64,000 nt of DNA from Lachnospiraceae bacterium (GTDB lineage: Bacteria > Bacillota > Clostridia > Lachnospirales > Lachnospiraceae), in the NCBI GenBank assembly GCA_022483465.1, contig JAKVNF010000004.1, positions 371,713 through 435,712 of the forward strand, written 5' to 3'. The translations under genes and the position numbers were made by a program. Below, piece after piece: positions 1 to 64,000 of the stretch (the stretch's first letter is position 1; every line of letters starts with the position of its first letter). Below the pieces are notes generated by a model. It worked only from the letters and a program-made list of their open reading frames with translations. It did no database searches and was not told the origin of the DNA.

Positions 1-3000
1 CACGGGCAGGAGACGGCGGAAGATGCCGCAGAGAGTGAGGCGGACGCCATGGAGGAGCTCGACGAGGAGCTGCAGCACCTGGACTTGGAGGAGCTCTCCG
101 GCAAATGGTACGAAAAGCAGGAACTCTGGAACGCGCGGGAAGCGGCACGCCTCCAGTCCCAGGAAGCACTCTCGAAGGCACACACGGAGCAGGAAGCCTG
201 CACGAGGGCTCAGCACCAGCAGGAACTTGCCTCCGCCCTTGCAGATGTGAATGCCCAGCAGGATGTCGTCACGCAGATTCTACAGAAGATCGAGGTCGCA
301 CGGGGTGAGGAAAAGGAACTCCTCCCGGAGCATGACTACCTTGGCGGGATCCTGGCAAGGCACTACAAGGCGCTGCGCGGAAAGAAGCAGCAGGACCTTG
401 CTGCCTGCACAAGGGACCAGACGGAAAAAGAGGCAAGACTCAGAGAGGTCAAGTCGCTCATCGCAAAGAACCGGACCAGCGAAAATGCGCTGATCGGCAC
501 CATCAGCTGCCTGGAGGCAGAGATCAGGGGATACGATACCGAGGAGGACCGCTACAACCGCCGCTATCAGGCGGGCCTTGTGCGGAACCTCCTGCGGTGC
601 TACCCCGAGGGGACCATGGAGGCGGAGGATGCCGCCATCTCCCAGAAGATCCAGGAGAACGCAAGAAAAAAGGCGGATGCCCTGCGGGAGCAGAGTGCCC
701 TCTCCGGAAAGCTCCGCACTGCGGAGGATGCTGTAAACGCCGCGGTCAGCGCGCTCTATGACAACGAGACGGCAAGGGAAAAAGCCGCGACAAGGCTCCA
801 GGACTTCGAGGAGCAGATCTCTCTCCGGAGGGACATCCTGAAATACGCGAATCTCCCGGAGACCTCCCTCTATGACAGGGAGGGGATCCTGCGCGCCCTG
901 GAGGAGAAGCGCGCGATGCTCGAGGACGCCGTGCGCACGCTGACGCTCTCTGCCAGCAGCATCGACAACGAGCTGGACTCCCTGAAAACCGGACGGACCG
1001 TGAAGCTCTCCGATGCCCTCACCCAGGAATTTGACCGTGCCGACATCCCGGTCGTCTACGGCCTTCAGTGGCTGCAGAAGAACGGGAGAACTGCGGCGGA
1101 GAATGAGGCGCTGGTCGCAGCCCACCCCTTTCTCCCCTATGCGCTGATCCTCTCGAGGGCAGAGCTTTCCCGCCTCTCCCAGGATGAGAGAAAGATCTAC
1201 ACGGACACCCCGATCCCGATCGTGGTGCGGGAGAGTCTGACCGGGGAGGCCTGCGGGGAATCACCCTCTGACAATCCCCTCGTGGAGGCGGGCGATGCCC
1301 ACTTCTATCTGTACTTCAACCACACCCTGCTGGATGAGAAAAAGCGGGAAGAGATGCTCGCCCAGCTTGCGGCAAAGCGGGAGAGCACGCTGGAACGCCT
1401 TGCGCAAAAGCGCGAGGCCTCCGATGCCACCTTCCGCAGGATGGAGACGATCCGGAGCCAATCCCTCACCCAGGCTGTCTATGAGGACGCAAAGAGGGCC
1501 CTCTCCGACCTGGAGGCGCAGGGGCTGTCCCTCCAGGAGGAGAAGAGAAGGGCCCAGGAGAACCTGGCAGCGCTCCGTGCCCGGGAAGCCGAGCTTGCTG
1601 CGCTCCTCCTCTCCCTGGAGGTGCAGAGGAAGGCCCTCGGGGAGAGGGCCCAGGATTTCGAGGTCCTGAAGAAGGCCTATGCGGACATGCTCACAAGGCT
1701 TCAGGAAAAAGAGAAGGCAGAGGAGGAGAAGAAAGCCCTCTTCCGGGAGCAGACAGCCCTCCTCCAGGAGGAGAAGGACCTGGATCTTGCCATCCGGCAG
1801 CGGATTGGGGAGGCAGCCCTTCTCTCCGGCGCCGTGAAGGAGGCGGAGGAGCATCTTGCTGCCTACGCCGCCTTCTCCGAAAGACCGCTCCCGGAAAAGC
1901 CGCAGACGCTGACCATCGATCCCTCCGACATCGCAGCCGCCGAGGGGCGCTACCATGCCATCGAGGAGAAGACCGGCGGCAGACTCCGGAGCCTTGAGGA
2001 TGAACAGGCAGGGGCACAGAAGGCCCTCGACCGGCTCCGCAGAAAGCTCGACGCCGGCATCAGGCGCTACCAGATGGAGAAAGCTGCCTTCGAGGATGTC
2101 GAGCCCAGCGAGGAGGCCATGGACCGGATTCACGAGCAGCTCGAAGAACTGGGGCAGAGAATCAAGGCCCTCACCGAGGAGTACAACGAAAGGAGCGCTT
2201 CCGCTGCGGTGGCTGCAAGCGAACGGGACGCAGTTCTTCAACAGATCCGGGACACTTGTGGCCGGGAGGAACCTCTTGCAGAGAGCGAACTTCAAAAGAA
2301 AGACTATCCCGCAGAGCGGGCACGCCTTGTCGGGGAGAAGCAGCGCCATGACCGGGCAAAGAGGCAGTTTGAGGCAAGGGGACAGCTCTGCCGCTCCATG
2401 CAGGACCGCCTCGATGCCTGCCGGGCAGAGGCAGAAGCCCTCGGCAAGGCAGCAGAACTCCCCGAGGACTTCTCCCAGATGACAGAAGACGAACTCCGGT
2501 CCTATACCAGGACCCTGCAGGAAGCCTTTAGCGGGAGCGAAAACCGCAGGAAGGATGAGCGGCAGCTCTTTGTCAGCATCCTGCTGCGCCTCCTCGGCGA
2601 AAAGAAATACGAAGAAGACTTCTTCCAGCGGCCCCTCCAGAGTCTCTCCTCCATGGTCGATGCCGGAAATACGCCGGAGGAGGTAAACAAGCACCTTGCC
2701 GATGTCCTGGACTCCATTGACAAAGTCATGCAGAAGCTCGAGGTGGATCTTGCCTTTGTCCGGCGCGATCGGGAACAGCTCACGGACCAGCTCTTCGACT
2801 ATGTCAGGAGCGTCCACACAGAGCTCGGCAAGATCGACGGCAATTCCACGATCCGCATTGGCGGCAGACCTGTCAAGATGCTCCGGATTGAGCTTCCCGA
2901 TTTTTCTGCCAATGAGAGCACCTACCGCCAGCACCTGGACAGCATGTTTGATTCCCTGGTCGCAGACGGGCTGGCTGCCCTGGGACCTGACCTGAAGAAG

Positions 3001-3555
3001 ACCGCCCTGCACGACCTTGTCGGCAGGCGGCTCACCACCCGGGAACTCTACAACGAGGTGGTCGGCACCGCCAGCGTCCACATCCACCTGCACAAGATCG
3101 AGGCAAACCGGGAGGTTCCGATCACCTGGACCGATGTCACGCGCAACTCCGGCGGCGAGGGCTTTGTCTCCGCTTTCGTCATTCTGTCGAGCCTGCTCTA
3201 CTACATGCGCCGCGACGAAAACGACCTGTTCGCAGAGGGAAATGAGGGCAAGGTCCTGCTGATGGACAATCCCTTTGGCGTGGTGAGCTCGGCGCACCTT
3301 CTGATCCCGATGATGTCGCTGGCAAAAAAGAACAACACCCAGCTCATCTGTCTCTCGGCGCTCTCCGGCGGGGAGATCTATGACCGGTTTGCCAACATCT
3401 ACGTGCTGAACCTGGTGCAGGCCTCCTTAAGCCGCGGAACGCAGTACCTTCGGAGTAAGCACCGGGTCGGTGACGATGTGCAGACCCTCTCCCCCTCCCG
3501 AATTTGGGTCCGGGACAGCGCAAATGACGAAACAGACGATCAGCTTCTGTTCTGA
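1..3555 (+). CDS. SMC/MukB-like coiled-coil ATPase, 5' end outside window
   Basis: The reading frame is open from base 1, so the N-terminus and the Walker A site lie upstream; at least 1184 residues are visible. Most of the visible protein is charged heptad-like coiled coil. The C-terminal 250 residues form an ABC-type head lobe: signature NSGGEG, then Walker B KVLLMDNPFG, then LICLSALSGGE. The Walker B aspartate is followed by Asn where most ABC ATPases have Glu. The architecture matches SMC/MukB/JetC-like DNA-organising or plasmid-defence ATPases, but no kleisin-like or nuclease partner follows. The next gene is convergent pflB. Any partners must lie upstream. The family is certain only at the level of SMC-like ATPase; the specific system cannot be named from this window. 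Confidence 0.7.
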   Translation, partial: HGQETAEDAAESEADAMEELDEELQHLDLEELSGKWYEKQELWNAREAARLQSQEALSKAHTEQEACTRAQHQQELASALADVNAQQDVVTQILQKIEVARGEEKELLPEHDYLGGILARHYKALRGKKQQDLAACTRDQTEKEARLREVKSLIAKNRTSENALIGTISCLEAEIRGYDTEEDRYNRRYQAGLVRNLLRCYPEGTMEAEDAAISQKIQENARKKADALREQSALSGKLRTAEDAVNAAVSALYDNETAREKAATRLQDFEEQISLRRDILKYANLPETSLYDREGILRALEEKRAMLEDAVRTLTLSASSIDNELDSLKTGRTVKLSDALTQEFDRADIPVVYGLQWLQKNGRTAAENEALVAAHPFLPYALILSRAELSRLSQDERKIYTDTPIPIVVRESLTGEACGESPSDNPLVEAGDAHFYLYFNHTLLDEKKREEMLAQLAAKRESTLERLAQKREASDATFRRMETIRSQSLTQAVYEDAKRALSDLEAQGLSLQEEKRRAQENLAALRAREAELAALLLSLEVQRKALGERAQDFEVLKKAYADMLTRLQEKEKAEEEKKALFREQTALLQEEKDLDLAIRQRIGEAALLSGAVKEAEEHLAAYAAFSERPLPEKPQTLTIDPSDIAAAEGRYHAIEEKTGGRLRSLEDEQAGAQKALDRLRRKLDAGIRRYQMEKAAFEDVEPSEEAMDRIHEQLEELGQRIKALTEEYNERSASAAVAASERDAVLQQIRDTCGREEPLAESELQKKDYPAERARLVGEKQRHDRAKRQFEARGQLCRSMQDRLDACRAEAEALGKAAELPEDFSQMTEDELRSYTRTLQEAFSGSENRRKDERQLFVSILLRLLGEKKYEEDFFQRPLQSLSSMVDAGNTPEEVNKHLADVLDSIDKVMQKLEVDLAFVRRDREQLTDQLFDYVRSVHTELGKIDGNSTIRIGGRPVKMLRIELPDFSANESTYRQHLDSMFDSLVADGLAALGPDLKKTALHDLVGRRLTTRELYNEVVGTASVHIHLHKIEANREVPITWTDVTRNSGGEGFVSAFVILSSLLYYMRRDENDLFAEGNEGKVLLMDNPFGVVSSAHLLIPMMSLAKKNNTQLICLSALSGGEIYDRFANIYVLNLVQASLSRGTQYLRSKHRVGDDVQTLSPSRIWVRDSANDETDDQLLF

Positions 3556-3583
3556 TCTTCTGCTTCTCTCCCGGAACGACAAA

Positions 3584-3635
3584 GGGCGGCAGCTCCCGCA
3601 GATGTTGCGAGAGCTGCCGCCCTGTTTCTTTTTTG
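3584..3635 (+). terminator. Intrinsic terminator after the SMC-like gene
   Basis: Twelve-base inverted repeat GGGCGGCAGCTC / GAGCTGCCGCCC followed by a T-rich run. It lies between the convergent SMC-like gene and pflB. Confidence 0.85.
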
Positions 3636-3651
3636 TTTGTTCCCTGTCGGA

Positions 3652-5919
3652 TCAGAGTGCCTCGTGGCAGGTTCTGGCGATGACGTCGAGCTGCTGCTCC
3701 CTTGTCAGGCTGATGAACTTGACCGCATAGCCGGAGACACGGATCGTGAAGTTTGCGTACTCGGGCTTCTCCGGGTGCTCCATGGCATCCACGAGCTTCT
3801 CCCTGCCAAAGACGTTGACGTTCAGATGGTGGGCACCGTTTGCAAAGTAGCCGTCCATCACCTGGACCAGGGTCTTGGCCCGCTCATCCTCGCTGTGGCC
3901 GAGGGCAGAGGGGTTCATGGTCTGGGTGTTGGAGATGCCGTCCAGGGACCACTCATAGGGGATCTTCGCGACAGAGTTGAGCGAAGCCAGCAGGCCGTTC
4001 TGCTCTGCGCCGTAGCTCGGTGATGCACCGGGAGCAAAAGGCGTGAAGGCCTTTCTTCCATCCGGAGTAGCGCCGGTCGCCTTGCCGTAGACCACGTTTG
4101 AGGTGATCGTCGGGATCGAGGTGGTGGGCTCGGAGTTCCGGTAGGTGTGGTGCTTGCGGATCTTGGTCATGAAGCTCTTTAAGAGCTCGACACCGATGGC
4201 ATCCGCCCGGTCATCGTCGTTTCCGTACTTCGGGAAGTCTCCCTCCACCTGATAGTCCACAACGAGGCCGTTCTCATCGCGGATCGTCTTCACCTTTGCG
4301 TACTTGATGGCAGACAGGGAGTCGATCACGTGGGAGAAGCCCGCAATGCCGGTGGCAAAGGTCCGTCTCACGTCGGTGTCGATGAGCGCCATCTCCGCCG
4401 CCTCGTAGTAGTACTTGTCATGCATGTACTGGATCAGGTTCAGGATGTTGACGTAGAGGCCTGCAAGCCAGTCGAGCATGCGGTCGTACTTCTCCATCAC
4501 CTCATCGTAGTCCAGGTACTCCGAAGTGATCGGGGCATAGGGCGGTGCCACCTGCATGTGCTTTCCGCTCTTGTCCGTGAACTTCTCGTCCACGCCGCCG
4601 TTGATCGCATACAGAAGAGCCTTGGCGAGGTTTGCTCTTGCGCCAAAGAACTGCATCTCCTTGCCGGTCTGGGTTGCAGACACGCAGCAGCAGATGGAGT
4701 AGTCATCACCCCAGATCGGACGCATCACGTCGTCGTTCTCGTACTGGATGGAGCTGGTGCGGACCGAGATCCGCGCCGCGTAGGTCCGGAAGTTCTCGGG
4801 AAGGCGCTTGGAGTACAGCACCGTCAGGTTCGGCTCCGGAGCGGGTCCCATGTTCTCGAGGGTGTGCAGGAAGCGGTAGTCGTTCTTTGTCACCATGTGG
4901 CGGCCGTCCTGCCCAAGGCCTGCGACCTCCAGGGTTGCCCAGACCGGGTCGCCGGAGAACAGCTGGTTGTAGGAGGGGATTCTCGCGAACTTGACCATGC
5001 GCAGCTTCATGACGAAGTGGTCAATGAGCTCCTGGGCCTCCTGCTCGGTGATTCTGCCCTCGTTGAGATCCCGCTGGATGTAGATGTCGAGGAAGGTGGA
5101 AACTCTTCCCACGCTCATTGCGGCGCCGTTCTGGGTCTTGATGGCTGCCAGATATCCGAAGTAGAGCCACTGGACGGCCTCCTTGGCGGTCGTGGCAGGC
5201 CCCGAGATGTCATAGCCGTAGCTCTCTGCCATCTTCTTCATGCCCTGCAGGGCGCGGATCTGATCGGCGAGTTCCTCTCTCTGGCGGATCACGTCATCGG
5301 TCATGGTGCCGTCGCCGCAGTTTGCCAGGTCCTCCTTCTTCTTCGCGATCAGGTAGTCGATGCCGTAGAGGGCAACCCGGCGGTAGTCGCCGACAATACG
5401 GCCTCTGCCGTAGGTGTCCGGAAGTCCGGTCACGATGTGGCAGTGGCGGGCCACGCGCATCTCATCGGTGTAGGCATCGAACACCGCCTGGTTGTGGGTC
5501 TTGTGGTACTCGGTGAAGATCTTGTGGAATTTCGGATTCACCTCAAACCCGTAGGTGGAGGCAGCCTCCTCCGCCATCTTGATGCCGCCGTAGGGCATGA
5601 AGGCGCGCTTTAAGGGCTTGTCGGTCTGCAGGCCCACGATCTGCTCCAGATCCTTGGTCTTCTCGTCGATGTAGCCCGGGCCATAGGCGGTCAGGCCGGA
5701 GACCACCTCGGTCTCGCAGTCGAGCACACCGTTATGCTCGCGCTCTGCCTTCTGGAGCTGCTGCAGCTCTCCCCAGAGGGTATCCGTCGCCTTGGTCGGT
5801 CCCTCGAGAAAGCTCTCATCCCCGTCGTACTGAGTATAGTTGTTCTGGATGAAATCCCGGACGTTGACGTCCGTTCTCCAGTGTGTACCGGTAAAACCTC
5901 TCCATGCTTCCTGTGCCAT
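3652..5919 (-). CDS. pflB: Formate C-acetyltransferase (pyruvate formate-lyase)
   Basis: A 755-residue glycyl-radical enzyme that converts pyruvate and CoA to acetyl-CoA and formate in the cytoplasm, the main anaerobic pyruvate-cleaving route of fermenters. The adjacent catalytic cysteines are in [12 protein letters not shown]. The radical glycine is in RVSGYAV near the C-terminus. Length is typical of PFL rather than of glycerol- or choline-type lyases. The ATG follows GAAAGGAG. It lies 45 bp downstream of pflA on the same strand, so the two are probably co-transcribed from the FNR-type promoter upstream of pflA; a separate pflB promoter was not seen in the gap. Confidence 0.97.
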
Positions 5920-5964
5920 TGTCGGCTCCTTTCTATATAAAAATGTCTGCAGTTGTCCTGTCTC

Positions 5965-6696
5965 TCAGCCCCTGCCTGTCAGGATCTGTTCAGCGCGTGC
6001 CACGGCGGCCGCATCCGGCGGCTTGACTCCCGCGAGGGGATAGGGGATGCCGAGCTTCTCCCACTTGTAAGCGCCCATCGTGTGATAGGGGAGCACCTCC
6101 ACCTTCTTCACGTTGGAGAGGGTGCGAATGAATTCCGCCTCACGCGCAAGGTCCTTGGGATCGTCGGTCCAGCCCGGCACCAGCACCTGGCGGATCCAGA
6201 TCGGCTTGTTCCAGTCGGAAAGACACTGAAACATGTCCAGGATGTTGTCATTGGGCTTTCCCGTGAGGGCGATGTGCTTGGCCCGGTCGATCTCCTTGAT
6301 GTCCACAAGGAGCAGGTCCGTGACCTTCATCAGCTCCTGGAACTTCGAAAACCAGGGCTCCTCCCTTGTGAAGGGCTCCCCTGCGGTGTCGATGCAGGTG
6401 GAGACGCCGGCGGCCTTTGCCTTCTGAAAGAACTCCAGCAGGAAGTCGATCTGCAGCAGCGGCTCCCCGCCGCTCACCGTGATGCCGCCCTCTTTCCCCC
6501 AGTAGTTCCGGTAGCGCAGCGCCTGCTCCAGGAGCTCGTCCGCGGTGCGGATGTCGCGGCTTTCCGGATTCCAGGTGTCTGCGTTGTGGCAGAACTTACA
6601 CCGCAGGCTGCACCCCTTCAGAAAAACCACAAATCGGATTCCCGGTCCGTCTACGGCCCCAAAGGTCTCAATGGAATGTACTCTTGCCGAAACCAT
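5965..6696 (-). CDS. pflA: Pyruvate formate-lyase activating enzyme
   Basis: Radical SAM activase of 243 residues that installs the glycyl radical on PflB. The N-terminal CSLRCKFCHN motif binds the 4Fe-4S cluster, and TVSGGEPLLQ is the conserved SAM-binding region. The start at 6696 is preferred over the longer open frame because GGGAAAGGAG lies just upstream and the family begins a few residues before HSIETFGAVDGPGIR. The activase precedes its substrate enzyme here, whereas many genomes have pflB first. Expression is probably anaerobic, from the FNR-like promoter 50 to 100 bp upstream. Confidence 0.96.
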   Translation of the reverse strand: MVSARVHSIETFGAVDGPGIRFVVFLKGCSLRCKFCHNADTWNPESRDIRTADELLEQALRYRNYWGKEGGITVSGGEPLLQIDFLLEFFQKAKAAGVSTCIDTAGEPFTREEPWFSKFQELMKVTDLLLVDIKEIDRAKHIALTGKPNDNILDMFQCLSDWNKPIWIRQVLVPGWTDDPKDLAREAEFIRTLSNVKKVEVLPYHTMGAYKWEKLGIPYPLAGVKPPDAAAVARAEQILTGRG

Positions 6697-6716
6697 CCTG
6701 CTCCTTTCCCGGCACG

Positions 6717-6768
6717 AAAAACGCGCCGTGCTCTCTGTCTCTGACGAGACAAAAGATAACACGGCGCG
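6717..6768 (-). terminator. Terminator between the Crp/Fnr gene and pflA that encloses the pflA promoter -10
   Basis: On the minus strand CGCGCCGTG (6760-6768) pairs with CACGGCGCG (6722-6730), followed by five T residues. The loop carries a second perfect hairpin, GTCTC/GAGAC. The upstream arm lies before the predicted pflA transcription start. Read-through RNA from the regulator gene would therefore fold and stop, while RNA started at the pflA promoter would lack that arm. Confidence 0.55.
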
Positions 6769-6794
6769 CAGTCCTGTTCTTTGATTGTAATCAA
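6753..6794 (-). promoter_or_regulatory. FNR-type promoter of pflA-pflB
   Basis: TTGATTACAATCAA on the minus strand (6781-6794) is an exact match to the FNR consensus TTGAT-N4-ATCAA. A TATCTT -10 hexamer lies at 6753-6758. If the start site is at 6746, the palindrome is centred at -41.5, the class II activator position. The box overlaps the stop codon of the Crp/Fnr-family gene itself. Confidence 0.75.
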
Positions 6795-7522
6795 GTTTCG
6801 ATTGATTTTTTGTCCGGCTGCTCGGCACGGCGGAAAAAGTCCAACAGCCCCTGCCGATCGATGACCTTGAGCTCCCCCCGCCCGGTCCGCGAAAGATACC
6901 CCGCCTTCTGGAGCCGGGAGAGGCTTCGGCTCACGGTCTCCTGGCGCAGGGAAATGCTCGCCGCGATGTCCGAGAGCTTCATGCTGATGTGGCCGTTCAG
7001 GCACTTCTCATCCCGGTCCAATAAAAACCCCGCAAGCCTCGTGTCCGGATCCCGGATCGAGAGGAGCATCACCTTCTCCTTCTCCTCGGTCAGCTCGGTG
7101 GAGAGCATGGCGATCAGCCCCAGGGCCATCTCCGGCTCCCCGGTGATGATGCGCATGAACTCCTCCCGGCTGAAGAGGCAGGCATCCACGTCGGTCAGAC
7201 AGACCGCCGAGTAGTGGTAGACCGGCTCCTTTAAAAACAGGTCGTGCCAGATCGCCTGGCCGTCGTGCAGGATGTCCAGGATGTGCTCCTCACCCTCCGC
7301 ATCGCTCCGGCAGATCTTGACCCGCCCCCTACGGATCACCAGGATGTAGCGGACCTTTTCCTCCTCCTCGATGAGGACCCGCCCGGCGGCATAGCTCCTG
7401 TGGATGACCCCATCCATCAGCTTCTCCCGGGATGCCTCGGGGAGCCCCCGAAACAGCCGGATCTTGTCCATGCAGGTGGTCCCCTCCTTTTCATAGGGGC
7501 AGTGTTCTCTGTTTCGTTCCAT
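6791..7522 (-). CDS. Crp/Fnr-family transcriptional regulator
   Basis: A 243-residue regulator with an N-terminal cyclic-nucleotide-binding-type beta barrel and a C-terminal winged helix; the recognition helix region is ISLRQETVSRSLSRLQ. The start at 7522 is chosen because AACGGAGG sits eight bases upstream. Several cysteines are present, including C8 and C17 near the N-terminus, which could ligate an oxygen-sensing Fe-S cluster as in FNR, but spacing does not match the E. coli pattern exactly. Immediately downstream is a perfect FNR box driving pflAB, so it is the natural candidate regulator. It could instead respond to nitric oxide or a metabolite. Confidence 0.9.
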   Translation of the reverse strand: MERNREHCPYEKEGTTCMDKIRLFRGLPEASREKLMDGVIHRSYAAGRVLIEEEEKVRYILVIRRGRVKICRSDAEGEEHILDILHDGQAIWHDLFLKEPVYHYSAVCLTDVDACLFSREEFMRIITGEPEMALGLIAMLSTELTEEKEKVMLLSIRDPDTRLAGFLLDRDEKCLNGHISMKLSDIAASISLRQETVSRSLSRLQKAGYLSRTGRGELKVIDRQGLLDFFRRAEQPDKKSIET

Positions 7523-7546
7523 CCGAAAAACCTCCGTTCTGGCATC

Positions 7547-7575
7547 ATCATACACGGCGGACCGATGAGAGGCAA
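7547..7575 (-). promoter_or_regulatory. Predicted sigma-A promoter of the Crp/Fnr gene
   Basis: TTGCCT (7570-7575), 17-bp spacer, TATGAT (7547-7552) on the minus strand, upstream of the AACGGAGG ribosome site. Confidence 0.5.
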
Positions 7576-7585
7576 ACACCGCGTG

Positions 7586-7614
7586 TTGACAATTCCCATT
7601 CGATTGCGCAAAAT
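7586..7614 (+). promoter_or_regulatory. Predicted sigma-A promoter of tcdA
   Basis: TTGACA (7586-7591), 17-bp spacer, CAAAAT (7609-7614). It is divergent from the Crp/Fnr promoter in the same intergenic region. Confidence 0.5.
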
Positions 7615-7685
7615 AGTTCCTTGCCTGTGAATTGTATCGCGCTCCGGAGGGCACGGCCCGCCGGGGAAATGATAGGAAAGGAACT

Positions 7686-8522
7686 ATGCTGAATCAATAT
7701 TCAAGAATGGAGCTGGTCTTTGGACCGGAGGCGGTAAAGCTGCTGCGAGAAAAGCGTGTTGCGATCTTCGGGATCGGCGGCGTCGGCGGAAGCGTGGTGG
7801 AGGCCCTTGCCAGGAGCGGTGTCGGCACCCTGGACCTTATCGATGACGACAGGATCTGTCTGACCAACTTAAACCGTCAGCTCCTTGCCACAAGAAAGAC
7901 CGTCGGGAAGTACAAGGTGGACGTGGCGGCAGAGCGCGTCGCCGATCTCGATCCCACGATCACCGTCAACACCCACAAGACCTTCTACCTCCCGGAAAAT
8001 GCCTCGGAATTCGACTTTTCCGCCTATGACTACGTGGTGGACTGCATCGACACCGTGTCCGGCAAGATCAGCATCATCATGGAGGCCATTGCCTGCGGCA
8101 CCCCGGTGATCTCGGTCATGGGCTGCGGCAACCGGATCGATCCCACCAAGCTCACCGTCACCGACATCTACAAGACCAGCGGGGATCCGCTCGCCCGGGT
8201 CATGCGCTATGAGCTCCGGAAGCGCCACGTGAAAAAGCTCAAGGTGGTCTACTCGACTGAGCCCGCGATCCGCCCCATCGACACGGACAACTCCTGCCTG
8301 CACCACTGCATCTGCCCGCCCGGCACCACCAGAAAGTGCACCGAGCGGCGGGACCTGCCCGGTTCCACGGCCTTTGTGCCGCCCGCAGCCGGCGCCATCG
8401 CCGCCTCGGTCATCGTCCGGGATCTCACACAGTTTGACCCGAGCGTTCGGACCAAGCAGGGCCTCGGTGACGCAAAAGCCAAAAAGAAACAGAGCGATGC
8501 GCAAAAGAAAACGGAAAACTGA
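7686..8522 (+). CDS. tcdA: tRNA threonylcarbamoyladenosine dehydratase, ThiF/MoeB/E1-like
   Basis: A 278-residue E1-like enzyme. TcdA/CsdL proteins use ATP to cyclise t6A37 of tRNAs to ct6A. The nucleotide-binding motif GIGGVGGSVVEALARSGVG and the following DLIDDDRICLTNLNRQ segment are diagnostic of this branch, as opposed to ThiF or MoeB of thiamine and molybdopterin synthesis, and no thi or moa genes are nearby. Start at 7686 follows AGGAAAGGA. The last 25 residues are lysine-rich and poorly conserved. It appears monocistronic, ending at a strong terminator. Confidence 0.9.
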   Translation: MLNQYSRMELVFGPEAVKLLREKRVAIFGIGGVGGSVVEALARSGVGTLDLIDDDRICLTNLNRQLLATRKTVGKYKVDVAAERVADLDPTITVNTHKTFYLPENASEFDFSAYDYVVDCIDTVSGKISIIMEAIACGTPVISVMGCGNRIDPTKLTVTDIYKTSGDPLARVMRYELRKRHVKKLKVVYSTEPAIRPIDTDNSCLHHCICPPGTTRKCTERRDLPGSTAFVPPAAGAIAASVIVRDLTQFDPSVRTKQGLGDAKAKKKQSDAQKKTEN

Positions 8523-8531
8523 AGAAAATCC

Positions 8532-8568
8532 ACAGGGGCTGCTGCAGAAATGCAGCAGCCCCTGTTTT
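8532..8568 (+). terminator. Intrinsic terminator after tcdA
   Basis: Perfect 15-bp stem ACAGGGGCTGCTGCA / TGCAGCAGCCCCTGT with a four-base loop, followed by TTTG. Confidence 0.9.
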
Positions 8569-8737
8569 GATAACCGGGATTCCCTATCACCGGAGGCAGA
8601 CGGCAACGCTTTCTCCTGTTCCGCTCATCACGCCGCAAAGCTCGAATCGAGAGAACCGCCTTCCGGAAGTCGGAGATTGCCGGTCGAGGCGCGGATGTCG
8701 AAGAATTCCCTCCGGCATGCACTGTGGCAGCTGTGTG

Positions 8738-9739
8738 TCAGATTACCTGGATCTGGCAGGAACGCATGACCTCCAGCGCCGCCTGCTGCTTCTCCGGCGT
8801 CGACCCGGCGCAGCAGGTGGGATCAACCAAGATCTTCACCTCCGGAAGAAATCCCTTCAGCATCAGCGCGTTGCTGATCACGCAGATGTCAGTACAGAGC
8901 CCCACGAGCTCAATCTCCAGCTTTCCCTTTTCCGAGAGTGCCTGCATCTTCTCGGCAAGCTCTACCGAGGCAAAGGTCTCCTTATTGTAGATGTGTTCCT
9001 GCGGGATCAATTTCACGATCTCCTTCGGCATCTTCCATCCGGGTGTTTTCCGGATGCAGTGCGGTACCGGGAGGTACTGCCCCTCCTGTGTCTGCAGATA
9101 GTCTTCCCCGTGGGCATCTCTTGTCGCCCAGACATCCTCCTTCTGATATGATTTGATCTTCCGGATGACATTTGGGACGATCGCCTGCGCTTCTTTTGTC
9201 CCAAGTGCTCCATCAATGAAGTCCCTCTGCATGTCGATGACAATCAGGACCTTCTGTACAGGCTCCTCCTGTTCCTCATCCAAGATGCCCAGGAGAGAGG
9301 GCTGATCTTCGATGATTTCTACCTCCCAGGATTCTGCCCACTCTCTGCCCTTTTGCTCAAGTTCTGCAAGGCGGAACCTGTCCCACCGGTTCCAGTCATC
9401 ATGATCGCTGATCATGTCCTTGAACCTGCGGAAGGCGCCCCTGCCCTGGATGGCATCGTACAGATCATTCTGATAGGTTCCCTCAGGCAGAGCGTTCACA
9501 TAGTCCTCCATGATGCTGTACTCATCGATCTGGTATTGACCTGGCAGAGGTATGTAGCGGTCGCTGTCCGAGATTGCCTCCAGTTTCTCCTCGCTTGCCG
9601 AATCCCCGTCGATGATGTTTTCCATTTCGTCATAATAGTGGAGCTCCCCGGTCTGCGCATCGAGGACTGTGACAGATGTATTGTCTGCCATTTCCATCGC
9701 ATCCAGTAGTTCGCTCAGCCTGATCTGTGCTTTTTTCAT
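8738..9739 (-). CDS. Fusion of a UPF0158 domain and an isochorismatase/nicotinamidase-like hydrolase
   Basis: A 333-residue protein in two parts. Residues 1 to about 150 resemble the UPF0158 family, acidic and aromatic-rich with LPEGTYQNDLYDAIQGRGAF. From about residue 155 there is a cysteine hydrolase fold: VLIVIDMQRDFIDG supplies the catalytic Asp, and GLCTDICVISNA holds the catalytic cysteine. The family deamidates nicotinamide or hydrolyses related amides. The start at 9739 has GGAAAGGAAGGGGAG upstream; the open frame extends further only by running into IS605 sequence. The substrate cannot be set from sequence; nicotinamide salvage is the likeliest role. Confidence 0.82.
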   Translation of the reverse strand: MKKAQIRLSELLDAMEMADNTSVTVLDAQTGELHYYDEMENIIDGDSASEEKLEAISDSDRYIPLPGQYQIDEYSIMEDYVNALPEGTYQNDLYDAIQGRGAFRRFKDMISDHDDWNRWDRFRLAELEQKGREWAESWEVEIIEDQPSLLGILDEEQEEPVQKVLIVIDMQRDFIDGALGTKEAQAIVPNVIRKIKSYQKEDVWATRDAHGEDYLQTQEGQYLPVPHCIRKTPGWKMPKEIVKLIPQEHIYNKETFASVELAEKMQALSEKGKLEIELVGLCTDICVISNALMLKGFLPEVKILVDPTCCAGSTPEKQQAALEVMRSCQIQVI

Positions 9740-9795
9740 TCTCCCCTTCCTTTCCTTCGGATCCCTGCCCGTTTCAGGATGACTGCGGTTTGGCA

Positions 9796-9846
9796 TTAAA
9801 CGTCTGTATTTGATGATTTTGGGTTGTTCTTCTTTTTGACAGCCAT
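9796..9846 (-). pseudogene. Residual 5' end of IS605 tnpB
   Basis: Sixteen codons nearly identical to the start of the intact TnpB at 33733, ending at a TAA where similarity to the other copy stops. The rest of tnpB and the right end of the element are missing. Confidence 0.8.
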
Positions 9847-9848
9847 AA

Positions 9849-10259
9849 TCAATACGCCTTGCTCTGACGCTCAATGTATTTGCGAATGGTTTCTTCGGAA
9901 ACATCGCCTACGGTTTCAACGTAGTACGAATGATTCCAAAGCTGCCCTCTCCACAAATGGTTTCTTAACTCTGGATGCCTTTCAAATAGCATGCGGCCCG
10001 AAATGCCCTTCATGTATTTGACCAGATTTGTGATCGACAGCTTCGGAGGTGCAGACACGAAGCAATGTACATGATCAGCAGTGCCGACTTCGCATTCGTG
10101 GATGGTGAACCCCTTATCCTTGGCGACGAAAAGCAGAATAGCTTTCAGGTCCTTCTCAATTTCTGGGGTTAATACCTTCTGTCGGTACTTGACGCACCAT
10201 ACCACATGGTAATTGATATTGCACACGCATGTGCGGTAATGCACGAGGTTTGTTTTCAT
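9849..10259 (-). CDS. tnpA: IS200/IS605 Y1 transposase TnpA, copy 1
   Basis: A 136-residue single-strand DNA transposase. The HUH metal-binding pair is in DHVHCFVSAPP, and the catalytic tyrosine is in the C-terminal helix near HSYYVETVGDVSEETIRKYI. It differs from the copy at 33736 at only two residues that I can see, which points to recent movement. It could still act in trans on the complete copy or on other IS605 ends. Confidence 0.95.
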   Translation of the reverse strand: MKTNLVHYRTCVCNINYHVVWCVKYRQKVLTPEIEKDLKAILLFVAKDKGFTIHECEVGTADHVHCFVSAPPKLSITNLVKYMKGISGRMLFERHPELRNHLWRGQLWNHSYYVETVGDVSEETIRKYIERQSKAY

Positions 10260-10402
10260 ACCTATAGCTTAGCAGATATATAGCGGTATGTGTATAATCT
10301 ATTTATAAAATCTTGTTGTAAGCTAAGCAATGCGTTGCAGCCGAGGAAGCGGGCTCGCTTTCATCTCGGCAATTGAATTGCCGAGAATTCCCGCTCGCAA
10401 TC

Positions 10403-11048
10403 TTAAAGAGAGGTCTGTCGTAAAGCAGGGCAGCACCGAGTTGGCGATCAGCTCCGAGAAGGTGTACCGCTCGCTCTGCATCAGGAACCGGGAATCCGGC
10501 ATCTTTTTGCGCACCAGATCGCCCCAGAAGCCAATCTCCGAGAACAGCAGCATGTTCTCGCCGTTCAGGTCCGCTAGGGTCAGGGAGGGCAGGTCCGACA
10601 GCGGGTGGTCCTTGGGCAGGTAGAACATCAGGCGCTCCTCCCCGATCCGGCAGATGGCGAGCTTTTCCCGCTCCACGACCTCCTGCCCCGGGTCTCCCGG
10701 CAGGATCACCAGCTGGTAGACCCCCTCCCGCAGTCCCTGCAGCAGGTCCTTGGGCAGGACCAGCTCCGTGGTGATGGACTTTTGCGGGAACAGATGGGAG
10801 ATCGTCCCGATCAGGTCCGGCAGCTCCAGCGCCGCGGCGGACCCGATGGCGATCGTGCGGCTCGCCCGGTCAAAGGCGCACACCCTGGCGATCATCTCAT
10901 CCGTCTGCTTCAGGAGCGTCGTGATCTCCTGGGCTGCATGGGTGCCGTTGTCGTTGAGCCGGATGCGGTTCTTGGTCCGGTCAAACAGGGCAACGCCAAA
11001 TACGTCCTCCGCCTTCTTCATCGCCCGGGTGATGGTCGGCTGGGAGAT
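10403..11048 (-). pseudogene. LysR-family regulator remnant
   Basis: The frame starts abruptly at VDISQPTITRAMKKAEDVFG, midway through the LysR winged helix, with an in-frame stop immediately upstream. The first 25 or so residues are missing. The effector domain runs normally to PCFTTDLSL and is then cut by the IS605 left end. Both ends are therefore lost and the product should be non-functional. The original target genes are unknown. Confidence 0.75.
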
Positions 11049-11186
11049 GTCGACTGCTCATCCTCCTGTGTGAAAGTCGATTGTTCTGTCGTTCTGTCAG
11101 CCAGTATATGGCTTTTCTTCCGTACCGTATCGGTTCTGCATAGGAGGCTTCACGAATTGAATAGTCTGCAGGGCATAAAGAAGGCC

Positions 11187-11207
11187 TTCCGCTTGGAAGG
11201 TCTCTGC
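11187..11207 (-). terminator. Probable terminator after the flavodoxin gene
   Basis: Stem GACCTTCC / GGAAGGCC with a four-base AAGC loop and a short T-rich tail on the minus strand. Confidence 0.45.
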
Positions 11208-11225
11208 CCGGTTCAAGATACGATG

Positions 11226-11681
11226 TCAGTCCAGGATGTCCGAGGTGATGCGCCCGTTGGTGAGCTTTCCGCCAGCGATGGAGAGCGCAGGATAGGTCTC
11301 CTGCAGCGCCTGCACGGCCTTGCGGATGCCGCTTCCGCCGGAGGTCGCAAAGAGCTCGATCGTCTTCCCGGTAAAATCGTTTGCCTCAAGGAACGTGTTC
11401 ACCTCGCGCGGTGCCTCGCCCCACCAGATCGGAAAGCCGATGTAGACAACGTCATAGGAGGCGGCGTCCACCTTCCCGTCCACAATCTCCGGACGGCTCG
11501 CAGGGTCTCTCATCTCCACGGTGCTGCGGGACTGCCGGTTGGTCCAGTCGAGGTCCTCTTTGGTATAGGGCGCGGCAGGACGGATCTCCACAAGATCTGC
11601 CCCTGTCACCTGGGCGAGCTCCTGGGCCCGCTTTCTGGTATTTCCGACACTGGCGGAAAAGTATGCAACAAGTTTTTTCAT
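11226..11681 (-). CDS. Flavodoxin
   Basis: A 151-residue flavodoxin-fold protein. The FMN phosphate loop is in AYFSASVGNTRKRAQ, GFPIWWGEAP follows the fold's aromatic FMN-stacking loop, and FATSGGSGIRKA is the third loop. It matches the flavodoxin_4-type proteins of clostridia that carry electrons to reductases. It overlaps the upstream TetR gene by ATGA, so the two are translationally coupled and share the regulated promoter at 12367. Its electron partner is not obvious in the neighbourhood. Confidence 0.88.
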   Translation of the reverse strand: MKKLVAYFSASVGNTRKRAQELAQVTGADLVEIRPAAPYTKEDLDWTNRQSRSTVEMRDPASRPEIVDGKVDAASYDVVYIGFPIWWGEAPREVNTFLEANDFTGKTIELFATSGGSGIRKAVQALQETYPALSIAGGKLTNGRITSDILD

Positions 11682-12313
11682 GGTGTCTCCTTTCCTTCCG
11701 GCAAGAGCTGCAGCAGACAGCTGTTCACCAGATCATAGATTGTGGCATCGATGCGGGGAATCCCGGCGGCCTTCATGGCCTCCAGCTGCTTGGGTGTGGG
11801 CTCCGCGTAAGGATACACGCCGTTTAAAAATGGCAAAAAGACGAGGCGAAACCGCTCCCGTTCTTCTTCCGTCATCTGGGGGAAGTGCCGCAGAAGGCAC
11901 CCGTCCAGCGCCTTCACCGAGTGGCAGTAGCTCACCTTGAAGTCGGTCAGGCGCCCGATCCGGCTGCTGTCCTCGATCTCATGGAGGTTCAGGGACTGGA
12001 TCTTGAGCATGGTCCTTCGCTCTTCCAGGGAGGCGGCCAGCTTGCCGCAGAACTGTTCCCTTGGGAGCGGCTCCTCTTCCCGAAGCGCGTCAAGATCCAC
12101 GATCCAGGCCTCATACTCCCTCTGCAGCAGCCCCAGAAAGATCTCTCCGATCGTGTCGAAGTAGTTGTAGATCGAGGGCCGCGAGATGCTGGTCCGCTCC
12201 GCGATCGCCGCAAAGGTGATCTCCCGGAATGGTTTGCTCTCATAGAGGGCGCAGCAGCCGTCGAGGATCTCGTCCCGCCTGTGCGCCACCTGTTCCCTGG
12301 ATGCCCTTGCCAT
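11678..12313 (-). CDS. TetR-family transcriptional regulator
   Basis: A 211-residue repressor with an N-terminal helix-turn-helix (ITFAAIAERTSISRPSIYNYF) and a variable ligand-binding C-terminal part. Start at 12313 has AAAAGGAGGAAAC before it. It is the first gene of an operon with the flavodoxin. A palindrome placed just after its own -10 hexamer suggests autorepression. The inducer is unknown; a redox-active or electrophilic compound would fit the flavodoxin partner. Confidence 0.88.
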   Translation of the reverse strand: MARASREQVAHRRDEILDGCCALYESKPFREITFAAIAERTSISRPSIYNYFDTIGEIFLGLLQREYEAWIVDLDALREEEPLPREQFCGKLAASLEERRTMLKIQSLNLHEIEDSSRIGRLTDFKVSYCHSVKALDGCLLRHFPQMTEEERERFRLVFLPFLNGVYPYAEPTPKQLEAMKAAGIPRIDATIYDLVNSCLLQLLPEGKETP

Positions 12314-12326
12314 GTTTCCTCCTTTT

Positions 12327-12372
12327 ATTGACTTTGTGTCAATATAATACTCCCGTCTGCCTCCCGCGTCAA
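12327..12372 (-). promoter_or_regulatory. Promoter and operator of the tetR-flavodoxin operon
   Basis: Minus strand: TTGACG (12367-12372), 17-bp spacer, TATTAT (12344-12349), then the inverted repeat ATTGAC-ACAAA-GTCAAT (12327-12343) covering the start site. This is a standard repressor layout. Confidence 0.7.
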
Positions 12373-12437
12373 CCCGAGCCGGAAAAAGGCGGGCACCGGC
12401 AGCCAAAATCCGCTGCCGGCGCCCGTAATATTTTCGC

Positions 12438-13295
12438 TTATGAGGCATTCTCCGGGAAGAGTTTCAAGAACCAGACTTCCTGGAGACCCTTTTTCCACTG
12501 GTCATTGGGGATGCGCTTTTTCTCGACAAAGCCCATCTTCCGATACATGGACATCGCCTTCTCGAGGTCAGAGGTCATGGCCAGCTGGATTCCGACATAG
12601 CCAGCTTTGCTGGCAAACTCCACCGCCTTCGTCAAAAGCTCCCGGCCAAGGCCGATGCCCCGATACGCGCGCTCCAAAAGGAATCACCTTAGTTCCGCAT
12701 AGTTTTTCTCCGGCACCTCGTCCAGCACCGCGATGGTGCCCTCAAACGCCGGGGTATCGCCGTACTCCCTGCCGTAGATGCGCCCGTGCATCCGGACGAT
12801 GTTGCCCAGATCCCCGGTGTGCACCTCATTCCGGATGTCGATGTCAGAGAGCTTCACGTTCTTTCCGCCGGAGAGGAGCACCTGCGCCTTGGTCAGGCTG
12901 GCGGCAAGCTCCTCCCGCTCCCCGGAGGATAGGCCGCTGATGCGGTCCCGGATCAGGTCATCGGAGAGGCTGCTGAGTTTTTCGGTCTCCAGCTCCCCCA
13001 CTTTGGTCGGGGAGAGGCTCTGGGACCTTTTGTCCCTTGCATCCTTGGTCTTTTCCATGAGGCCGAGGCGCTCGAGTTTGCTGACCTCCCGGCTCAGATA
13101 TCCCTTGTCCATCAGAAAATCCCCGGCCAGGTCTTTCAGACAGCAGGTGCCCTCCTCGTGAATCCGATATAAGATCCTGATCTCCGGGAGCGAATACGCG
13201 CTGCTCAGATAGGTCTTGTTCCAAATGCCCAGGAGGTTCGTGTAATACCGATCGAACTCCCGAATCACTGCAATGTCCTGCGCTTCACCGTCCAT
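12438..13295 (-). pseudogene. MarR-GNAT fusion regulator, internally deleted
   Basis: The first frame (13295 to 12684) is a MarR domain followed by the beginning of an acetyltransferase domain, ending prematurely after VPEKNYAELR. A second frame (12677 to 12438) resumes with RGIGLGRELLTKAVEFA, the acetyl-CoA-binding motif A, and continues to a normal GNAT C-terminus. Compared with intact bifunctional MarR/GNAT proteins, roughly 45 residues are missing and the frame is shifted. The MarR half may still bind DNA: its start has CCGGAAAGGAG upstream and a matching palindromic operator lies 50 bp upstream. The acetyltransferase cannot be functional. Confidence 0.8.
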
Positions 13296-13345
13296 GTCGT
13301 ACTCCTTTCCGGCGATCCTGCCGTGCAACGACCTGAGGATCGCAC

Positions 13346-13366
13346 ATAGTTGTATTTGGCAACTAT
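13346..13366. promoter_or_regulatory. Palindromic MarR-type operator
   Basis: Perfect inverted repeat ATAGTTG-N7-CAACTAT upstream of the MarR-GNAT remnant, similar in form to AGTTG/CAACT sites of MarR proteins. A half-site, TTTGGCAACT-like, recurs about 35 bp further upstream. Confidence 0.55.
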
Positions 13367-13409
13367 ATGGAGAATATTTATTGCTTTTGGCAACTTAATG
13401 GACTGGCTG

Positions 13410-13461
13410 AAAAGAGCCGGGCTGACGCGCTGGCAAGTCTCCTGCGCCTCTGCCCGGCCTT
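13410..13461 (-). terminator. Terminator after the ABC ATPase gene
   Basis: Minus strand GCCGGGC ... GCCCGGC stem with additional internal pairing, followed by TCTTTTC. Confidence 0.6.
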
Positions 13462-13507
13462 TGCTATCGAATTTTGTGTTCGAACGATTGCGTGTCTCCC
13501 GCTGCAC

Positions 13508-15148
13508 TCACAAAAGCTGAATGGTTCCTCCGGTCACCAGGCGGCCGCTGGCTCTGTCATAGAGCAGGACCTCTCCGCCGAAGAGATCAATGCGCACTTT
13601 GGTTCCGATGGGATAGGTAACGCCACCGAAGATCACCCCTGTCAGCAGATAATCTCCCACGCGGATTTTCAGCGTGGATTCCATACCGGTCGGCATCGCG
13701 CCGTAGACAATGGCCTCCAGGGTTCCCTCTTTCTGCTCTGTGATGCGGATCCGTTCCGGGCGCACCGCCAGTACGAAATCTTCATCGGTCAGAACGGGCT
13801 CCTCCGCAAGGGAGTCATCCTCTTCCTCCACCGTGTCGATGTGGTACTGGAAGACCTCGTCCTTGTTTTCCTTCTCCACCGCGCGCTTCTGATTCTGCTT
13901 CTTTTCTTCCTCTTCTCTGACTGCCCGCTCCTGGAACCACTCCCTCATGTCGATGGCCTGGGAAGGCGTGAAACGGACCTTCTGCCCGTTCAGAATTGTG
14001 AAGACAAAATTTCCGTCCTCCCCCTGACTTCCCTTTGCATTCAGAAAATTGATAGACGGATTTCCCACAAAGTCCGCCGTGAACAGATTGACCGGGTGAT
14101 TGTACACGGTCAGCGGCGGATCATACTGCTGCAGCACGCCGTTGTTGATCAGACAGATCTTGGTGGAGAGCGTCATGGCCTCCATCTGGTCGTGCGTGAC
14201 ATAGACAAAAGTGCTCCCGGTCTCCACGTGCAGACGCTGCAGTTCGTAGCGCATCTGAATTCTCAGCTTTGCATCCAGGTTGGAGAGCGGCTCATCCATA
14301 AACATCACCTGCGGCTGCGGTGCCAGGGTTCTCGCGATGGCAACCCGCTGCTGCTGACCGCCGGAGAGCTCCGCCGGATACCGATCCATGAACATGCCGA
14401 TTTTGACCACTCTTGCGGCACGGCGCACCGCGAGATCAATCTCCTCCCGGGAAAGCTTTCTCACTTGCTTCCTGACCGCGCCGTTGACCATGACCTCGCA
14501 TTTCTCATTCAGTTTTTCTCCCCTGGCGGCATGCGCTTTTTCCAGTTCTTTCCATTTTTGCTGGAGCTTTTCAGCCTCCTCGCGGGCTCTCCCGGCAGGG
14601 TCCTGGGCATCCTGAATCTTCAGGGCATACAGCTTCTTTGCTGTATCCATGGAGATCGTAAAGGTGTTGATCAGGCGCAGATAGAGCTTCTCCATCTCCG
14701 TCTTGCCGTCTCTGCCGCGGCATTCTTCGGCAATGTCACAAATCCGCTCCGGATTTCTCAGGGCCCGCAGCAGATCGCTGACAACCTTCGCCTCAACGTC
14801 CAGAACCGGCAGTTCTTCCTTCACATTTTTGAGGCCGAAAGAAATATTCTGATAGACCGTCATGTTCGGCCAGAGGGCATAGTTCTGGAACAGGAAGCCG
14901 ACACGTCTCTTGCTCGCCGGCACATTGATTCCCGCCTCGCTGTCGAACACCACCTGGTCGCCAATCTCAATTCTGCCCTCGGTCGGCGTCTCCAGTCCCG
15001 CAATCATGCGAAGGGTAGTGGTCTTGCCGCAGCCGGAGGGCCCCAGCAGGGTCACAAAGGCATTGTCCTCTATCGTCAGGGAGAGATTGTCCACACCATA
15101 AAAGTTTTTCCATCTCTTTGTTACGTTCTTCAAAACGATCTGCGGCAT
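13508..15148 (-). CDS. ABC transporter ATP-binding protein (FbpC/AfuC/UgpC type) with unusual insertions
   Basis: A 546-residue ATPase; the family is usually 340 to 380. Walker A GPSGCGKT is at about residue 36, the Q-loop glutamine at 88, signature LSGGQQQR at 261 and Walker B MFMDEP at 283. The Q-loop to signature distance is about 170 residues instead of about 50, because a charged helical insertion of about 120 residues sits in the helical subdomain that contacts the permease. A second acidic insertion, near EEEDDSLAEEP, lies before the TOBE-like C-terminal domain. All catalytic motifs are intact. Start at 15148 follows AAAGGAG. It ends the SBP-permease-ATPase operon. Confidence 0.88.
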   Translation of the reverse strand: MPQIVLKNVTKRWKNFYGVDNLSLTIEDNAFVTLLGPSGCGKTTTLRMIAGLETPTEGRIEIGDQVVFDSEAGINVPASKRRVGFLFQNYALWPNMTVYQNISFGLKNVKEELPVLDVEAKVVSDLLRALRNPERICDIAEECRGRDGKTEMEKLYLRLINTFTISMDTAKKLYALKIQDAQDPAGRAREEAEKLQQKWKELEKAHAARGEKLNEKCEVMVNGAVRKQVRKLSREEIDLAVRRAARVVKIGMFMDRYPAELSGGQQQRVAIARTLAPQPQVMFMDEPLSNLDAKLRIQMRYELQRLHVETGSTFVYVTHDQMEAMTLSTKICLINNGVLQQYDPPLTVYNHPVNLFTADFVGNPSINFLNAKGSQGEDGNFVFTILNGQKVRFTPSQAIDMREWFQERAVREEEEKKQNQKRAVEKENKDEVFQYHIDTVEEEDDSLAEEPVLTDEDFVLAVRPERIRITEQKEGTLEAIVYGAMPTGMESTLKIRVGDYLLTGVIFGGVTYPIGTKVRIDLFGGEVLLYDRASGRLVTGGTIQLL

Positions 15149-15149
15149 A

Positions 15150-16970
15150 TCAGTCTCCTTTATTACCAATGCCCGAATCCAGGCTCGCCCCGGTCAGCTT
15201 GTTCACCAGGAAGTTGAAAACCAGGATGGTCACAATCAAAATCAGGTTGATGGCGCTGGAAAAGGCATACAGTCCCATCTCATCGAAATAATCCAGCGTA
15301 GTGGACAGGATAAAGCCCTGGGTGCACAGAAGCAGGAACAGGGACAGCTCCCGCAGGCAGGTCATAAACGGAAGCATGTATCCGCTGAGAATACTGGTCT
15401 TCTGTATCGGAATGATGATGTGCGTCATGCGGCGGATCCAGGGAACATTTTGAATCTGCGCCGCCTCTTCGATTTCACCGGACAGCTGCAGCATCGAGTT
15501 GAGTGCATTCCGCGATGCGAACGGAATGTACTTGACCGTGCCGGCCAGGATCAGCAGGGTATAGGTGTTGAACAGATTCACCCGCTGCGTGGAAAACAGG
15601 ACGAAGAACGCGGCACTGACTGCAATACTCGGCATCAGGTAGGGGAGAAAGGCAATGCTGTTCACATAACTCGCCCACTTGGATCTGCGATGGCGCGAGA
15701 CGGCATAGCCGATCAGTGTACCGATGGTTCCCGCCAGCAGTGAGCAGGCCACCGACACCTTCAGCGTCCCCGCGTAGGCATTCCAGATGGTCTTGTTGTA
15801 GAGAATTCCCATCTGACCGTAGAGAGCACTGTCATTGCTGTCTCTCGTAATCCACCACTTGGTCGTCAGATGCGACGCGTTTCCCGTATAGAGGAAACTG
15901 TAGTCTCCTGGATTCGGGAGGAATGTCTCAAAGGCAAACAGCACAATCGGGAAGATGCTCGTGAAGAACGTCAACACAATAAACAGCACCGCCAGGATAT
16001 GTTTTCCCGCATGCAGGTTCGTCCTGGAGAGCTGCCCGCTCTTTCCGGTCACGGTTGTGTAATTGGCCCGCGACTTCAGGCTCTGCTGATTGAGCCCCAG
16101 GATGAGAATTCCCAAAAACATCATGATCAGCGCCAGAATGCTGGCCTCTCCTGTGTACTTGGAATTCATGGAGATGTACTTGGTGGAAAGGGTAGACAGT
16201 CCCAGATAGTGCGGAACCGGATAGCTTCCCATCGTGCTTCCGAAGACCAGAAGAATCGTGGAGAGGATCGCCGGACGGACCATCGGGATCGTAATCCGCC
16301 AGGTAATTCTGTGCCGCGGCGTATTCAGAATCATTGCCGCCTCTTCCAGATTGGCATCCATGTTCTGAAAGATGCCGCCGATCAGAATGTAGGCGAAGGG
16401 AGCATAGTGCAGGCCCAGCACCATCGCACTGGGAAACAGTCCCCTGCACCACCAGGACGGCATACAGATTCCGGTCAGAGAGGCAAGCAGGCCATCCGAT
16501 GTGCCCGTTACACGGTTGGAGTTGAACACGTTCTGCCAGCACACAGCCAGTGTCCACTGCGGCATAATGTAGGGAAAGATGAAAATCGAGCTCAGATATT
16601 TTCTGCACTTCATGTCCGTGCGCGTGATCAGGTAGGCAAAGACGCCGCCGTACAGAATCGAGATCACGCAGGTCAGCACCGCCAAAAGAAGTGTATTCAG
16701 GAGCGGTTCCCAGAGGTTGGTTCGCGCAAGCCGGCTCGTAAACAGATCGGTATAGTTGACCACGGAGTATCCGCTGGTCTTTTTTGTCAAATAAGCATCA
16801 ATGGTGCCGGGGTGAATCTGGAAGGTGTCCCGGATAATGGCAATGACCGGCAGAACCGTGGAGATCGTGCAGACAATGCCAAAGATCAGCAGAATGACGC
16901 GGGAGGGATCCTGAAACCAGATCCGAAGCCGGTTTCCCACTGGGGCCTTTGCTTTCTTTGCATGCATCAT
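15150..16970 (-). CDS. ABC transporter permease, double-length FbpB/AfuB type
   Basis: A 606-residue inner-membrane permease with about 12 hydrophobic segments, a duplicated arrangement typical of iron, phosphonate and sugar-phosphate importers. Two EAA loops that dock the ATPase are visible: LEEAAMILNTPRHRITWRI in the first half and IEEAAQIQNVPWIRRMTHI in the second. Its stop codon is 1 bp from the start of the ATPase gene, so coupling is likely. GAAAGGACGG precedes the ATG. Substrate is inferred only from the neighbouring sensor cassette. Confidence 0.9.
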   Translation of the reverse strand: MMHAKKAKAPVGNRLRIWFQDPSRVILLIFGIVCTISTVLPVIAIIRDTFQIHPGTIDAYLTKKTSGYSVVNYTDLFTSRLARTNLWEPLLNTLLLAVLTCVISILYGGVFAYLITRTDMKCRKYLSSIFIFPYIMPQWTLAVCWQNVFNSNRVTGTSDGLLASLTGICMPSWWCRGLFPSAMVLGLHYAPFAYILIGGIFQNMDANLEEAAMILNTPRHRITWRITIPMVRPAILSTILLVFGSTMGSYPVPHYLGLSTLSTKYISMNSKYTGEASILALIMMFLGILILGLNQQSLKSRANYTTVTGKSGQLSRTNLHAGKHILAVLFIVLTFFTSIFPIVLFAFETFLPNPGDYSFLYTGNASHLTTKWWITRDSNDSALYGQMGILYNKTIWNAYAGTLKVSVACSLLAGTIGTLIGYAVSRHRRSKWASYVNSIAFLPYLMPSIAVSAAFFVLFSTQRVNLFNTYTLLILAGTVKYIPFASRNALNSMLQLSGEIEEAAQIQNVPWIRRMTHIIIPIQKTSILSGYMLPFMTCLRELSLFLLLCTQGFILSTTLDYFDEMGLYAFSSAINLILIVTILVFNFLVNKLTGASLDSGIGNKGD

Positions 16971-17068
16971 GAAACCGTCCTTTCACAAAATTGGGCCGCT
17001 GCACCGGAATCTGATTCCGTCTGCAGGAGCCCAATCCGTCTACAGCTTATGTATCATCTTACCTCATC

Positions 17069-18532
17069 TCACTGTGCTGCATCCGGGGACCACTTGGTCA
17101 GGCCCTCAATCCAGCTGCCGATTGTCCAGTCAGCATCTGCGCAGTACTGGGGCTCCTCCAGCACAAGGTGTCCATCTCCGGTCCACCATTCATATCCTCT
17201 GTCATCCTTTGCGGGATAGGTGTCCACACCGTCCACATATCCGCCTTCCTTGTGGTTGTACTCTTCCTCCGTCTCCTCCATGACTTTCGGATTCGAGGAG
17301 TAGCCTCCCATATCCTTGCCCCAGGCGGAGAAACCGTCTTTTGTGGTCGTCAGATAGGAGATAAATGCGCAGGCAGTCCAGGGAAGCGGGCTGTTGTCCG
17401 TGACAAACAGGTAGTGGCAGTAGCCATAGCCGCCGATACCCTGGTAGCCATCCTGATAAGCCGCCACCGTGATGTTGTTGACGGAAGTCTCCGCAGATTC
17501 CTCAATGGAGCGAAGCTTGGAGTAAACCAGCAGGCCGCTCTGATCGGTAGCAGAGGCAGCCGTCAGTGTCTCACAGATGGGTCCGTCATCGGTCTGGGCG
17601 TTGTAGTTTTCCATCCACAGGCGGATCCAGGCCAGTGCATAGGCGCCATTCTCATCAAGGCCGAAATCCGAGGCATCCTGCTGCTCTTCCTGGATGTAGG
17701 GGTCGAAGTATGCCTTCTCATCATCAGAGAGCTGATCATAGGCATCCTTCAGGACGGCGGCATACTCCGGTTTTGTCAGCATGGTGAGGAAGTTTTTGCC
17801 CACCACCTCGGAGTCAATGTCCATGAACAGGGGATGTTCCCCTTCCCGGATGAAGTCCCAGCAGTTGTCAAAGGTCTTGGTGCCGGTGTTATTAAACATG
17901 AAAACCTTGTTCAGGGTCTGCAGCGGCAGGAATCCCTCATAGGCATCTGCCGTTGTGCCGTTGGCCTCTGCCCACTCCTTCGGAATGAAGGTATCCAGCA
18001 CACCGGTATCTGCCATCTTGGACTGGATCTGGTTGCCATCCTGGATGAGCGTCATGGCAAAGGTGCCGGAGCTCTTTGCGCTGTCGGCTGAGAGCTGATC
18101 AAAAATCTTGTTGTTCTTGGGCTGCTGCCACTCATATTCCATCGAGTAGGACGGGTCAATAGTCTGCAGATATTCAATAAAGAGCGGCAGCGCCGTCTTG
18201 CCGCGGGAACTGTTGCCAACGCCGTAAAACGTCTTCCCGTTGGACTCTTCAATTGCTTTCTGGGCCAGCTCGTCGAGTGTCATGCCCTCGGCTTCCTGGA
18301 TGATCTGCTGTGTGGGCGTCAGGTCTGCCGTATCGGTTTCCGTCTCCTGGATCGTGGCCTCCGGTGCGGCAGCTTCCGCTGTGGCGGCTTCTGTGGCCGC
18401 AGCCTCCGCCCCCGCGGTGGTCTCCCCTGAAGTGGTGCTCTGGGCAGAGCCGCTGCCAGAACTGCCGCATCCGGCAAGTGCTGTCGCCGCCAAAAGTCCG
18501 GCCATCATGCAAGATAAGAATTTCTTTTTCAT
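17069..18532 (-). CDS. Extracellular solute-binding lipoprotein of the ABC transporter
   Basis: A 487-residue protein with a lipoprotein signal, hydrophobic core then LAGCGSSG with the lipidated cysteine at about residue 22. It is followed by a low-complexity Ala/Glu/Thr linker of about 50 residues that should hold the domain away from the membrane. The mature part resembles family-1/Fbp-like periplasmic binding proteins but is longer than FbpA or AfuA. It is the first gene of the operon with the permease and ATPase. The 290 bp upstream contains no gene, only AT-rich sequence that probably holds the promoter and regulator sites. Confidence 0.85.
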   Translation of the reverse strand: MKKKFLSCMMAGLLAATALAGCGSSGSGSAQSTTSGETTAGAEAAATEAATAEAAAPEATIQETETDTADLTPTQQIIQEAEGMTLDELAQKAIEESNGKTFYGVGNSSRGKTALPLFIEYLQTIDPSYSMEYEWQQPKNNKIFDQLSADSAKSSGTFAMTLIQDGNQIQSKMADTGVLDTFIPKEWAEANGTTADAYEGFLPLQTLNKVFMFNNTGTKTFDNCWDFIREGEHPLFMDIDSEVVGKNFLTMLTKPEYAAVLKDAYDQLSDDEKAYFDPYIQEEQQDASDFGLDENGAYALAWIRLWMENYNAQTDDGPICETLTAASATDQSGLLVYSKLRSIEESAETSVNNITVAAYQDGYQGIGGYGYCHYLFVTDNSPLPWTACAFISYLTTTKDGFSAWGKDMGGYSSNPKVMEETEEEYNHKEGGYVDGVDTYPAKDDRGYEWWTGDGHLVLEEPQYCADADWTIGSWIEGLTKWSPDAAQ

Positions 18533-18778
18533 GAACCAACCCTCCTTATTCTCCGCTCAGACAGCTTCCCCTGCTGCCTCCCGAGCGGTGTCTCTGTTTC
18601 TGTCTTCAGGGTATTGGTTTTGGCGATATTTCACAATCAGGCAAATCTGACATTGTTTTCAAATTTCAGATCATGCACAAATTGCACCAGATTATTGGAT
18701 GAATATTCAGCATATCGCACATAGATTATCGTGAGGCATTTTGGAGCATGTTGTCATTTTTTGTTCTTTGAAAGTCTG

Positions 18779-18820
18779 CAAAAACACCTGCCCGATCCGG
18801 TCTGACCGGCGGGCAGGTGT
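18779..18820 (-). terminator. Terminator after the response regulator gene
   Basis: Perfect 11-bp stem ACACCTGCCCG / CGGGCAGGTGT, followed on the minus strand by TTTTTGC. Confidence 0.85.
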
Positions 18821-18823
18821 CTT

Positions 18824-19636
18824 TTAGGATCTGAACTGATTCTGATAGTCTGAGGGGGTACAGCCCACATATTTGCGAAACGTGGTAGAGAAGTAGGCGA
18901 TGTCGCTGTAGCCGCACATCCCGGCGATCTCATAGACCTTGTAGGCATGCATCTGCAGAAGACTTTTGGCATTTCGAATCCGGACCATGGTGATGTATTG
19001 GGCAGGGGTGATTCCGGTATTCGCACGGAACTGACGTGTCAGATACCCGTCACTGATTCCGAGTGCTTCCGAAACCGCGCAAACGCTGAGGGTCCGCTCC
19101 CCATAGTGCTCTTTGATGTACTGCATGGCGCGCCTGCAATAGAGATTGTCCGTGACTGGATCCCGGAGGGCGGGTGCAATCGCCCGCTGCTCACCAGGCA
19201 GGTCCGGCGGCACCGCCGCAGAAGTTTCGCTCCCGGAGGGCGGGATTTTCCAGCCACGCCTCTTTACCACCTTTGCGACCGCTGCCTCAAATTCTTCGTC
19301 CTCGAAGGGTTTCAGAAGATAGTCCGCAGCGAGAAGCCGGAGCGCATCCCGCGCATAGTTGAAGTCGCTGTACGCCGTGAGAAAAATGACATCGATCGTG
19401 CTGCCCTCCGCGCGCAGGCGCTGCAGCATCTCCAGACCGGTCATCTTGGGCATCCGGATGTCCGAGACACACAAATCCGGAGAGAGCGTATGCACCGCAT
19501 CCAGACCCTCCAGACCGTTGTTACAGGTCCCGCAGACCTGAAATCCCATCGATGGCCAGTCAATGGAACGGGCAAGTCCCTCCCGCACCAGTTTTTCATC
19601 ATCCACGATCAGTACCCGGTGTATCCCCTGATCCAT
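18824..19636 (-). CDS. Response regulator, receiver plus AraC-type DNA-binding domain (YesN/HptR-like)
   Basis: A 270-residue regulator. The receiver domain has acidic residues in VDDEK, the phospho-acceptor Asp in CVSDIRMPKMTG and the conserved Lys in LKPFED. The C-terminal 100 residues carry two AraC helix-turn-helices, ending with SDIAYFSTTFRKYVGCTPSDY. The start at 19636 has GAGGGAGG upstream and lies inside the end of the histidine kinase gene (38-bp overlap). It probably activates the adjacent ABC transporter operon, which begins just beyond its terminator. Confidence 0.93.
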   Translation of the reverse strand: MDQGIHRVLIVDDEKLVREGLARSIDWPSMGFQVCGTCNNGLEGLDAVHTLSPDLCVSDIRMPKMTGLEMLQRLRAEGSTIDVIFLTAYSDFNYARDALRLLAADYLLKPFEDEEFEAAVAKVVKRRGWKIPPSGSETSAAVPPDLPGEQRAIAPALRDPVTDNLYCRRAMQYIKEHYGERTLSVCAVSEALGISDGYLTRQFRANTGITPAQYITMVRIRNAKSLLQMHAYKVYEIAGMCGYSDIAYFSTTFRKYVGCTPSDYQNQFRS

Positions 19637-21386
19637 CCTGTTTTCCTCCCTCTGTATTGCCCGGCGGGAGGAGAATCTGAATCCGTGTTCCTCCTTCCGC
19701 AGGCCGTTCTGCACGAAGACCATAGCGATCCCCGTAATTCATCCGCACAATCCGGTCCACATTGGAAAGTCCAAGATGTCCCCGGATTCCCTCCCAGTTG
19801 TGCGTATTGATTCGCACAAACATGTCCTCCGGTATCCCGCTGCCGCTGTCCGCAACCGTGAGAATCAAAAAGCCATCATCCTGCACAGCCGTCACCTCCA
19901 CCGTCCCTTCATCGGATTCCTCCAGGCCGTGGATGCAGGCGTTTTCTACGATCGGCTGGAGAATGAGCTTCGGGACTTTTCTCTCCCGGAGGAATGCCGG
20001 AAGAGAAAAGGTAAACACAAATTTGTTCGCAAAGCGGATATTCTGAATGCTGGCATAGTTCTCCGAGAGCGAAAATTCCTCCGCAAGGGTAATCATCGGC
20101 TCCCCTGAAATCGCCGTCCGAAGGATCTTTGCCAGCTTGCTCGAGAGTTGCGCTATCTCCGGGACTCCACCCGCCTTGGCAAGCCACTTGATCGAATCCA
20201 GAGTGTTGTAGAGAAAATGAGGATTGAGCTGTGCCTGCATCATGGCAATCCGCACTTCGTTGAGCTGCTTCTCGTTCTCGATGCGCTCCTGTAAATTCTG
20301 GTCAATCCGCTCCGTCATCGCGTTGAAACTGGAAGAGAGCTGCCCCAGCTCATCCGTTCTCCCCTCCGGGATCCGGACAGCGAGATTTCCCTTCTTCACC
20401 TCCCCCATCGCACGGTTCATCACAAGAATCGGCTTGGTAAAGTTTTGGGAGACCTTCACCGAGGCCAGCGCACAGATGGAGAGGCTGATCGCTGCAAAGA
20501 GCAGCACCAGGCGATGCATGGCATGTTCCATTGCCACATCAAACAGGGGCCGCTTCATGAGAATCACCGTGAGTCCTGTGTCCCCCACCGGACGCGCATA
20601 CGTCTCAAATCCCTCCAGTTCCGGATCACCGTCTGCCGCAAACAGAGCACTGCGAAGGACAGCTGCTGCATCCAGCTGATGGGCAGTGGTTGTCGCGTAT
20701 ACCTCCTCATACCATCGGTTGACCAGAAGAATTCCATCCCGGGAAGGCAGCGAAGAGGCGAGAAGGCGTTCCAGATTTTCCTTTGTCACCGTGGCAGTCA
20801 GATACCCCACGGTTTCTCCGTTCCCATCCTGCACTGCCCTGGCACATCGGATTCGGACCTCTGTATTGCTCTCCGTGGAGCCGCTCCCGGTCCTGCAGGC
20901 CCAAACGGCCATGGAAGCCGGCTGTTCTTCCGCCATGCCCAGGATTCCGAAATAGGCAGGTAGGCTCTCCCCGTTTTGTCCCTGCCCCGTCGTGTACCGG
21001 CAGACACCGTCCGCGTCCAGCAGATCAAACCGGGCAAAGTTCCTCGCCTCCTGCGTCTTTTCATAGAGCAGCCCGTTGACTTCCGCATCTCCAGAGTTTT
21101 TCCGGGACAGTCCGCTCTGAATCATCTCCTGCCCCTGCAGTGCTTCCATGGAGGAGGATATCTCCTCCATCCGGCCTGTGAGCAGTTCACACTCCTGTGA
21201 GATCTCCTCCATCGCCTCCGTGTGGTTTTCCTGGCGGAGCTTGTGGCGAAATACGGTAATCATGACAAAGCCGCAGAGAACCAGCGGTACCACGGAGATG
21301 GCAATAAAACTCACCAGCAGTTTTTTTCGAAAGGACCCGGAGAGATATCTCACCAGATGGCTGCGCCGCAATCTATTCCACCGCAT
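19599..21386 (-). CDS. Sensor histidine kinase, YesM/HptS type
   Basis: A 595-residue membrane kinase. A transmembrane helix lies at about residues 22-45, then an extracytoplasmic sensor region of about 240 residues, a second transmembrane helix near LFAAISLSICALASV, a HAMP domain, then the His_kinase signature AQLNPHFLYNTLDSIKWL with the phospho-acceptor His, and an ATPase domain with the GSGIPEDMF and GHLGLSNV boxes. It overlaps the upstream binding-protein gene by 14 bp. The arrangement suggests that the lipoprotein presents ligand to the sensor domain, as HptA does for HptS. Confidence 0.93.
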   Translation of the reverse strand: MRWNRLRRSHLVRYLSGSFRKKLLVSFIAISVVPLVLCGFVMITVFRHKLRQENHTEAMEEISQECELLTGRMEEISSSMEALQGQEMIQSGLSRKNSGDAEVNGLLYEKTQEARNFARFDLLDADGVCRYTTGQGQNGESLPAYFGILGMAEEQPASMAVWACRTGSGSTESNTEVRIRCARAVQDGNGETVGYLTATVTKENLERLLASSLPSRDGILLVNRWYEEVYATTTAHQLDAAAVLRSALFAADGDPELEGFETYARPVGDTGLTVILMKRPLFDVAMEHAMHRLVLLFAAISLSICALASVKVSQNFTKPILVMNRAMGEVKKGNLAVRIPEGRTDELGQLSSSFNAMTERIDQNLQERIENEKQLNEVRIAMMQAQLNPHFLYNTLDSIKWLAKAGGVPEIAQLSSKLAKILRTAISGEPMITLAEEFSLSENYASIQNIRFANKFVFTFSLPAFLRERKVPKLILQPIVENACIHGLEESDEGTVEVTAVQDDGFLILTVADSGSGIPEDMFVRINTHNWEGIRGHLGLSNVDRIVRMNYGDRYGLRAERPAEGGTRIQILLPPGNTEGGKQDGSGDTPGTDRG

Positions 21387-22437
21387 CCGCAGCCTCGCTT
21401 TCTGCCTTCTGCGTATCTGCCCAGATCTGCATCAGCTCATCCTGGTGCTGTGCAGTCCAGTCATAATCAAAGGGCACGATCTTCATCTCTGCCGGACTTG
21501 CAGCGTCAAGATCCCGCCGCACACTTCTGCGGTACATCTGATCCTGCAGCAGCCGCTGTACCGGGACGCTGACTGTAAAATCGATGAATGTGCCGGCATT
21601 GGAAGCATGTGGGGCTCGCTTTACCATAGCGGCTGCATCCGGCACGACACAGGTACCCTCTTCCGGGTAGATCACCGCCAGTGCTGCCCCCTGGGCAATC
21701 CGTTTCTTTGCTGTCTCCTCCAGTGTGATTCCGACCCGGAGTGTCCCGTTCTCCACACTGTCGACCACATCCGCACTTCCCCCGCAAAGCTTGCCATCCA
21801 ACTGGGAGGCAAGCGCCGGGATACAGCGCTCCGGATCCTCTCCCAGGATCTGCGGAATCGCCGCCAGGATGGTGACACTGGTCCCGGAGGTTCCGGGATC
21901 TGCAAAGGCAAGCTGTCCCTTCCACTTCTCATCGCCAAGCAGTTCTTTCCAGCTCTTCGGTGCGGCGTCTTCCTCCACCAGACGGGTATTGTAAATAAAG
22001 ACCAGCGGCAGTTCGGAAAAGGGCGTCCACACTCTATCTTCATCAGCCTTCGTGAGATTCAGACTGGCAGACGCAGAACTCTCATACCGGTCAAAACAGT
22101 CCTGATAGGCGTTGTAGCTCTCCGCGCCTCCACCGAACATGACATCCACCGTACCCTGTCCGAAATTCCGAATGTCCTCCATCAGTTCCGTTGTTCCGCC
22201 ATCCCGAACCTCGACATAGATCCCCGTCTGATTCTCGAACTCCTCCACAATGGGCTGATAGACCTCCGGCTTGTGGGATGTGTAGAGGACAAGCCGGTCC
22301 TCTTCTTTGACAACAGGCAGCAGTTCACTCTGCCCGGCTTCCTCCTTACTCCCGCAGCCAGCAAGGAGCGCACACCATAGCAATACGGTGATCCCCAGCA
22401 CCGCATGTCCTGTTTTTCTCCTTCGATCTTTTGACAT
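21373..22437 (-). CDS. Sensory solute-binding lipoprotein (Fbp/AfuA/HptA-like)
   Basis: A 354-residue lipoprotein; signal peptide ends at LLAGCGSKEE with cysteine 27 or so as lipid site. The mature protein begins RLVLYTSHKPEVYQPIVEEF, characteristic of the AfuA/FbpA type-II binding proteins. No permease follows; instead the kinase and response regulator genes overlap in series, so this is likely a sensory accessory, not a transport component. The start at 22437 is favoured over an upstream TTG because of the signal-peptide length, though its ribosome site is GGGG-rich and close. Ligand may be a hexose phosphate by analogy with HptARS; an anion or iron is possible. Confidence 0.85.
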   Translation of the reverse strand: MSKDRRRKTGHAVLGITVLLWCALLAGCGSKEEAGQSELLPVVKEEDRLVLYTSHKPEVYQPIVEEFENQTGIYVEVRDGGTTELMEDIRNFGQGTVDVMFGGGAESYNAYQDCFDRYESSASASLNLTKADEDRVWTPFSELPLVFIYNTRLVEEDAAPKSWKELLGDEKWKGQLAFADPGTSGTSVTILAAIPQILGEDPERCIPALASQLDGKLCGGSADVVDSVENGTLRVGITLEETAKKRIAQGAALAVIYPEEGTCVVPDAAAMVKRAPHASNAGTFIDFTVSVPVQRLLQDQMYRRSVRRDLDAASPAEMKIVPFDYDWTAQHQDELMQIWADTQKAESEAADAVE

Positions 22438-22573
22438 CCCCCTGTTTCCCCTGTTTGCAGCCAACTATTTATGAATATTGCTTAATAATTAACCTATATG
22501 TTGTCTCATTGCGGTCATTATGTCAAACTTAACTTTCTTATTGCCTATTTTTGGATTTTCCAAATTCCTGGAA

Positions 22574-22633
22574 TTGACAATAGTCCGATATCAGACTACA
22601 CTCTGTTCCGGCTATGAAGTCCGATGTCGGACT
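22574..22633 (+). promoter_or_regulatory. Promoter with two operators for marR-MATE
   Basis: TTGACA (22574-22579), 17-bp spacer, TACACT (22597-22602). Operator 1, AGTCCGATATCAGACT, fills the spacer; operator 2, AGTCCGATGTCGGACT (22618-22633), is a perfect palindrome between the start site and the ribosome site. Confidence 0.75.
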
Positions 22634-22647
22634 GCAAGGAGAAAACC

Positions 22648-23124
22648 ATGAACGACGAGAAGACCAGCACCATCCGGCGCTTTAACCGCATCAACGACGA
22701 GATCACGTCCCTGTACCACCGGGCCAGCACCAAACTCGGCTTTTCTGACAGCGAGCTGATCATCCTTTACCTGCTCTCCAGCTATGACGGAGAGCTGACC
22801 CAGAGCTGCGTCATCGATCTGACCGGGATGAGCAAGCAGACCGTCAACTCCTCCGTGCGGCGCATGGAGCAGGCGGGCTGGGTGGTGCTCGGCGAGAGGA
22901 CAAACCACCGACGGGTGATCCGCTTTACCGAGGCGGGAGAGGAGCTCTCCCGGGAAGTGATCCAGCCCTTTATGGAGCGCGAGGAGAGCCTTTTTGCCGA
23001 CTGGACGACAGAGGAAAAAGAGGCCTTTTTGTCCCTGCACATGAGGTACCGGGACGCCCTCCGCCAGATGGTGGAGACGCTCCCGGACCGCCGGGGCAAA
23101 AGTTTAGGGGAGGACCATTCATGA
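22648..23124 (+). CDS. MarR-family transcriptional regulator
   Basis: A 158-residue winged-helix repressor. The DNA-binding helix region is LTGMSKQTVNSSVRRMEQAG and the wing is HRRVIRFTEAGEEL. AAGGAGAAAACC precedes the ATG at 22648. It overlaps the MATE transporter start by 4 bp. Two AGTCCGA palindromes in its own promoter make autoregulation with ligand-induced release of the pump gene the obvious model. Confidence 0.93.
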   Translation: MNDEKTSTIRRFNRINDEITSLYHRASTKLGFSDSELIILYLLSSYDGELTQSCVIDLTGMSKQTVNSSVRRMEQAGWVVLGERTNHRRVIRFTEAGEELSREVIQPFMEREESLFADWTTEEKEAFLSLHMRYRDALRQMVETLPDRRGKSLGEDHS

Positions 23125-24473
23125 GCAGAGAAAAGACAAAGAAGGCGGCGATCCAGCTGTCTGACCACTTCACCACGGGGAAGATGCTGCGGTTTACGCT
23201 GCCCTCCATCGTGATGATGATCTTCACCTCCATCTACGGCATGGTGGACGGGTACTTCGTGTCCAACTACGTGGGCGCCGTGCCCTTTGCCTCCCTGAAC
23301 CTGGTCATGCCCTTTATCATGATTCTCTCCGCCGTGGGCTTCATGTTCGGAACGGGCGGCACCGCCCTGGTCTCCATGACCCTCGGCATGGGGGAGCACA
23401 AGAAGGCAAACGAGATCTTCTCCCTCCTCACCTACCTGCTGATCGCCTGCGGCGTGGTGCTGGGGGTCATGGGCTTTGTGATTGCCCCCTGGATGTCCCG
23501 CATCCTCGGCGCCACCCCTGAGATGCTGCCCTATGCGATCCAGTACATCCGCATCAACATGATCGGCATCCCGTTCTTTATGCTCCAAAACCTGTTTCAG
23601 AGCTTTCTCGTCGCCGCAGAGCGCCCGCGCCTGGGGCTTCGGGTGACCATCCTGGCGGGCTGTACCAACATGGTTCTGGACTGGCTCTTTGTCGGGGTTC
23701 TGGGCCTTGGCCTCGGCGGCGCCGCGGCCGCGACGGTCATGAGCCAGATGGTGGGCGGCATAGTGCCGCTTCTCTACTTCCTGCTTCCCAACAAGACGAT
23801 CCTGCGCCTTGGGAAGACCCACATGGACGGATCTGCGGTCTTCAAGGCCTGCACCAACGGCGCCTCGGAGTTTCTCTCCAACTGCGCCTCCTCCATCGTG
23901 GGCATGCTGTACAACCACCAGCTTCTTCGCTACATCGGCACCGACGGCGTCGCCGCCTACGGCGTCATCATGTACGTGAACTTCACCTTTGTGGGCATCT
24001 ACTTCGGCTACTCCATGGGCATCGCGCCGGTGGTCGGCTACCACTACGGGGCGGACAACAAGGAGGAGCTTCGGGGGCTCTTTCGCAGATCCCTCCGGAT
24101 GATCCTCACCGCCGCCGTCCTGCTCACCCTGCTCTCGGAGGTCTCCTCCGGATTTCTCGTGCGGATCTTCGTGGGGTATGACCCGGAGCTCTTTGCCCTG
24201 ACCGTCCACGGCTTTCGGATCTATGCCATCGCCTTCCTGTTCATGGGTTTCAACATCTTCGGCTCGGGGTTTTTCACCGCGCTGAACAACGGAAAGGTCT
24301 CCGCCCTGCTCTCGGTGGCGAGGTCCCTGGTCTTTCAGCTGGCCTCCATCTACCTGCTGCCGGCGCTGCTCGGCGCCGACGGGCTCTGGTGCGTCGTGGT
24401 GGCCTCTGACGGCCTGTGCCTTATCCTCACCATCTGGATGTGGATCCGGTACCAGAAGGCCTACGGATACTGA
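23121..24473 (+). CDS. MATE-family multidrug efflux transporter
   Basis: A 450-residue membrane protein with 12 predicted helices in two MatE repeats. FVSNYVGAVPFASLNLVMP and the second-half VAAYGVIMYVNFTF segment are typical. MATE pumps export cationic drugs or metabolites in exchange for Na+ or H+. Translational coupling to marR suggests induction by its substrate. The gene ends at a strong terminator shared with the convergent peptidase gene. Confidence 0.92.
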   Translation: MSREKTKKAAIQLSDHFTTGKMLRFTLPSIVMMIFTSIYGMVDGYFVSNYVGAVPFASLNLVMPFIMILSAVGFMFGTGGTALVSMTLGMGEHKKANEIFSLLTYLLIACGVVLGVMGFVIAPWMSRILGATPEMLPYAIQYIRINMIGIPFFMLQNLFQSFLVAAERPRLGLRVTILAGCTNMVLDWLFVGVLGLGLGGAAAATVMSQMVGGIVPLLYFLLPNKTILRLGKTHMDGSAVFKACTNGASEFLSNCASSIVGMLYNHQLLRYIGTDGVAAYGVIMYVNFTFVGIYFGYSMGIAPVVGYHYGADNKEELRGLFRRSLRMILTAAVLLTLLSEVSSGFLVRIFVGYDPELFALTVHGFRIYAIAFLFMGFNIFGSGFFTALNNGKVSALLSVARSLVFQLASIYLLPALLGADGLWCVVVASDGLCLILTIWMWIRYQKAYGY

Positions 24474-24492
24474 TATCCTGATTTTGCGCAGA

Positions 24493-24535
24493 AAAGGGAG
24501 CTGCCTTTTGATATGTGGGCAGCTCCCTTTGTTTT
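24493..24535. terminator. Bidirectional terminator between the MATE and C26 peptidase genes
   Basis: Stem AAAGGGAGCTGCC / GGCAGCTCCCTTT with a TTTG-TTTTT tail on the plus strand and a TTTT tail on the minus strand. Confidence 0.85.
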
Positions 24536-24545
24536 TGCATGTTTG

Positions 24546-25256
24546 TCAATCCTGCCGGCAGGCAGCCACAAAGGCGGCAAAGATCTTCCGGCTCGCCTCA
24601 TCCGTCCGGAAGAGATACTCCGTGTGCCACTGGATGCCCCAGACAAAGCGGCTCTTTTTCCGGTGCAGGGCCTCGATCAGGCCATCCTCCGAGACCGCCA
24701 TGACAGAGAGGTCCCCGGCAGGCTCTTTCACCGCCTGGTGGTGGATGCTGTTGACCGGAAGGACGCTGGTTCCAAGAAGATCATAAAGCGGCGTCCCCTC
24801 CAGGATGTGCACCAGGTGGGCGGGCAGCTCATAGGGCTTTTCCATGTGGTGCGCGATGCGGGAGGGGCGCTATGTCGGCAGGTCCTGCCAGAGCGTGCCC
24901 CCGAGGGCTGCGTTCAAAAACCGAATCCCGCGGCAGATGCCAAGGACCGGTTTGTCACGGGAGATCGCACCGGCGAGGATTTTCTTTTCCAGCGCGTCCC
25001 GCTCCCTGCAGGGCACCACGCTCACAGAACGGGGCGCTTCCCCGTAGAGGCCAGGGTCCACATCCTGGCCTCCGGTGAAGAGGAAGCCGTCACAGACAGA
25101 GAGGAGCTCTTTTATGTCCCCGTCCTCCCCCGCAAAGGGGAGCGTCACGGGGATGCCGCCCGCCTGCTGAATGCCCTCCAGGTAGCCGGGAAGCATCCAG
25201 AAGCTCTGCCTCTTTTCATCGCACAAGGGGAGCACGCCCACCACCGGTTTTTCCAT
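24546..25256 (-). pseudogene. Peptidase C26 (gamma-glutamyl hydrolase-like) with an in-frame amber stop
   Basis: One frame of 237 codons that matches class I glutamine amidotransferase-like C26 hydrolases (PuuD type). FLFTGGQDVDPGLYGE, nucleophile cysteine in LGICRGIRFLNAALGG, and the catalytic His in GIQWHTEYL are all present. A TAG at 24868-24870 follows WQDLPT and interrupts the frame; beyond it HHMEKPYELPAHLVHI continues normally. A single CAG to TAG change would explain it. PuuD enzymes cleave gamma-glutamyl-GABA or related isopeptides. Without read-through the product lacks the catalytic His and Glu. CGGAGG precedes the start. Confidence 0.8.
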
Positions 25257-25328
25257 CTGCGTCTTCCTCCGTTTCGCTTTTGTTTTCCATCATAGTACAA
25301 TATTCCCATCTGATCAGGAGGCCGAAAC

Positions 25329-26714
25329 ATGAACTTTACCGTTTATTGCAAAGACAACGCCCCGGCTCCGGACCTCTCCCGGCTCGCCCATTGCCTTACA
25401 GGGGAGGGGGACTGGGACCTTCTCTGCGTGGCAGGGGATCCTGCTGCCCCTGCTGCCGCAATGGGAGCCGGCAGGCAGGGAGATGGAGACTTTGCGCTGA
25501 CACTCGTCGCCCTCTCCCCTAAAGAGGAGCCGGGCGCAATTCTCTCGGAGCTTTTCGATCACCTCGCGGAGGCGCTCTCTTCCGGAAACCGGCAGGGAAA
25601 GCTCTTCCTTACCGAATCCCGGATTCTTCCCGCCTTTGCGCCAACAATCCGCCCCCTCTTTTCCCACGCCGGGGCCGGAATCCTCTCCCGTCCCCTCTTC
25701 TGGAACGACATCACCGATGTCCCCGGCGTGCGGGTGGGGCAGGTGACAAAGGAGGAGGGCGCCCATCACACCGGGGTCACGGTGATCCTCCCCTGCAGCG
25801 GGAACATCTATGAGCAAAAGCCCGTCGGCGCCTCCTTTGTCTTGAACGGCTTTGGGAAGACCATGGGCACCATCCAACTGGAGGAGCTCGGCACCCTGGA
25901 GACCCCGATCGCCCTGACAAACACCCTGTGCGTCGGGAGGGCGGCGGACGGCCTGGTCACCTACACCCTCCGGGAGGGGGAAAAGAGGGGCGCACGGATC
26001 ACCACCGTGAACCCGGTGGTTGGAGAGACCAACGACGGCACGATCAGCGCCATTGAGGACCGGGTCATTGCCCCGGAGGATGTCCTTGCCGCCATCGACC
26101 GGGCGGGAAAGCACCCGCAGCTTGGCTGCGTCGGCGCGGGAACCGGGACCATCTGCTTTGGCCTAAAGGGCGGCATCGGCTCCGCATCGAGAAGGATCCG
26201 CATCGGGCAGGACACCTACACCCTGGGCGCCCTCGTGCAGACCAACTTCGGACGGCTCCCGGATCTTGTCATCCGCGGCGTTCCCGTCGGGAAGAAGATC
26301 CTGGAGCGGCAGAAGGGGGAAGCACCCCTGTCCCCGGAGAAGGGCTCTGTCATGGTGGTTCTCGGCACAGACCTTCCCCTCACGGCAAGGCAGCTCCGGC
26401 GCGTGTTGAAAAGAGCAGGCGCTGCCCTCGCGCGGCTTGGCTCCTACTACGGCCAGGGAAGCGGCGACGTGTTTCTCGGCTTTTCCAGCGGGAACTGCCA
26501 TCCAGACGGAAATGGCCCCGCGCTGCAGACCCTCTCGTGCCTTCCGGAGAACGAGATGGATCTTGTCTTTCGGCCCGCTGTGGAGGCGGTGGAGGAGGCG
26601 ATTCTTCGCTCCCTCCTCTTCGCCGGCTGGCGGACCGCCCGGGACGGCACCGTCATTCACGCGCTCTTTGAGTACGCGGATCTTCTCCCGGACGGGATCC
26701 TCACGCTTTTTTGA
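25329..26714 (+). CDS. P1 family peptidase (DmpA/BapA, S58) with N-terminal extension
   Basis: A 461-residue protein. From about residue 128 it follows the self-processing DmpA aminopeptidase family: NDITDVPGVRVGQVTKEEGA, LTNTLCVGRAADGLV, VVGETNDGTISAI, GAGTGTICFGLKGGIGSAS, and the later LGTDLPLTARQLRRV and GSGDVFLGFSSGN segments. Family members hydrolyse N-terminal D- or beta-amino acids from small peptides. The first 125 residues have no counterpart in typical members and no signal peptide. GATCAGGAGG precedes the ATG. Its 3' end overlaps the convergent LysR gene by 14 bp. Confidence 0.88.
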   Translation: MNFTVYCKDNAPAPDLSRLAHCLTGEGDWDLLCVAGDPAAPAAAMGAGRQGDGDFALTLVALSPKEEPGAILSELFDHLAEALSSGNRQGKLFLTESRILPAFAPTIRPLFSHAGAGILSRPLFWNDITDVPGVRVGQVTKEEGAHHTGVTVILPCSGNIYEQKPVGASFVLNGFGKTMGTIQLEELGTLETPIALTNTLCVGRAADGLVTYTLREGEKRGARITTVNPVVGETNDGTISAIEDRVIAPEDVLAAIDRAGKHPQLGCVGAGTGTICFGLKGGIGSASRRIRIGQDTYTLGALVQTNFGRLPDLVIRGVPVGKKILERQKGEAPLSPEKGSVMVVLGTDLPLTARQLRRVLKRAGAALARLGSYYGQGSGDVFLGFSSGNCHPDGNGPALQTLSCLPENEMDLVFRPAVEAVEEAILRSLLFAGWRTARDGTVIHALFEYADLLPDGILTLF

Positions 26715-27588
26715 GGACCTGGTCCTCCCGCGCAAAGGCGATGAACCGCCTTGCGGCGGGGGAGGCCTCCTTCAGGGAGGGGACCGCAATGCCGAGGCTG
26801 ATGTACTGCGGCGGGTCAAAGGGCACTTCAAAGACCCTGCCGTGCCACTCCTTCGAGATCAGCCGCTGGTGGAAGCTGATTCCAAGGCCTGCCGCCACCA
26901 TCTGGTAGGTGACAAAGCCTTCCTTTGTCGTAAACCGGGTGTCCGGGTGCAGGTGCCACCTGGCAAGGAGCCGGTCCTGGTCCGTGTCCTCCCCGGGGTG
27001 GGTGTGGATGAAGCACTCGGCATTGAGGTTTTGGACGGGATAGAAAGAAGCCCTTGCCAGCGGGTGGGATTCGGGAAGCCACATGACGAGCTCGTCCCGG
27101 TAGAGGGGAATCCAGTCGATGCCGGAAGGCCCTTCCGGGTTTTCACTAGCGCAGAAGCAGCAGTCCACGGCGCGCTCCCGAAACCAGTGCAGGAGTTCTG
27201 CGTTGCTCCCCTCCTGCACGCTGACCCGGATGCCAGGATAGGCCGCAAGGAACCGGCTCAGGATCTGCGGCAGCCACATGGCGGAGATGGAGAAGTAGCT
27301 CCCGATGTGGAGGGTGCCGCACACCATGCCCCGGATCTCGGCGCTTCGCTCCTCAACATCCCGCTCTGCCTTTGCCACCGCGCGAAGGAGCGGGATCATG
27401 TCCTTTCCGTTGTCGGTCAGAACCACGCCCCGCTTGCTGCGCAGGAACAGGGGAAACCCCAGCTCCTCCTCCAGGCTCCCGATCATCCGGGTGATGCCGG
27501 ACTGGGTGTAGCCCAGCCGCTCTGCCGCCGCGGTAAAGCTCCCGGTGTCCGCGGCCGCAAGAAACGCCTCACAGTGTATGCTGTCCAT
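26701..27588 (-). CDS. LysR-family transcriptional regulator
   Basis: A 295-residue regulator; the N-terminal winged helix has GSFTAAAERLGYTQSGITRMIGS-type recognition helix, and the rest is the two-lobed effector domain. Start at 27588 follows GAAAGGAG. It is divergent from threonine aldolase, and a perfect palindrome lies between them, so it probably controls the aldolase and itself. Confidence 0.92.
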   Translation of the reverse strand: MDSIHCEAFLAAADTGSFTAAAERLGYTQSGITRMIGSLEEELGFPLFLRSKRGVVLTDNGKDMIPLLRAVAKAERDVEERSAEIRGMVCGTLHIGSYFSISAMWLPQILSRFLAAYPGIRVSVQEGSNAELLHWFRERAVDCCFCASENPEGPSGIDWIPLYRDELVMWLPESHPLARASFYPVQNLNAECFIHTHPGEDTDQDRLLARWHLHPDTRFTTKEGFVTYQMVAAGLGISFHQRLISKEWHGRVFEVPFDPPQYISLGIAVPSLKEASPAARRFIAFAREDQVLKKA

Positions 27589-27598
27589 GCCGCTCCTT

Positions 27599-27666
27599 TC
27601 ATGACGTTTCGTCATGATAAATATGTAAAATTGCTGTTTGTGTCATGACTGGGATCACTGTACAAT
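27599..27666 (+). promoter_or_regulatory. LysR operator and threonine aldolase promoter
   Basis: Perfect inverted repeat TCATGACG-TTT-CGTCATGA (27599-27617), partly repeated as GTCATGAC at 27642. Promoter TTGTGT (27638-27643), 17-bp spacer, TACAAT (27661-27666). Confidence 0.65.
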
Positions 27667-27717
27667 GCGGAGGAATCGAAAGCCAATCCGGTGCCGGCAG
27701 AGAATGGGAGGCAATTC

Positions 27718-28761
27718 ATGACAACAGAATCCGAAAAACTCAACTTTTCCTGTGATTACCTGGAGGGCTGCCATCCGAACATCCTCCAGCGCCTTATGCA
27801 GACCAACCTGATCAAGATGAACGGCTACGGCGAGGACCCCTGCTCAAAGAGCGCACAGGACCGCATCCGAAAGGCCTGCGGCGCGCCCGGCGCCGAGGTC
27901 CGGTTCCTTGCGGGCGGCACGCAGATCAACGCGGTCATGATCGACGCGCTGCTTGCCTCCTACCAGGGCGTGATCGCGGCAGAGAGCGGCCACGTCGCGG
28001 TCCACGAGGCGGGTGCCATCGAGGCAGGCGGCCACAAGGTGCTCACCCTACCCGGAAAGGACGGGAAGCTCTCCGCCGATGCGATCCGCGCCTTTGTGGA
28101 GGACTTTGCCGCGGACCCCAACCACGACCACGAGGTTTGGCCCGGGATGGTTTACCTCTCCCAGCCCACCGAGTTCGGCACCCTCTACTCCCTCGAGGAG
28201 CTCACCGCCATCAGCAAGGTCTGCCATGACAACCGCCTCGTTCTCTACGTCGACGGGGCAAGGCTTGCCTATGCCCTGGCAAGCCCGGAAAATGATGTCA
28301 CGCTCCCGGACCTTGCCCGGCTCTGCGACGCGTTCTACATCGGCGGCACCAAGTGCGGCGCCCTCTGCGGGGAGGCCGCGGTTGTCCCGCATCCGGAGCT
28401 CATTCCCCACTTCTTCACGATCATCAAGCAGCACGGCGCGCTGACGGCAAAGGGAAGGCTCCTCGGCATCCAGTTCGACGAGCTCTTCCGGGATGACCTG
28501 TACCTCCACATCGGAGGGAGCGCTGTCCTGTACGCCCAGGAGCTGAAGAAGGCCCTGCAGGAAAAGGGGTATCCCCTCTACCTGGATTCCCCGACCAACC
28601 AGATCTTCTTTGTCATCGACAGCAGGCAGCGGGAACGCCTCTCTGCGCAAGTGGAATTCAGCATCTTTGAAAAGCTCGATGCGGACCACTATGCCGCGCG
28701 CCTTGCCACCAGCTGGGCAAGCAGCAAAGAGGATGTAAAGCGCCTGATCGCCCTTCTCTGA
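27718..28761 (+). CDS. ltaE: Low-specificity L-threonine aldolase
   Basis: A 347-residue PLP enzyme of the beta-eliminating-lyase fold that cleaves L-threonine/L-allo-threonine to glycine and acetaldehyde. Substrate and cofactor motifs: AESGHVAVHEAGAIEAGGHK, YVDGARLAYAL, and the PLP lysine in YIGGTKCGALCGE. Start at 27718 has GGGAGG six bases upstream. It probably supplies glycine or degrades threonine under LysR control. Confidence 0.92.
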   Translation: MTTESEKLNFSCDYLEGCHPNILQRLMQTNLIKMNGYGEDPCSKSAQDRIRKACGAPGAEVRFLAGGTQINAVMIDALLASYQGVIAAESGHVAVHEAGAIEAGGHKVLTLPGKDGKLSADAIRAFVEDFAADPNHDHEVWPGMVYLSQPTEFGTLYSLEELTAISKVCHDNRLVLYVDGARLAYALASPENDVTLPDLARLCDAFYIGGTKCGALCGEAAVVPHPELIPHFFTIIKQHGALTAKGRLLGIQFDELFRDDLYLHIGGSAVLYAQELKKALQEKGYPLYLDSPTNQIFFVIDSRQRERLSAQVEFSIFEKLDADHYAARLATSWASSKEDVKRLIALL

Positions 28762-28786
28762 AACGCAAAACAGCGAATGAAACGAC

Positions 28787-28836
28787 AAAAGCGGCAGCGA
28801 TGCTTCCCTTGCGGGATCGCATTGCTGCCGCTGTTT
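28787..28836 (+). terminator. Terminator after threonine aldolase
   Basis: Stem AGCGGCAGC / GCTGCCGCT extended by partial pairing, followed by GTTTTG. Confidence 0.75.
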
Positions 28837-28889
28837 TGATATCAGATCTTAGTCCTGTATCACGGATTCGGAGCGTCTTCGCCCGGACC

Positions 28890-31313
28890 TTACTGTGCGG
28901 TGCGGAAGGCTGCGACAAAGGCCTTGGCCTCGTCGGCGCTCATGCCCTTTTCGCTCTCGAGCTGCTTCTCGTACCAGTCATAAACGCTTGCGGAGGCATC
29001 CTCCAGGCCGGACAGATCCATCTCCTCCGCGGTGGTCACCTTCATGACGCCGGAGTCGGTCCACTCCTGCACCAGGGATGCCACATCCGCCCGGTTGATG
29101 GCGATCTGGTAGGCGACGGCCTTCTTGGCATTCTCATCGATCACGGCCTGCTGCTCCGGTGTGAACTGGTCATACGCCTTCTGGTTGATGCAGAAGAAGA
29201 TGCAGTCGTAGTAGGCGTTCCACAGGCAGATGTAGTCCTGCACATCCTGCACCGAGGCGGAGTCGATGGAGGTCTCCGGGTTCTCCTGGCCGTCGATCGT
29301 CCCCTGCTGCAGGGCGGTGTAGGTCTCCGACCAGTTCATCGCGGTCGCGCTGCAGTTCCACGCCTTGTAGATCTGGGCGCAGAGGTCGTTGGAGCTGATG
29401 CGGATCTTGAGATCCTTGAGATCATCGATGGACTTCACCTCGTGCCGGGAGTTTGTGAGCTGCCTAAAACCGTTCTCTCCGATGCCCTCGCAGACCAGGC
29501 CGTACTCGGCCAGGGTGTCCTTCATCTCCTGTCCGCCGGCGCCCTGCAGGACATCGTCCACGTCGTCGTAGTCGGTGTACAGGAAGGGGAGCGACACGGC
29601 GTTGAACCGCGGATCAAAGTTGGCGTAGATCAGGTTGGAGTGGAGGGAGACCTGAATCGTGTCGCCGTCCATCAGCGCCTGGATGCCCGCCACCTGGTCT
29701 CCGTTGGTCAGCTGCTCTCCGGGGTAGACATCCACCTTGAACTGCCCCGCGGTGGACTGCTGCATCAGGGCGTTGAAGTAGTAGCCCGCCTGGGCCCAGG
29801 TGCAGGCCTCTCCCGGCGAGCAGTCGAAGTTCCAGGTCGTCGCGGGCCAGGGATCGCTCCCCGTGTAGACCGCGGCATTCTTCTGCGCGTCGTAATCCGC
29901 GGAATCCTCGTAGTCGTGATAGGTCAGGCCGTTCTGCGTGATCATCGAGGTGCCGGAGCCGGTGGAGGCCGTGTCATGCACAAACAGAAGGCTCACCCGC
30001 GGGACATAGGTCACGACAACGAGCACCGCAAGGCACGCTGCCACCATCGGCATCACCGCGCGGGAGATCTGGGGGAGGGTCACCTGCACGAAGCGCTCTG
30101 CCTTTTCCTTCAGGGACGCCGCGGCATCCTTCACCCGAAGGCCCATGGCGACAAACAGGTTGACGCCGACGGGCGGTGTCACCTGGCCGATGGCCAGGTT
30201 CACCGTGGAGAGGACGCCGAAGGCGATCAGGCTGTAGCCGAGCTGCTGTGCGACCGGCGCCATGACCGGGATGAAGATGTACATGGCGGAGTTCGCGTCG
30301 ATAAAGCAGCCGGCGATCAGGAAGATCACGTTGACAATGAGCAGGAAGACCACCTTATTCGTCGAGACGGAGGCGAGCAGCGCCTGGGCGGCAGAGGAGA
30401 TGCCAAACAGCGTGCAGCAGTAGGAAAACAGCGACGCGGAGGCGACAATCAGGAGAATCCCGCCAGAGGTCTTGGCGGACTCCACCAGGAGTCCCGGCAG
30501 GTCCTTCAGGTGAATCTCCCGGTACACGAACATGCCGATCACCAGGCCGTACACCACGGAGACGGCTGCCGCCTCGGTGGGGGTGAAGATGCCGCCGTAG
30601 ATGCCGCCCAGGATGATGACCGGCATCAGGATGCCCCAGAAGGCCTCCCGGAAGCTCTTCCAGCGCTCCTTTCCAGAGCGCTTCTCATGGACGGGCTGGA
30701 TGTTCTTTCTTCTCGCCTCGATGGCCACCACGACGCACAGGGCAGCGCCCATCAGGATGCCGGGGATGATGCCCGCCATGAACATGTCACCCACGTTGAC
30801 GCCGACAATGGAGGCGTAGACGACAAAGGCGATGGAGGGCGGGATGACGATGGCAATGGAGCTCGAGGCAGCCAGGAGCGCCTCGGAGAACGCCGGAGAG
30901 AAGCCGGAGGCGATCATCGCGGGGATCAGGACCGCGCCGAGGGCCGCCACCGTGGCCGGGCCGGAGCCGGAGATCGCGCCGAAGAAACAGGCGACGACCA
31001 CGCAGGTCATGGCCATGCCGCCCCGCCGGTGGCCGATCAGGTCATCGATGAAGGAGACCAGGCGCCGGGAGATGCCGGCCTTGGCCATGATGTTGCCGGA
31101 CAGCACGAAGAACGGAATCGCGAGGAGCAGGAACTTGGCGATGCCGGTGTAGGTGTTGGTTGCGATCACCGACAGCGTCAGGGACTGATACTGCGGGACA
31201 AAGTTCATCGCGTACAGGATCGCGATCATCGAGGACATGCCAAGGCACAGGGCAATCGGCATGCCGACAAACAAAAGGACAAAGAAGGAGACAAAGAGAA
31301 TTGCGGTGATCAC
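28890..31313 (-). CDS. TRAP transporter fusion: DctM large permease plus DctP solute-binding protein
   Basis: A single 807-residue frame. About residues 1-430 form the DctM permease, with many membrane helices and motifs such as FFGAISGSGPATVAALG, IVIPPSIAFVVYAS and GQVTPPVGVNLFVA. A further hydrophobic helix (VAACLAVLVVVTYVP) follows, then an extracytoplasmic linker, and from about residue 465 a complete DctP-type binding domain with VDVYPGEQLTNGDQ, the ligand Arg region LKDLKIRISS, and GTIDGQENP. The binding domain has no signal peptide of its own, so the extra helix must export it. It overlaps dctQ by ATGA. TRAP systems use Na+ gradients to import organic acids, usually with a free DctP. 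Confidence 0.9.
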   Translation of the reverse strand: MITAILFVSFFVLLFVGMPIALCLGMSSMIAILYAMNFVPQYQSLTLSVIATNTYTGIAKFLLLAIPFFVLSGNIMAKAGISRRLVSFIDDLIGHRRGGMAMTCVVVACFFGAISGSGPATVAALGAVLIPAMIASGFSPAFSEALLAASSSIAIVIPPSIAFVVYASIVGVNVGDMFMAGIIPGILMGAALCVVVAIEARRKNIQPVHEKRSGKERWKSFREAFWGILMPVIILGGIYGGIFTPTEAAAVSVVYGLVIGMFVYREIHLKDLPGLLVESAKTSGGILLIVASASLFSYCCTLFGISSAAQALLASVSTNKVVFLLIVNVIFLIAGCFIDANSAMYIFIPVMAPVAQQLGYSLIAFGVLSTVNLAIGQVTPPVGVNLFVAMGLRVKDAAASLKEKAERFVQVTLPQISRAVMPMVAACLAVLVVVTYVPRVSLLFVHDTASTGSGTSMITQNGLTYHDYEDSADYDAQKNAAVYTGSDPWPATTWNFDCSPGEACTWAQAGYYFNALMQQSTAGQFKVDVYPGEQLTNGDQVAGIQALMDGDTIQVSLHSNLIYANFDPRFNAVSLPFLYTDYDDVDDVLQGAGGQEMKDTLAEYGLVCEGIGENGFRQLTNSRHEVKSIDDLKDLKIRISSNDLCAQIYKAWNCSATAMNWSETYTALQQGTIDGQENPETSIDSASVQDVQDYICLWNAYYDCIFFCINQKAYDQFTPEQQAVIDENAKKAVAYQIAINRADVASLVQEWTDSGVMKVTTAEEMDLSGLEDASASVYDWYEKQLESEKGMSADEAKAFVAAFRTAQ

Positions 31314-31807
31314 TGCTCGTTTCCTCCTTCCTCAGGCTGTTTGGTCATGGCATTGATGAAGTTGCAGGTAAGATGCAGAAGCAGCGAGATGCCGCCGACG
31401 ACGACAAAGAGCCAGAACCAGAGCTTTGGGATGTGCAGGATCGGCGTCAGGGTGTGGTCCGCTGCCATTCTGCCGATGCCCTCCACGGTGAGCACGGCCG
31501 CATAGATCATGGAGCAGACCCAGGAGATGGTCCGCAGGACCTTTTTGGCCTTGGGTCCCACCCGGTCCGGAATCAGGGTCAGGCTGACCAGTCCCCCGTC
31601 CTCCTGGGCCGCCACGCCGGAGCCAAGGAGAGAGATCAGGACAAAGACTGCCACCGTGATCTCCTCGGTAAAGCCCCAGGAGTGCATGAAGATCTTCCTT
31701 GCGATGACATTGCCGAATGTCAGCACCAGGACGAGCACCATGGCCGCCGACAGCACGAATTTCTCGACCGCTGTGACAGCCCGCATAAACTTCTGATACG
31801 CTTTCAT
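31310..31807 (-). CDS. TRAP transporter small permease, DctQ
   Basis: A 165-residue protein with four hydrophobic helices, the usual DctQ layout, and the conserved FGNVIARKIF and WGFTEEITV segments. Start at 31807 follows CGGAGGAGG. It is translationally coupled to the DctM-DctP fusion and is the first gene after the T-box leader. Confidence 0.92.
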   Translation of the reverse strand: MKAYQKFMRAVTAVEKFVLSAAMVLVLVLTFGNVIARKIFMHSWGFTEEITVAVFVLISLLGSGVAAQEDGGLVSLTLIPDRVGPKAKKVLRTISWVCSMIYAAVLTVEGIGRMAADHTLTPILHIPKLWFWLFVVVGGISLLLHLTCNFINAMTKQPEEGGNEQ

Positions 31808-31842
31808 ATGCTTCCTCCTCCGAAAAAGGGTGTGTTCCGGAC

Positions 31843-32194
31843 AAAAAAAATCCCTCAGAATTCGTGTCGGGACTGACCCGGCATCCATTCTAAGGGACGA
31901 AAAATCATGCTTTCCGCGTTACCACCCTTGTTCCGCAAGAGGAGGGCTGTCAGAAAAACAGCATCCTGCTGCGACACTTAGTGCGCACCAACATGCGCAT
32001 TCCCGATCACGGGGGATTCCGGCGAGGCCTACTGGAACCTTTCAGCCTGCTTCTCAGGGAGGATATCCACCGCTCCTTCCGCACCCGCTCTCACCTAACC
32101 GGGCTCTCTGTATCTTCCAAGACGATGGCATTATTCCCATCAACGAATTTGAGGGACTTCTTTTCACTTGTCCGCGATCCGCTCGCGCGGATCT
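31843..32194 (-). ncRNA. T-box leader (tRNA-sensing riboswitch) controlling the TRAP operon
   Basis: Read on the minus strand, the leader has a Stem I distal region with CAGAGAGCCCGGTTAGGTGA followed by GAGCGGG, a specifier-loop candidate GGATATCCTCCCTGAG, and the T-box AGGGTGGTAACGCGG at 31914-31928. The UGGU bulge would pair with a tRNA ending ACCA. Competing terminator: TCCCTTAGAAT (31887-31897) pairs with ATTCTGAGGGA (31851-31861), followed by eight T. By alignment with known leaders the specifier is probably AUC (Ile); other readings of that loop are possible. Binding of uncharged tRNA would favour expression of dctQ-dctMP. Confidence 0.85.
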
Positions 32195-32200
32195 TTTCGG

Positions 32201-32229
32201 ATTATGGACCCGTTTCCAGTTTTTGTCAA
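32201..32229 (-). promoter_or_regulatory. Promoter of the T-box leader
   Basis: TTGACA (32224-32229), 17-bp spacer, CATAAT (32201-32206) on the minus strand, placing the start near 32194. Confidence 0.75.
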
Positions 32230-32333
32230 CGGGATCGGTTTTGTAAGACGGCCGGCATCACATCGGGCGCTTCTGTGATTCGCCTGTGGATATCCAAGTT
32301 CCCCTTTCGATGAACCGATGATAGAGGCCGCAG

Positions 32334-32560
32334 GTGAACTACCCGCAGTTAAAACTGCGGGCTTCGGTGGTTTTTCCACCTCATTTGAGTTGCCTTCAAC
32401 GGTGTCTTATACACAGATGGCTGTGATGCGCCGGAAATCTGGGGCCTAGCCCCATCCGAACCGGATGGTTGGTGCGCCGTTGCTTCTCTATTCACCGCTT
32501 TCGCGGGCAGTCACGGCGATTGATGTTTCTATATGGTTATGCGGCTTGCTCTTGATAATA
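32334..32560 (-). ncRNA. Probable omega RNA (reRNA) of TnpB
   Basis: The 3' end of tnpB and the following 200 bases to the right end form a structured region: CCATCCGGTTCGGATGG, GGGGCTAGGCCCC, GGTGGAAAAACCACC, and the terminal CCCGCAGT/ACTGCGGG hairpin. In IS605 elements this segment is the guide RNA scaffold, and the bases just beyond the right end (plus 32333 downward) serve as guide. Boundaries are approximate. Confidence 0.6.
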
Positions 32561-33733
32561 AAGCCGCAGACCTTCCTCTTTGATGTTGATTGCTGCCTGC
32601 CAGTCGCGATCGATGATATTGCCACAGACAGGGCAGATATACAAACGATCACTTAGCGTCAGATCATCTTTCCTGGAACCGCAATGACAGCATGTTTTGG
32701 ATGATGGATACCATTGATCGATTTTGACAAGTGTATGCCCGAAACGCTTGCATTTGTATTCCAGCATGCGTGTAAACATGCCCCAGCCTACATCCATAAC
32801 AGATTTGCCGAGATGAAGACCTTGTGCCATGGCATGCATATTCAGGTCTTCAATGCAGATCACGTCATAATGATATGCGAGGTTATAGGACAGTTTGTCC
32901 AGAAAATCCCGCCTTTGTGCCGCTATTTTTTCATGCAGCTTTGCGATTTTGTGCTTCTGACGCTCGTAGCGCTTTGATCCGCGTTTCATACCTGACAGCA
33001 CATGCTGAAGTTTTGCAAGTTTCTCTTCCTGCTGACGATAAAACCGTGGAAACTCTGCAGTGTCACCATCACTGTCAACATACAAGTGTTCCAATGACAT
33101 GTCCAATCCGATGGCACGGATACCTTGGTTATCAGTATGCGTGTTTGCAGATGGAGCAGCTTTTGGTTCCTTGTATTCGTACTTGAGTGATACGAAAAAT
33201 CTCCCGTTGCAGTCCATGGAGATGGTGGCTGATTTGAGAACGCCGCCTTTTTTGATTTTGCGGTGCAACTTCAGCTTGATGAGCGTTTTCAGCTTTGGAA
33301 GTTTCAACAACCCGGAGCTTTCATCATAGGTAAGATTGGAGTGTCCTCCATTGCTGACAACGTTTGTTGTGTAGGATTGCGCTTCGTGCTTGCTATGAAA
33401 GCGAGGCATTTTGGCTCTTCCTTCGTAGAAATTGGCCCACGACTGTTCGTATTCGAGCTGAGCATTTGCAAGTGCAAGCGAGTCAGCCTGCTTCAGCCAC
33501 GGGCACTCTTCCTGGTCTTTATAATCCGCAGGAGTGTTATGGAGATGTATCCCCATTTCGTTGTACATGAACAGGTCATCTTCCAGCATGCGGTTTTTGA
33601 GCCACCGTTTGGCGCCAAAATTGAAACGAATAAAGCTGCGCTGATCGGCGGTAGGAACAATTTCGTCTTTATAGCAGATGTAGTAAACGTCTGTATTTGA
33701 TGATTTTGGTTTGTTCTTCTTTTTGACAGCCAT
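32537..33733 (-). CDS. tnpB: RNA-guided endonuclease TnpB
   Basis: A 398-residue TnpB, the ancestor type of Cas12. RuvC motif I Asp is in AIGLDMSLEHLYVDSDG, motif II Glu in VICIEDLNMHAMA and motif III Asp in NIIDRDWQAAINI. The zinc finger CCHCGSRKD...CPVCG lies between II and III. All catalytic residues appear intact. ATG at 33733 is preferred to an upstream TTG, since the decayed copy shares the same MAVKKKN start. It cuts sites next to the TAM and helps retain the element; the shared TTTAA is the TAM candidate. Confidence 0.93.
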   Translation of the reverse strand: MAVKKKNKPKSSNTDVYYICYKDEIVPTADQRSFIRFNFGAKRWLKNRMLEDDLFMYNEMGIHLHNTPADYKDQEECPWLKQADSLALANAQLEYEQSWANFYEGRAKMPRFHSKHEAQSYTTNVVSNGGHSNLTYDESSGLLKLPKLKTLIKLKLHRKIKKGGVLKSATISMDCNGRFFVSLKYEYKEPKAAPSANTHTDNQGIRAIGLDMSLEHLYVDSDGDTAEFPRFYRQQEEKLAKLQHVLSGMKRGSKRYERQKHKIAKLHEKIAAQRRDFLDKLSYNLAYHYDVICIEDLNMHAMAQGLHLGKSVMDVGWGMFTRMLEYKCKRFGHTLVKIDQWYPSSKTCCHCGSRKDDLTLSDRLYICPVCGNIIDRDWQAAINIKEEGLRLYYQEQAA

Positions 33734-33735
33734 AA

Positions 33736-34146
33736 TCAATATGCCTTGTTCTGACGCTCAATGTATTTGCGAATGGTTTCTTCAGAAACATCGCCTACGG
33801 TTTCAACGTAGTACGAATGATTCCAAAGCTGCCCTCTCCACAAATGGTTTCTTAACTCCGGATGCCTTTCAAATAGCATGCGGCCCGAAATGCCCTTCAT
33901 GTATTTGACCAGATTTGTGATCGACAGCTTCGGAGGTGCAGACACGAAGCAATGTACATGGTCAGCAGTGCCGACTTCGCATTCGTGGATGGTGAACCCC
34001 TTATCCTTGGCGACGGAAAGCAGAATAGCTTTCAGGTCCTTCTCAATTTCTGGGGTTAATACCTTCTGTCGGTACTTGACGCACCATACCACATGGTAAT
34101 TGATATTGCACACGCATGTGCGGTAATGCACGAGGTTTGTTTTCAT
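33736..34146 (-). CDS. tnpA: IS200/IS605 Y1 transposase TnpA, copy 2
   Basis: A 136-residue HUH/Y1 transposase, two residues different from the copy at 9849 (Ser for Phe before VAKDKGF and Asn for Ser near the C-terminus). It ends two bases before the tnpB start codon, the normal IS605 arrangement. It excises and inserts single-stranded DNA at the TTTAA target using end hairpins. Confidence 0.95.
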   Translation of the reverse strand: MKTNLVHYRTCVCNINYHVVWCVKYRQKVLTPEIEKDLKAILLSVAKDKGFTIHECEVGTADHVHCFVSAPPKLSITNLVKYMKGISGRMLFERHPELRNHLWRGQLWNHSYYVETVGDVSEETIRKYIERQNKAY

Positions 34147-34349
34147 ACCTATAGTTTAGCAGATATATAGCGGTATGTGTATAATCTATTTATAAAATCT
34201 TGTTGTAAGCTAAGCAATGCGTTGCAGCCGAGGAAGCGGGCTCGCTTTCATCTCGGCAATTGAATTGCCGAGAATTCCCGCTCGCAATCTTAAACCAACA
34301 GCGCGCAAAAGTTAAACAATTGCTGAACAAGTTTTTCTGAAGGCGGTTC

Positions 34350-34620
34350 TCACCGCGCGGAAGGCTCTTCGAACTTCTCCCCCTTCTCCAGGGCAAGGAG
34401 GCGCTTCTTGACCTCCACCCCGCAGGCGTACCCGGTGAGACTCCCGTCCGCCCCGATGACCCGGTGGCAGGGAATCAGAATCATGACCGGGTTGTTGTGA
34501 TTGGCCATGCCAACAGCTCTTGCCGCTTTCGGGCTTCCAATCATCTCCGCGATCTCCCCGTAGGTTCTGGTCTCCCCGTAGGGAATGCTGCAAAGCGCCT
34601 TCCAGACACGCTTTTGAAAC
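34350..34620 (-). pseudogene. ogt: 3' half of ogt, separated by IS66
   Basis: Encodes FQKRVWKALCSIPYGETRTY, the helix-turn-helix and the active-site LIPCHRVIGADGSLTGYACG of methylated-DNA-protein cysteine methyltransferase, ending at a normal C-terminus. The 5' half lies at 38805-39054 beyond the IS66 element. The 8-bp target duplication is at 34613-34620. The longer frame to 34886 is IS66 sequence read through. DNA repair by this locus should be lost unless the element excises precisely. Confidence 0.9.
34613..34620. repeat. IS66 target-site duplication, left copy
   Basis: TTTGAAAC, repeated at 38805-38812 on the other side of the element. Confidence 0.92.
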
Positions 34621-35059
34621 GTAAGCATAACAACCAGCGTACGCTGACGAAACCTGCGTGAGGCGTTATCATTAAGGGGGAGGGTTCCAGTTGAAACCGC
34701 AAATACTTCAGAGATTCGCGGTTGACAGCGGAGGTGAATCTCTTTGCAGATGTATTGCTTTCGGCCTACGCATCTCCTGGGAATGAACTGCGCAGGTTCG
34801 GATCTGGACTGCAGGTACGTCGGTTGTGATGGGGCGTCTCCGTGTACCTGGATAGGTTGGGCATCCGGGTCCCAGTCTCCTGTCACCCTGAAGCGATGGA
34901 TCCAGACACAAGAAAGTCCGGCATGGCGATTCCTCAGGTGGGAACAATACCATGCCGGACGGTCAATTCTGCAGTTTCACTTATGCGACTGCAAGTGGCC
35001 GATGCCTGCCTGTTCGGCAGACGTCGGCTACTCGGGTTGTTCTGTTTGTCAGGAGGTTA
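34621..35059. other. Non-coding end of IS66
   Basis: About 440 bp between the left terminal repeat and the tnpC stop. Short open frames on both strands have no recognisable family features. Several inverted repeats are visible, for example GTCCGGCATGG / CCATGCCGGAC at about 34917-34961. I see no gene here. Confidence 0.6.
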
Positions 35060-37291
35060 TCATGCTGCCGGGTATGGGCCGACCACCTTTCCATCTCGCA
35101 TCCACCGGCCATTTACCAGGATGGGCTCTGTCTCAGATTGAAAACTGATACCTTTCCCGGCCTGTGTGGCTTCTCGCTGCTTCGCTTCGTACGCCCTGTA
35201 TTCTTCAGACCAGCACATCATCTTTGGAAGATATTCATCTGGGTTGTCTCCCCGCCTCTGATGCTTGGGTATCTCGATGAGGAGATACTGGAAGTAGTAC
35301 TCCGGATCGGCATCATTCAATTCCGCTGTTGTTGCGATGGAGTTCGCAATCATGCGGTCGGTGGCACCTTCATCTGAATACGAAAAGAGACTGCTGTTTC
35401 TTTGCAAAGCAATCCTACGGATGTTTCTTTCGCAGTAAGTGTTGTCCGCAGGTACGTTAGAATCGTAGAGGAAGCTGTCGATGTGACCGCCTTTCTTGCA
35501 ATCCTCAAAGTAGTTCATCGCCTTGCGCATCGTCGCGGTCATCGTTACTCGTTTTGATGGATCAGAGGAAGTACCATGCAGCGAGGCCTGATAGGCCTCC
35601 TCATACTCACAGACGTACTGCCAGGCCAGATCCAGGTGCGGCTTTACGTTTTTGATTCTTCCAGCAACCCGCTCCTCTCCGGACAGGCGCTTGAGCTTCG
35701 TATCCTCGCTCTCGGCAAGGCTGATCTCGCGCAGGATTTTCCATTCCCAGGTCTGTGCCAGCTGTTTTCTGCCCTCCTCCGTTTTCATGAGGTCTTTTGA
35801 GGCCATCTTCACAATAAGCCAGGCAAGAAAGAACGGCCTTCTCAGATGCGCAAGGCAGAATGAGACCACGATCTTTCCTTCAGACTTGCGCTCCAGTTCC
35901 GGATATGCAGCATACTTGTCGTTCTTGCATACGACAGATGCATTTCCTGTCACTGTCGTAGGATCGGGCTCCGTTTCCTGTTCCGGCGGAGTTGTCTGGC
36001 CTGCGGTATCCGAACGATCCGCGTCCTTATCCGGAAGAAAGTCTGCAAACAGTCCATCCAGAAATGACTCAGCCCTGGAGGGATTGAAGAAATATGCGGC
36101 AGCCTTGGGACCTTCCCGCAGCTCACTTGTAATCAGCAGCCAGATATAGGACTTTTCTCCCGGCTTCTCAGCATCATAGATAGATCTCCAGGTGGTTTCA
36201 TCCATCTGAATGTACTTGCCTGTTATGATGAAGCTGACGAGATAATCGAAGACGGGAAGCAGATATCTTGCGGCACAGGTATTGCACCAGTAAACCGTTT
36301 TCTGTGTTTTCATGGGATAGCCCATGTGACAGATCAGAGCAGCGATGCGCTTGTACGGGATGCTCATGCTGGTCAGCATGTAGTACATGAAGGCGACGAT
36401 CTCCGGGGTTGCCCGGGATCCCGGCATGATATATCCCTCGCTGTAGGGCCGGTATAGCGTACGATTCACCTCATGACTGTCAGAATCGGATTTTTCTTCG
36501 TCGCTGACATCCTCTGAGTATGCGATGATTGGTTTCATGATTGTCAGCACGACGACATGAGCCTCCTCTATACTGAGTTTTTCGCTTGCTTCGAATCCCA
36601 GCTTAGATAAAGACTTTGCTTTTTCGATCATTTCCGGAGTCAGATCATCCACATCATAGCTGATTCTGTGCGGGAGATTCTGCGTATCACGCTCCCAGAT
36701 GCCCGGCTTGCGCTTCTGTTTTTCCTTTGATTCATCGGGTATCGGTTTTCTCGGGGGACGGCTGCTCCGCCTGGGTTTCCTGCCTTTTTCGCCAGCTCCG
36801 CCTTTCCTGGACGGATTCTCATCCTGAGTTTTTCCGTCACTGTCTTTCCCATTTTCGTCTGCATTGGCTGGCTCTGCAGGTGCTTCTGTCCCTGTCGTGT
36901 CTTTGGCCTGCTCTCCATCAGCGTCAGACTCTTCGGTGAGCGGATCTGTCTCCACATCCTCGCTGCCGCCTTGTGGAATCCCGGTTTCGAGTTCTTTCCC
37001 AGAGAGCTGCTCGTCCTTTTCCCCAAAGGCTCTCCTACGTCCGAGTTTGTTGTTCTCGTCCTTATTCTGCTCCTTCTGTTTGAGTTCCTCATTTTCCTTT
37101 TGCAGCGCTTTATAATCTTCAGCTGCTTTTTCAGCTGCCTTTATCAGCGCTGCAATGCGGTTCGTCTTGACGATGTCATCCACGATAACCTCACTAAAGA
37201 TGTTCGAGATGTCGCTCGGACTGAAAGCGCCACACTGGTACAGGAGGTTGTACTTATGAAGTCTCTGGACAGGGATCTCGGTTTCCATCAC
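35060..37291 (-). CDS. tnpC: IS66 transposase TnpC
   Basis: A 743-residue DDE transposase, larger than the common 500-540-residue IS66 TnpC because of a long acidic, glutamine- and proline-containing region after the N-terminal coiled coil and a second linker within the catalytic core. Catalytic residues are Asp in YIQMDETTW, Asp in VVCKNDKYAAY and Glu in DNTYCERNIRRIA. The cysteine pair WCNTCAARY belongs to the IS66 zinc region. It overlaps the accessory gene by ATGA. Confidence 0.93.
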   Translation of the reverse strand: MMETEIPVQRLHKYNLLYQCGAFSPSDISNIFSEVIVDDIVKTNRIAALIKAAEKAAEDYKALQKENEELKQKEQNKDENNKLGRRRAFGEKDEQLSGKELETGIPQGGSEDVETDPLTEESDADGEQAKDTTGTEAPAEPANADENGKDSDGKTQDENPSRKGGAGEKGRKPRRSSRPPRKPIPDESKEKQKRKPGIWERDTQNLPHRISYDVDDLTPEMIEKAKSLSKLGFEASEKLSIEEAHVVVLTIMKPIIAYSEDVSDEEKSDSDSHEVNRTLYRPYSEGYIMPGSRATPEIVAFMYYMLTSMSIPYKRIAALICHMGYPMKTQKTVYWCNTCAARYLLPVFDYLVSFIITGKYIQMDETTWRSIYDAEKPGEKSYIWLLITSELREGPKAAAYFFNPSRAESFLDGLFADFLPDKDADRSDTAGQTTPPEQETEPDPTTVTGNASVVCKNDKYAAYPELERKSEGKIVVSFCLAHLRRPFFLAWLIVKMASKDLMKTEEGRKQLAQTWEWKILREISLAESEDTKLKRLSGEERVAGRIKNVKPHLDLAWQYVCEYEEAYQASLHGTSSDPSKRVTMTATMRKAMNYFEDCKKGGHIDSFLYDSNVPADNTYCERNIRRIALQRNSSLFSYSDEGATDRMIANSIATTAELNDADPEYYFQYLLIEIPKHQRRGDNPDEYLPKMMCWSEEYRAYEAKQREATQAGKGISFQSETEPILVNGRWMRDGKVVGPYPAA

Positions 37292-37665
37292 CGGGCCTCT
37301 TTGTCTACGGAAGCAAGGCTTGCGCTGGCCTTCTGAACGGCATCCTGATAGGCGCGGAGAGCCTTCCTCAGCTGTGTATTCTCATTCCGCAGAGATGCAT
37401 TTGCCTCCTCCAGCTCTGTTATTCTGGAAATCAAAGTTTTCGTCGAACCTTCAGCCCGAACAGAGTTTGCCTGCTCTGCTGGTGCGTCGGAGGCCGATGC
37501 CTGCTTTCGAACGTACTTCCTGGTGGGCACAACCTCCCCTGTAACGGGATCAAGCTTCCCGATCAGCTTCCGGTCTGTCTTGTGCTGTTTAGCCTCCTTG
37601 TCCCAATAGCTGTGTGAAGAATAAACGTATACCGTATCCCCCTGTCTCAGATGAATGGTACCCAT
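37288..37665 (-). CDS. IS66-associated accessory protein, coiled coil
   Basis: A 125-residue protein. The first 55 residues (YVYSSHSYWDKEAKQHKTD, then RKLIGKLDPVTGEVVPTRKY) resemble the N-terminal segment of IS1634/IS66-type transposases. The rest is a leucine-heptad coiled coil from about residue 75. It overlaps tnpC by 4 bp and is probably part of the transposition machinery; its own role is unknown. Confidence 0.6.
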   Translation of the reverse strand: MGTIHLRQGDTVYVYSSHSYWDKEAKQHKTDRKLIGKLDPVTGEVVPTRKYVRKQASASDAPAEQANSVRAEGSTKTLISRITELEEANASLRNENTQLRKALRAYQDAVQKASASLASVDKEAR

Positions 37666-37809
37666 GTCAGACCTCCTGAGAGCTGCTTATCAGTTCTCAG
37701 GAGTATAGTAACATATCTATACCCTCTTGTCAACCGAAAATAAGGGTATAGATATTTGAATATTTATACTCCCTACCGAAGTAGCCTGAAAGTTCAAAAC
37801 CACGTGTTT

Positions 37810-38199
37810 TCAGGATCTCTGGGATTCTGCGGCCACCTGATCAGGCATGTCGATGTGCGGGTATACTTCGCGGATGGTACCGTCAAGTGCGATTCCGCTC
37901 ATGAGCTGACGGTACTGCTCCGGAGAAAGAGATCTGGCTTCGTCCGCATTCCTGGGATACTGGAATGAGTTTCCCGGCGCAAGGCGAAGCGTATAGAGCA
38001 CAGTGCCGATTCCCTCGAAGCAGATCCCCTTGATCGTTCTGGCAGATCTGCCACGAAAAAGATAGAGAACTCCACGGTCCGTTGGATCCAGGTGATAGTT
38101 CAGCATGACATAAGCGGAGAGTCCATCAACGCCGCGGCGCATATCCACCCTCTTCGTGCAGAGAATGATCTTCCTGAAGCCGATGCCGTCAACAAACAT
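37810..38199 (-). CDS. tnpB: IS66 family protein TnpB (Orf2)
   Basis: A 129-residue IS66 Orf2 protein: RVDMRRGVDGLSAYV and GVLYLFRGRSARTIKGICFEG-like core are hallmarks. It is needed for IS66 transposition by an unclear mechanism. Start at 38199 follows TTAAGGAGG and overlaps tnpA by 11 bp. It is unrelated to the IS605 TnpB nuclease despite the name. Confidence 0.9.
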   Translation of the reverse strand: MFVDGIGFRKIILCTKRVDMRRGVDGLSAYVMLNYHLDPTDRGVLYLFRGRSARTIKGICFEGIGTVLYTLRLAPGNSFQYPRNADEARSLSPEQYRQLMSGIALDGTIREVYPHIDMPDQVAAESQRS

Positions 38200-38707
38200 G
38201 AAAAGCCTCCTTAAGCATGGAGAGGGTCTCGCGCCGGACAGAAGAGTAGAGATAGAGCCGACAGGACCGTGTCTCCAGGATAACTTCCGGAGACACGGCA
38301 GGCCCTCCCGGCCTGCCTGGAACAGATCCGGCATTTCCTTCTTCCGGTGTACCGGTGATCCGCGGAAGATCAGAGTGGTTCGACCGGCTGCGGGAACCCG
38401 AGTCATCAGCAGTACCCGGTTCCGAGCCTATTGTATTGACATCAGGGCGTGCCTGTCCGTTTACGATGTCGGTGATGTCTACGAAGTTCTCTGTCTCTGG
38501 CACTGAACCAGAGGATGCCTTCCTGTTACTGGCGTCCGTCTCCCTGATCACGTTTTTCCAGTAGTAGAAGAGTGAGGCGTTGATCTCATGCTCCCTGCAC
38601 CATTGTGCAATCGACATCAGCTTCGTTTCTCTGTTCTCGTACGCATTGATGATCGGCCTCCAATAGCGAAGCTTCTCCTCACGAACCATCTGCTGTCTCT
38701 TGTCCAT
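38189..38707 (-). CDS. tnpA: IS66 family protein TnpA (Orf1)
   Basis: A 172-residue protein with a short N-terminal helix-turn-helix (IAQWCREHEINASLFYYWKN) as in IS66 TnpA, then a low-complexity middle and a C-terminal SPEVILETRSCRLYLYSSV strand region. First gene after the right terminal repeat; a hairpin AGGAAACTACTAGCTG-like region lies upstream near the start. Confidence 0.85.
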   Translation of the reverse strand: MDKRQQMVREEKLRYWRPIINAYENRETKLMSIAQWCREHEINASLFYYWKNVIRETDASNRKASSGSVPETENFVDITDIVNGQARPDVNTIGSEPGTADDSGSRSRSNHSDLPRITGTPEEGNAGSVPGRPGGPAVSPEVILETRSCRLYLYSSVRRETLSMLKEAFHVC

Positions 38708-38804
38708 AAAAAAGCCTCCTCTGTAGAACGCAGCTAGTAGTTTCCTAGCCTCATTCTACAGAAGAGGTTGATCCGGGTCATGGTACGTCCGTTGTTACGC
38801 TTAC

Positions 38805-38812
38805 TTTGAAAC
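38805..38812. repeat. IS66 target-site duplication, right copy
   Basis: TTTGAAAC, identical to 34613-34620. Confidence 0.92.
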
Positions 38813-39054
38813 GGGGTCCCCTCCGGGGCAAGGGGAAGGTCAAAGAAAGTCCTCTTGCCCGCAAAGTACTCGGAGAGCTCTCCCGCGCAGGCAAGGACCA
38901 GCTCCCCCGGGGCGCCGGGGAGGGTGAGGCGGGTCTCCTGCACCTTTTCCACCTTCTCCACACGGGTGATCCCCGTCTCCCCTGCCTCGAGAACCAGAGT
39001 TCCGATCGGGGTGTGCACCAGAAGGGAGCTCTCTCTCGTTTTGGACGCTTCCAT
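38805..39054 (-). pseudogene. ogt: 5' half of ogt, separated by IS66
   Basis: Start at 39054 follows GCAAAGGAGG. The frame encodes the N-terminal Ogt domain (LLVHTPIGTLVLEAGETGIT; ELSEYFAGKRTFFDLPLAP) and stops being Ogt at EGTPFQ, exactly where the 3' half resumes with FQKRVWKAL. Removing 34621-38804 plus one TTTGAAAC copy restores one continuous frame. Confidence 0.9.
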
Positions 39055-39263
39055 CGCACTGCCTCCTTTGCTCTTTTGCATTCCGGAAACCATCTTACAA
39101 TACCCGCGGGAAATGGTCATCCCCGTCCGACCGGCTAAAAAGCTTGAAAATACAATAAAAAAAGAGGCTGAAGCCTCTTGAATTTCCTATCACGCTGTCA
39201 AAGACCCGACCCGTGATCAGAAGGCAATCTGAAACATCAGAATACCAGAGTTTTAACATTTTC

Positions 39264-39482
39264 TTGAATTTGGCCAAGCCTGTGTTACACTCGTTATAGA
39301 GGGTAGCGGCATTGACCAGCTATCGTGAGCTGCGAAACAGTCTACTGTGTCGGAAGGCAGCCGACTGGGGAGCTCGACCATGGGTTTAGCGATAACCACA
39401 AAACGAATAGGTTCTTAGGAACTGAACGAAAACGCTAGTTTCAAATGTAAAGGGATCTTGCAATGGCAGGATCCCTTTGTTA
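39264..39482 (+). ncRNA. Candidate orphan small RNA with own promoter and terminator
   Basis: Promoter-like TTGAAT (39264-39269), 16-bp spacer, TACACT (39286-39291); then about 150 nt of non-coding, hairpin-rich sequence (for example CAGCTATCGTGAGCTG and GTTCTTAGGAAC); then a terminator AAAGGGATC / GATCCCTTT (39449-39478). The RNA would be about 185 nt. I could not match it to SRP, 6S, tmRNA, RNase P or a riboswitch class. The region 39055-39263 upstream holds only a small hairpin, AAGAGGC-TGAA-GCCTCTT. Confidence 0.4.
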
Positions 39483-39509
39483 TTGTTCGAATAAATTATC
39501 AGAGTGTTT

Positions 39510-39659
39510 ATGGATGATTCAGACAATAATATTCTTCTCCAGGCCGCAGAGGCATGGAGGAATCTAACACAATATTATTACGTTTTCACCTATGGTTACA
39601 AGAAAAAACTTTACACCATAACTCTACGTTTCACTCCTCCGGATCGCACTGTATCATAA
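39510..39659 (+). pseudogene. Small fragment resembling a PBECR4-type nuclease domain
   Basis: A 49-residue frame (start MDDSDNNILLQAAEAWRN) whose middle, YYVFTYGYKKKLYTITLRF, resembles the beginning of phage/ICE-associated barnase-EndoU-RelE-like toxin domains, which continue with an HLxGL segment that is missing here. It stops directly after. Probably a remnant; assignment is tentative. Confidence 0.35.
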
Positions 39660-39745
39660 AGCTCTCCTCCCATTGCAACCGCAATGGAAGGGGTATCCTT
39701 TACATTGCGGTTTACTCCATTTGGGTTTGATAGTCAGCGCAGATG

Positions 39746-40045
39746 TTATGCAAATGTAACGCAACAACCGCCTGTGCCAATACGAGACCGCTCACATGGG
39801 CCTTCTATCCATCGGGCGAATGAAACCCTCTGGAATACTTTGGTCCGGATCTTTGGGATGACAAGGGTACCAACGCGGTGCTGAAGGCGCCACTCGATGA
39901 TGCGGTGCCTGATTTTGTGCATCAGATCATGCTGCCTGTAGTAATGCTGCAGTGACAGGTGGGACATCTGCTTTGATTCAGCGTGCACGTGTACTTTGCC
40001 CTGCGTCAGCAGAGAAACTGCCTCCGCCTTCTTTTTTGTTTCCAC
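39746..40045 (-). pseudogene. Possible decayed transposase fragment
   Basis: In the frame read from 40045, the stretch MHKIRHRIIEWRLQHRVGTL resembles the HK-x-S-R-x-IV-x-x-C-x-x-x-x-IGT segment of some TnpB-like proteins, but the rest does not align and no catalytic motif is seen. The 39660-40129 interval otherwise contains nothing that I can support. Confidence 0.25.
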
Positions 40046-40129
40046 CCACTTCTTTCTTTTATTACGCTAACAAAGCGGCGCCGCAGGGGTGCCGCTTCAC
40101 TTCCTCTGCCCGTCTTTTGCGTTTTCCGA

Positions 40130-41119
40130 TCAGGATACCGATTCCCGCAGGGTCTTCAGATAATTCGGATCCCGGAGGAACGGCCGCGCAAGGCCGAAGA
40201 ACCGGATGCCGGCTTCCTGTCCGCGCAGAAGATCTGCCCGGTCCCGGACGCCTCCTGTCAGGATGACATCCGCATGGACCAGCGGGCGAAGGCGCCTTGC
40301 CGCATCCAGGTAGTAGAGACGCTCCTCAGGACGGTGCGCGTTCCAGCGGTTTCCGCTGATCTCGATCGCCGCGGCGCCCGCCTCATCCACAAGCGCTCCC
40401 ATCTTAAGAAACTCCTCCGTGGTCAGTCCCCCGGGCACCTCATCCGAGCTGTTGATCTTAACCCAGACGGGATAGTCCGCCCCGACCTGTTCCCGGACCG
40501 CCCGGACCACCTCCACGAGAAAGCGGGCCCGGTTCTCCACGGATCCCCCGTATGCATCCTGCCGGTGATTCAGGAGCGGGGAGAGAAACTGGGCAAGGAG
40601 GTATCCGTGGGCGGCGTGGATCTCCACCCCGTCAAAGCCGGCTTTCTTTGCCCGCTCTGCGGCCTTTACAAACTGGAGGGTGACCTGCCGGATCTCCTCT
40701 TTTGTCATCTCCCGCGGGACAAGACCCGAGATGGGATTGGGCACCGCCGAGGGCCCTAAGATCACCGCATGCTCCGGATCTGCCTGGCTCTGGGAGGAGC
40801 CGTGCACGATCTGCATGACGATCCGGCTCCCCCGCTCATGCACCCGCCTGGTCAGCTCCTCGTAGGCAGGGATCAGCGCATCGTTCCAGATGCCGAGCTC
40901 ATGCTTTTGCGGCTTCTCATCCCCCGCAATGTAGGCATAACTGGTCAGGATCGTCCCGACCTCGCCCTCTGCCAGGGCCTCATAGCGCGCGGCGATCGCC
41001 TCGGTCGGTGCGCCGTCGTCCGCCGCAGCGCCCTCTGCCGTCGCCGCCCGCACAAAGTGATTCCGAACCGCCAGCTTCCCGAGCTGTGCCGGTGCAAACA
41101 AGTCTTCCGGATTGTCCAT
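40130..41119 (-). CDS. NADH:flavin oxidoreductase, Old Yellow Enzyme family
   Basis: A 329-residue FMN TIM-barrel protein. Motifs: RNHFVRAATAEG near the N-terminus, GVEIHAAHGYLLAQFLSP with the active-site His pair, DAYGGSVENRARF, and VILTGGVRD for FMN phosphate binding. It lacks the C-terminal Fe-S/FAD half of the 2,4-dienoyl-CoA reductase type, so it is a simple ene-reductase or a flavin-dependent demethylase relative. It lies 85 bp downstream of an arsR gene on the same strand and is probably regulated by it. Confidence 0.9.
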   Translation of the reverse strand: MDNPEDLFAPAQLGKLAVRNHFVRAATAEGAAADDGAPTEAIAARYEALAEGEVGTILTSYAYIAGDEKPQKHELGIWNDALIPAYEELTRRVHERGSRIVMQIVHGSSQSQADPEHAVILGPSAVPNPISGLVPREMTKEEIRQVTLQFVKAAERAKKAGFDGVEIHAAHGYLLAQFLSPLLNHRQDAYGGSVENRARFLVEVVRAVREQVGADYPVWVKINSSDEVPGGLTTEEFLKMGALVDEAGAAAIEISGNRWNAHRPEERLYYLDAARRLRPLVHADVILTGGVRDRADLLRGQEAGIRFFGLARPFLRDPNYLKTLRESVS

Positions 41120-41204
41120 GATGCTGCCTCCTTATCAATCTACATTTCTCTGATTATCGATTTATACAGGTATGAAAATGCCGGGGAGATTCCCCGGCCG
41201 CTTG

Positions 41205-41519
41205 CTACAGCTGCGTCTTGATATACTCCGCCAGCTCCTGCAGGCCCTTCTCGTTTCTCCGGTAATAGGTCCACTTTCCGTATCGGCCGGACTCCAAAAG
41301 CCCCGCGCGCCGCATCAGCTCCAGGTACGAGGATACCGTGGACTGGGAGATGCCGGCCTTGTCCGTGATGCTGCCCACACAGACGCCGCCCTCAAAGGAC
41401 TGGCCGTCCGGGATGTGCAGCTCCTGGGGCGGAAAGTTCTCCTCCGGGTGCTTCAGCCAGGTCAGAATGTTCAGCCTGGTCTCATTTGATAACGCTTTTG
41501 CAATCAGTAAGATGTCCAT
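41205..41519 (-). CDS. ArsR-family transcriptional regulator
   Basis: A 104-residue winged-helix repressor; NETRLNILTWLKH and the recognition helix AGISQSTVSSYLELMRRAGLL are typical. One cysteine (GGVCVGS) sits in the alpha-2/alpha-3 region, but there is no ELCVCDL-type metal site, so it may sense an electrophile or redox signal rather than arsenic. It heads the operon with the OYE gene, and an inverted repeat lies in its promoter. Confidence 0.9.
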   Translation of the reverse strand: MDILLIAKALSNETRLNILTWLKHPEENFPPQELHIPDGQSFEGGVCVGSITDKAGISQSTVSSYLELMRRAGLLESGRYGKWTYYRRNEKGLQELAEYIKTQL

Positions 41520-41524
41520 GGCCC

Positions 41525-41553
41525 TATCGTATCTTCTTTTCTCGATATGTCAA
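41525..41553 (-). promoter_or_regulatory. Promoter and operator of arsR-OYE
   Basis: TTGACA (41548-41553), 16-bp spacer, TACGAT (41526-41531) on the minus strand. Inverted repeat TATCG-N13-CGATA (41525-41547) spans the spacer and -10. Confidence 0.6.
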
Positions 41554-41569
41554 TGCTGATGGACCTCGA

Positions 41570-41577
41570 AAAAAAAT
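41570..41577. repeat. ISL3 target-site duplication, left copy
   Basis: AAAAAAAT, repeated at 43647-43654. Confidence 0.75.
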
Positions 41578-41738
41578 GGCCCTTTCACTTTTTTTGTGGG
41601 ATGAGCCCTTCCTGACCGTCTCCGAGGTCCTCTGCCCCGGTCCTCCACAGGTGCCTTCTGCTCTCCGTGCATCTGTACTCCCGGGCGGACCGTGGGAGCA
41701 TCGCCGAGGGGCCCACGGTCTCGGAACAGCTTTATCCA

Positions 41739-43226
41739 TCAGATCCTCTTGTACGGATTTCTGGATGCATCCATGATCTTTAGGAAAAAGTACTCATCAT
41801 CTGGAAGGCCATAGGCTTTCCTGCGAATGACCTTGATGTGTGCGTTGATCCCCTCTATCTTCCCGGAGCTGATCGGATAGAGCCCGTATCCCACAATGCC
41901 GTCAAAGTGGTTCTCAATGAGCCTGGCAAACCAGAGAAAGTGCTCATTTTTCGTGCCCCTGCACCAGTCGATGATATCTGTAAACTTCTCGATCATCGTC
42001 GCCTGATTGGCTGAGGCATATGCTTCCTGCATGGCCTGCTTGATCAGATCACAGGTGAACAGCAGCTTGTTCGAGTTGATGATGTCGTCGTATCGCCGCT
42101 CGAAATCGTCATGGGTATGCCTGTAATCGGTCGTACCGAAGATCGCAGATCCCTTGCGGCACACCTTGCCCTCACGGGCTTCCTGATCGTGTTTCTGCAG
42201 GGACTCCCTGCTGGCACAGAGTATCTTCCTTGACCCCTTCAGAACAGTAGCTTCCTCGACCAGGCCTTCCTTCTTCAGGCGGATCTGTTCCTCCTTCCGA
42301 ACCTCGGCAATGACCTTCTCGTTGAAGTTCTTGACGATGTGGAAATGATCATAAACGATCTGGATCCAACCGCATTTTGCCTTGAAAGCCTCCTGGAAGT
42401 CGCTGTTCATATCCATGGCAACGGCCTCTACATGATGCATCCAGTCGTCACCCACCAGCTCCATGAATTCTTCTACAACGGCCTTTGTTTTGCCTGCTCG
42501 GATGAACAGCACCGCACCGGTTATCAGGTCTATGATGTGCGTCGCATATTTGTGTCCGTTATGCAGCTTGAACTCGTCAATGGCAAGATACCTTGCATAG
42601 GCGGCAGGCTTTTTGAGCTTGCCATTCTCATCCGCGTAAAGACCCTTCAGACGCTTAAGATCGATCTTCTTGATCGTATTGATGTTGACGCCAGTAATGA
42701 TTGCCGTGTCCGTAAGGGTAAATTCATCCATAGAAAGATAGCGGATGATCAGCTGCTCAAGCTCCTTTGTAATCATCGAATCATCTGCCTTGAACGCGAC
42801 ATCCGGTGTGATGGTCTTGCCACAGAGATTGCATCTCCACTGGTACTTGTCGCACTCAATGATGGTTTGGCATGCCTGAAAGGGAATGTGTTTGATCTTC
42901 GTGTGGTAGGTCTGATTCTTGTACATCCTGCGCCCGCAGCAAGAGCATACAGGATGGTCCAGCTGGTCCAATTTACCGCGCAGAATATAAGCCCTTTTGA
43001 AGGTATTCTCACTCAGTTTGCTCTTCCGCATGGAGTGGAAGGGCCTGACGTCTCGAATAGGAACCTCTTCAACGCTCTCCTGATGGAACCCCGTCAGGTG
43101 GCTTGGGAACATCAGATAGTCATTTTGAGTCCGGGCAGCAAAAGACATTTGCCCATTCGCCTCGGTGTATGTATAATTCTGATTGGCGTTAGTTAAGAAA
43201 CGGGTTGATAAGCGATCGCCTAGCAT
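41739..43226 (-). CDS. ISL3 transposase, 5' end rebuilt by a MITE
   Basis: The frame has 495 codons. From about residue 15 it is a normal ISL3 transposase: zinc-binding CSCCGRRMYKN and CNLCGKTITP, helix-turn-helix near DTAIITGVNINTIKKID, then the DDE core with Asp in YLAIDEFKL, Asp in VAMDMNSDF and Glu in SSGKIEGINAHIK. The native ATG (43501-43503, behind AAAAGGAAACC) is cut off: the MITE sits three bases after it. The present first 14 residues MLGDRLSTRFLTNA are read from the MITE end, in frame. Whether this internal ATG is translated is unknown. Confidence 0.85.
   Translation of the reverse strand: MLGDRLSTRFLTNANQNYTYTEANGQMSFAARTQNDYLMFPSHLTGFHQESVEEVPIRDVRPFHSMRKSKLSENTFKRAYILRGKLDQLDHPVCSCCGRRMYKNQTYHTKIKHIPFQACQTIIECDKYQWRCNLCGKTITPDVAFKADDSMITKELEQLIIRYLSMDEFTLTDTAIITGVNINTIKKIDLKRLKGLYADENGKLKKPAAYARYLAIDEFKLHNGHKYATHIIDLITGAVLFIRAGKTKAVVEEFMELVGDDWMHHVEAVAMDMNSDFQEAFKAKCGWIQIVYDHFHIVKNFNEKVIAEVRKEEQIRLKKEGLVEEATVLKGSRKILCASRESLQKHDQEAREGKVCRKGSAIFGTTDYRHTHDDFERRYDDIINSNKLLFTCDLIKQAMQEAYASANQATMIEKFTDIIDWCRGTKNEHFLWFARLIENHFDGIVGYGLYPISSGKIEGINAHIKVIRRKAYGLPDDEYFFLKIMDASRNPYKRI
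43177..43184. repeat. MITE copy 1 target-site duplication, left
   Basis: TTCTGATT, repeated at 43493-43500. Confidence 0.9.
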
Positions 43227-43492
43227 GAGACCACTAATACCTCACTTTGAGCTCGAGCTGGGTACACTCCTATCCGTGCTGTGTTGCATCATGTAACAAA
43301 GCATCACCTAGATTGCCTAAACACATACACTCACTTGCCGAGTATGTGACTATAAATAACAAGATAGGCATTATGCGGAGAAGAAAAGAGCTCCAAATGG
43401 GGATTCTATATCTTCATCGGACATTATCGCGTCGAGAGTTCACCATGGAGGTTGTGGTATGGAACCCATCAACCCGGTTCTTTACTAACGCC
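43185..43492. mobile_element. 308-bp MITE, copy 1, inside the ISL3 transposase gene
   Basis: 25-bp terminal inverted repeats starting GGCGTTAGTTAAGAA / GGCGTTAGTAAAGAA with two mismatches, flanked by 8-bp duplications TTCTGATT. No transposase is encoded. Same length as, and apparently identical to, the copy at 47295-47602. Its ends differ from those of the host ISL3 element, so another transposase must move it. Confidence 0.9.
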
Positions 43493-43666
43493 TTCTGATT
43501 CATAAGAGGTTTCCTTTTTATCCCGTATTGCATATCTTGGGCGACGTGCAATCGAGATGATATCAGGAAATCTCTTTTTGTAAATAGATGATATTCTCTA
43601 TAGGCTGCCTTCTTTTAGTGCATCACACAAGAAAAATGAAAGACCCAAAAAAATTGAAATTTCCGG

Positions 43667-43714
43667 TTGACAGATGGGACCTCGTCCGATATCTTAGATT
43701 TAGAATAATTCTAA
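43667..43714 (+). promoter_or_regulatory. perR promoter with PerR box
   Basis: TTGACA (43667-43672), 17-bp spacer, TATCTT (43690-43695), followed by the perfect 7-1-7 palindrome TTAGAATAATTCTAA (43700-43714), a close match to the PerR consensus. Confidence 0.82.
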
Positions 43715-43738
43715 TTCAAAAAGGAAAGGGAAATCGCA

Positions 43739-44113
43739 ATGGCAAGATACCAGCAGATCATTGAGGAGCTCATCCTCACAGGCGGGCGGCACCTGACCGC
43801 CGAGCAGATCTATCTTCGGCTCAAGGAGAGCCATCCCTCGCTGGTCCTCGCCACGGTCTACAACAACCTGAACGAGCTGACCAGGCAGGGAAAGATCCGC
43901 CGCATCAGCCTGGAGGGCTTTCCGGACCGGTACGATGCACCCACCCGGCACGACCACCTGGTCTGCACGGTGTGCGGCGGCCTGACCGATCTTCCCCTTC
44001 CGGATCTGACGGAGTGGATTGAGCAGCAGACCAAGACCCCGATCGAGGGGTATGATCTGAAGATCCACTGGGTATGTCCCAAGTGCCGGGCGGCACAGGG
44101 AACAACGGCCTGA
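43739..44113 (+). CDS. perR: Fur-family peroxide regulator, PerR-like
   Basis: A 124-residue metalloregulator. The winged helix has LTAEQIYLRLKESHPSLVLATVYNNL; the regulatory metal site is expected around DRYDAPTRHDHLVC; and two CxxC pairs (CTVCGG, CPKCRA) form the structural zinc site. It is short at the N-terminus relative to Bacillus PerR. RBS AAAGGAAAGGG precedes the ATG. A PerR box in its own promoter and the downstream ahpC-ahpF-like genes support peroxide sensing over iron or zinc sensing. Confidence 0.9.
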   Translation: MARYQQIIEELILTGGRHLTAEQIYLRLKESHPSLVLATVYNNLNELTRQGKIRRISLEGFPDRYDAPTRHDHLVCTVCGGLTDLPLPDLTEWIEQQTKTPIEGYDLKIHWVCPKCRAAQGTTA

Positions 44114-44120
44114 CATAATA

Positions 44121-44153
44121 GGCGGATGCCTGCACGACATCCGCCATCTTTTT
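44121..44153 (+). terminator. Terminator after perR
   Basis: Stem GGCGGATG / CATCCGCC, then ATCTTTTT. Confidence 0.85.
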
Positions 44154-44213
44154 CCCCGTCAGGTTAGTTACATTTAATATTTATTACAGTTTATAAACAA
44201 GGAGGGCAAGATT

Positions 44214-44777
44214 ATGTCGATGATCAACAAGGAAGTTTCTGATTTTTCCGTACAGGCCTACGTGGACGGCGGTTTCCGCACCGTCACCAAGAAGGACATC
44301 CTGGGTTCCTGGAGCCTGTTCTTCTTCTATCCCGCAGATTTCACCTTTGTTTGCCCGACGGAGCTGGAGGATCTGCAGAACCGGTACGAGGACTTCAAGA
44401 AGGCGGGCTGCGAGATCTACTCCGTCTCCTGCGACAGCCACTTCGTGCACAAGGCCTGGCATGACCACTCGGACCGTATCGGAAAGGTGACCTATCCGAT
44501 GCTGGCCGATCCCACCCACGCCCTCGCAAAGGACTTTGACGTCCTCATCGAGGCCGATGGCATGGCAGAGCGGGGAAGCTTTCTCGTGAACCCCGAGGGA
44601 AAGATCGTGGTCTACGAGGTGAACGCCGGCGGCATCGGCCGCAACGCGGATGAGCTTCTGCGCCGCCTGCAGGCTGCCCAGTTCGTGGCAGAGCACGGCG
44701 ACCAGGTTTGCCCCGCCAAGTGGCAGCCGGGCGCCAAGACTCTCAAGCCGACGCTGGATCTGGTTGGCGCACTCTGA
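44214..44777 (+). CDS. ahpC: Alkyl hydroperoxide reductase peroxidase subunit (2-Cys peroxiredoxin)
   Basis: A 187-residue AhpC. Peroxidatic cysteine in FTFVCPTELEDL, resolving cysteine in DQVCPAKWQPG. It reduces H2O2 and organic peroxides in the cytoplasm using electrons from the flavoprotein encoded next. RBS ACAAGGAGGGC is strong. The upstream gap contains the perR terminator and AT-rich promoter sequence; no clean second PerR box was found there. Confidence 0.97.
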   Translation: MSMINKEVSDFSVQAYVDGGFRTVTKKDILGSWSLFFFYPADFTFVCPTELEDLQNRYEDFKKAGCEIYSVSCDSHFVHKAWHDHSDRIGKVTYPMLADPTHALAKDFDVLIEADGMAERGSFLVNPEGKIVVYEVNAGGIGRNADELLRRLQAAQFVAEHGDQVCPAKWQPGAKTLKPTLDLVGAL

Positions 44778-44803
44778 TTTTTTGGGGGAAGGAGCACCCG
44801 CGT

Positions 44804-46426
44804 ATGGAAAATAACAAGCAATTTTATGACGCGGTGGTCATCGGCGGCGGGCCGGCAGGCCTGACCGCCGGGCTCTACCTCGCAAGGGCAAAATACCGCG
44901 TACTGGTCATTGAGAAGGAGGTCTTCGGCGGCCAGATCACCATCACCGCCGAGGTCGTGAACTTTCCGGGGAGCGGGCCCGTCAGCGGCACCGAGCTCAC
45001 CCGGCGCATGCAGGAGCAGGCGGAGCACTTCGGCTGCGAGTTCCTGCGGGCCAACGTGGAGAAGATCGACGCCTCCGGCGCGGTGCGGCAGGTGGTGACG
45101 GACCGGGGCACCTTCGAGTGCCTTGGCATCGTCCTTGCCACCGGCGCCCACCCCAGACCCGCCGGATTTGAGGGGGAGCAGACCTTCCGGGGCCACGGCG
45201 TCGCGTACTGCGCGACCTGTGACGGGGCCTTCTTTGCCGGAAAGGAGATCTTCGTCATCGGGGGCGGCTTTGCCGCTGCCGAGGAGGCGGTCTTTCTGAC
45301 CAAGTTTGCCTCCCACGTGACGATCCTGATCCGGGGAGCAGACTTCACCTGCGCCAGAGCCACGGCGGACCAGGCGCGCAGCAATCCCAGGATCACCGTG
45401 CTCACAAATGTGGCGGTGACCGAGGTTGCCGGCGACAGCCTGCCCCGCTCGATCACCTGGAAGAACCTGGAGACCGGGGAGGTCACAAGCTGGGCACCTA
45501 AGCAGGGCGGCACCTTTGGCGTCTTTGTCTTTGCGGGCTACCAGCCCTCCACCGATCTCATCGCGGGGATCGCGGATCGGAACCCGCAGGGCTACGTCCT
45601 GACCGACCGGAACCAGCAGACCTCCTGCCCCGGGATCTACGCGGCAGGGGATGTTTGCGACAAGCCCCTGCGCCAGGCCGTGACCGCAGCGGGGGACGGC
45701 GCCACCGCCGCCACCGAGCTGGAGCGGTACCTGGCAAAGATGCAGAAGGAGACCGGCCGCCGGGGCGAGGCGCCGAAGGTGAAAAGCGACGCGCCCAGAG
45801 AGGAGGCACCTTCCGCCTCCAACGGAAATGAACTCTTTTCCGAAGAGATGAAGGGGCAGCTCCGCTCTGTCTTTGACAAAATGGAAGCACCGCTCACCCT
45901 GGAGCTTGCCCTGGATGGGAGCGATCTCTCCGCAGAGCTTCGCCAGTACATGGAGTTTCTTGCCGGGCTGACCGACAAGCTCTCGGTCACCGTCTCGGAT
46001 GCGCCCGGAGAGGATCTCCCGCTCGTTCGGGTCCTTTGCGCCGACGGGTCCTGGACCGGTCTCTCCTTCCACGGCGTTCCGGGCGGACATGAGTTCACCT
46101 CCTTCGTTCTGGGGCTCTACAATGCCTCGGGCCCGGGACAGCAGCTGGATGCCGACACCCTGGACAAGATCCGCGCCCTGGACCATCCGGTCCGGATGCA
46201 GATCCTGGTCTCCCTCTCCTGCACCATGTGCCCGGAGCTGGTGACCGCGGCCCAGCGGATCGCCACACTCTCCCCCAAGGTCCAGGCGGAGGTCTACGAC
46301 CTCGCCCGCTACCCCGCTATGAAAGAGAAGTGGAACGTCATGAGCGTCCCCTGCATGGTGATCAACGATGGGGAACAGGTCCTCTTTGGCAAAAAGAGCG
46401 CGGCCGAACTGGCAGCTGTGATCTGA
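44804..46426 (+). CDS. AhpF-like flavoprotein disulfide reductase with C-terminal thioredoxin-fold domain
   Basis: A 540-residue protein. About residues 1-310 are a thioredoxin-reductase module: FAD motif VVIGGGPAGLTAGLYLARAK, redox-active CATC in VAYCATCDGAFF, NAD(P)H motif VIGGGFAAAEEA, and the FAD-binding GIYAAGDVCDKPLRQA. After a linker, about residues 345-540 match the double-thioredoxin-fold domain that E. coli AhpF has at its N-terminus, with redox CxxC in SCTMCPELVTAA. The domain order is reversed relative to classical AhpF. It lies 26 bp behind ahpC and is its likely reductase. Confidence 0.92.
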   Translation: MENNKQFYDAVVIGGGPAGLTAGLYLARAKYRVLVIEKEVFGGQITITAEVVNFPGSGPVSGTELTRRMQEQAEHFGCEFLRANVEKIDASGAVRQVVTDRGTFECLGIVLATGAHPRPAGFEGEQTFRGHGVAYCATCDGAFFAGKEIFVIGGGFAAAEEAVFLTKFASHVTILIRGADFTCARATADQARSNPRITVLTNVAVTEVAGDSLPRSITWKNLETGEVTSWAPKQGGTFGVFVFAGYQPSTDLIAGIADRNPQGYVLTDRNQQTSCPGIYAAGDVCDKPLRQAVTAAGDGATAATELERYLAKMQKETGRRGEAPKVKSDAPREEAPSASNGNELFSEEMKGQLRSVFDKMEAPLTLELALDGSDLSAELRQYMEFLAGLTDKLSVTVSDAPGEDLPLVRVLCADGSWTGLSFHGVPGGHEFTSFVLGLYNASGPGQQLDADTLDKIRALDHPVRMQILVSLSCTMCPELVTAAQRIATLSPKVQAEVYDLARYPAMKEKWNVMSVPCMVINDGEQVLFGKKSAAELAAVI

Positions 46427-46444
46427 ATACTCGCTTTTTGCGGC

Positions 46445-46491
46445 AAACGGCCCCGAAAGTGCTGCTTCCTGCAGCGCCCCGGGGCCGTTTT
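46445..46491 (+). terminator. Terminator after the ahpC-ahpF-like operon
   Basis: Stem AAACGGCCCCG / CGGGGCCGTTT with additional inner pairing and a T tail. Confidence 0.8.
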
Positions 46492-46580
46492 GCGTGCTAA
46501 TATTTGTATCTTTCCCGCTCCTGTGCTACCGTAGAGCCGCTGTCTGTGATTTTGGCAGCGCTTCTCTCGGAGGTTTGAAC

Positions 46581-47219
46581 ATGCAAAAATTGCTACGTGC
46601 TGTCTTTTACTTTTCGGGTCTTATCATCCTCTCCCTGGGGATCATCCTGAACACCAAGTCCGCCTTCGGCGTGACACCCATCATCTCCATCGCCTACTGC
46701 CTCTCCCTTCTGCACAACTGGAACTTCGGCAACGCCTCGTTTGTCATGTACTGCGTGCTGGCCGTGATCGAGTACCTCGTCAAGGGAAAGCGCTTCCGCG
46801 CCATTGACCTTTTGCAGATTCCCCTCTCGGTGGTGCTGACCCGCTTCTTCAACCTCTTCGGCGCGGTACTGCCGGATGTCACCTCACTCCCCGCGAGGAT
46901 CCTGTGCCTGATTCTTGGCATCGCCCTCACCGGGATCGGCGCCGCGATGAACGTCGACACCCGCCTCATCCCCAACCCCGGGGACGGCATTGTCCAGGCC
47001 ATCGCGGACCGGCTCGGCAAAAAGATGGGCAATGTGAAGAACGTCTTTGATCTCTTCTGCGTCACCCTGACCATCCTGCTGGGTGTTGTCTCCACCGGCC
47101 ACCCCGTGGGCGTCGGCATCGGCACCATCGCCGCGATGATCGGCGTCGGCCGCTTCATCTGGATCTACAACCGCCTGTTCCAGCAAAAACAGCTCCAGCT
47201 CACCGGCGTGGAGGCGTAA
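46581..47219 (+). CDS. YczE/YitT-type integral membrane protein
   Basis: A 212-residue membrane protein with five or six hydrophobic helices. Typical family segments: LGIILNTKSAFGVTPIISI, TGIGAAMNVDTRLIPNPGDG and GVGIGTIAAMIGVGRFI. Function is unknown; relatives occur near regulators and have been suggested as small-molecule transporters. RBS CGGAGG precedes the ATG at 46581. Its terminator directly abuts MITE copy 2. Confidence 0.8.
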   Translation: MQKLLRAVFYFSGLIILSLGIILNTKSAFGVTPIISIAYCLSLLHNWNFGNASFVMYCVLAVIEYLVKGKRFRAIDLLQIPLSVVLTRFFNLFGAVLPDVTSLPARILCLILGIALTGIGAAMNVDTRLIPNPGDGIVQAIADRLGKKMGNVKNVFDLFCVTLTILLGVVSTGHPVGVGIGTIAAMIGVGRFIWIYNRLFQQKQLQLTGVEA

Positions 47220-47257
47220 GCCGGGTAAAAATCGAATCGTTTCCCTCTTCAGGGCCC

Positions 47258-47289
47258 AAAAAGCGGCGTGCCGATGCACGCCGCTTTTC
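47258..47289 (+). terminator. Terminator after the YczE-like gene
   Basis: Perfect stem AAGCGGCGTGC-CGAT-GCACGCCGCTT with TTTT. The MITE target duplication overlaps its last bases. Confidence 0.88.
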
Positions 47290-47294
47290 CTGAA
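47287..47294. repeat. MITE copy 2 target-site duplication, left
   Basis: TTCCTGAA, repeated at 47603-47610. Confidence 0.9.
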
Positions 47295-47602
47295 GGCGTT
47301 AGTTAAGAAACGGGTTGATAAGCGATCGCCTAGCATGAGACCACTAATACCTCACTTTGAGCTCGAGCTGGGTACACTCCTATCCGTGCTGTGTTGCATC
47401 ATGTAACAAAGCATCACCTAGATTGCCTAAACACATACACTCACTTGCCGAGTATGTGACTATAAATAACAAGATAGGCATTATGCGGAGAAGAAAAGAG
47501 CTCCAAATGGGGATTCTATATCTTCATCGGACATTATCGCGTCGAGAGTTCACCATGGAGGTTGTGGTATGGAACCCATCAACCCGGTTCTTTACTAACG
47601 CC
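47295..47602. mobile_element. 308-bp MITE, copy 2
   Basis: Same length, ends and, by eye, same sequence as copy 1, with its own 8-bp duplication TTCCTGAA. It sits between two convergent genes, the YczE-like gene and azlD, without disrupting either. Confidence 0.92.
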
Positions 47603-47620
47603 TTCCTGAATTTTTACCTG

Positions 47621-47920
47621 TTACAGAAGCTGTGCCAAAAGTACTGCCGCACAGCAGCAGACGGACGTGGCAAAGAGGCCGGCGCCCCGGAATGCCAAAA
47701 GGATTCCCACGGCAAAGGCGATAAGCCCTGCTGCCGGGGACCCGGCATCCGAGAGGATGGCGGGAAAGGTCATCACCGCCAGCGTGACATAGGGGACGTA
47801 GTAGAGAAAGGACCGCACAAAGGAATTTGTGATGGGCTTTCGGAGGATGGTCAGGGGCACGGCCCGGACCGCAAAGGTCACCGCCGCCATCACCAGAATC
47901 TGCATCCATACCTGTGTCAT
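47621..47920 (-). CDS. azlD: Branched-chain amino acid export protein AzlD
   Basis: A 99-residue protein with three or four hydrophobic helices and the AzlD signature AVRAVPLTILRKPITNSFV. It pairs with AzlC to export branched-chain amino acids or analogues. It overlaps azlC by ATGA. Its stop lies 18 bp from MITE copy 2, and no intrinsic terminator is seen before the MITE. Confidence 0.88.
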   Translation of the reverse strand: MTQVWMQILVMAAVTFAVRAVPLTILRKPITNSFVRSFLYYVPYVTLAVMTFPAILSDAGSPAAGLIAFAVGILLAFRGAGLFATSVCCCAAVLLAQLL

Positions 47921-48669
47921 GCGTTCTCCTCCTTCACCGGGAATTTCCATGCCGCCAGCGCGGACAGAATGACCGTCAGCAGAATCGTGCGGGTTCCCCC
48001 CGAGAGGGTCTTCAGAAGCGGCAGCACCGAGCAGGCAAAACTCGCCGCAAAGCTCAGCGCCACCAGGCCTCCCAGCACGCGGCTCTTCCTGCAGGGCGGG
48101 ATGATGACCGCAAGGAACATCCCGTATAGGGCGACGCCGAGCGCCCCCACCAGCACCTGCGGCAGGGCCTGCCCTGCAACCACCCCGGTCATGGTGCCGA
48201 GCGCCCAGCCGGGCAGGGCGAGGAGCATCGCGCCGTAGTAGTAGCACGGGTCGAGCTTTCCCGGCCTTGCGACGGCAAGCCCGAAGAGCTCATCCGTCAC
48301 ATCAAAGCCAATGGCGAGCCGGCTCCCCACGGAGACCTTCGGGGAGAGCTTCTGGGAGAGGGCGCAGCTCATCAGCAGATACCGGGCATTGGCGATCAGC
48401 GTCATGAGGGCCAGCTCCCAGAGCGGCGCCCCGGCGGTGATCATGGCAAGCCCCGCGTACTCCCCCGCGGAGGCGTTGTTGAGCAGGCTCATCCAAAAGC
48501 CCTGCCAAGGCGTCAGGCCCGCCCGCTTCATAGTGATTCCCAGGGCAAAGGACACCGCAAAATATCCCGCCATGACGGGAACGGCATCCCGGATTCCCTC
48601 CCGCATCTGCCGCAGGCCCTCCGGCGCCGCCGAAGCTTTTCTGGCATCCCGCAAGATTCCCTCAGACAT
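47917..48669 (-). CDS. azlC: Branched-chain amino acid permease AzlC
   Basis: A 250-residue membrane protein; PVMAGYFAVSFALGITMKRAG, NASAGEYAGLAMI and NARYLLMSCALSQKL are AzlC hallmarks. Start at 48669 has AAAAGGAGG upstream. Divergent from a LysR gene with a shared operator, so probably LysR-controlled. Confidence 0.92.
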   Translation of the reverse strand: MSEGILRDARKASAAPEGLRQMREGIRDAVPVMAGYFAVSFALGITMKRAGLTPWQGFWMSLLNNASAGEYAGLAMITAGAPLWELALMTLIANARYLLMSCALSQKLSPKVSVGSRLAIGFDVTDELFGLAVARPGKLDPCYYYGAMLLALPGWALGTMTGVVAGQALPQVLVGALGVALYGMFLAVIIPPCRKSRVLGGLVALSFAASFACSVLPLLKTLSGGTRTILLTVILSALAAWKFPVKEENA

Positions 48670-48702
48670 ATCAACGCCTCCTTTTGCCTCCATTATTCCC
48701 CG

Positions 48703-48735
48703 CGCTTTACAATCAGTAAAGCGAATGTTTATAAT
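48703..48735 (+). promoter_or_regulatory. LysR promoter and shared azlC/lysR operator
   Basis: Perfect inverted repeat CGCTTTAC-AATCA-GTAAAGCG (48703-48723) in the divergent region. The plus-strand promoter TTACAA (48707-48712), 17-bp spacer, TATAAT (48730-48735) overlaps it. Confidence 0.7.
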
Positions 48736-48766
48736 GTTTTTATAAGCATTGCTAATGGAGGAACCC

Positions 48767-49654
48767 ATGGACAGCCGCTATCAGATCTTCGTGCACGCCG
48801 TGCGCACCAAATCCTTCACCCGGGCCGCCGAGGAGCTCGGCTACACCCAGTCGGCCGTCAGCCAGGCGGTCCGCTCCCTGGAGCGGGAGCTCTCCACCCG
48901 CCTGATCCTGCGCTCCCACGACGGGATCTCGCTGACGCGGGACGGGGAGTCCTATTTCCCCTACTTCGAGGCGATCGTCGCAGGGGAGGAGGCCCTTGCG
49001 GGCAAGCACCGGGAGATGATGGGACTTGGGGACAGCCTCATCCGGATCGGCACCTTCACCAGTGTCAGCCGGAACCTCCTCCCGCCCCTCGTGCGGAGCT
49101 TTCAGAAGACCTATCCCGCCGCCCGCTTTGTGTTCCGCCAGGGCGAGTACACCTCGATCTGCGAGGACATCCTGCGGGGAAAGCTCGACTTCGGCTTTGT
49201 CTCCCCGGAGTTTGTCTCCGGCCTTGAGACAGAGCCCGTCTACCAGGACACGATGCTGGCGGTCCTTCCGCCCTCCTCTCCGCTTGCGGAAAAGAGCTGC
49301 GTCTCCCTGCAAGAGCTATCCTCCCTCCCCTACATTCTCCTGGATGAGGGGGAGCACAGCATCGCCCTGAAGGCCTTCGCGAAGGCAAAGCTCTCGCCGG
49401 ACATCCGCTTCAAGGTGACGGATGACTACTCGATCCTCGCCATGATCCGGCAGGACATGGGGTACTCCCTGATGTACCGCCTGACCCTGGCGGGCTTTTC
49501 CGAGGGGGTCAGGGTCATCCCGCTGAGGGACCCCATCACCCGGACCATCGCCCTTGGCTGGCGCAACTTTCAGACCCTCCCCTATGCCGCCAGGGCTTTC
49601 ATCGGTCACATCCGGCAGGAGGCACCGGGGATCCTGGCGCACCTGGAGACCTGA
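48767..49654 (+). CDS. LysR-family transcriptional regulator
   Basis: A 295-residue regulator. DNA-binding region KSFTRAAEELGYTQSAVSQA, effector domain with RIGTFTSVSRNLLPPLVRSF. Start at 48767 has GGAGG six bases upstream. Likely controls azlCD through the palindrome in the shared intergenic region; the inducer might be a branched-chain amino acid. Confidence 0.92.
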   Translation: MDSRYQIFVHAVRTKSFTRAAEELGYTQSAVSQAVRSLERELSTRLILRSHDGISLTRDGESYFPYFEAIVAGEEALAGKHREMMGLGDSLIRIGTFTSVSRNLLPPLVRSFQKTYPAARFVFRQGEYTSICEDILRGKLDFGFVSPEFVSGLETEPVYQDTMLAVLPPSSPLAEKSCVSLQELSSLPYILLDEGEHSIALKAFAKAKLSPDIRFKVTDDYSILAMIRQDMGYSLMYRLTLAGFSEGVRVIPLRDPITRTIALGWRNFQTLPYAARAFIGHIRQEAPGILAHLET

Positions 49655-49765
49655 GCGCTGCCGGGAACGAGACTGTCTTGTCAGCACCTGTCAAAACATG
49701 GGATACTCTGCATGACCGCAGACAGCCGCGGCCGGCCATTTCTTCGTGAAAGGAGCACATGCTCT

Positions 49766-51004
49766 ATGGGATGGAACAATACGCCGAACGCCGAGCGCGT
49801 TCACATCGGCATATTCGGAAAGCGCAATGCCGGCAAGTCCAGTCTTCTCAATGCCCTGACCGGGCAGGACCTGGCGGTGGTCTCGGATGTTCCCGGCACC
49901 ACCACGGATCCGGTCTCCAAGGCGATGGAGATCCTGCCGCTGGGACCGGTTCTCTTTCTGGACACCCCGGGTCTCGATGATGCGGGTCCCCTCGGGGAAA
50001 AGCGGGTGCAGAAAAGCCGGCAGGTGTTAAACCGCACGGATCTTGCCCTGCTCGTGGTGGATGCCCGCACCGGGATGACCCAGGAGGACCAAGAGATCTT
50101 GGAGCGGATGCAGCGAAAAGAGAGCCCCTGCATTGCCGTCTGGAACAAGACCGATCTTCTGCCCAAGGGGGAGGAGATCGCGCTCCCCGCCCTCCCCTGT
50201 CCCGTCATCGCGGTGAGCGCCAAGACGGGCTATCACATCCGGGAACTCCGGGAGCTGCTGCCCCAGGTGGTGCGGGTCCCGGATGAGAAGTTTCAGATCG
50301 TCGCGGATCTCCTCAACCCGTCTGACTTTGCCGTTCTCGTGGTCCCCATCGACAAGGCGGCCCCGAAGGGCCGGCTCATCCTGCCGCAGCAGCAGGCGAT
50401 CCGGGACATCCTGGAGGCCGACGCCACCGCAGTGGTCTGCAAGGAGTATGAGCTTCGGAGCACGCTGGAGCAGCTGGGAGAAAAGCCCAAAATCGTCATC
50501 ACGGACAGCCAGGTCTTTGCCAAGGTGTCCGCGGATACCCCGAAGGATGTCCTCCTCACCTCCTTCTCCATCCTGATGGCGCGCCACAAGGGGATTCTTC
50601 GCCCCTCGGTGCAGGGCGTCACCGCGCTGGATACTTTGCGGGACGGGGACCGGGTCCTGATCGCGGAGGGCTGCACCCATCACCGGCAGTGCGACGACAT
50701 CGGCACCGTGAAGCTCCCCCGGTGGATCCGAAACTACACCGGCGTCACCCCGGAATTTGACTTTGTCAGCGGCATCGAATTTCCGGACGACCTCTCCCCC
50801 TACCGCCTGATCGTCCACTGCGGCGGCTGCACTTTGAATGAGCGGGAGATGCGCTACCGCTATGCCTGCGCCGCAGACGCCGGGGTTCCGATCACCAACT
50901 ACGGGATTCTGATCGCCTATCTGCAGGGGATCCTGGCCCGGAGCGTGGCCGCCTTCCCTGCCGTCTCGATGCTTCTGGAGAAGCCGGGAAAGGAGAAGCC
51001 ATGA
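49766..51004 (+). CDS. hydF: [FeFe]-hydrogenase H-cluster maturation GTPase HydF
   Basis: A 412-residue scaffold GTPase that assembles the 2Fe subcluster of [FeFe] hydrogenase. GTPase motifs: FGKRNAGKSSLLNAL (G1), LFLDTPGLDD (G3), WNKTD (G4). The C-terminal Fe-S ligands appear in EGCTHHRQC and VHCGGCTLNER, the CxH...HCxxC pattern of HydF. Start at 49766 follows AAAGGAG. HydE and HydG are not in the window. It overlaps aspA by 4 bp. Confidence 0.95.
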   Translation: MGWNNTPNAERVHIGIFGKRNAGKSSLLNALTGQDLAVVSDVPGTTTDPVSKAMEILPLGPVLFLDTPGLDDAGPLGEKRVQKSRQVLNRTDLALLVVDARTGMTQEDQEILERMQRKESPCIAVWNKTDLLPKGEEIALPALPCPVIAVSAKTGYHIRELRELLPQVVRVPDEKFQIVADLLNPSDFAVLVVPIDKAAPKGRLILPQQQAIRDILEADATAVVCKEYELRSTLEQLGEKPKIVITDSQVFAKVSADTPKDVLLTSFSILMARHKGILRPSVQGVTALDTLRDGDRVLIAEGCTHHRQCDDIGTVKLPRWIRNYTGVTPEFDFVSGIEFPDDLSPYRLIVHCGGCTLNEREMRYRYACAADAGVPITNYGILIAYLQGILARSVAAFPAVSMLLEKPGKEKP

Positions 51005-52407
51005 GCGAAGCGATGCGCACGGAGACCGACTTTCTGGGGAGCATTTCGCTCCCCGCGGACTGCCTCTACGGGATTGAGACGGCCCGCGCCATCGCCAACT
51101 TTCCGGTCAGCGGGCGACGCGTCCACAAAGAGCTGATCCTTGCCATCGTGACCGTGAAAAAAGCGGCTGCCATGGCCAACGCGGACGCCGGAAAGCTCCC
51201 GAAAGAGAAGGCGGCTGCGATCACCGCTGCCTGCGATATGGTCCTGCAAAGCCCGGAGCGGTACCAATCCGCCTTTCCCACCGACGCCCTCCAGGGCGGC
51301 GCCGGCACCTCCACCAACATGAACGTCAACGAGGTGCTCTGCAACCTGGCACTTCTCCACCTCGGCCACGCCTGCGGGGAGTACACCTATCTCCATCCCC
51401 TGGACGATGTCAACCTGGGCCAGTCCACCAACGACGTCTACCCAACGGCTCTTCGGATCTGCGCCATAGATCTGGTGCGCAGACTCTCCTCGCGCTGCGC
51501 CGCACTCCAGGAGAGCCTCCAGAAAAAGGAGCAGGCCTTTGACGCCATCCCAAAGCTTGGCCGCACCGAGCTGATGGACGCGGTGCCCATCACCCTCGGG
51601 GAGGAGTTCGGCGCCTATGCCCAGGCCATCGCCCGGGACCGCTGGCGCATCTACAAGGCCGAGGAGCGGCTCCGGCAGATCAACCTGGGCGGCACCGCCG
51701 TGGGAACCGGGAACAACACCACCAGGCAGTACGGCGTCCTGGTGACAGAGTACCTGCGGGACCTGACGGGGCTTGGCCTTGCCCGCGCCGAGTACCCCAT
51801 GGACCTCACCCAGAACTGCGATGTCTTCGTGGAGGTCTCCGGTCTCTTGAAGGCCCTGGCGGTCAGCCTGATCAAGATCTCCAGTGATCTGCGGCTCATG
51901 GGCTCCGGCCCCTACGGCGGGCTCTCCGAGCTGCGCCTTTCTCCCCTGCAGGAAGGCAGCACCATCATGCCCGGCAAGGTGAACCCGGTGATCCCGGAGA
52001 TGGCAACCCAGGCGGCAATTCAGGTCATGGCAAACGATGAGGCGGTGGCCTCCTGCGCCTCCCTTGGAAACTTTGAGCTCAACGCCTTTCTCCCGCTTCT
52101 TGCCGACCGGCTCCTCGACAGCCTCAAGATCCTCGATGCCGCAGTGGACCTTCTGACCACCCGCTGCATCGATCCCCTGGAGGCCGACATCGCAGGCTGC
52201 CGCAGCCACCTTTCCCATGCGCTGATCCTCGCCACGGTCCTCTCCCCGTATATCGGATACGAGAAGGCCTCGGAACTCGCAAAGACCTGCGGAAACGACA
52301 GAGAAAAGTACTGCCGCCTGGTTTTGGAGGAGGGGCTGATGACAAAAGAGGCGCTCACCCGGGTTCTTCGCGCCCACCACCTGGAGGATCTTGCCTCACA
52401 GCTGTAA
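51001..52407 (+). CDS. aspA: Aspartate ammonia-lyase (aspartase/fumarase superfamily)
   Basis: A 468-residue lyase that converts L-aspartate to fumarate and ammonia. The superfamily signature GSTIMPGKVNPVIPE is intact, as are GAGTSTNMNVNEV and LGQSTNDVYPTA. Aspartase is favoured over class II fumarase by the overall sequence and by the recurring pairing of such genes with hydF; the fumarase alternative cannot be excluded. It overlaps hydF by ATGA, so translation is coupled. Confidence 0.88.
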   Translation: MSEAMRTETDFLGSISLPADCLYGIETARAIANFPVSGRRVHKELILAIVTVKKAAAMANADAGKLPKEKAAAITAACDMVLQSPERYQSAFPTDALQGGAGTSTNMNVNEVLCNLALLHLGHACGEYTYLHPLDDVNLGQSTNDVYPTALRICAIDLVRRLSSRCAALQESLQKKEQAFDAIPKLGRTELMDAVPITLGEEFGAYAQAIARDRWRIYKAEERLRQINLGGTAVGTGNNTTRQYGVLVTEYLRDLTGLGLARAEYPMDLTQNCDVFVEVSGLLKALAVSLIKISSDLRLMGSGPYGGLSELRLSPLQEGSTIMPGKVNPVIPEMATQAAIQVMANDEAVASCASLGNFELNAFLPLLADRLLDSLKILDAAVDLLTTRCIDPLEADIAGCRSHLSHALILATVLSPYIGYEKASELAKTCGNDREKYCRLVLEEGLMTKEALTRVLRAHHLEDLASQL

Positions 52408-52422
52408 CCATTTCCGGGTGTC

Positions 52423-52456
52423 AAAAATCCCGCAGACATCGTCCGCGGGATTTTTT
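52423..52456 (+). terminator. Terminator after hydF-aspA
   Basis: Stem AAAAATCCCGC / GCGGGATTTTT with a T run. Confidence 0.85.
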
Positions 52457-52502
52457 CTGTTCGTCTTGTTTATCATTCCTGTTCTTCTGCCGTCCTGCTG
52501 CC

Positions 52503-52832
52503 CTACTCCTGCCCGAGGTATGTGAGATACCGCTCTGTCTTCTGCAGCAGCTCCTCCAGACTGAAGTACCCGGCCTTTTGCAGGGTGAGCTTCCCCGCAA
52601 TGTAGACGCACACCGTGGGCGCGGAAAGAATCCCCTCCTGCGCCGCCAATTCAGGGTACGCCTCAATCGGAATATACCGAAGCTGTACGTCCGGATGCCG
52701 TACTCCCCACTGATCCAGCTTCCTCCGGATGGCCGTGCAGGGCGCGCACGTGGCGGTCCCGAACTGGAGGATGACCGCCGGATGGCGCTGGATCAGCGCC
52801 CGGATGTTCTCTTCTCTTCCCAGTGTCTGCAT
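52503..52832 (-). CDS. Thioredoxin-like protein
   Basis: A 109-residue thioredoxin-fold protein with an atypical active site TCAPC (CAPC instead of CGPC) in QFGTATCAPCTAIRRKL and the cis-proline loop ILSAPTVCVYIAG. GGGAAGGGG precedes the ATG at 52832. It lies 28 bp behind an hxlR gene and is probably co-regulated with it, suggesting a thiol-stress role. Confidence 0.88.
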   Translation of the reverse strand: MQTLGREENIRALIQRHPAVILQFGTATCAPCTAIRRKLDQWGVRHPDVQLRYIPIEAYPELAAQEGILSAPTVCVYIAGKLTLQKAGYFSLEELLQKTERYLTYLGQE

Positions 52833-52860
52833 TCCCGTCACCCCTTCCCGAAATTGGACA

Positions 52861-53193
52861 TCACAGATTTGCAACGCCCCAGTCCTTCAGCTCCATCAGG
52901 ATCGGTACCAGGCTGCGCGCCTTCTCTGTGAGCGAATACTCGACCCTGACGGGCATCTCATCGTACTGGTGCCGCTCCACCAGCCCGTCCTCTTCCATCT
53001 CCTTTAATGACTGTGCCAGCATCGTGTTGGTGATGCCGACAACAGACCGCCGAATCTCTCCGTACCGCATCACCGGCTGCTCATGCATCAGGCAGAGGAT
53101 CAGCACCTTCCACTTGCCGCCGATAATGTCCAGTACTTTTTTCAACCCGCATCCGGGTCCGCCGATGGTGGCGCAGGGATCATTTCTTTTCAT
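52861..53193 (-). CDS. HxlR-family transcriptional regulator
   Basis: A 110-residue winged-helix regulator: VLDIIGGKWKVLILCLM, then RYGEIRRSVVGITNTMLAQS and RVEYSLTEKARSL. Cysteines at about residues 7 and 15 (DPCATIGGPGCG) could be redox-sensing as in YodB/HypR. GAAAGGAATG is the ribosome site. Upstream, GTATGTAGTAA- and GTATGCAGTTA-like repeats may be its operator. It heads the operon with the thioredoxin gene. The 53240-53419 interval contains no gene. Confidence 0.9.
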   Translation of the reverse strand: MKRNDPCATIGGPGCGLKKVLDIIGGKWKVLILCLMHEQPVMRYGEIRRSVVGITNTMLAQSLKEMEEDGLVERHQYDEMPVRVEYSLTEKARSLVPILMELKDWGVANL

Positions 53194-53419
53194 GCCGCAT
53201 TCCTTTCTTTGCCGCAGTCTGCTTTTTCTTACCACATAAGTAATAACTGCATACTTGATATTAATTCCTTACTACATACAATAAGCTTATCAGGAGAAAA
53301 ACACAAGAGGCAAGGCAGAGAAAGGACGGCAGTCAGGAAACCGTCATCCTGAAAATCACCAATCCGGCCGTGCTGCGAGAATCTGATATTTGGCCGGCGC
53401 CGGAAAATCAGGGAGGGCG

Positions 53420-53472
53420 CAAAAAGAGCGCCGTCCGACTTCCATTCCGGAAATCGGGCAGCGCCCTTTTCA
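53420..53472 (-). terminator. Terminator of the GH2 gene
   Basis: Long imperfect stem: on the minus strand AAGGGCGCTGCCCGATTTCC pairs with a GGAA...GGCGCTCTT arm, followed by TTTTT. Confidence 0.8.
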
Positions 53473-53506
53473 GATCATGCCGTTTCAAAATTGCCGCATC
53501 CGGTGC

Positions 53507-56092
53507 TCAGCGGATGTCAAGACACAGCTCGGCTTCCGCCATGCCCTCTGCGCTAACCACAAGGCGGACCGTTCCTCTCTCATGGCCGCTTCGCACAATC
53601 GCCATGGCGCTTCCCTGGTATGTCCTTGCAGAACCTGTTGTGTAGTTCTCCTTTGTCACCGGGTTGTCGGAGCCAAAGCCCGCAAGCACCGCGCGCACTG
53701 CCGTCTTCTTTTGCGGCTTTGCCCCCATCCTCTGTGCCATCTGCCAGAGCTCCGGTGCGTCTGCAAAGAAGGGATTGCACTCCTCTTCTCCCATCATCAC
53801 CGCATCCTGCAGTCTGGCCGTGACGGCAACTGCCGCATCCGGGACTCTTCTTCCCGCTTCGTCCGCAACAAGCACCCGGACATAGGCAAGGCTCTCTCCA
53901 TCGGCAGAAAGTTCCGTTCTCTCCGGGAGCAGGACCAGCTTCGAGGGGGCGCCCGTCGTCTCCAGCTGCGCCGCGGAGATCTCTTTTCCGCCCTGCACGC
54001 TCACCGCGCGCAGAATCCCCTTCTCATAGGGCACCTCAAAGACCGCGGTAAAGCGGTGCTCCCTTCCGGCCGGTTTCCTGCCAAGGCTCTTTCCGTTCAG
54101 GAACAGTTCTGCCTCTTCCGCCCTTGTGTAGACGTAGACCTTCACAGGCCACCCCTCAAATCCCGCGTAGTTCCACGATCCGGACATCTCGTTCCAGCCC
54201 CAGCCGCTTACGATTTCCTCCTTCCCGTGGTTTGCCGGATTCTGGGTAAAGAGTCCTGTCCGCTCGCTTCCCCACAGGATTTCCCGGTAAACGCCCTGCG
54301 GCAGCTCCTCCCCCGTCAGGGAGAAGTCTGCATCGTTGGCAAGTCTCCAGGGATAGCCGCTCGACTGGGAGGCAAGCAGCATCGCCCCCATCTTCAGCCT
54401 GGGATCGTCCGCGTCCAAAAACATGGACTTCCCGATGCCCGCCTCGCCGAGATAGTCAAAAGAAGTCCAAGTGAAATCGCCGATCACCCAGGGCATCTCC
54501 TCCACCATCTGCCAGGTTCTGTCCATCTCCTTCGGATAACTCTCCGTGCCGAGGATGACCCGCTCCGGATAGCGCTCATGGTCGTAGGCGTAATGGCTGT
54601 CCATGTAGTTGTAGCCCACAACGTCCAGGCAGTTCATGTAGTTCTCGGTCAGATCCTCCCAGGAGGTGTCCTCCTTGCCCGCATCAAAGTTCTGGGCACC
54701 GGATGCTGCCGACTGTGCGAGCTTCAGGAGGTTCTTTTTGGAATCGCGGTCGCTTGTTCCGCTCCACATGGAGCAGACGGCGCAGGTGACCAGTCTGGTG
54801 TCATCCAGCGTTCTCACATAGGCGGCGAGTTCCTCCGCCTTCTGGTAGCCGTCTCCGAGACCGCCCCGCTCCTCCACCTCGTTTCCGATCGACCAGAGGA
54901 GGATGGACGGATGGTTCCGATCCCGGGTGATGAACGCCTTCATATCGCGCTTCCAGTCCGAGGCGAAGAACTGGCTGTAATCCCCCGGCTGTTTTGAAAA
55001 GCCCCAGGCGTCAAAGGCCTCATCCAGGACATACATGCCGACCGTGTCGGCGGCCTCCAGCATCTGCCGGGAAGGCGGGTTGTGCGAGAGGCGGACGGCG
55101 TTGTAGCCGGCCTTCTTCATGAGCTCCAACTTCCTCACCTCGGCATCGTAGAGAGAGACGGCGCCGAGAAGGCCGTTGTCGTGGTGGTTGCAGCCGCCCT
55201 TGAGCTTGATGCTCTTTCCATTCACCAGAAGTCCCGCTGTGCTGTCGGCACTGACCGTGCGGACACCAAAGCCAGTCTCTGCCGCATCCTGCAGCGCTTC
55301 CTCTCCCGCCTCGTCCTTCGTAAAGATCTCTGCCTTCACCCGGTAGAGGGCAGGATGCGCCGCATCCCAGAGTTTTGCATGCGGAAGTGTCATCGGCACC
55401 CGGATAGCGAGCTCTGCGCCCGCATGGATCGATCCAAAGCCGCTCCTTGTGCAGACCGCCTCTTTGCCGTCTGTGACCGTGACCTGCACCCGCACGCTTT
55501 TTGTCCGGTCCGTGTCATTCCGGACTGTGACTTCATGCAGAAGGACCGCCGTTTCCGCCGTCTCCTCCCCGATGCCCTCGAGCCGCACTGTCCGTGAGAA
55601 GATGCCGTCCTCCTTCACATAGAGCCGGCTTCCGTGGGCGAGATAGACACTCCGGAAGAGCCCCGCACCGGTGTACCATCTGGAATTGGGCTGCATGCTG
55701 GGATTCACCACCACACAGATCCGGTTGATCCCGCCATAGACGACGTGATCCGTGAGGTCTGCCACAAAGGGCGTGTAGCCGTAGTGATGCTCCGCCACGA
55801 GATCTCCATCGACGCTGACCTTGGCATTCATCATCGCGCCGTCAAAGTAGAGCAGCACCTTCTGCCCTCGCCACGCCTTTGGTACCTCCAGAAACTTCGT
55901 ATACGTGGCAGCGCCCGCCGTGAAGTATCCCATCGCGGAACCTGCAGGGGCATCCTCCCGCACCTCGGAGGAGATCATGTAGTCATGTGGCAGTTCCACT
56001 CTCGTGCCGAAGTCCCCCGAGCCGAGTGCCTGCAGCAGCATGTACGTTCCATTTTTGAAATACCAGTCCTGATTGATTTTTTCCCATTTCAT
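53507..56092 (-). CDS. Glycoside hydrolase family 2 enzyme (beta-galactosidase-like)
   Basis: An 861-residue cytoplasmic GH2 with N-terminal sugar-binding jelly roll, Ig-like domain, TIM barrel and C-terminal Ig-like domains. Acid/base Glu is in SILLWSIGNEVEERG; nucleophile Glu is in RVILGTESYPKE. HNPPSRQMLEAADTVGMYVLDE is typical. No signal peptide, so it acts on imported oligosaccharides. Its position after GH120 and GH3 genes suggests removal of galactosyl or arabinosyl-type decorations or beta-linked sugars from xylan fragments; substrate is not proven. Confidence 0.92.
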   Translation of the reverse strand: MKWEKINQDWYFKNGTYMLLQALGSGDFGTRVELPHDYMISSEVREDAPAGSAMGYFTAGAATYTKFLEVPKAWRGQKVLLYFDGAMMNAKVSVDGDLVAEHHYGYTPFVADLTDHVVYGGINRICVVVNPSMQPNSRWYTGAGLFRSVYLAHGSRLYVKEDGIFSRTVRLEGIGEETAETAVLLHEVTVRNDTDRTKSVRVQVTVTDGKEAVCTRSGFGSIHAGAELAIRVPMTLPHAKLWDAAHPALYRVKAEIFTKDEAGEEALQDAAETGFGVRTVSADSTAGLLVNGKSIKLKGGCNHHDNGLLGAVSLYDAEVRKLELMKKAGYNAVRLSHNPPSRQMLEAADTVGMYVLDEAFDAWGFSKQPGDYSQFFASDWKRDMKAFITRDRNHPSILLWSIGNEVEERGGLGDGYQKAEELAAYVRTLDDTRLVTCAVCSMWSGTSDRDSKKNLLKLAQSAASGAQNFDAGKEDTSWEDLTENYMNCLDVVGYNYMDSHYAYDHERYPERVILGTESYPKEMDRTWQMVEEMPWVIGDFTWTSFDYLGEAGIGKSMFLDADDPRLKMGAMLLASQSSGYPWRLANDADFSLTGEELPQGVYREILWGSERTGLFTQNPANHGKEEIVSGWGWNEMSGSWNYAGFEGWPVKVYVYTRAEEAELFLNGKSLGRKPAGREHRFTAVFEVPYEKGILRAVSVQGGKEISAAQLETTGAPSKLVLLPERTELSADGESLAYVRVLVADEAGRRVPDAAVAVTARLQDAVMMGEEECNPFFADAPELWQMAQRMGAKPQKKTAVRAVLAGFGSDNPVTKENYTTGSARTYQGSAMAIVRSGHERGTVRLVVSAEGMAEAELCLDIR

Positions 56093-56134
56093 CTGTTTTC
56101 TCCTGATTGATCACCACTGTGTCGGAAACATCCT

Positions 56135-58207
56135 TCAGAACAGGGGCCGCCCCGCTTCCTCCGCACTGGCAAAGGGTCCTGCGATCGGATTTACGGTCCT
56201 CTTCTGATCAAAATAATCCCGGTTGAACGTGATCGGGCTTCCGTCCGGATTCTCGAATTTCTCCTCCGGCTCAAAGGCCATGCCCAGCGTCGAGGTGGTA
56301 ATCGTTCCTGCTGCCGCAGCCGGGATGCGGTCATAGAGATTGGTCTTCAGCACCGGATGTCCATCCTCCATGACCAGTTTGATCTCCGGGTGGAACTCAT
56401 CATCTGTAAACGCATTCTTCTCCTTCTTCCACGGCTTTGCCCCGCCAAGATAGACATTGCCCTCTGCCCAGACCGGCAGGTGATCATAGTAGCGGTCCGG
56501 ATACTCCGTCGGCGCGCCCATGCCGCAGTATCCCTCGAACTGATGATTCCAGGTGTCGAAATCCGGGTAATCGTCATAGACAAATGTCCCGGCGTCGAAA
56601 TTCATGGTGTCCCACATCCTCGCCTGCGGGCCCGCCTGCTGCAGCCTTTCCTGCAGCATGTGGAAGAGCGGGAAGACCGGCTGCTGCAGGAAGATGTTGT
56701 TGTAGAACCGCGCATCCCCGTGCAGGATCGTCATAAAGCCCATCACCGCCGTCCCGTGCACCGCATGGTAGGGGGTGTAGCGCACAGACGGCTTGTGGAC
56801 CCCGCCATTGTCCGTGCCGGTTCCGATGCAGGTCAGGGATCCGGCAATCAGGTTGTGGACAAACGCCCCGCCCTGGCTCGCAAACTTGATGGCGCGCTCC
56901 GAGAGCATGATGTTGTTGTCCACCAGGGTCGGCCCGTGGGAGACCTCCACGAACAGGTCCTCTCCCATCGCGGTGAAGATGGCCGCCATCGCTCCCTTGT
57001 CCTGCATATCGATCTTCGAGCGGTCAATCGCCAGGGTGTTGTCATGGAGCAGGTTCTGGGTCACCCGCGTCCCCTGTGCCTGCCAGTCCAGCCAGATTCC
57101 CCTGGTGCAGTTGTGAATGTGGTTCCTGCGGATGATCACATCGATGGCCGCATGCATCTTGATCCCGCCGATCTCCGCGCCGGCGAGATTCTGCTTGTTG
57201 TTGATGTGGTGGATGTGGTTGTCCTCAATGACGGAGAACACGCCGCCCAGATGTCCCACAATGCCGGTCTGCCCGCAGTCATGAATGTTGCAGTGCCGGA
57301 TGATATGGCTGCCGACGTGTTCCTTGTCCCATCCCTCATAACTTGCCTGGCAGATGCAGTCGCGCTCGGTCTGGGTGCCATCCTTGTACTTCCAGTGAAG
57401 CCACTTGTTGTCGTTGTTGGGCTGCAGGTACTTGCCCAGGGAGATCCCGGAGCACTTCGACTCATAGATCTCGCAGTCCTCGATGATCCATCCCTTTGAC
57501 CAGTGCGGCCCAATCATGCCGTCCTGATAGGCGGTCGGCGGCGCCCACTGGGTTGCCGCCTCCCGCACCGTGAAACCGGAGAGCGTGATATACCCGATCC
57601 CCTCCTGCTCCGGCAGGAAGCAGTCCCTGCGGACAGAGATCTCCACCTCCTCCGCATTGGGGTCTGTCCCCTGGAAGTTGGCATAGAACACCGTCTCCTT
57701 TGCCGTCTCATCCTGCTCGGCGTACCAGACATAGGTGGAGAATGCCGGATCCCAGGACGCCTTGGAGGGCTTCGGATCGGTCACGGCGGACCGCTCGGTC
57801 ACCTCATACATGGACTTGTGATTCAGATAGACATCCCCGGTATGCGCCACAATGGTGCCGATAAACCAGTCCCCGCTGACCCGGGTCGTGTACGGGTTGT
57901 AATCCCCGAAGATGCCATTGGGCACCCGCGCGGTCCAGACATTTTTCTCCCCCTCCACCGGCTTCCACCCGGTGACGGGCTCTGCCCCGGTGATGACGGC
58001 GCCCAGCGGCTCTGTGGACCGATACGTGATTCTCGCATCCGCGGTTCCCGCATGTTTGGGATTGACATATTCCCGATAAATGCCGGGTGCCACCAGGATC
58101 TCATCCCCCGCAACCGCGAGATCCGCTGCCGCCTGAATGGTGGTAAACGGATGCTCCTGGTCCCCTTTGCCGCTTCGTGCTGCCGATGCATCTACATAAT
58201 ATTTCAT
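56135..58207 (-). CDS. Beta-xylosidase of glycoside hydrolase family 120
   Basis: A 690-residue right-handed parallel beta-helix enzyme. It follows the Thermoanaerobacterium GH120 beta-xylosidase closely by recall: GDVYLNHKSMYEVT, ATQWAPPTAYQDGMIGPHW, SKGWIIEDCEIYESKCS, GQTGIVGHLGGVFSVIEDN, and the two catalytic blocks WLDWQAQGTRVTQN (nucleophile Asp) and LFVEVSHGPTLVDN (acid/base Glu). No signal peptide is present, so it should release xylose from short xylo-oligosaccharides in the cytoplasm. Start at 58207 follows TAGGAGGAGG. It lies 42 bp upstream of GH2 on the same strand. Confidence 0.9.
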   Translation of the reverse strand: MKYYVDASAARSGKGDQEHPFTTIQAAADLAVAGDEILVAPGIYREYVNPKHAGTADARITYRSTEPLGAVITGAEPVTGWKPVEGEKNVWTARVPNGIFGDYNPYTTRVSGDWFIGTIVAHTGDVYLNHKSMYEVTERSAVTDPKPSKASWDPAFSTYVWYAEQDETAKETVFYANFQGTDPNAEEVEISVRRDCFLPEQEGIGYITLSGFTVREAATQWAPPTAYQDGMIGPHWSKGWIIEDCEIYESKCSGISLGKYLQPNNDNKWLHWKYKDGTQTERDCICQASYEGWDKEHVGSHIIRHCNIHDCGQTGIVGHLGGVFSVIEDNHIHHINNKQNLAGAEIGGIKMHAAIDVIIRRNHIHNCTRGIWLDWQAQGTRVTQNLLHDNTLAIDRSKIDMQDKGAMAAIFTAMGEDLFVEVSHGPTLVDNNIMLSERAIKFASQGGAFVHNLIAGSLTCIGTGTDNGGVHKPSVRYTPYHAVHGTAVMGFMTILHGDARFYNNIFLQQPVFPLFHMLQERLQQAGPQARMWDTMNFDAGTFVYDDYPDFDTWNHQFEGYCGMGAPTEYPDRYYDHLPVWAEGNVYLGGAKPWKKEKNAFTDDEFHPEIKLVMEDGHPVLKTNLYDRIPAAAAGTITTSTLGMAFEPEEKFENPDGSPITFNRDYFDQKRTVNPIAGPFASAEEAGRPLF

Positions 58208-58296
58208 GCCTTGCCTCCTCCTAATGAATCCTGTCTCCATGACGGATTATGTTCATCGTACTTGCCTGTGGAAGGCGGCGCAAGCCGTTCCCCCGG

Positions 58297-60941
58297 CTAT
58301 TTTTCTTCCCCGTACATGAGCTTCCACGACAGGGAGTTCATGATCTGCACCAGCACTCTCTGCGCGCACTTCTCGACCGAAGCCCTTGTGGGATAGGCGC
58401 CGCGCCTTGTTCCGTGGTACGTGATGGAGCAGGAGCCGTCCGCCCAGGAGACCACTTCCGCAATGTCTCTCTCCTGCAGGGCCTTGATCCCGGGGTTTTT
58501 TGCGCCCCCGGCGGGACCTGCACCGTGATCTCATCCTTTCCGTCCGCGCAGGGCAGGAAGCTGTTCCACATCCAGATTTTCTCCGTCATAAACCCGCCGA
58601 AGACGGGAAGTTCCGTCACCTTCACAAAGCCGTCCTCGGCAAATTCCGGCTCCTTTCCGTCCATCTCGTTCTTTAGAAGGTCCGTGGCATATCCGCCCAT
58701 GATGAGGTCATTTCCCGCGGTCAGGTCATCCGCCTTGTCGCTCTCGCTGCCCCAGTCGGTCATGACCACACCCTGAAAGCCCCACTCTCCCCGGAGGATG
58801 CCCTCCAAGAGATCCCTTCTCGAGGAGGTGTGGACCCCGTTCAGGCAGTTGTAGCTGGTCATGACAGTGTGGGGATGAGCGCTCTTCACGCAGATCTCGA
58901 AGCCCCGCAGGTAGATCTCCCGGAGGGCGCGCTCGCTGACCGTCACATTCATGGAGGTACGGTTGTTCTCCTGGTTGTTGCAGGCAAAGTGCTTGACTGC
59001 CACGCTGCAGCCGGGGACCGACTGGACCCCGCGTGTCACCGCCGCCCCCATCACACCAGTGAGATACGGGTCCTCCGAGTAGTACTCAAAATTCCGCCCG
59101 CACAGGGAATCCCGGTGAATGTTCATGCCGGGTCCCAGGATCACGCTTTGATGATAGAAGGCAAGCTCCTCTCCCATCATCCGGCCCACCTCCCTGGCCA
59201 GTTCCGGGTCCCAGGTCTGGGCAAGGGTGGTCCCGGAAGGCCAGCAGGTCGCGGCGTGGAGCAGGATGTGGAGCCCCGCGGGGCCGTCTGTCATCTTCCA
59301 GTTGGGAATGCCGAGGGATTTGGCAAACAGCGAGGTCGTCGAGCCGGAGGACGAGGGACCGCCCACCGGCTCCACCTCGGTCTTCATCCTGGTCGGCACG
59401 CTGTACGGCTTCTCCGAACTCGTTCCTGTCACCAGCCGAAGCAGCACCTCGTCATCCAGGGAGGCCGTGAACGCCTCCAGGGATACTTTCCCGTCGGCCA
59501 CATCCTTGAGGGTGACATCCGCTGCAGGCAGAACGAGCGCTTTGTCCCCTCGCTCCTCTCCTGCCTTCGTCAGATCTTCTGTCTTTGGCATGGACGCAGG
59601 GTCCAGCGTGATCAACGGAAGATCCGCCGGAAGCTCTGGCTGCTCCGCCTGCAGGGCATGGAAGAGATCCAGCTCATGGTCCGGCCGGACGAGGTTTCGG
59701 AGCTGACGCACCTTCCAGGGCGCAGGGAGCTTCACCGCCCCGCAGAGGGAGGCGCTGTCGCAGTCCGTGCCGACAAGAAGCCGGTAGGTGCCGCGCTCCA
59801 TCACCTCCGCTGCCGCCCCGGTGTCAAAGGAGGCCATGCTGGCGGTGGGGAACGAAATCTCGACGGTCTCCTCCTCACCCGGCAGAAGTCTTCTGGTCTT
59901 GGCAAAGCCCTTGAGCTCGCGCTCCGGCTTTTCGAGCTTTCCCTGGGGGCCGCTGACGTAGGCCTGCACCACCTGCCTGCCAAGGTATTTTCCCGTGTTG
60001 GTCACCTGCACCTGGATGCGGACCTCTTCCCAGTCCGCGCGGATTTCCGTCACGGTCTGGGCAAACGTCGTATAGGACAGGCCGTAGCCAAACGGGAAGA
60101 CCGGTTTGATGCCAAAGGAGCGGAAATACCGGTAGCCGACATAGATGTCCTCCGCGTAGTCCTCCTGCTTTGTGTTCTCATCGTTGGAGGAAAAGGACAG
60201 GGAGGCGGGATAATCCTCATAATTTGCCGCCCAGGTATCGGTCAGTCTTCCCCCGGGCTGCGCCTTTCCGGTCAGGACATCCGCCAGGGCGTGCCCCGCC
60301 TCATTTCCCGGATATCCCATGAGAAGCACCGTCTCCAGCCCAGGGCGCGAGAGAAACTGTGCGGAGACGACGCTCGTGTTGAGCACCACGATCAGATGGT
60401 CGTAGATCTCCATCAGCCTCTCGATGTTGCTCCACTCGAGCTGGCTTGGCCGGAAGTCTCCCTTCTTGTTCTCCCGGTCCCTCCCCTCTCCAGCATTTCT
60501 GCGCAGCACATAGATGGCGGCGTCCTCCCTGCGGTAGTCCGCATAGTCCTCCTGCGCCTGTGGAATTTCATCGATCAGGATCTTCTCGCCGGCATAGAAC
60601 TTTGCCAGGTCCGAGAGGGTGGTATCCTCCTCGTTGGCCTTCTTGGACGCGGCTTCAAACCGCCGCAGATAGCTCTCGTTGACAATGACAAAGCCTGCCT
60701 CCCGCAGGCCCTGCTCCACGCTGATGTACTCCGGCGCAAAGGCATAGCCGCTGCCGGTTCCGCAGTACACCGTGTCCACCGCGCCCGGCCCGAAGAGCGC
60801 GATCCTCCCCGGTTTCATCGGAAGAACCCCTGCGTCATTGCGAAGCAGTACCATTCCCTCCGCCGCGATCTGTCTTGCCCGTTCCATATGCTCCGGATAC
60901 GGGTGCTCCGGATGTCCCTTCCTTGTTGTGAACTGCATCAT
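58297..60941 (-). CDS. GH3 beta-glycosidase with swapped domain order and a 3' frameshift
   Basis: The alpha/beta sandwich and fibronectin-III-like domains come first (IAAEGMVLLRNDAGVLPM, FPFGYGLSYTTF, AYVSGPQGKLEKPERELKGF) and the TIM-barrel catalytic domain last. The nucleophile Asp is in GVVMTDWGSES. After ITVQVPPG the frame runs into non-family sequence; the -1 frame continues with NPGIKALQERDIAEVVSWAD and ends with ASVEKCAQRVLVQIM...MYGEEK at 58297, a typical GH3 ending. The break is at an A6 run (plus T6 at 58496-58501). One missing A would explain it. Uncorrected, the frame stops at 58338. Probable substrate: xylo- or gluco-oligosaccharides. Confidence 0.85.
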
Positions 60942-60974
60942 GATCTCCTCGTCTTTTGTTTCCCCTTCTGCAAG

Positions 60975-61004
60975 GCAGGGCCGGCGTGTACGCGCCGGCC
61001 CTGC
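60975..61004. repeat. Strong intercistronic hairpin
   Basis: Perfect 12-bp stem GCAGGGCCGGCG / CGCCGGCCCTGC with a six-base loop and no T run, between the GPH transporter and GH3 genes. It is more likely an mRNA-processing or stability element than a terminator. Confidence 0.6.
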
Positions 61005-61036
61005 TTATTCTGCGCGGGCAGTAGAAGGAATGGCGG

Positions 61037-62527
61037 TCAAGCCTCTTCCTCCCTGCGATCTTTTTCGCGCAGCACCTTCTGCATATCCGCGCGGACGTCC
61101 GGCGTGATGGGATACTTCCCCAGGACCAGGAACGCGCACAGGCCAAGGATGGCCGGCACCAGGCCCATGATGACGATGAACCAGTTCAGCATCCCCGGAA
61201 GCGCGGAGAGCTCGCCGACATAGTCACCGGTCACGGAGTCCACGTTGTAGCCGATCGCAATCAGAATCGCGCCGACCAGCGCACTCGAGAGCGCGGTCTG
61301 TGCCTTGGAGAGAAACGTCCCGGCAACACCGGTCAGGGCGCTTCTGTCCTTTCCGGTCTTGTAGATGGTGTAGTCCATGATCTCCATGTCGATGGAGGAG
61401 CCGGGGACGAAATCAATGCCGATGGCCAGGGCCATGATGAACATCGCGGCGAAGAACACGGCAGGCGTTTTCTGCAAAAGGCCCGTGATCTGTCCCAGGA
61501 ACAGGATCGCCCCGCCCAGTGCCTGCACCAGGCAGTTGCATCTGGAAAAGCGGACCGGATTTCCCTTGAAGACGCGCTTCATGATCGTCGTTGCAATAAT
61601 GGATCCGATCAGCAGGGGAACCATCATCATCATGGACACGATCAGCGAGTAGGTTCCGAGCAGCGTCATATTCACTTTCCCGGTTGTGAGGTCTGCGCAG
61701 TAGCCCCACTTCACGTAGTAGGTGGGCGTTGCAAACAGCAGCGTCCAGATAAAGCCGGAGAAGATGTTCTGCACAAAGCGGACCGTCATAGCCTTGTTGA
61801 CCTTGAAGAGGCGGAAGATATCCGTGATCTTCACCTTGTCCTCTTTGTCGGGCGCAACGACATGTTTCTCCTTGACCATGGCCCAGCCGAGGATGGAGAT
61901 CACCATGGCAATCAGCATCAGCCCGCCTATGACAATGGAGTAGGTGGTGGTGTAGTTGTGAAAATAGGCGTCGTTAATGGACACGATGACCGCCATCAGG
62001 GCAGAGCCCACCATGCCGAGAATCATGACCCAGAGTCTGGGCCCGATGACGAGCTTTGCCCGCTCATTCGGATCTTCGGTCATGGTTCGATAGAGCAGGT
62101 TCCCGTTGTTGAAGGAAGTCCCCAGATCATAGACAAGATAAAACAGGATGACCCACACCGAGACCGCCACCTGGCTCCCCTTGATGCCGGCGGGCATGGC
62201 GTAGAGAAAGAAGGTCCCCACGGTCGTCAGAAGGATACTGAACAGGAAAAACGGCTTGTATTTTCCCATCTTCCTGGGCTTTGCGGAGTCCATCAAAAAG
62301 GACTGCAGCGGATCGTCCAGCGCATCAAAGATTCTCGCGACCAAAAGCAGCACCGTCGCCAGCGCTGCCGCAAAGGAGCCGAGCCCCGCATAGTCTGTCA
62401 TGTAACTCATGAACATCGAGGACATAAAGATCGAAGCCAGGCCGCCTGTCGTGGACAGGGCGGTGACGCCAAAAACCTCTTTTCCCCCGACGTGTTCCGG
62501 ATTCACTTCTTTTTTCTTTCTGCTCAT
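61037..62527 (-). CDS. GPH-family sugar:cation symporter (MFS)
   Basis: A 496-residue membrane transporter with 12 helices. FDALDDPLQSFLMDSAKPRKMGKYKPFFL is the GPH-type loop 2-3 region (written here in part: DALDDPLQSFLMD). KYPITPDVRADMQ is the usual cytoplasmic tail. Family members import melibiose, xylosides or xylo-oligosaccharides with Na+ or H+. Start at 62527 follows GGGAGGAGGG. It lies between the AraC regulator and three cytoplasmic glycosidases and therefore probably supplies their substrates. Confidence 0.9.
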   Translation of the reverse strand: MSRKKKEVNPEHVGGKEVFGVTALSTTGGLASIFMSSMFMSYMTDYAGLGSFAAALATVLLLVARIFDALDDPLQSFLMDSAKPRKMGKYKPFFLFSILLTTVGTFFLYAMPAGIKGSQVAVSVWVILFYLVYDLGTSFNNGNLLYRTMTEDPNERAKLVIGPRLWVMILGMVGSALMAVIVSINDAYFHNYTTTYSIVIGGLMLIAMVISILGWAMVKEKHVVAPDKEDKVKITDIFRLFKVNKAMTVRFVQNIFSGFIWTLLFATPTYYVKWGYCADLTTGKVNMTLLGTYSLIVSMMMMVPLLIGSIIATTIMKRVFKGNPVRFSRCNCLVQALGGAILFLGQITGLLQKTPAVFFAAMFIMALAIGIDFVPGSSIDMEIMDYTIYKTGKDRSALTGVAGTFLSKAQTALSSALVGAILIAIGYNVDSVTGDYVGELSALPGMLNWFIVIMGLVPAILGLCAFLVLGKYPITPDVRADMQKVLREKDRREEEA

Positions 62528-62621
62528 GGATTTCCCTCCTCCCAAAGCATTGCTGATCCGTACTTTCATGATCTATCATGCCGGAATACCGGAAGAGGGG
62601 ATTAGTTGGTTTGTTGCAGAA

Positions 62622-63860
62622 TTATTGTTTTTGTTGCATCTTCTCTCTCCGGGTCACAAATTTCCCATCTACGGCGACGTTTCCGTCCCGGTACTGCCCC
62701 GGTGTCATGCCGGTCGCCTGGCGGAACATCTTCCCGAAACTGGAGGGGGAATCGAACTGCAGCCAGTCCGCAATCTCCGCGATCCTCGCATCCGAGTAGC
62801 GAAGCAGGTTGGTTGCCGCCCGGATTTTTTCCCGCTGGATGTACTCCCGGATGCTGATTCCCTCTGCCTCCTTAAACTTTCTCGAGAGACTCGACCGGTT
62901 CATCCCGATCTTCTCCGCCATCTCCTCCACCCGGATCCCGGTGTGCAGGTGCTGGGCGATATAGTCCTTGCACTTCTCCACGTCCTGGTCCTTGCTGTTG
63001 TCGCGCTTTGCCCTGCGGATGGCATCGAAATAGACTGCCTGCGTCTCGGCGATCACCTTCCAGATGGTGGAGACGGAGTCCGCCTTTTCGAGCTTTCGGA
63101 GCAGGTCGTCGCTGAGAGCATAGGAGACGTAATCAGCCACACCCGCCCGGATTGCCGATCTGCAAAACAGCGTGATCATGGAAACCGCCAGGTACTCCGC
63201 CTGTTTAGAACGATCCTCCGCGACCGCGCCGGTGTTGCCCAGAATCACCTGGTCCCCGAGCTTTGCGAATTGCTCCTCATCCCCTGCCTCCACCGCATCC
63301 CAGAGTTTCTTCTCATAGGCGTAGGGCAGGTGCGGCTGGATCTCCTCCTGATGGGTTCGGTAGTACTCCTCCAGTTCGGCGATCGTTCTGTCCCGGTCTT
63401 CCCCCGTCACTTTGGTGGCCGTGGTTTCCATCCTGCTGCCGGCCAGCGTTCCGTTCATCATGTAGCAGAGAAGCCGCAGCACACTCATCCCCTGGTCCAC
63501 GGTGACCGTGGGAAGGATAAAGCCCTTCTCCTCGATCCCGAACCGGACCCGGAGCTCATGCCGCTCGGAGGGGGAGAGCACCTTGTTCTCACAGGGGCCA
63601 AGCACAATCTCATGTCCCTGCTGATCCCGCAGATACCCATACAGGATGCCGGGGGCAGTGGAAAGCGTCACCGGAAGTTCCTTCTGCGCATAGAGGCTCC
63701 GCAGCCGCTCCAGCACCTCCCCGTAGAGCGCCTTAGTGGTATGCAGCGCCGCCCAGCCACTGCTGTAGCAGGGTTCTCCATCCTCCCCGAGGAGAATCAG
63801 CGGCACATCCGCGCAGTTCGAGAGCTGCAGCATACAGTATTGGATTTCCTCCTGGTTCAT
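62622..63860 (-). CDS. AraC-family transcriptional regulator of the glycosidase locus
   Basis: A 412-residue regulator. The N-terminal 300 residues form a sensing domain with no receiver motif or membrane segment. The C-terminal 100 residues carry two helix-turn-helices (GIRVEEMAEKIGMNRSSLSR and IAEIADWLQFDSPSSFGKMF). Start at 63860 has GGGGAGG upstream. As the first minus-strand gene before the transporter and glycosidases, it is the likely activator of the locus in response to an oligosaccharide. The 140 bp from 63861 to the window end hold no complete gene. Confidence 0.9.
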   Translation of the reverse strand: MNQEEIQYCMLQLSNCADVPLILLGEDGEPCYSSGWAALHTTKALYGEVLERLRSLYAQKELPVTLSTAPGILYGYLRDQQGHEIVLGPCENKVLSPSERHELRVRFGIEEKGFILPTVTVDQGMSVLRLLCYMMNGTLAGSRMETTATKVTGEDRDRTIAELEEYYRTHQEEIQPHLPYAYEKKLWDAVEAGDEEQFAKLGDQVILGNTGAVAEDRSKQAEYLAVSMITLFCRSAIRAGVADYVSYALSDDLLRKLEKADSVSTIWKVIAETQAVYFDAIRRAKRDNSKDQDVEKCKDYIAQHLHTGIRVEEMAEKIGMNRSSLSRKFKEAEGISIREYIQREKIRAATNLLRYSDARIAEIADWLQFDSPSSFGKMFRQATGMTPGQYRDGNVAVDGKFVTRREKMQQKQ

Positions 63861-64000
63861 ATCTGCCTCCCCGTTGTGATGATGCAGCCGCAGCAGGAAA
63901 ACCGCTTTATCCCTGCAGGGCTTCTGTTTCCATCTTAACCTGCTTTCCATTTCGAAGTAAATATTTCGGCTTCGCGGGCGGCAGGGCGGGGTCCGGTGCC

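Follow-up and report, generated by a model that had tools for sequence, protein, structure and literature searches.

An AUC-specifier T-box leader in front of a TRAP transporter operon in a Lachnospiraceae bacterium and its possible isoleucine-precursor regulon

The window analyzed here is a 64,000-nucleotide stretch from the genome of a Lachnospiraceae bacterium most closely related to members of that family from gut and rumen. The minus strand of this stretch carries a T-box leader with the specifier AUC. As a sequence-only reading had proposed, this leader directly precedes a TRAP (tripartite ATP-independent) transporter operon, which here comprises dctQ and a dctM-dctP fusion gene. The leader (32152-31890, minus strand) is a transcription-attenuating T-box and almost certainly an isoleucine one. 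As an RNA it is an ordinary member of its class, and the novelty lies in its target and regulon. We consider it reasonably probable that the leader acts as a tRNA-Ile T-box switching a TRAP importer of an isoleucine-precursor carboxylate.

The leader aligned with the RF00230 covariance model from end to end (model positions 1-219). In a search of 601 bases it scored 78.9 bits (E 1.9e-17), a significant match that lies below the curated gathering score of 93 bits. Because of this threshold, a default Rfam scan of the whole window at gathering left the T-box unreported. All six T-boxes found in a search of the host genome likewise scored below gathering (64.5-89.9 bits, with the one before thrS at 89.9). 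Searching with this model was one of the checks suggested in the sequence-only reading, and the parts that it had named, a TTGACA-17-CATAAT promoter, the Stem I signature AGAGAGC/GGTGA, a T-box sequence and a terminator competing with it, are all present (Table 1). The promoter has 11 of 12 consensus bases and is the sole promoter-like site in 31780-32340, where shuffled sequences gave a mean of 0.3. The RNA contains the distal Stem I motifs AGAGAGC and GGUGA as well as the specifier loop, and its Stem I scored 97.7 bits against our own model R1, of which the window is one of 17 training rows. The terminator fold (-25.5 kcal/mol, z -4.28) was matched by none of 200 shuffles, and since antiterminator and terminator both use GUCCCUU, the two are mutually exclusive. 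A simple terminator scan did not list the terminator at 31898-31842, probably because of the scan's loop-size limit. Folding energies are unexceptional for the whole leader (z -1.46), for Stem I (z 0.19) and likewise for the antiterminator (Table 1), so the evidence for a T-box is the covariance model together with conservation.

Table 1. Coordinates of the leader parts and TRAP genes in the window
Feature	Position	Strand	Basis and details
Promoter	32201..32229	-	TTGACA 32229-32224, 17-nt spacer, CATAAT 32206-32201
Stem I	32053..32151	-	AGAGAGC 32109-32103, GGTGA 32095-32091; RF00230 alignment
Specifier AUC (isoleucine)	32062..32064	-	RF00230 alignment; C next at 32061
Stem II / IIA-B / Stem III region	31935..32050	-	RF00230 alignment
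T-box sequence AAGGGTGGTAACGCGG	31914..31929	-	Sequence, RF00230; UGGU 31924-31921 fits A73
Antiterminator helix	31891..31929	-	Fold -9.3 kcal/mol, z -0.76
Intrinsic terminator	31842..31898	-	12-pair stem enclosing a further hairpin, then U8
Ribosome-binding site GAGGAGG of dctQ	31814..31820	-	Sequence
dctQ, small TRAP permease subunit, 165 aa	31310..31807	-	PF04290, 81.3 bits; ATG 31807
dctM-dctP fusion, 807 aa	28890..31313	-	PF06808 residues 7-439, PF03480 residues 506-783; TIGR00786, TIGR00787

With DctQ, DctM and DctP domains all present, the operon encodes a TRAP transporter (DctPQM). The large permease and the solute receptor form one polypeptide, a fusion at which the sequence-only reading hinted only through the words "DctP domain", and the fused gene overlaps dctQ by 4 bases. 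A scan of a named genome collection yielded 66 loci encoding DctM-DctP relatives, spanning Lachnospiraceae, other Clostridia and Treponema/Spirochaetaceae, several of them labelled as rumen samples; they include Bilifractor porci, [Clostridium] aminophilum, Blautia glucerasea, Butyrivibrio and Clostridium vitabionis. The receptor follows DctM in frame in 23 of 52 translated rows (7 of 7 from spirochaetes, 16 of 45 others), and in the remaining 29 the DctM frame stops at 443-448 residues; in the two non-fused rows inspected (L284 and L287), DctP is a separate gene. T-box leaders occur with fused and unfused DctM/DctP alike. Where passages of a TRAP review deal with fusions, they mention DctQM and TctAB only (PMC5812351). 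Two of the related loci carry larger frames, each starting at 5001: one of 1105 aa in Blautia glucerasea (L257), with two tandem DctP domains behind DctM, and one of 1519 aa in L248, with three. Such a DctM with two or three DctP domains is a TRAP counterpart of multi-receptor ABC transporters.

To find T-boxes upstream of these loci we used R1, a Stem I model of 17 rows and 5 base pairs that is mostly a sequence profile; a first pattern heuristic had flagged 31 of the 66 loci, mostly noise. With R1, the window and 14 of the 66 loci showed a T-box ahead of their TRAP genes, and the next match had an E value of 0.15. Since 10 of the 66 have less than 700 nt upstream, the proportion is better given as 14 of 56; the other 42 loci with enough upstream DNA gave no R1 match, although the model could miss a divergent T-box. 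Rfam searches of three related leaders gave 112.8 bits (L288) and 111.1 bits (L289), both above gathering, and 55.6 bits for L243, whose 5' end is cut. When the presence of a T-box was mapped on a 60-row DctM tree, a minimum of six changes was required, whereas every one of 500 shuffles required more. The T-box before TRAP genes is thus clustered on the tree, yet it has been gained or lost several times, and together with the 42 loci this indicates that T-box control is not essential to the transporter. The spirochaete loci among the 66 showed no T-box with R1, nor did Rfam find one within the 1500-nt flanks of 10 more distant TRAP loci of relatives. Comparing the coordinates of T-box and TRAP matches in 61 relatives of the host revealed no clear further pair among the matches listed, where the closest other DctM is 51% identical. 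Neighbor clustering of 49 of the 66 loci returned no conserved operon partner beyond dctQ and no conserved enzyme. Ten loci have a gene that we take for a LysE/RhtB-like exporter upstream on the same strand, and three more have it elsewhere in the neighborhood.

In the RF00230 alignment, the specifier position of the window reads AUC and is followed by C. A purine is usual, though not strict, right after a T-box specifier, and on this single sequence the isoleucine call is ambiguous because the C at 32061 also permits a UCC or CCU reading. The homologous leaders settle the frame in favor of the isoleucine specifier that the sequence-only reading had chosen. All 15 TRAP leaders, window included, carry AUC, whereas the next base varies (A in 8, G in 4, C in 3), leaving AUC as the only constant frame; 13 TRAP rows of R1, window included, had been picked without an ATC-containing pattern, which was used for rows L006, L054, L139 and L145. 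At the same position the host's other T-boxes read ACC before thrS, UGG before trpE and a TrpX-like ABC receptor, and AUC before a CstA operon and a BASS operon. Their bulges are UGGU in the three AUC leaders (window included), UGGA before thrS and UGGC in the two UGG leaders. By canonical numbering of the sequences, the host tRNA-Ile(GAU) has A73 and tRNA-Thr(GGT) has U73, so that the UGGU of the window, which had been read as fitting an A73 tRNA, can pair with the NCCA end of tRNA-Ile.

Two alternatives concern the leader itself. Its specifier could be read in another frame, as UCC for serine or CCU for proline, since the window run is AUCCUCCC and the host tRNA-Pro(AGG) also has A73. With A or G after AUC in 12 of the 15 TRAP leaders, however, AUC is kept and UCC and CCU are not, and two proS T-boxes of the genus read CCC at the same position; we regard this possibility as negligible. 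The leader could also be a decayed, non-functional T-box, as the score below gathering, the C after the specifier and the loss of most of the T-box in a related locus might suggest. This is highly improbable, because the promoter, Stem I, specifier, UGGU, antiterminator and strong terminator are intact, and the four nearest loci (L233-L236, 88-89% identical in DctM-DctP) keep the same parts. The related locus in question is that of Clostridium vitabionis (L237, 80% identical), in which only a 3' antiterminator/terminator-like T-box remnant is left at about 4200-4350, judged by eye from the sequence.

To place the isoleucine T-box of the window among others, we surveyed 151 T-box loci of the genus, namely L006 and the 150 listed among the 208 matches that 61 genomes, a sample of a larger genus, had yielded. 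One relaxed reading rule was applied to all 151 for the specifier counts; an earlier version gave no reading for 13 loci and poor ones for L054 and L123, and these were inspected by eye. Gene labels come from recognized sequence motifs, with profile searches for representatives only. The rule agrees with the evident amino acid in 106 of 111 loci, pheS apart, or in 100 of 105 without the HMGL-like gene, for which leucine was assumed; it erred in 11 of 16 pheS, 1 of 15 thrS, 2 of 16 trpE and 2 of 19 trpD loci. The specifier is AUC in 13 of the 151, all with UGGU. Their first genes or operons are seven BASS-family sodium symporters, three CstA operons, the TRAP operon of the window, a fused HTH-like-cupin-acyl-CoA synthetase (MbcS-like) and an operon of 2-oxoacid:acceptor (2-oxoacid:ferredoxin) oxidoreductase subunits, and in none of the 13 is ileS or an ilv gene the first gene. 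Only in the window does a TRAP gene stand behind a T-box among the loci read. The NCBIfam models for MbcS, PanS, BASS (TIGR00841) and CstA matched below their own cut-offs, whereas TIGR02175 and TIGR02179 (oxidoreductase gamma and delta) and Pfam SBF, CstA, AMP-binding, Cupin_2, POR and POR_N matched above theirs.

Several features of individual loci were recorded in the same survey. Two of the three CstA operons carry a small protein between the isoleucine T-box and cstA (L003:811-1428, minus strand, 206 aa; L176:481-1068, plus strand, 196 aa); the two are 76% identical and have no Pfam match. The HTH-like-cupin-AMP-binding fusion behind an isoleucine T-box (L173:1-2376, minus strand) is cut at the end of its stretch, and its best NCBIfam model, below cut-off, is MbcS. 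UGG T-boxes precede a glycerol-dehydrogenase-like gene, assigned by recognition only, in five of the 151 loci (L135, L165, L200, L213 and L219).

The AUC target set (BASS, CstA, TRAP, the MbcS-like protein and the oxidoreductase) points to uptake or assimilation of isoleucine precursors, and the three transporter families in it, BASS/PanS-like, CstA and TRAP, are mutually unrelated. We tentatively propose, at a little under even confidence, that the tRNA-Ile T-box was recruited to an organic-acid assimilation regulon that serves isoleucine synthesis from scavenged branched-chain or 2-oxo acids, through BASS/PanS-like, CstA and TRAP transporters, an MbcS-like synthetase and a 2-oxoacid:ferredoxin oxidoreductase. 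In the host genome, a POR_N search gave one match only, in a 1200-aa frame of the size of PFOR, so the oxidoreductase route of the relatives is unsupported for the host species.

By analogy with the established T-box mechanism, we infer tRNA-dependent antitermination in the window leader. The anticodon GAU of uncharged tRNA-Ile would pair with the AUC specifier, and the A73-CCA end of the same tRNA with UGGU; the tRNA would thereby stabilize the antiterminator and allow RNA polymerase to read into dctQ and dctM-dctP. Charged tRNA-Ile would give no such stabilization, and the 12-pair terminator would stop transcription, so that the TRAP importer would be made when isoleucine is scarce. The cargo would most probably be an isoleucine-precursor carboxylate of the type represented by branched 2-oxo or 2-hydroxy acids (3-methyl-2-oxopentanoate, 2-aceto-2-hydroxybutanoate or 2-oxobutyrate, for instance), and the cell would complete isoleucine from it with IlvC and/or an aminotransferase. 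A point against this account is that the host genome has ilvC, so that the host is no obvious isoleucine auxotroph.

Of the sequence-only reading, the T-box, its transcriptional type, its isoleucine specificity and the TRAP operon are supported, and import of an amino acid or of a precursor such as a keto acid stays a prediction. The kinds of gene that the other AUC T-boxes of the genus precede, together with the closest receptor of solved structure, make an isoleucine precursor a likely TRAP cargo, although for the class of isoleucine-precursor carboxylates as such our confidence stops somewhat short of an even chance. The DctP domain is nearest to 4p8b (28% identity), which we group by its ligand with the receptors of 2-oxo acid/2-acetolactate TRAP systems. 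In the fold comparison, eight receptor entries fall inside a span of 1 Z unit, and the fold alone therefore picks no ligand. Passages of the TRAP review list TRAP systems that import 2-oxo acids for the synthesis of amino acids, as well as binding of 2-acetolactate (PMC5812351). Passages on rumen microbes and fermentation describe 2-methylbutyrate as an isoleucine precursor, and its reductive carboxylation to isoleucine has been proposed for a rumen methanogen (PMC2812497, PMC7356843).

Two other accounts of the transporter accept the isoleucine T-box and differ in what it controls. If the TRAP system imported isoleucine itself, or all branched-chain amino acids, the T-box would be simple feedback by the imported amino acid. 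This is the usual logic of T-boxes before transporters, where the amino acid taken up is as a rule the one with which the sensed tRNA is charged; the AUC specifier fits it, and in the genus the pairing of UGG T-boxes with a TrpX-like receptor (17 of 151 loci) follows it. TRAP receptors, however, mostly bind negatively charged carboxylates, according to passages of the TRAP review (PMC5812351), and Arg 163 and Arg 184, candidate ligand contacts, are invariant in 40 of 40 receptors. Moreover, the targets of the other AUC T-boxes in the genus (BASS, CstA, an acyl-CoA synthetase and an oxidoreductase) include no usual importer of free amino acids, though CstA has also been called a peptide carrier. 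We therefore think import of isoleucine itself unlikely. It is also rather unlikely that isoleucyl-tRNA charging serves here as a general starvation signal whose targets scavenge organic acids as sources of carbon or energy and have no particular link to isoleucine synthesis. CodY uses isoleucine as a starvation signal in other Firmicutes, and this parallel favors such a role; so does the absence of an isoleucine-synthesis enzyme from the TRAP operon, and CstA (carbon starvation/pyruvate), BASS and TRAP could all serve carbon supply. Against it, the AUC T-boxes before the MbcS-like acyl-CoA synthetase and the oxidoreductase of the pyruvate/2-ketoisovalerate family fit an isoleucine route, as does the use of 2-methylbutyrate for isoleucine in rumen microbes cited above. 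The importer of an isoleucine-precursor carboxylate under tRNA-Ile control is thus the account we prefer.

Compared with known systems, the leader resembles isoleucine transcriptional T-boxes (RF00230; TBDB) in its Stem I motifs, AUC, UGGU and antiterminator/terminator switch, and differs from them in controlling a TRAP importer, in the C after the specifier and in its score below gathering. According to passages on TBDB, a fraction of 0.99 of isoleucine specifiers are AUC (PMC7778990). T-box control of uptake through an extracellular receptor is also known from TrpX of Streptococcus suis, which the corresponding study describes as the receptor of a tryptophan/tyrosine system (PMC9382623), whereas the window encodes an ion-driven TRAP transporter, probably for a precursor. 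With 2-oxo acid and 2-acetolactate TRAP systems, as far as passages of the review describe them (PMC5812351; 4p8b), the window shares the DctP, DctQ and DctM families, and its DctP is nearest 4p8b; it differs in the fusion of DctP to the C-terminus of DctM, in control by a tRNA-Ile T-box and in having a predicted cargo. Searches of an open-licence paper collection found no paper linking a T-box with a TRAP transporter. If our account is right, ion-driven TRAP importers come under tRNA control, and such control offers a direct way to tell which transporters carry isoleucine precursors. AUC T-boxes would then mark candidate genes for the uptake and activation of precursors such as 2-methylbutyrate, each testable singly, and the value of a coherent set of isoleucine T-box targets lies in the testable substrate predictions that it yields.

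The surroundings of the operon contain further recognizable elements. Just upstream of the T-box promoter lies an IS200/IS605-type element (Y1 transposase, OrfB; 32537-34146), with an IS66 transposase beyond it (35060-37291), both on the minus strand. Beyond the TRAP genes, at 25329-28758, are an S58 family peptidase, a LysR regulator and a beta-eliminating-lyase/aldolase-like PLP enzyme. Scanned at the gathering threshold, the window has a single Rfam match, a drum RNA (RF02958, 88.5 bits) at 39327-39440 on the plus strand.
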